Shown piece after piece: positions 1 to 25,219 of a stretch of 25,219 bases of DNA. Position 1 is the stretch's first letter. Each line of letters opens with the position of its first letter. The notes under the pieces were generated by a model. It was not told the origin of the DNA and ran no database searches. It worked only from the letters and a program-made list of their open reading frames with translations. The stretch lies in IMG/VR virus record IMGVR_UViG_3300021378_000146, positions 1 through 25,219 of that record. One strand, 5' to 3'. The translations under genes and the position numbers were made by a program. The DNA comes from a virus.

Positions 1-3000
1 CCCGATTTGCTTTTTGTTTGTTAAAATCAAAACCTTTTTCTAAATCATTCCAAAGAATATCATTACCTGAAGTGTAAGGAGCGGCTCCATAACGGCCTTC
101 CCACCAACTAGGTTTTTCAGAATATCCAATCATTTCCCACGGAGCAGTATGCGGACGATCTGTATCAAAAAACTTTTTGTAAATCCCTCTCCACGATCCT
201 GGTAAAGTTTCACCGTTAACTGTGTCTAAACCTGAGTTATGATTGTAGGAAAATATTTCCCCTTCTACTGATGTTGTATTATCTAGATAGTTTACTGAAT
301 ATAAGTTAGCCCAGTAATTAAAATCATCATCTAATACACTAGTAAATTGATCTAATGTAAAATCTGTTTTTCTAAATGCACCTGGTTTAAATTCAGTGTT
401 GTCAAATATATCTCTATTATATTCAACTTTGATATTGTTATAAATTCTTTTTTCTAATTCTAATAATAATTCATCTCGGTAATCATTAAACGTTTTAGTT
501 TTACTTCCATCATGCCCTTGAATAATTTTAGTAGGCTTAATATAAGTGTTATCTGTATAAATTTCTGGTGTATACTTTGGATATAATCCTAACTTTGTAG
601 GAGTACTAGGAATAATACTACCAATAGTATTATAATCATAAATTACTACACTATCACCTATTGCTGTTTTCTTAATAAGATTAACTGTGTTATCAATAGT
701 ATCAAAGTTATAATCAACACCATTAATTAAATGTTCACCGTTTAAGTAAACATATACACTTCTATTTGAATTAGTAGTTAGATTAAAGTTACTTTGTATT
801 CCAAAAATTTGTTGTTCAAATGTATTAACTTCGTATGTTGTAGGCGATAAAGATTTACCGTAGCCAGCCATATCACTGTAAAAGTAAGAATTGTTTGAGT
901 TTTGGTTTACAGACATACTATATAATATACTGTCTACATCATCTCTTGGAGCACCTGAAACTTCAATTGTTTCAAACATGTTTAAAAATTGTTGTTTGAA
1001 TACATTGTAATCAAGTGCATTTTTTCTTATAGATTTAATTACATTTGTTTCGCTGTCAACTAGTCCAAAAATTGCAGGTAATAAACTACCTTGGTGTTTT
1101 ACATAACGTGTTCCTGATTTATATAAGTTAGGAATATCTCTAGCATTTGATGTGTTGTTAAACTTACCAGTAACATTATTATTATTACTAAAAATAGTTC
1201 TAACATGATCAGTTACACTACCTAAAGTAAATGTAGTTAGGTCATTATTTTCACTGTTGTTAGTTAAGTTTATAGGCGCTTCGTAAAATCCAAACTGTGT
1301 AGGTACTTCATCAGTGGTAATTTTTATAGTAATTCTTTCGTCTGATGGAATAAATTCTACAGGATTTATATATAATTTTTTACCGTCATCACTTTTTGTT
1401 GTAGTAAATCCTGTATTAGGTTTTAGTATCGTTCCGGCATACTCAACAACAATGTCTTTTGCTGTTAGGTATAGTCCTGGATTAGTAATTGCTGTAACTT
1501 CAATTAATGTTGTTTCGGCGATTGTATCATTAAGTTGTATAACTTTTTGTCTAGTTTTAGTATCAACCAAACTCCATCCTGATTCAAATGTGTTTTCAGT
1601 TAAACTTTTGTTTACTTTAACAACACTGGCCGCTGTGTCTTGTAAAACATTTCCGTCAGTTGTAGAATATACAAAACTATCATTGTCCCAATCAAAGTTG
1701 AAACAAATATCACCAATGTTATTAACATTTTGATATGAAATTGGAAATCCTAAAACAGCATCATTTGCTCCGGTTCCTTGTTTGTAACTTAATAGTTTGT
1801 TACCAACAAAATTTTGTACGCCATATTTTGTATCAGTAAAACTAACACCGTTATTATCAAATAATTCAAACATCGGTGCTTGGTTAATTGTAGTTTTTTG
1901 TTGTCCTTTAATCCATGTTGTTCCATCAAAGTACCAACTAGTGCCTTTATTAGTTACACCGTCAGTAACAACAATACCTGTATTAGTTAAACCGCTTTCA
2001 ACTTCTTCTAAACGCAGTCTTGACTTTCCGCCATGTTTTACAAATGAAACTTCATAAATCTTTCCTGCTACAGTAATGTCAGGGTCTGCTGTAAATGTAA
2101 CACGCATACCTGTTGTTAAATCAACTTGGTCAACATAGTAACCTATTTGTCCTTCAACTTCACTAAATGCATCTGTTGTAACTGTGTCAATTACATCAAT
2201 GTTGCCTAAACCCTGTGTGGCAAAATTGTAAAGTTGCATGTTAGGCCTAAATTCAATAATAGGTCGTTTAGCACGTTGAGTTTCATCTAATACAATATTA
2301 GTATTATTATACTTGGCTGTTGCTTCAATAACTTCTTTATGAAACCATCTGTTATATCTTGACCAAGGATTCTTATCAATACTTGCTCTGTTAATACTAA
2401 CGTACTCTGGAGTTGTTGGTGTACTTTCTCCATCATCATATGGAGTGTCATCAAAACTATCTACATCAAACTCATAATCAAAATTTTGACTATAACCTTC
2501 TGGTGTATCAAACTCTGTTACTGGAGTAAGTGTAATTCCTGTTCCAACACCTTCAACATAATAATTTTTATTTTTATATTTTGACGGTGTTACATTTCCT
2601 GTAAAATTAACTTTTAATCCGTTAGTAAACACAACTCCATTAGAACTTGTGTACTCTGTTTTACCTAAAACTTCTGTAGGAATATCAATGTTTAACTCAT
2701 CAACTGCATCTTTAATTTCAAAAATACCTTGCATTGATTGATGATTAGCACAAGTATAGTAAAGTATGTCTGGTGCGCCTTTTGGAATAGTAAACACAAC
2801 TGTTCCGTTATCAGTACCGTTGTCTGTAACTCCGTCAGTGTATAAATCTGTATTACCTGTAGTTTTTGCAATTTTAATATTAAACGGATGTCCAGGCGCA
2901 TTTACTTCAAACTTATAAGTTGCACCTCTAAACAATTTAATTACAGGATTCTTTGAACTACCATCTGGCGTAAACACATAAGCACCTGAACTATCATTAG

Positions 3001-3523
3001 TAACAGTAAATGCACTTATGCTACCTTCTGCTAATCCTGTAACTGTTACTGGACTAGGACCTTGTGGCAACCAATAGTACTGTCTATAGTTTGCAATTTT
3101 ATCAAAGTCGATATGTGGGTTCCAAGCATAATATTTGCTAGAAAATAAATTGTTATGATTTTTTGTTTCGCTGTTAAAAAAATCTAACTGATTTAATAAA
3201 TCGTCATATGTTGCTAACCATTCTGTTCTATCATCAAAATCATCTCTGATTACAACACTAGGTAATAGGTTATAACGTCTACGATTAGATGTTGGTTCAG
3301 TAAGGTATCTATCCTCCGGCTTTACTGTTGGAGAATATCTACTTCCAACAAAACCGTTAATTTTTTCTAATTGACCTTTACTAATAAGTGTGTCAAATGT
3401 TGCTCCAAGAAACTTTTTATTTGCTTCCGTTCTAAAAAACATTGGAAGTAAATCAGCACTATTTCTAAACTTATCTTTATTGTCCTTGTTAACAGGAGCA
3501 TTGTTGTTGTCACTATATGCCAT
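1..3523 (-). CDS. Giant virion structural protein downstream of gp6 (gp7 position), 3' end outside window
   Basis: The minus-strand frame is open from ATG at 3523 to the window edge, giving at least 1174 codons with no stop. The start shares one base with the gp6 stop (TAATG), and a GGAGG ribosome-binding site lies 12 bases upstream, so translation is probably coupled to gp6. The N-terminal region (LLPMFFRTEANKKFLGATFD, then YRQYYWLPQGP near residue 150) resembles, from memory, long structural proteins of marine T4-like phages. In T4 the gene after 6 is 7, a baseplate wedge protein, but I cannot show homology to gp7. Residues about 165-272 look like a cupredoxin domain, with candidate copper ligands His212, Cys258, His261 and Met264 in a C-x2-H-x2-M pattern. 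The rest is rich in Asn, Thr and Asp, as in beta-rich fibre or baseplate proteins. Role in the baseplate or tail periphery is inferred from context. Confidence 0.85.
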   Translation of the reverse strand, partial: MAYSDNNNAPVNKDNKDKFRNSADLLPMFFRTEANKKFLGATFDTLISKGQLEKINGFVGSRYSPTVKPEDRYLTEPTSNRRRYNLLPSVVIRDDFDDRTEWLATYDDLLNQLDFFNSETKNHNNLFSSKYYAWNPHIDFDKIANYRQYYWLPQGPSPVTVTGLAEGSISAFTVTNDSSGAYVFTPDGSSKNPVIKLFRGATYKFEVNAPGHPFNIKIAKTTGNTDLYTDGVTDNGTDNGTVVFTIPKGAPDILYYTCANHQSMQGIFEIKDAVDELNIDIPTEVLGKTEYTSSNGVVFTNGLKVNFTGNVTPSKYKNKNYYVEGVGTGITLTPVTEFDTPEGYSQNFDYEFDVDSFDDTPYDDGESTPTTPEYVSINRASIDKNPWSRYNRWFHKEVIEATAKYNNTNIVLDETQRAKRPIIEFRPNMQLYNFATQGLGNIDVIDTVTTDAFSEVEGQIGYYVDQVDLTTGMRVTFTADPDITVAGKIYEVSFVKHGGKSRLRLEEVESGLTNTGIVVTDGVTNKGTSWYFDGTTWIKGQQKTTINQAPMFELFDNNGVSFTDTKYGVQNFVGNKLLSYKQGTGANDAVLGFPISYQNVNNIGDICFNFDWDNDSFVYSTTDGNVLQDTAASVVKVNKSLTENTFESGWSLVDTKTRQKVIQLNDTIAETTLIEVTAITNPGLYLTAKDIVVEYAGTILKPNTGFTTTKSDDGKKLYINPVEFIPSDERITIKITTDEVPTQFGFYEAPINLTNNSENNDLTTFTLGSVTDHVRTIFSNNNNVTGKFNNTSNARDIPNLYKSGTRYVKHQGSLLPAIFGLVDSETNVIKSIRKNALDYNVFKQQFLNMFETIEVSGAPRDDVDSILYSMSVNQNSNNSYFYSDMAGYGKSLSPTTYEVNTFEQQIFGIQSNFNLTTNSNRSVYVYLNGEHLINGVDYNFDTIDNTVNLIKKTAIGDSVVIYDYNTIGSIIPSTPTKLGLYPKYTPEIYTDNTYIKPTKIIQGHDGSKTKTFNDYRDELLLELEKRIYNNIKVEYNRDIFDNTEFKPGAFRKTDFTLDQFTSVLDDDFNYWANLYSVNYLDNTTSVEGEIFSYNHNSGLDTVNGETLPGSWRGIYKKFFDTDRPHTAPWEMIGYSEKPSWWEGRYGAAPYTSGNDILWNDLEKGFDFNKQKANR

Positions 3524-6500
3524 TAGTAATTAGAACCTCCGCTACTAGTGGTGTTGGTAGTACTTGTTGTACCTGTTGAAACAGTATTAGTTGTTGTAAC
3601 TATGTTTGTTGATGTAACTGCAACTGTTCCTACTTGTTCAACACTGCTAACAACATTACCTGATGCTTGTAAATTACTTGCTGTTACACTATCGATAATT
3701 TCTATATTATCAACAGTAGCACTGCTTACAAAAATTTCATCTGCTTTACTTTGTATCTGAAATAACGATCCAAAACTTTGTCCGTTACTTCTTGGCACAA
3801 TGACCATGTTTGCTAGGTCAGGTGCAAGATTGTTATGTACAAATGTTGCTAGTTCTGAAAAGTAAAATGTGTCACCAAAGTCCCAATTAGTTACATTAAA
3901 GAATGAATTAATTGCTTCAATTACACCACTTTTCAATTGGTTATCACTAATAGTGCTGTTTGGTCCTCTTACAATTTTGAATTGTGCTTGAAGATCTGTA
4001 TCAGCAGTGGTTCCAAATAATGGTCTGTATTTTACTGAATGGAATATTAATGTATCACTTATTGATTTTATTTTATTTAATTCAGGTTCAAATTGACTTC
4101 TAAGTTGTTCTGAACTTGGTGCTAATGGACGGTATCCTCCATTTACAAGCCATGTTCTAAAGTCATTGTCATATGACTCAGTTAACATATAGATATCTAT
4201 TAAATTAGTTTTACTAGGATCTAACCTTCTATCATTTTCTGCATTATGAATATACTGGAATTTAATATCTGATCTTCCTGGTTTTGCAAAGTATGTGTTG
4301 TTTAACTCTAGTACTCCTCTAGTTGCACTATAAGACTTAATAACATTTTCTGTAGAACTATAAAAGTAAAATAGTTGTCCATCGGTATAATCTGCAAGTG
4401 CTGGAATACTTGTTTCTTTATCAAAAATTATAAAATTACTTGCATCTACTTTTTTAGCAACTGTATAATTTCCAACAACAGTATTTTGGAAAAATACAAA
4501 TTTGTCTTGATATCCCCTAGCATCTGTTGATTCTGGTGCAACAACATTTATAAAACTATCTGGGTCATCAATCATTCCGTCATCATCTGAATCGTATAAG
4601 TTTACTTGTACTCTGTTCGTATCTTCAAACCCGTCTGTGTTTCTAATTGCTCCAGTAATTTCCCATGGATAATCTTTTGTTAAGATTGAACTAAGAATTG
4701 GATCTTCGTTTACTTTAAGAATTTTAATTTGATCCTTAATTACTAATCCTGTTTTAGGATCATATGTTTTTCCTGTAGCATCAACATAAAATTGTACAAG
4801 GTCTTGACTTTCAAACCTATAATCTAGTCCTCTGTATGAAACTGTGTATGTTTCACCGTCGGTTTCAAATAGTACAAGCCAACTCTTGTCTGCTTTAGTT
4901 CCTGATAAATCACCTTCTCTATCTAAACTAAATGGATCTAATGTATTAGCATTAGCATTAGCAATAATTTTCCATGTTAGCGTAGATTGATCATAACGCA
5001 ATCCAAAGTTTTTATTTGAAAATACTAAGTCAACTATTTCTGTTTCAATATCACTTGGTAAGTCTGTTACTATGTTAGGTACAATCTCACTTGGTATTGC
5101 TAGTGCTGGTACTTTCTCTGTAATTACAATTGGTCCTGTTCCGTCATCTAATGCACCTAGTCCACCGTTAGACCCGTCACCAATAACATTTGCAACTTTG
5201 ACCCAAATATAATCACTAGTTAATTTTGTTTTAGTTGTTGTAAGTTCTCCATTAGGTAGAAAATATCTACCACTTGGTGGAACAAATTTAATCATACTAT
5301 CAGTTGCAATAAACCTAAAGTTGTTTCCTGTAAATGAACCAACTGTAATAGGTGCGTTATTCACTGTGTTTCTAAAATATCCTGTTGATCCAAGACTTGT
5401 GTTTGTTGATTTAACCCAATCAATGTTTAATTCTGCTGTTTGTATTCTAGGAAATTTATCATAGTAAAAACTTTTAGTTCCTATGCCTGCAATAATAGGT
5501 TCAATATTATTTCTTAAAATACCTAATACATCATTTCTTGTACTAAATGTAAAATTAAAATCTATTTCGTAATCATTTTTATAAAGTATTCCATCATCAG
5601 CCATTATGTTTGTGCTGGAATATTTTCCAGTTGGATCTTTAATTTCATACTGTCTTGAAATACCACTACTTGCTCTGTTTACTGCTTTTGATTTAACAAC
5701 TTGTGGATTAGACGTTAAAGGTAAAGTGTTGTAGTCTTCACCTGTAATCATTCTGTTTTGTGTGTAATATGTTTGAGGCGCATTGTTTCTAATACTAGTG
5801 ACACTTTCTGTAGCACTAGCATTTGTAACTGTAGACTGCAACGCACATTGAACTGTTAGTGTATTTCTTTGTCCACTTTTTGAAGTGTAAGGAATATCAA
5901 CAATAATATTTTGCATGTCTGCTGGTCTAATTGTGTATGTTAACCCATTTGAAACTCTGTAGTAAACTCTGAACGAACCATTAGGTAAATCACCAAACGT
6001 TCCATCTGCAAAATTTAAACTAACTTTGTCTTGGTCTCTTGAAATTACAGAATAAATTTTTCTATTATCTTTTGCTTCTGAATTATAAATAGCGTTTGTT
6101 CCAACAACACTATCAAGTTTTGTCCATTGTTCTTTATAGTTTCCAAATTGATCTAATTCCCATAACCAAACATCATCGTTATTAATGTTAGGTGTGTTTA
6201 AATTAATTACTTCATTGTTAGAAGGATCTGAAATTGAAAACGGTGAAGTATAAGTTTCACCTTGTTTAAAGTTTAAAAAGAATCCTGTGTTTTCTGAACT
6301 ATTACCTCTCTTGTCATTTCTATATAATAATCCTAAAGTGTTTCCTGGCAATGGAGTTTCTTCAACTATATTACCTTGATTTAAATTAGCACTTACAATA
6401 TTAAATGATGTTTGTAACCCTGCAACAGTTTTACTAAATTTGTATGTTGGAATATCTGAATTAGTTGTATTAACTTTGTATTGATCTGTTTGAATTCCTC

Positions 6501-7038
6501 CAACTGCATCACTAGCATTTGGTTTTCCAAAAACAGTTGTCCCTTGGAAACTATTATTCATAATTGTATTGATCTGCTCTAACCAGTTTACATTTGAATC
6601 GTCATTCCATAAAATAAATCTATTACGTAACTGTGTTCCGTTACTGTCAGTTAAATTCTGTGTGGTTTGTATTCCTGTAATTTTTAATAGTCCTGTAGCA
6701 CATTGGTTACGTTTATTGTTATAACCTACTAATCTTGCAAGACGTAATACACTTTCTTTTTTCTGTGCTGTTTCAATAAAGTTTTCTCTAGCATTTAAGT
6801 CAACTCTATAAGATAAACTTTGCCCTAAAAATGCAATTACATCAATTAATGCAAGATATTCACTTGATTCAATATAATCGTTAAAATCTTCTGGATAATT
6901 TTTACGTAAGTAATTAATCATCGTCCTACGTATAGTAGGGAAATCGTAAGAACTAAAGTCAGCATCAGTGAAAGATCGATAGATCTTACTCCAATCCTGG
7001 TTTACTAAAAGTGAATTTTGTCTATCATAACTTGCCAT
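3523..7038 (-). CDS. 6: Baseplate wedge subunit gp6
   Basis: This 1171-residue protein is the gp6 type of baseplate wedge component, which in T4 forms the ring around the hub and rearranges during sheath contraction. The N-terminal 150 residues carry the recognisable gp6 pattern (RRTMINYLRKNYPEDFNDYI, then SSEYLALIDVIAFLGQSLSY and DLNARENFIETA). It is much longer than T4 gp6 (about 660 residues), so extra domains are present. Residues 816-827 read DSDDDGMIDDPD, a good EF-hand-type calcium loop. The last 50 or so residues are a Thr/Ser-rich low-complexity tail. It lies 39 bases after gp25 and its stop overlaps the next start. An AAGG ribosome-binding site sits about 11 bases before the ATG. 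Identity is confident; the roles of the added segments are unknown. Confidence 0.9.
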   Translation of the reverse strand: MASYDRQNSLLVNQDWSKIYRSFTDADFSSYDFPTIRRTMINYLRKNYPEDFNDYIESSEYLALIDVIAFLGQSLSYRVDLNARENFIETAQKKESVLRLARLVGYNNKRNQCATGLLKITGIQTTQNLTDSNGTQLRNRFILWNDDSNVNWLEQINTIMNNSFQGTTVFGKPNASDAVGGIQTDQYKVNTTNSDIPTYKFSKTVAGLQTSFNIVSANLNQGNIVEETPLPGNTLGLLYRNDKRGNSSENTGFFLNFKQGETYTSPFSISDPSNNEVINLNTPNINNDDVWLWELDQFGNYKEQWTKLDSVVGTNAIYNSEAKDNRKIYSVISRDQDKVSLNFADGTFGDLPNGSFRVYYRVSNGLTYTIRPADMQNIIVDIPYTSKSGQRNTLTVQCALQSTVTNASATESVTSIRNNAPQTYYTQNRMITGEDYNTLPLTSNPQVVKSKAVNRASSGISRQYEIKDPTGKYSSTNIMADDGILYKNDYEIDFNFTFSTRNDVLGILRNNIEPIIAGIGTKSFYYDKFPRIQTAELNIDWVKSTNTSLGSTGYFRNTVNNAPITVGSFTGNNFRFIATDSMIKFVPPSGRYFLPNGELTTTKTKLTSDYIWVKVANVIGDGSNGGLGALDDGTGPIVITEKVPALAIPSEIVPNIVTDLPSDIETEIVDLVFSNKNFGLRYDQSTLTWKIIANANANTLDPFSLDREGDLSGTKADKSWLVLFETDGETYTVSYRGLDYRFESQDLVQFYVDATGKTYDPKTGLVIKDQIKILKVNEDPILSSILTKDYPWEITGAIRNTDGFEDTNRVQVNLYDSDDDGMIDDPDSFINVVAPESTDARGYQDKFVFFQNTVVGNYTVAKKVDASNFIIFDKETSIPALADYTDGQLFYFYSSTENVIKSYSATRGVLELNNTYFAKPGRSDIKFQYIHNAENDRRLDPSKTNLIDIYMLTESYDNDFRTWLVNGGYRPLAPSSEQLRSQFEPELNKIKSISDTLIFHSVKYRPLFGTTADTDLQAQFKIVRGPNSTISDNQLKSGVIEAINSFFNVTNWDFGDTFYFSELATFVHNNLAPDLANMVIVPRSNGQSFGSLFQIQSKADEIFVSSATVDNIEIIDSVTASNLQASGNVVSSVEQVGTVAVTSTNIVTTTNTVSTGTTSTTNTTSSGGSNY

Positions 7039-7077
7039 GCAAATATTTACCTTAAATTATAAACTGCGTATTTTATT

Positions 7078-7515
7078 TTATGCCATCGATAAGCCACTAT
7101 TTCGATCAAACGTATATACCATTTGTTCTAGTTGATTGTAGTCTTTAAAGTTAATTTCAATAACAATTTGTACACCAGTTTGCTGTTCAAAAATTGAAAT
7201 ATTTTCAACTAAAACCCTTGGATCTGATCTAAGGACTTCTTTAACGTCATTTTGTAATAATTCAGTTGTTTCTTCTGTTAACGGTTCGTGTATTAGATCC
7301 CATATAATACTACCAAAATTTGGATTGTAGATTTTCTCACCTTTTCTAATATTAAAGTGATTCAACAAATCCTGTTTGATTAAGTTTATATCGTATAATG
7401 AAAAACTCTTACTATCGTCACTAACCGTACTCGTGCCTTTGTAAATTTGACTAGTTTGCTGTGTTTGAACTACGTCTGTTTTTCCGTCTACATTGATTTC
7501 TTTATACTGTGCCAT
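7078..7515 (-). CDS. 25: Baseplate wedge subunit gp25
   Basis: This 145-residue protein matches the gp25-like family, sheath-initiating baseplate proteins shared by contractile phages and type VI secretion systems (T4 gp25 is about 132 residues). The diagnostic core is near residues 48-80: DLLNHFNIRKGEKIYNPNFG followed by SIIWDLIHEPLTEET. In this position gp25 would join the wedge to the first sheath ring. The first 35 residues are a hydrophilic extension. The gene follows gp5 by 17 bases and precedes gp6, matching a typical T4-like 5-25-6 order. The ribosome-binding site is weak (GTGGG), so translation may depend partly on readthrough from gp5. Confidence 0.92.
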   Translation of the reverse strand: MAQYKEINVDGKTDVVQTQQTSQIYKGTSTVSDDSKSFSLYDINLIKQDLLNHFNIRKGEKIYNPNFGSIIWDLIHEPLTEETTELLQNDVKEVLRSDPRVLVENISIFEQQTGVQIVIEINFKDYNQLEQMVYTFDRNSGLSMA

Positions 7516-7532
7516 ACTGCTATTTACCCACT

Positions 7533-9491
7533 TTACTTACCACTGGTTTCTCTATCTGTATTAGACGCTGTAGTTTCTATACCATCGCCTGCTTCATGTC
7601 CGGGCCAAGGTTCATGCATAGGTACACGCTTCATTATACTATACAACACATCGTCTGATTGATAGTATGCTTCATTCCACGGTTTACTAGGATCAGTAAT
7701 TGGATTTTCGTAAACACCAAAATCAGTACCATTTGCTCCGCCGACTGCACTTGTATCAAAAGGAAATGGTATGTTAGTTGCTAACGCACTTAACACAATA
7801 GGCTCTGCCGGTGGTTGTACTGGTCCAGGCAAGTTTAAGTGTACTGCACTTGTTCCATCTATGAACACAGTTTGAGGTGTTTGTATATTAATGTTATCTG
7901 CAAATGCTTTTAAATTAATAGATCCTGTAATACTTGTTGCATTTATTTTTCCTTTAGCATGTATATCAATATTACCAAGCATAGGTCCTGCAATATTTGT
8001 ATCTATTTTTATGTCACCATGCACAGTCTTAGGAACAACAGGCGGAATAATTTCCCAAAACAATCCCGGAGAAGGAGGAACTTTAACACCCGGAGTATTA
8101 GGTACCATGTTTTGTTGTAATGCTTTATAAAATAATGTACCAAATATTACAGTTTCGCCTTTGTAATATGTTCTTCCTGGGTTGTATGTTTGTGCATTCC
8201 AAATTTGATTTTCTAGTACGTTTGTTTTAATTTCTAAACCAGTACCGTGACTTTGTCTCATTCCATACTGCGAAACTATATCAATCTCTCCTGATCTAAT
8301 CTTTGTATTAATTTTGTTTGAAATATCTAAATTAGTTGTGTTTATACTTAGATCATTAGTTGACACTGTCATGTTTGTACCTACTAAATCTAAGAATCCT
8401 CTTGAATCTATTACAGTATCTTGTTTTCCAATTAGTCTTAATTGATCTGCTTCAATTTGTGTTCTTTCAATGCCTTTAATGTTAAGGTGTCTACCTGCTT
8501 CAAAATTAAGATCTCTATCTGCACGAAAATTAAAATCTGCTTCACTATGGATACTAACACTATCTTTAGCATACATATCAATTTTACCTTCTTTGGTCAT
8601 TTCAATCCAAGCAGTACCATTTTGATTACCGATATAAACCATCTCTGATGTATCATGAAATAATATTTGTGCACCTTTACTTGATCTTATTCTTACTAGA
8701 TTATTGTTTCCTCCAGTATCGCCGTCATCCATAACAAATGTATGACCGCCTAGTCTTGTTAGGTTCATAGGTTTTTTAGTGGCTACGCCGCCGGTATCTA
8801 TAGTTGGTATAAGATCCTGTGATTCTCCTACTCCGCCTGGAGTATTAAATCCAATCATTTTAGAATCGTTATCTCTAAGAATAGATGATGTTGATGATCC
8901 CCTAATTGTATCTACTAACAGTCCTTGTTTTTTTAAAACTTTTGCAAAAGGATGAATTGCACGTTTTGCTTTATCTGTAGTTACACGACCATCATAGGTA
9001 CTAGCATTTTTTTCACTTGCTGGCATTCCAACAGGACTAGCATACTCGTCTAAGTCTGATTTTTTACCAGTAACTTGATCACTACGTGCTGGTTCTGGAA
9101 TAGTTTGTCCTAGTCCTGGTGGCATAATAGCACCTAACCAAACTCCTCTAGTTGAATCTTTGTTTGGTGTTGCTATAATACCTCTAGTACCAATTTGCGG
9201 TGTAGGTACAACCATACCACTTGCTGTTTGAGTATCTTCAAACGAATCAATATTATCTCCGCCAGCATTAACGGGTTTGTATGAAGCATGAGGACTGAGC
9301 ATCATCACTTCGACTTCACCTTGATCATTATAGTCATTACCTATACGTACAACTCTAATAGTACCTTGACCGCCAGTACCTGTTACTTCTGCTTCAGATA
9401 TGCTAGAAAATAAACCAAACTCAAGTTCTGATCTATCTTTAGGTCGTTGTACCCTATTAGTTTTTTGACTTTTTAGAAAAACTCCACTCAT
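7533..9491 (-). CDS. 5: Baseplate central spike/hub protein gp5 without lysozyme domain
   Basis: This 652-residue protein has the gp5/VgrG plan. Residues about 30-125 form an OB-fold-like region (TIRVVRIGNDYNDQGEVEVM, then GTRGIIATPNKDSTRGVWLG). Residues about 245-430 and 490-560 are short repeating strands typical of the trimeric beta-helix needle (KIDMYAKDSVSIHSEADFNF, DLNFEAGRHLNIKG). No T4-lysozyme-like domain is visible between the OB fold and the helix, unlike T4 gp5. Residues about 430-482 interrupt the helix with a compact module resembling carbohydrate-binding family 5/12 (W431, YNPGRTYYKGETVIFG, FYKALQQN, W479). The start overlaps the previous stop as ATGA and has an AAGGA ribosome-binding site. 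It should form the membrane-piercing tip; cell-wall digestion would need another protein. Confidence 0.88.
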   Translation of the reverse strand: MSGVFLKSQKTNRVQRPKDRSELEFGLFSSISEAEVTGTGGQGTIRVVRIGNDYNDQGEVEVMMLSPHASYKPVNAGGDNIDSFEDTQTASGMVVPTPQIGTRGIIATPNKDSTRGVWLGAIMPPGLGQTIPEPARSDQVTGKKSDLDEYASPVGMPASEKNASTYDGRVTTDKAKRAIHPFAKVLKKQGLLVDTIRGSSTSSILRDNDSKMIGFNTPGGVGESQDLIPTIDTGGVATKKPMNLTRLGGHTFVMDDGDTGGNNNLVRIRSSKGAQILFHDTSEMVYIGNQNGTAWIEMTKEGKIDMYAKDSVSIHSEADFNFRADRDLNFEAGRHLNIKGIERTQIEADQLRLIGKQDTVIDSRGFLDLVGTNMTVSTNDLSINTTNLDISNKINTKIRSGEIDIVSQYGMRQSHGTGLEIKTNVLENQIWNAQTYNPGRTYYKGETVIFGTLFYKALQQNMVPNTPGVKVPPSPGLFWEIIPPVVPKTVHGDIKIDTNIAGPMLGNIDIHAKGKINATSITGSINLKAFADNINIQTPQTVFIDGTSAVHLNLPGPVQPPAEPIVLSALATNIPFPFDTSAVGGANGTDFGVYENPITDPSKPWNEAYYQSDDVLYSIMKRVPMHEPWPGHEAGDGIETTASNTDRETSGK

Positions 9492-10183
9492 GTAATAATT
9501 CCTTTTGTTCCGTCTGTAGTATTTTTAACTTTTGTAAGTGTACTCTGTACCGGAGTTGATACTTTACTAATAGATTGAGTAATTACGTTGTCAACCGGAA
9601 CGCCGCCTAAACTTGCTACTTCTGTTACTGCTCCAACAACTTCTGTTGCTGAAGAAATTGCGTTTGATACACTTGAAATTTTTGAAGATAACTCATCTGC
9701 AGAAAACGATGCTACATCACCAATTTCGCCAACAACATTTTCTCCGTCACTTTTATTTTTTGAAAGGTCTGTTCTGCCATCGCTGGAAACTTTTGGTTTA
9801 CTAAATTTACTTAACAATTCTGCTATTCCTTGGGGACTACTTGGTACACTAACCCCGGTTGCTTGTTCTGCTAATCCTACAACAAAACTTACAGGGTCTT
9901 GTGCAATTGACTGTGCTTGTGCAATACCACTTTGTACTCTGCCGGCCGCATTTGATATTTCACTAGTGATTGTTTTGACTCCTTTTACTGCAGATTTACT
10001 TGCACTAATAGTTGCATCACCAACAGAAGTTGTCCCTGTTGCTTTTGCAGATTCTATACGATTTGCAACTTCACTAGCATTACTAGGAACTTTAACAATA
10101 ACAGGCTTGTTGTGTTTTGCTAATTCGGCCTCTGATGCTGGCTTGCTGTTTTCATTTACTATTTGTTTATAAAATTCTGGCAT
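9488..10183 (-). CDS. Ala/Ser/Val-rich protein of the baseplate operon, function unknown
   Basis: I do not recognise this 231-residue protein. It is rich in Ala, Ser, Val and Lys, has almost no aromatic residues after the N-terminus (MPEFYKQIVNENSKP), and consists of amphipathic-looking stretches such as VANRIESAKATGTTSVGDA. That composition suggests an elongated helical or disordered structural or assembly protein. It starts one base after the stop of the large hub-like gene with an AGGAAG ribosome-binding site, and its stop overlaps the gp5 start as ATGA, so it is embedded in the hub operon. A role as chaperone or connector for gp5 or its upstream neighbour is inference from position only. 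A 194-codon antisense frame exists across it but looks like a shadow. Confidence 0.8.
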   Translation of the reverse strand: MPEFYKQIVNENSKPASEAELAKHNKPVIVKVPSNASEVANRIESAKATGTTSVGDATISASKSAVKGVKTITSEISNAAGRVQSGIAQAQSIAQDPVSFVVGLAEQATGVSVPSSPQGIAELLSKFSKPKVSSDGRTDLSKNKSDGENVVGEIGDVASFSADELSSKISSVSNAISSATEVVGAVTEVASLGGVPVDNVITQSISKVSTPVQSTLTKVKNTTDGTKGIIT

Positions 10184-10184
10184 T

Positions 10185-13100
10185 TTATGTACTTCCTGTT
10201 ACACCGTCAAGCGTACCATACTCATAGTAGTCTTCAGGTTGATTTTTCTTTCTTGCTAATCTTAGTGTTTGTTTAAAAACTCCTTCACTAAAGTTATTAC
10301 GCACATTAAAGATTTCAAATACACCACTGTATTGATCTCTTTTTAATTTCATTTCAAATTTTGAATTTTGTTCATCACCAAGTTCTGATGCTGTTGGTAT
10401 ATCTTCAGGATATCGAATATTTAATATTACGTGGGGTTCACGAGTAAATGTATTCATTTCACCGTCTTTGGTTAGAATATCTCCTGCAGAAACTTGTGGT
10501 CGATCTGCTATTCCACTTCCAACAATATATACAGGGTCTCCTATAATATCAATATCACTCAAAATTAGATGTCTTTCAAAAGGCGGATTATATAAAAAAT
10601 CTTGAAATATTACACCTATTGCATTTCTATTATTTGGACCTTCTCTATAATTTAGTCTACCAACAGGCGGAGTTGGAGTAAACCCAGATTGTCCATTAAC
10701 ATTTGTTTGAATTGCATCTTCTATAGTTTCTAAAAATGTGTTTGTAGTTGCTTCTTTACCATCTTGTTTTATAGGTTTAAATCTAGGAGGATTTATCAAT
10801 AACGGGGTTGTAAATAAATTATTATATCGTATGTTGTAACTTAATACATCTAAGTTTTTTCCTGTATAGATATAATTGTATTCACGTACTGCTTTTGCTT
10901 TTAACTGCTCTGTTGTAAATTGAATATTAATACCCGGCATTGAACTGTAATGTATTTCAAATGGAGAAACAACATAGTGATATTGGTACACATATCTCAT
11001 TCTTAAAACATCATATCCAATCACATAACTTATTACTTCTGTTTTGAACCATGGAATCATTTCTGAATTTTGAATTTTTTGTAATTGTTCTGGTTGTTTA
11101 AAGATATCCATGTATACACTATTTGTAATCATAGTATCAATAATAGTCATCAAGTTACTGCCTTTTCTAAATGACCATGCTTCGCCTCGACTTTGTAAAT
11201 TGTACCCGCCGCCGCCGCTCTGCGTGAATTTATCAAACTCTTTTAAAATTGTATCTAATTCTTTCTGTGCTTTAACTACTGCTTCATTCAAACCAGCAAT
11301 TTCTTTAGATTTATCTACAATTATCTTTCTATTTGTGGCTACTGTTGCCGCTTCTGCTTCTGTTAATGCGGCCTGAGTAGGTTTTCCATCAGGTCCTTTT
11401 GATACTCCGGTGCCCAAATTTGTTAATTTATCTGCTAGGGCCGTTGCGTCTTGCACAGTTTTGTCAACTTGATTCTTTATTTCGTCTGGCGCTTGAGGGT
11501 TTGCTGTGAACGAAGGATGTTTTAACCTGTCAGTTTCAGAAGTTTCAATTTTATCTTTAGTTTTAGCAATATTATACAATCCTAGTCTTGCACTATCTAT
11601 TGCATCAAGTTCGGCTTCTAAAAGTCTTTTTGCAGTTTTTAATTCTTTTTCTTTTGCTTTTTTTAGGTCTTCTCTTTTTTCAAGTTCATCTTCATATGAT
11701 TGTACTTTAAGTGCGCCTGAAGGAAGAATAGAATCATTTAGTCCGGACTTTCCTATTCTATTTGTTCCTGTCAATCCTACAGTTGGGAGGCCTTCAAATG
11801 CAGTATTGTCTGTCCAAGTTTTTACTTTGCTTTTCCAACTAGATGCTAAACTTGCAAGTGTTTTTCCGTTTGATGGAAAATTTCCACCGTATCCGTCTGC
11901 AAACCAAACATAATATTCGTTAGGCATACAATAGCCTACCGGAACAGTATCGCCGCCTCGTTCTAGTTGACCTTTTAATTCAGTATCCGTAAGTGCTTTT
12001 TGTATGGCCGCTTTTTGATCCGGATCATTATCAACATCTTGTTTGTGTTGTAACATTCTTTTTGCTTCAAATTCAGAATGTTTTAAAAATACACTAGAAG
12101 TAATACTTTCAACAGACTCTACACTATTAACACGCGGAGTTACATCATCAAACAATGTATTATTAACTGCTGTAGTTGCTTGAGAGTTAAATCCTAAAAA
12201 TTTTACAGAATATCTAGCACCTGCTTCAGTAACTTCCATTTCACTGTTTTGTATTTTGATTGGAAGGTATCTAGTTGTAAATGGCGGAGTTACTGCTCTG
12301 TCAGATTCTGCATCTCTACCTATAAACGAAATTACTAATAAAAATGGAGCATCGATGTAGTCAGGATGTCCGCTGAATCTAGAGGAGTTAAAAAGTTCTC
12401 TATAAAATTGCGATACACTGTGAGGCTCAACAATTTCAAATGTTCCTGTGGTTAAGTTACTATTACCCATGTCATTAATACCGGGTCTAGTTTCAAAATC
12501 TAAATTTTCTATAAACAAATCTTTGTCTCTAGAATCGCCTTGTAACGGATCACGTTTGTAGGAACCTGCGGCATATGTTTGACCATTTTCACGTGAATAC
12601 CCGCCGCTTTTTGCAACTATATAAAAATCTTTATTTTCAACACCGTTAGGATTTATAATTTTTCCTTTGTATGTTTCTGGATCGTTTATTTGATCAGTTG
12701 ATACTGAAACAAGAGTAATGATATAGTTGTAACTATTTAAATCATGTAGTGCATTGTGTCTTCCTTGAACTTCTGGATAAAATGATGTCCAATCTGCATC
12801 AGCATTTATAGCAAACCCTGCGTCGGCACCATTGTACATATCGGCGCCCTTTTTAACTTCCTTGTAAATGGCTGGTCCAGGTCCTTTATCAGAAACTGTA
12901 TCTGAGTTGTTATTAACAGTAGGAGAAACTTTAGTTGCCCTTGTGTCTTTATTATCAGTTCCTCCAGCAAATACTTTTTTAAATTCTTCCTCGTCGTCGA
13001 TATAGTATGGATTTGGTTTCCAGTTTTTAGTATCTGTCCACTTTCTATCATCATCATCGCCATAAGGGCCATCGTATATTTCGTAATCTTGTTTGATATA

Positions 13101-13193
13101 GGCACGTTCCCATGCAGGCATTTGACTTTCTACACCCGGATCGCCATTGTCAACTCGTTCAATGTCACTTGTTTCGTTTACATTATCTGCCAT
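10185..13193 (-). CDS. Large baseplate hub-like structural protein (gp27 candidate)
   Basis: This 1002-residue protein lies between gp53 and the gp5 module, where a hub component that seats the gp5 spike would be expected. Residues 1-130 are acidic and Asn-rich. Residues about 140-370 form a beta-rich domain (NYIITLVSVSTDQINDPETY, YLPIKIQNSEMEVTEAGARY). Residues about 495-660 are an Ala/Lys/Glu-rich coiled coil (YEDELEKREDLKKAKEKELK) ending in a Gly-rich hinge at about 656. The C-terminal 340 residues are again beta-rich (EVISYVIGYDVLRMRYVYQY, EPHVILNIRYPEDIPTASEL). T4 gp27 is only about 390 residues, so a gp27-like core split by a long insert is one reading. Homology cannot be shown by eye. 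The start lies 3 bases after the gp53 stop, with a weak ribosome-binding site (CGGAAAT). Confidence 0.8.
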   Translation of the reverse strand: MADNVNETSDIERVDNGDPGVESQMPAWERAYIKQDYEIYDGPYGDDDDRKWTDTKNWKPNPYYIDDEEEFKKVFAGGTDNKDTRATKVSPTVNNNSDTVSDKGPGPAIYKEVKKGADMYNGADAGFAINADADWTSFYPEVQGRHNALHDLNSYNYIITLVSVSTDQINDPETYKGKIINPNGVENKDFYIVAKSGGYSRENGQTYAAGSYKRDPLQGDSRDKDLFIENLDFETRPGINDMGNSNLTTGTFEIVEPHSVSQFYRELFNSSRFSGHPDYIDAPFLLVISFIGRDAESDRAVTPPFTTRYLPIKIQNSEMEVTEAGARYSVKFLGFNSQATTAVNNTLFDDVTPRVNSVESVESITSSVFLKHSEFEAKRMLQHKQDVDNDPDQKAAIQKALTDTELKGQLERGGDTVPVGYCMPNEYYVWFADGYGGNFPSNGKTLASLASSWKSKVKTWTDNTAFEGLPTVGLTGTNRIGKSGLNDSILPSGALKVQSYEDELEKREDLKKAKEKELKTAKRLLEAELDAIDSARLGLYNIAKTKDKIETSETDRLKHPSFTANPQAPDEIKNQVDKTVQDATALADKLTNLGTGVSKGPDGKPTQAALTEAEAATVATNRKIIVDKSKEIAGLNEAVVKAQKELDTILKEFDKFTQSGGGGYNLQSRGEAWSFRKGSNLMTIIDTMITNSVYMDIFKQPEQLQKIQNSEMIPWFKTEVISYVIGYDVLRMRYVYQYHYVVSPFEIHYSSMPGINIQFTTEQLKAKAVREYNYIYTGKNLDVLSYNIRYNNLFTTPLLINPPRFKPIKQDGKEATTNTFLETIEDAIQTNVNGQSGFTPTPPVGRLNYREGPNNRNAIGVIFQDFLYNPPFERHLILSDIDIIGDPVYIVGSGIADRPQVSAGDILTKDGEMNTFTREPHVILNIRYPEDIPTASELGDEQNSKFEMKLKRDQYSGVFEIFNVRNNFSEGVFKQTLRLARKKNQPEDYYEYGTLDGVTGST

Positions 13194-13195
13194 TA

Positions 13196-13495
13196 CTAAT
13201 TTCCGATTGTGCTTCTAATTACATCTATTGTTGGAATATAAATGTTAACTCCAGCAACAAAATCAAAAACAGGATCATCTAAAACTTCGGGATTTCGTGA
13301 TTTAAATACCCACCATAAATCAGGATCGTCAAATAAATCACTTGCTAATAAATCAGGACGATAATTATATTGAGGTTTAAGTTCATATAATTTGTCGCCT
13401 AGTTTGGCTGGAATTTGTCTATAGTTAAGAATATCTAAACCAAGACTGTTTTGTCTAGTTGTAGCGTATAAACTTGAATTTGAATATCTTGGCAT
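13196..13495 (-). CDS. 53: Baseplate wedge subunit gp53
   Basis: This 99-residue protein carries the characteristic gp53 segment: YNYRPDLLASDLFDDPDLWW followed by VFKSRNPEVLDDPVFDFVAG and an IYIPT ending, close to what I recall of T4 gp53 (RPDLLSY...PDYWWVF...DPLFDF). It is shorter than T4 gp53 (about 196 residues), so it holds only the C-terminal, LysM-like part that binds the gp6/gp7 wedge. In T4, gp53 lets wedges join around the hub. The ATG shares a base with the preceding stop (TAATG) and has an AAGGA ribosome-binding site 8 bases upstream. It is the second gene of the leftward baseplate operon. Confidence 0.88.
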   Translation of the reverse strand: MPRYSNSSLYATTRQNSLGLDILNYRQIPAKLGDKLYELKPQYNYRPDLLASDLFDDPDLWWVFKSRNPEVLDDPVFDFVAGVNIYIPTIDVIRSTIGN

Positions 13496-14247
13496 TATAA
13501 CATTCCTTTGTCAATTGTAAGATCACCATTTATAAACTTTTCAATAGTAAACTGTGCTTGGTCTCTTCTTGAAAATGCAGGTAAGCATTCAATAGTAAAT
13601 TCTGCTCTAGTCGGTACCGCAGTTGCTTGACCTTGTACTCCAACTGAGATATAATCAACATCTTCATTAAGAGTATAAAAGAAACTTGAGATAACAACTG
13701 GCAAATTATTGAATTGATATTCACCATATCCGCTCAATCTACAAACCGGTGGTGGTGCACCTGCATCTTTTCCTCCACCAAAGTTCATTTTAGTAACTGC
13801 TCTCAATGCATGTATTGCTCCTAGCATATATTTTGCATCATCCGGAGTTTGTGCTGTAAATGTTCCAACAATTGAAATTGCGTCCAGAGCCGAGTTCTGG
13901 TAAGCATAATATGTATAATTACTATGTGTGGGATTTAAATTATTATAATTGGCTCTGGTTTGTACAACAATTTGCGGAGTATAAGGAAATACTATTCCTC
14001 CATCTTTTGTGTTTGCTATATGTAGTGCTGGCCCACCTAAATAACTCTTGGGGACTTTAATTTTGATTCTAGGATCTTCGCCAAACTTTTCACCTGAGAA
14101 TGAAATTGTTTGTACTGGTGGTTCTGATCCTTGTTTAGGGTCATCTCCAAGCAACGATTGTAATCGTTTTAGTTTTCCGCCTAGGCCTGATGCACCTACA
14201 AGGTTGTCAACTAGTTTGCCGCCCAAGTTAGTTAATTTGTCATTCAT
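13495..14247 (-). CDS. Tail-tube initiator or cap-like baseplate protein (gp48/gp54 type)
   Basis: This 250-residue protein opens the leftward operon. Its N-terminus (about 45 residues) is Gly/Leu/Lys-rich. The rest looks like the tail-tube fold shared by tube and tube-initiator proteins: FPYTPQIVVQTRANYNNLNP, then SALDAISIVGTFTAQTPDDA and VCRLSGYGEYQFNNLPVVIS, ending with alternating strands and an acidic C-terminus. In T4, gp48 and gp54 cap the baseplate and start tube polymerisation. I cannot say which is matched, and direct similarity to the T4 sequences is weak by eye. An AAGGAG ribosome-binding site lies 10 bases before the ATG, and a near-consensus late box lies 26 bases before the start. 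Confidence 0.82.
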   Translation of the reverse strand: MNDKLTNLGGKLVDNLVGASGLGGKLKRLQSLLGDDPKQGSEPPVQTISFSGEKFGEDPRIKIKVPKSYLGGPALHIANTKDGGIVFPYTPQIVVQTRANYNNLNPTHSNYTYYAYQNSALDAISIVGTFTAQTPDDAKYMLGAIHALRAVTKMNFGGGKDAGAPPPVCRLSGYGEYQFNNLPVVISSFFYTLNEDVDYISVGVQGQATAVPTRAEFTIECLPAFSRRDQAQFTIEKFINGDLTIDKGML

Positions 14248-14273
14248 ATTATTTTGGCTCCTTTTGGTAATAA

Positions 14274-14281
14274 TATTTATT
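14274..14281 (-). promoter_or_regulatory. Candidate T4-type late promoter for the baseplate operon
   Basis: The minus strand reads AATAAATA here, 7 of 8 matches to the T4 late consensus TATAAATA, placed 26 bases before the first gene of the leftward operon and followed by AAGGAG and the ATG. gp55-type sigma factors recognise such boxes without a -35 element. Confidence 0.55.
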
Positions 14282-14308
14282 GCATTTATTAACTACGTAG
14301 TTTATAAT
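14280..14308 (+). promoter_or_regulatory. Sigma70-type promoter for gp55
   Basis: TTGCAT (14280-14285) and a perfect TATAAT (14303-14308) are separated by 17 bases, the ideal host sigma70 spacing, and lie 24 bases before the gp55 ATG at 14332. It overlaps the late box on the opposite strand, so early and late transcription diverge from the same 60 bases. Confidence 0.65.
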
Positions 14309-14331
14309 AGAAGTTACATACGGAGAATCTT

Positions 14332-15186
14332 ATGAGAAAAGTAAAATATTTAAACAATAAAGATCTACTTAAACAGATCCATATAAGCAAAAACAGTTTT
14401 AGTTCGTATACTGACGACGATTACCACAGATTTGATATCATTTTACCAAGTTTAGAAAAAGTTAATAGACTTACAATAGCAGAAGCAAAAAGAAATCAGG
14501 CTGATAGAATTGGAAAAGCGGCATATGAAGCGGCTAGAATGTCAGGCGACAAAAAGACTAAACTTGCACAAGTTACACCTGATTGGCGTAAAATTGAAAA
14601 AACATCGTTAGTATTTAGAATTATGACGTTTGATCATATTCCAAAAGCACCAGGTAGAAAGCGTAAAACTAAAACTATTGCAGACGAACATGAACGTTGT
14701 AATTTTCCTCCATTCCAGCATTGGAAATTTGATGAAAATGATAATCTAGTTTGTGTAGGCAAAAGCCACTGGGAAGGTGGTATGCAAAACGGAAGTTTTA
14801 GTAAAGGACACGGCCGTGTTACTGAAGAACTAGGAAGAATGTTTTTAAAACTTGCTGACAGATACGGTACTCGATCTAACTGGCGTGGCTACACATATAA
14901 CGATGAAATGAGGGCTCAGGCTGTATTACAACTTTCACAAATTGGTTTACAGTTTGACGAAAGCAAAAGTGAAAATCCTTTTGCATATTATACTGCCGCA
15001 GTTACAAACAGTTTTACAAGAGTGTTAAACATAGAAAAGAAAAATCAAAATATTAGAGATGACATTCTACAAGAAAATAATCTTAATCCTTCATTTACTA
15101 GACAGAACGAAAACGTGTTTAAAGAAGATAAAGAAAAACTTGCAGAATTCTATAAAAGCATTAGACGTCCAAAAGCAGACTATTAA
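14332..15186 (+). CDS. 55: Late-transcription sigma factor gp55
   Basis: The 284-residue product begins KYLNNKDLLKQIHISKNS, matching the start of T4 gp55 (YVNNKELLQAI). Residues about 180-245 carry the sigma region 2-like core: NWRGYTYNDEMRAQAVLQLS, then FDESKSENPFAYYTAAVTNS and FTRVLNIEKKNQNIRDD. gp55 binds host RNA polymerase and directs it to TATAAATA late promoters. T4 gp55 is 185 residues; the extra length here is a basic segment of about 110 residues between the N-terminal motif and the core (residues about 45-155, including KAPGRKRKTKTIADEHERC). From memory, marine T4-like gp55 proteins share this form. The C-terminus (EKLAEFYKSIRRP) could be the sliding-clamp contact, but this is uncertain. 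GGAG lies 6 bases before the ATG. Confidence 0.88.
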   Translation: MRKVKYLNNKDLLKQIHISKNSFSSYTDDDYHRFDIILPSLEKVNRLTIAEAKRNQADRIGKAAYEAARMSGDKKTKLAQVTPDWRKIEKTSLVFRIMTFDHIPKAPGRKRKTKTIADEHERCNFPPFQHWKFDENDNLVCVGKSHWEGGMQNGSFSKGHGRVTEELGRMFLKLADRYGTRSNWRGYTYNDEMRAQAVLQLSQIGLQFDESKSENPFAYYTAAVTNSFTRVLNIEKKNQNIRDDILQENNLNPSFTRQNENVFKEDKEKLAEFYKSIRRPKADY

Positions 15187-15188
15187 GG

Positions 15189-15218
15189 TTGACAAACCCA
15201 TAAGGTTTCACGTATAAT
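15189..15218 (+). promoter_or_regulatory. Near-consensus sigma70 promoter for gp47-gp46
   Basis: A perfect TTGACA (15189-15194) and a perfect TATAAT (15213-15218) are separated by 18 bases. The -35 lies 2 bases past the gp55 stop, and the gp47 start follows 27 bases after the -10. This would give strong early transcription of the recombination genes by unmodified host polymerase. Confidence 0.8.
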
Positions 15219-15244
15219 GTAATAACAATAGTATAAGGGAAGGC

Positions 15245-16267
15245 ATGACACAATTATTTAAAAAGGCCGCAGTGTTTACGGACATTCACTTTGGTCTAAA
15301 ATCAAACAGCAAAATTCATAACGATGACTGCGAAAGGTTTGTAGATTGGTATATTGAACAAGCCAAAGCAAACGGCTGTGATGTAGGAATCTTTACAGGA
15401 GATTGGCATCACAACAGAAGTGCGTTAAACTTAACCACTATGGATGCTAGTTTGCGATCACTAGAAAAATTAGGTAAAGCATTTGATAAGTTTTACTTTT
15501 TTCCAGGCAATCACGATTTATATTATAAAGACAAAAGAGATATTCACAGTGTAGTATTTGGTAAACACGTACCAGGTGTTACTGTGATTACAGAACCACA
15601 AGTAATTGACGATGTTGCTTTGGTTCCTTGGTTAGTAGGAGAGGAATGGAAACAAGTTTCAAAAATGAAGTGTCGATATATGTTTGGACACTTTGAACTT
15701 CCTAACTTTAAAATGAATGCAATGGTTGAAATGCCCGACACAGGCGAAATCAAAGCAGACGACTTTGCTAATCAAGAAATGGTGTTCACGGGCCACTTCC
15801 ACAAACGTCAACAACGTAAAAACATCTATTACATTGGTAATGCCTTTCCACACAATTACGCCGATGCATGGGATGACGAACGTGGTATGATGACGTTAGA
15901 ATGGGGAGGTGAGCCCGAGTTCATCGACTGGAAAGATTGTCCAAAATATAGAACTATTCCGTTGAGCAGATTATTAGACAAAACAGAAGAAATACTTGCT
16001 CCTAATAATTTGTATCTACGTGTAACACTTGATATTGATATTAGTTACGAAGAAGCAAACTTTATTAAAGAAAACTTTTCTGCACAATATGATGTAAGAG
16101 AAATAAGTTTGTTGCCAGATGCTAATGTAGACGACGAAATGAATAAAATGGAACCAGGTGAGATTGATTTTGAATCAGTGGACCAAATTGTAACCGATCA
16201 AATAACAAAATTAGATACAGAAACATACAAACCAAACTTGTTGTTAGATATCTACAGAGGATTGTAA
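15245..16267 (+). CDS. 47: Recombination endonuclease subunit gp47 (Mre11/SbcD type)
   Basis: This 340-residue protein (T4 gp47 is 339) has the full metallophosphoesterase motif set: DIHFG (Asp13, His15), GDWHH (Asp53), GNHD (88-91), GHFE and GHFHKR. It forms the nuclease half of the gp46/gp47 complex, which resects double-strand ends for recombination-dependent replication and host DNA breakdown. An AAGGGAAGG ribosome-binding site sits just before the ATG. The stop overlaps the gp46 start by one base (TAATG), consistent with stoichiometric synthesis of the two subunits. The motifs needed for catalysis appear intact. Confidence 0.95.
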   Translation: MTQLFKKAAVFTDIHFGLKSNSKIHNDDCERFVDWYIEQAKANGCDVGIFTGDWHHNRSALNLTTMDASLRSLEKLGKAFDKFYFFPGNHDLYYKDKRDIHSVVFGKHVPGVTVITEPQVIDDVALVPWLVGEEWKQVSKMKCRYMFGHFELPNFKMNAMVEMPDTGEIKADDFANQEMVFTGHFHKRQQRKNIYYIGNAFPHNYADAWDDERGMMTLEWGGEPEFIDWKDCPKYRTIPLSRLLDKTEEILAPNNLYLRVTLDIDISYEEANFIKENFSAQYDVREISLLPDANVDDEMNKMEPGEIDFESVDQIVTDQITKLDTETYKPNLLLDIYRGL

Positions 16268-18048
16268 TGTTTAAAATTAAAACTTTAACAGTAAAAAACT
16301 TTATGAGTGTGGGCAACCAAACTCAAGCAGTTGACTTTGATAAAAATTTACTTACTCTTGTGCTAGGTGAAAACTTGGATCTAGGAGGAGATGATGCAGG
16401 TTCACGTAATGGTACAGGTAAAACTACTATTATTAATGCGTTAAGTTATGCATTATACGGCGAAGCACTTACAAAAATACGTAGAGAAAACTTAATTAAC
16501 AAAACTAACGGCAAAGGCATGTTAGTTACAGTTGAGTTTGAAACTAACGGACAAAACTATAGAATTGAAAGAGGACGTAAGCCTAACATTCTTAAATTTT
16601 ACCAAGAGAATGTTGACGTTACCGCAGATGACATTGACGAATCGCAGGGCGATAGTCGTAAAACACAAGAAGATATTGCAAAGTTATTGAACATGAGTCA
16701 TACAATGTTCAAACATTTAGTGGCGCTTAACACTTATACAGAGCCTTTCCTTTCACTCAAAGCCAATGATCAAAGAGAAATTATTGAGCAGTTGTTAGGC
16801 ATCACTATCTTATCTGAAAAAGCAGAACGTCTTAAAGAAGAACAAAAAAGAATACGTGATGCTATTGCTGAAGAAGATGCAACAATTAAAGGTATCGAAA
16901 CAGCAAACCAAAAAGTTCAAGAGTCAATTGATAACTTAGAAATTAAATCTAAAGCATGGGACGCAAACCAAGCAGAAGAAATTGCTAGAACAACGAAAGC
17001 AATTAGTCAATTAATTACTGTTGATATTGAAGCAGAGATTCAATCACACAAAGATAAGAAAGAATGGTTAGTACAAGATACAGAACAAGCAAATCTTAAC
17101 AAAGAAAAAGCAAGTTTAGAAAGCAGTATGTTACGTGCTGAACGCACACATTCTAAATATGAAACAGAACTAAAAGATATTGCTAATAAAAAATGTTTTA
17201 CATGTGGTCAAGAACTACACGACGAAGCACATGAAAAAATTCTTGCTGAAAAACAAAATGATGTAACTGAAAGTCAAACATACATCGACGGTATTACATT
17301 ACAATTAACCGAAGTGCAAGAAAAGTTAGATGTTATAGGAGATATTAACGGATGTCCTAAAACATTTTATGACAGTAGTGAAGAAGCATATAATCATAAA
17401 AATAATCTAGCAAGTTTAGAAGAACGTAAAGTAGAAAAAGATGCAGAAATAAATCCATACACAGAACAAATGGACGAGTTACGTGACCAAGCACTGCAAG
17501 AAATTAATTGGGATAATATAAATGCTCTAACAGAAATGAAAGAGCATATGGATTTCTTGTACAAACTACTTACAAGTAAAGATTCATTTATTCGTAAACG
17601 TATTATTGATCAGAACCTAGCGTTCCTAAACAAACGTTTACAATTATATTTAGATAAGACAGGATTACCACATCAAGTTGTATTTCAGAACGATTTAACA
17701 GTCGAAATTACAGAACTTGGGCGTGACTTAGACTTTGATAACCTCAGTAGAGGAGAACGAAATAGACTCATATTATCTATGAGTTGGGCATTTAGAGATG
17801 TTTGGGAAAGTTTATATCAAAGTATTAATCTACTGTTTATTGACGAACTTGTTGACAACGGACTTGATGCCGCTGGTGTTGAAAGTGCATTGAGTGTACT
17901 TAAAAAGATGAGTAGAGAACGCAATAAAAACATTTATTTGATTTCGCACAAAGATGAACTATCTTCACGTGTGAATAACATATTGAAGGTAATTAAGGAT
18001 AACGGGTTCACTTCTTATAGTAATGATACGGAGATTGTGAATGCCTAA
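16267..18048 (+). CDS. 46: Recombination endonuclease subunit gp46 (Rad50/SbcC type)
   Basis: This 593-residue ATPase partners gp47. Walker A is at residues 45-54 (GSRNGTGKTT), within a T4-like GENLDLGG context rather than the usual Rad50 GPNGSGKS. A long coiled coil runs from about 175 to 440 and contains a zinc hook, Cys310-Phe-Thr-Cys313, for dimer tethering. The ABC signature NLSRGERNRL is near 493, and Walker B LLFIDE is near 522-527, followed by an SH at the switch position (LISHKDE). Length is close to T4 gp46 (560). It overlaps gp47 by one base and the next gene by 8 bases, so all three are probably one transcript from the 15189 promoter. Confidence 0.95.
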   Translation: MFKIKTLTVKNFMSVGNQTQAVDFDKNLLTLVLGENLDLGGDDAGSRNGTGKTTIINALSYALYGEALTKIRRENLINKTNGKGMLVTVEFETNGQNYRIERGRKPNILKFYQENVDVTADDIDESQGDSRKTQEDIAKLLNMSHTMFKHLVALNTYTEPFLSLKANDQREIIEQLLGITILSEKAERLKEEQKRIRDAIAEEDATIKGIETANQKVQESIDNLEIKSKAWDANQAEEIARTTKAISQLITVDIEAEIQSHKDKKEWLVQDTEQANLNKEKASLESSMLRAERTHSKYETELKDIANKKCFTCGQELHDEAHEKILAEKQNDVTESQTYIDGITLQLTEVQEKLDVIGDINGCPKTFYDSSEEAYNHKNNLASLEERKVEKDAEINPYTEQMDELRDQALQEINWDNINALTEMKEHMDFLYKLLTSKDSFIRKRIIDQNLAFLNKRLQLYLDKTGLPHQVVFQNDLTVEITELGRDLDFDNLSRGERNRLILSMSWAFRDVWESLYQSINLLFIDELVDNGLDAAGVESALSVLKKMSRERNKNIYLISHKDELSSRVNNILKVIKDNGFTSYSNDTEIVNA

Positions 18049-18277
18049 AACTACCCATGAGTTGCTTGTTCAAGCAATGATGGACTACTATAACACGCAA
18101 GAAAGATTTGAAGCAAAAGGCTTCGATGAAACCGGTCGAAAGGCACGATCTATTCTTAGTGATATTAGAAAACTAGCGACAGAAAGACGCAACGAAATAC
18201 AGGCAAAACGTAAGGCACTTAAAGTTATAAAGAAGGCAAACAAGCAGGAAAGCCAGAATCAAGATCCAGAATTATAG
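18041..18277 (+). CDS. Small basic protein, function unknown
   Basis: This 78-residue protein starts inside the last codons of gp46 (8-base overlap) and is probably translationally coupled to it. It is helical by composition, with a Lys/Arg-rich C-terminal half (RKLATERRNEIQAKRKALKV) and no membrane segment or Cys. I do not recognise a family. Co-transcription with gp47/gp46 suggests a nucleic-acid-binding accessory of recombination or replication, which is inference only. The ATG at 18041 is the only start giving the full frame. Confidence 0.75.
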   Translation: MPKTTHELLVQAMMDYYNTQERFEAKGFDETGRKARSILSDIRKLATERRNEIQAKRKALKVIKKANKQESQNQDPEL

Positions 18278-18295
18278 GCACAGGTAAGTATCTGC

Positions 18296-25219: not shown

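What the first reader, a model, noticed from the sequence alone, without database searches (positions are those of the whole stretch)
2708..3031. Cupredoxin (type-1 copper) domain inside a giant baseplate-linked protein
Residues about 165-272 have a cupredoxin-like pattern: a strand with GHPF (His212), then YYTCANHQSMQG giving Cys258, His261 and Met264. C-x2-H-x2-M is the ligand spacing of amicyanin, and all four ligands of a type-1 site are present. A copper or structural metal site in the baseplate periphery would be unusual; it might bind copper, stabilise the particle or help contact the host surface. The family assignment is by motif only, and the domain may have lost metal binding.
Basis: partly seen in the sequence, partly recalled or inferred. 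Interest (0 to 1): 0.7.

Follow-up and report, generated by a model that had tools for sequence, protein, structure and literature searches.

The report
Copper-protein domain in phage baseplate
A giant baseplate protein of an uncultured marine phage carries a domain that is predicted to fold like the small blue copper proteins and keeps all four copper-binding residues; the same module recurs across marine phage tails, and a large branch of related phages has kept the fold but lost the whole metal site, so a metal bound by the virus particle is plausible but unproven.

Summary
Residues 165-272 of a minus-strand ORF (window 2-3523, open at the contig end) contain H212, C258, H261 and M264. AlphaFold2 gives a confident beta-sandwich whose best solved matches are all cupredoxins (rusticyanin Z 10-11.5, rmsd 2.2 A). 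A profile comparison independently aligns GHPF, Cys and Met with azurin's ligands.

The domain is not a curiosity of this phage. It matches 297 phage records, almost all marine cyanophages, often at the gp9 C-terminus, and all 15 phages read keep the four ligands. Secreted bacterial proteins share it. The giant protein itself is jumbo-phage-like; the characterised jumbo phages read lack the domain.

New result: sampled by backbone, nearly every marine relative has a cupredoxin fold at this site, but many have lost the site. Cys/His/Met are all-or-none in 104 proteins (51 all, 53 none, 0 partial), with only two changes on the tree. A ligand-less relative still folds as a cupredoxin.

Best reading: a displayed structural or host-contact module with a real type-1-like metal site in this clade; copper is likely, not shown. 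Redox chemistry is unsupported. No paper in the library searched describes cupredoxins in phage tails.

The parts
2..3523 (-). First 1174 aa of a giant baseplate-region structural protein (runs off the contig; relatives on longer contigs have open frames of 4264-4906 aa)
   Evidence: phrog_10938 virion structural protein E 4e-128; homology to jumbo-phage structural proteins
2699..3061 (-). Cupredoxin-like domain, residues 155-275
   Evidence: AF2 model and fold searches; phrog_677 C-terminus 8e-24; profile comparison with azurins
2888..2890 (-). H212, first predicted type-1 ligand (GHPF)
   Evidence: aligned to azurin GHNW; His in 49 of 51 homologues that have the C/H/M triad
2750..2752 (-). 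C258, predicted type-1 thiolate ligand
2741..2743 (-). H261, second predicted histidine ligand
2732..2734 (-). M264, predicted axial ligand
3071..3448 (-). Backbone segment before the domain (residues 26-151, ending NYRQYYW), shared with jumbo phages that lack the domain
1664..2671 (-). Backbone segment after the domain (residues 285-620), used with the upstream segment for the tree
3523..7038 (-). gp6-like baseplate wedge protein, immediately upstream gene
   Evidence: phrog_10646 baseplate wedge subunit E 3e-297
7078..7515 (-). gp25-like baseplate wedge protein / sheath initiator
   Evidence: PF04965 E 1e-9 over cut-off
7533..9491 (-). gp5-like baseplate hub/spike protein
   Evidence: phrog_13211 E 2e-20

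Best explanation
The domain is a cupredoxin module carried inside a giant wedge-type baseplate protein, probably displayed at the baseplate periphery. Its C-x2-H-x2-M loop and GHPF histidine form a type-1-like site that most likely binds a copper ion (possibly another soft metal), which pins the ligand loop and rigidifies the module. The module most likely serves particle stability or contact with the host surface, not redox catalysis. Shown by computation: the predicted fold, ligand identity and placement, conservation of the site as one unit, its absence from two clades with the fold kept, and absence of the domain from jumbo phages with the same backbone. Inferred: that metal is bound, that it is copper, that the domain is exposed, and what it does.
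For: AF2 pLDDT 85.7, pTM 0.80; 103 PDB hits at E <= 0.001, the 50 listed all cupredoxin-fold proteins, rusticyanin Z 10-11.5 at rmsd 2.2 A over 102 residues. Profile of the domain against bacterial azurins: E 5e-6 to 7e-5, score 32 versus at most 19.7 for 60 column shuffles, aligning GHPF with GHNW, Cys with Cys, Met with Met. C/H/M all present in 51, all absent in 53, never partial in 104 proteins at under 90% identity; first His 49/51 versus 20/53. Only 2 changes of the triad on the backbone tree but 10 of the first His, as expected if the His is constrained mainly where the triad exists. 15 of 15 other phages and nearly all of about 60 cellular domains keep the site. No domain in PA5oct, SCTP-2, Munch, CBB, GAP32 at the same backbone position.
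Against: No measurement of metal anywhere in this family. Half of the sampled giants do without the site, so metal is not essential to the protein. The residue after the first His is Pro, not the Asn usual in plastocyanin, azurin and amicyanin (family knowledge). Two members keep C/H/M but have Phe or Lys in place of the first His (L033, L036). Phage tails assemble in the cytoplasm, where free copper is scarce (general knowledge), so loading would have to occur elsewhere. Pfam's cupredoxin models do not recognise the window's domain. Exposure of the domain is not shown.
Confidence: 0.6

Rival explanations
1. Fold-only module: the domain is a cupredoxin-shaped decoration or adhesin, like the Ig-like domains known from phage tails, and the four residues are kept for packing or by ancestry, with no metal bound in the virion.
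For: Fold kept without the site in 53 of 104 giants; the ligand-less relative L274 still models as a cupredoxin, Z 10.9. The module sits in many different tail proteins.
Against: Cys, His and Met are never lost singly and are invariant over long branches wherever present; packing alone would hardly link three residues this way. Only two changes on the tree, however, so the link rests on few independent events.
Confidence: 0.2
2. The site binds zinc or Cu(I) acquired in the host cytoplasm as a purely structural metal.
For: Tail proteins fold in the cytoplasm, where zinc is available and copper is not; type-1 sites can take up zinc (general knowledge). The ligand set is the same.
Against: Cys-His-His-Met with the amicyanin-type loop is the classic copper set; structural zinc sites rarely use Met.
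Confidence: 0.12
3. The copper site takes part in host recognition, a copper counterpart of the proposed 'Trojan/Ferrojan horse' use of iron in phage tails: the domain docks on a copper-uptake or copper-protein receptor.
For: Iron-binding HxH motifs in tail fibres of T4 and marine phages have been proposed to use siderophore receptors (PMC11705849). The module occurs in gp9, fibres and baseplate proteins.
Against: No receptor evidence. Many relatives of the same giant protein lack the site while keeping the domain.
Confidence: 0.05
4. Not a cupredoxin: another beta-sandwich (Ig, PPC or CBM-like) with a chance C..H..M motif.
For: Sub-threshold Pfam hits to PPC, CBM_4_9 and Ig models.
Against: All these are below cut-off; the fold and profile matches are to cupredoxins and the ligands align; motif chance is about 1e-4 or less.
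Confidence: 0.03

Closest known systems
Type-1 copper cupredoxins (rusticyanin, azurin, pseudoazurin, amicyanin, plastocyanin)
   Same: Predicted fold; His + Cys-x2-His-x2-Met ligand set with amicyanin-like spacing; GHPF aligns with azurin GHNW
   Different: Built into a giant phage baseplate protein; Pro instead of Asn after the first His; no electron-transfer partner known; metal not shown; sequence identity only about 14-24% to the solved matches
C-terminal domain of T4-like cyanophage gp9 (phrog_677, 'baseplate wedge tail fiber protein connector')
   Same: Homologous domain, 8e-24, with all four ligands in the phages read
   Different: There it ends a much smaller protein; here it is an internal domain of a giant protein with a different, jumbo-like backbone
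Pfam PF25489 (At5g54830-like domain)
   Same: 30 of 43 aligned members match weakly (best 9e-7); one bacterial relative (L192) scores above the cut-off, so this model overlaps the family
   Different: The window's domain itself is below the cut-off (14 bits versus 27)
Secreted and lipoprotein-like cupredoxin-domain proteins of Flavobacteriia, Acidobacteria, Myxococcota and others
   Same: Up to about 50% identity to the window domain, same ligands, profile match 6e-46
   Different: Cellular and apparently secreted; small proteins or C-terminal domains of larger ones
HxH iron sites of T4 gp37 and marine phage fibres
   Same: A metal site in a phage adsorption apparatus
   Different: Different fold, ligands and metal; trimeric fibre
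Giant structural proteins of jumbo phages Atu_ph07, Phosso, PA5oct, SCTP-2, GAP32/CBB/Munch
   Same: Homologous backbone and gene order after gp6
   Different: No cupredoxin domain recognised at this site (a different stretch of similar length in Phosso and Atu_ph07)

Membership tests
Cupredoxin fold | Greek-key beta-sandwich of about eight strands | tested here: met
   AF2 model, 9 strands; rusticyanin Z 10-11.5, rmsd 2.2 A over 102 residues. A prediction, not a solved structure
Cupredoxin superfamily (homology) | Sequence-profile relationship to bona fide cupredoxins | tested here: met
   hhalign with azurins E 5e-6 to 7e-5, score 32 against a shuffle maximum of 19.7; moderate probability (63-70%)
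Type-1 copper site | His, Cys, His, (Met) ligands in the canonical order and loops | tested here: met
   H212, C258, H261, M264; placed in the two ligand loops by the model and by alignment to azurin
Type-1 copper site | Ligand side chains within bonding distance of one metal | not testable with these tools
   No model coordinates are returned
Type-1 copper site | Binds copper; blue or green colour, typical EPR | not testable with these tools
   Needs the protein
Pfam Cupredoxin_1 / Copper-bind | Score over the curated cut-off | tested here: not met
   No hit for the window; single relatives at E about 0.1. So it is not a member of these Pfam families as drawn
Pfam PF25489 At5g54830-like domain | Score over the curated cut-off (27 bits) | tested here: not met
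   Window 14.4 bits; relative L192 54.3 bits
phrog_677 C-terminal domain (cyanophage gp9) | Significant match to the C-terminal part of the profile | tested here: met
   8e-24, profile 302-411 of 412; the rest of the gp9 profile does not match, so the protein is not a gp9
Plastocyanin PetE (electron carrier) | Single secreted domain with plastocyanin sequence | tested here: not met
   Internal domain of a giant structural protein; no PetE-family hit

The most novel reading that the evidence does not exclude
Marine T4-like and jumbo-like phages carry virion-borne type-1 copper sites on their baseplates and fibres, and use the bound copper in adsorption, so that copper rather than only iron takes part in phage-host contact in the ocean; two clades of this giant protein have since replaced the copper-dependent contact with a metal-free one.
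Probability: 0.15. Interest if true: 0.85.

Novelty: new variant of a known kind. Interest (0 to 1): 0.58.

Why it matters
If the site binds copper, a very common group of marine phages are copper proteins, which bears on how tails are stabilised, on host recognition and on trace-metal budgets of viruses. Even without metal, the all-or-none state of the triad on a retained fold gives a natural experiment: related giant proteins with and without the site at the same position. It also matters for annotation: gp9-type hits can come from the cupredoxin domain alone, which bacteria share.

Tried and rejected
phmmer of the domain against PDB sequences found no cupredoxin; the 43-row profile found only weak hits, among them a laccase at 0.019 and azurin 2xv0 at 1.1. 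PDB sequence searches with the giant protein and gp6 gave nothing. Pfam PPC, CBM and Ig hits were sub-threshold and rejected. PF13473 in the window's record: no match; PF25489 in the window's record and the control genomes: no match. Profile comparison with two plastocyanin-like proteins failed (two rows only), and the ligand-less profile does not match azurins although its modelled fold does. My first view, that the ligands are simply conserved, came from loci chosen by the domain itself; sampling by backbone overturned it. The independent-pairs test on the tree had only 2 usable pairs and is uninformative. Literature: no paper linking cupredoxin with baseplate or cyanophage tails (open-licence PMC only). 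Searches failed on wrong coordinates.

Full report
Observation. The minus-strand ORF at 2-3523 starts with ATG and runs off the contig. C-x2-H-x2-M turned up in 2 of 20,000 shuffles of this protein, never with a suitably placed upstream His. The domain occurs once in the window.

Context. The window is a 25,219-base IMG/VR virus record. Reading down the minus strand, gp5-like hub, gp25-like and gp6-like wedge genes precede the giant protein, a T4-type baseplate cluster. Gp6 and the giant protein are closest, among named phages, to jumbo phages such as Atu_ph07, Phosso, PA5oct-like and RaK2-like phages. On longer contigs the open frame is 4264-4906 aa, so the window holds only about the first quarter. 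The PA5oct homologue bears the record note ESI-MS/MS, consistent with a virion protein; PA5oct itself lacks the domain.

Fold. A 43-sequence alignment of window and viral-contig domains gave an AF2 model with pLDDT 85.7 and pTM 0.80. Foldseek's top PDB hits are all cupredoxins, rusticyanin first at 4e-6; VIA-align gives rusticyanin Z 10-11.5 with rmsd 2.2 A over 102 residues, then cupredoxin domains of nitrite reductases and small laccases. In the model the first His lies between strands 53-59 and 65-68, and Cys, His and Met lie at the end of strand 104-109 and in the following loop. Distances were not available. Profile-profile comparison with azurins collected from bacterial genomes gave E 5e-6 to 7e-5 and score 32, against a maximum of 19.7 for 60 column-shuffled controls and 21 for the reversed alignment; it aligned GHPF with GHNW, Cys with Cys and Met with Met, the middle His being offset by the different loop length.

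A widespread module. The domain matches the last quarter of phrog_677, cyanophage gp9, and 297 phage records, nearly all cyanophages. Fifteen phages read directly, covering gp9, fibre, podovirus and structural proteins, all keep the His and C-x2-H-x2-M. A genome scan found 57 loci; the first few (such as L146-L149 and L151) look like phage contigs binned with MAGs, and the rest include apparently secreted or lipoprotein-like bacterial proteins up to about 50% identical. Their profile matches the phage one at 6e-46.

Insert in the giant protein. Aligned to jumbo relatives, the domain lies between the conserved NYRQYYW segment and the following backbone. PA5oct, SCTP-2, Munch, CBB and GAP32 lack it; Phosso and Atu_ph07 have a different stretch of similar length.

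The metal site comes and goes as one unit. Loci chosen by the domain favour intact sites, so the protein was sampled again by its N-terminal backbone. Of 80 loci, 78 have the domain (2 are cut by the contig end), but only 23 have C-x2-H-x2-M-x-G. In the others the same loop reads, for example, YYISKNDIDTSG. Some also carry an insert of about 140 aa before the last strand, which is retained as LYYQD...G. Combining both samples at under 90% identity, 51 of 104 have all of Cys, His and Met, 53 have none, and none is partial; the first His is kept in 49 of 51 and 20 of 53. The 51:53 ratio is not a population frequency, as part of the sample was chosen by the domain. On a tree of the flanking backbone the triad needs two changes and the first His ten. 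Because the relatives outside this gene keep the site, two losses are the simpler reading, but the tree is unrooted. A ligand-less relative (L274) modelled separately, with lower confidence (pLDDT 71.8, pTM 0.62), is still nearest to cupredoxins, Z 10.9.

Mechanism. The fold is what this position keeps; the metal site is an added property held under joint constraint in some clades. I take it as a metal-stabilised, displayed module, most likely copper-binding, for particle stability or host contact. Redox catalysis has no support. Cytoplasmic assembly makes zinc, or late loading with copper, real alternatives. Iron in phage fibres (PMC11705849) is an analogy, not evidence.

Novelty. The fold and site are known; their place in phage baseplates and fibres was not found described in the library searched, which holds open-licence PMC papers only. 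I call it a new variant of a known kind.

Noticed in passing
L056:4830-5336 (S-SCSM2R, XQU50115.1): Annotated 'PetE', but it is a 168-aa protein with this cupredoxin domain next to peptidase-S8 and FhaB-like genes; probably a structural protein, not host-type plastocyanin.
   Followed up: partly
phrog_677; L162, L150, L161, L163, L154: Bacterial secreted-type cupredoxin-like proteins match the gp9 profile at 1e-24 to 1e-36 through this domain, so gp9-type hits can misidentify bacterial genes as viral.
   Followed up: partly
L054, 1721-aa ORF (Syn33 baseplate wedge subunit): Weak further cupredoxin-like stretches (YYYCKVHRYMSG and another without the motif), suggesting several copies in one cyanophage wedge protein.
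   Followed up: no
L039, L043, L041, L040, L037, L046 and relatives: An insert of about 140 aa sits before the last strand of the ligand-less domain in one clade; its fold and role are unknown.
   Followed up: no
L033, L036: Keep Cys/His/Met but have Phe or Lys at the first His position; a possible three-ligand or altered site.
   Followed up: no
L138, L139 (Phosso, Atu_ph07): A different stretch of similar length occupies the domain's site in the giant protein; not modelled.
   Followed up: no
window 18296-18742: 148-aa plus-strand ORF with FVYLITNTTNDRKYVGKK, resembling a GIY-YIG nuclease motif by eye.
   Followed up: no
BFVD hits, Pithovirus and Marseillevirus proteins: Small 'beta-sandwich proteins' of giant eukaryotic viruses match the model structurally at about 1e-7 to 1e-6.
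   Followed up: no
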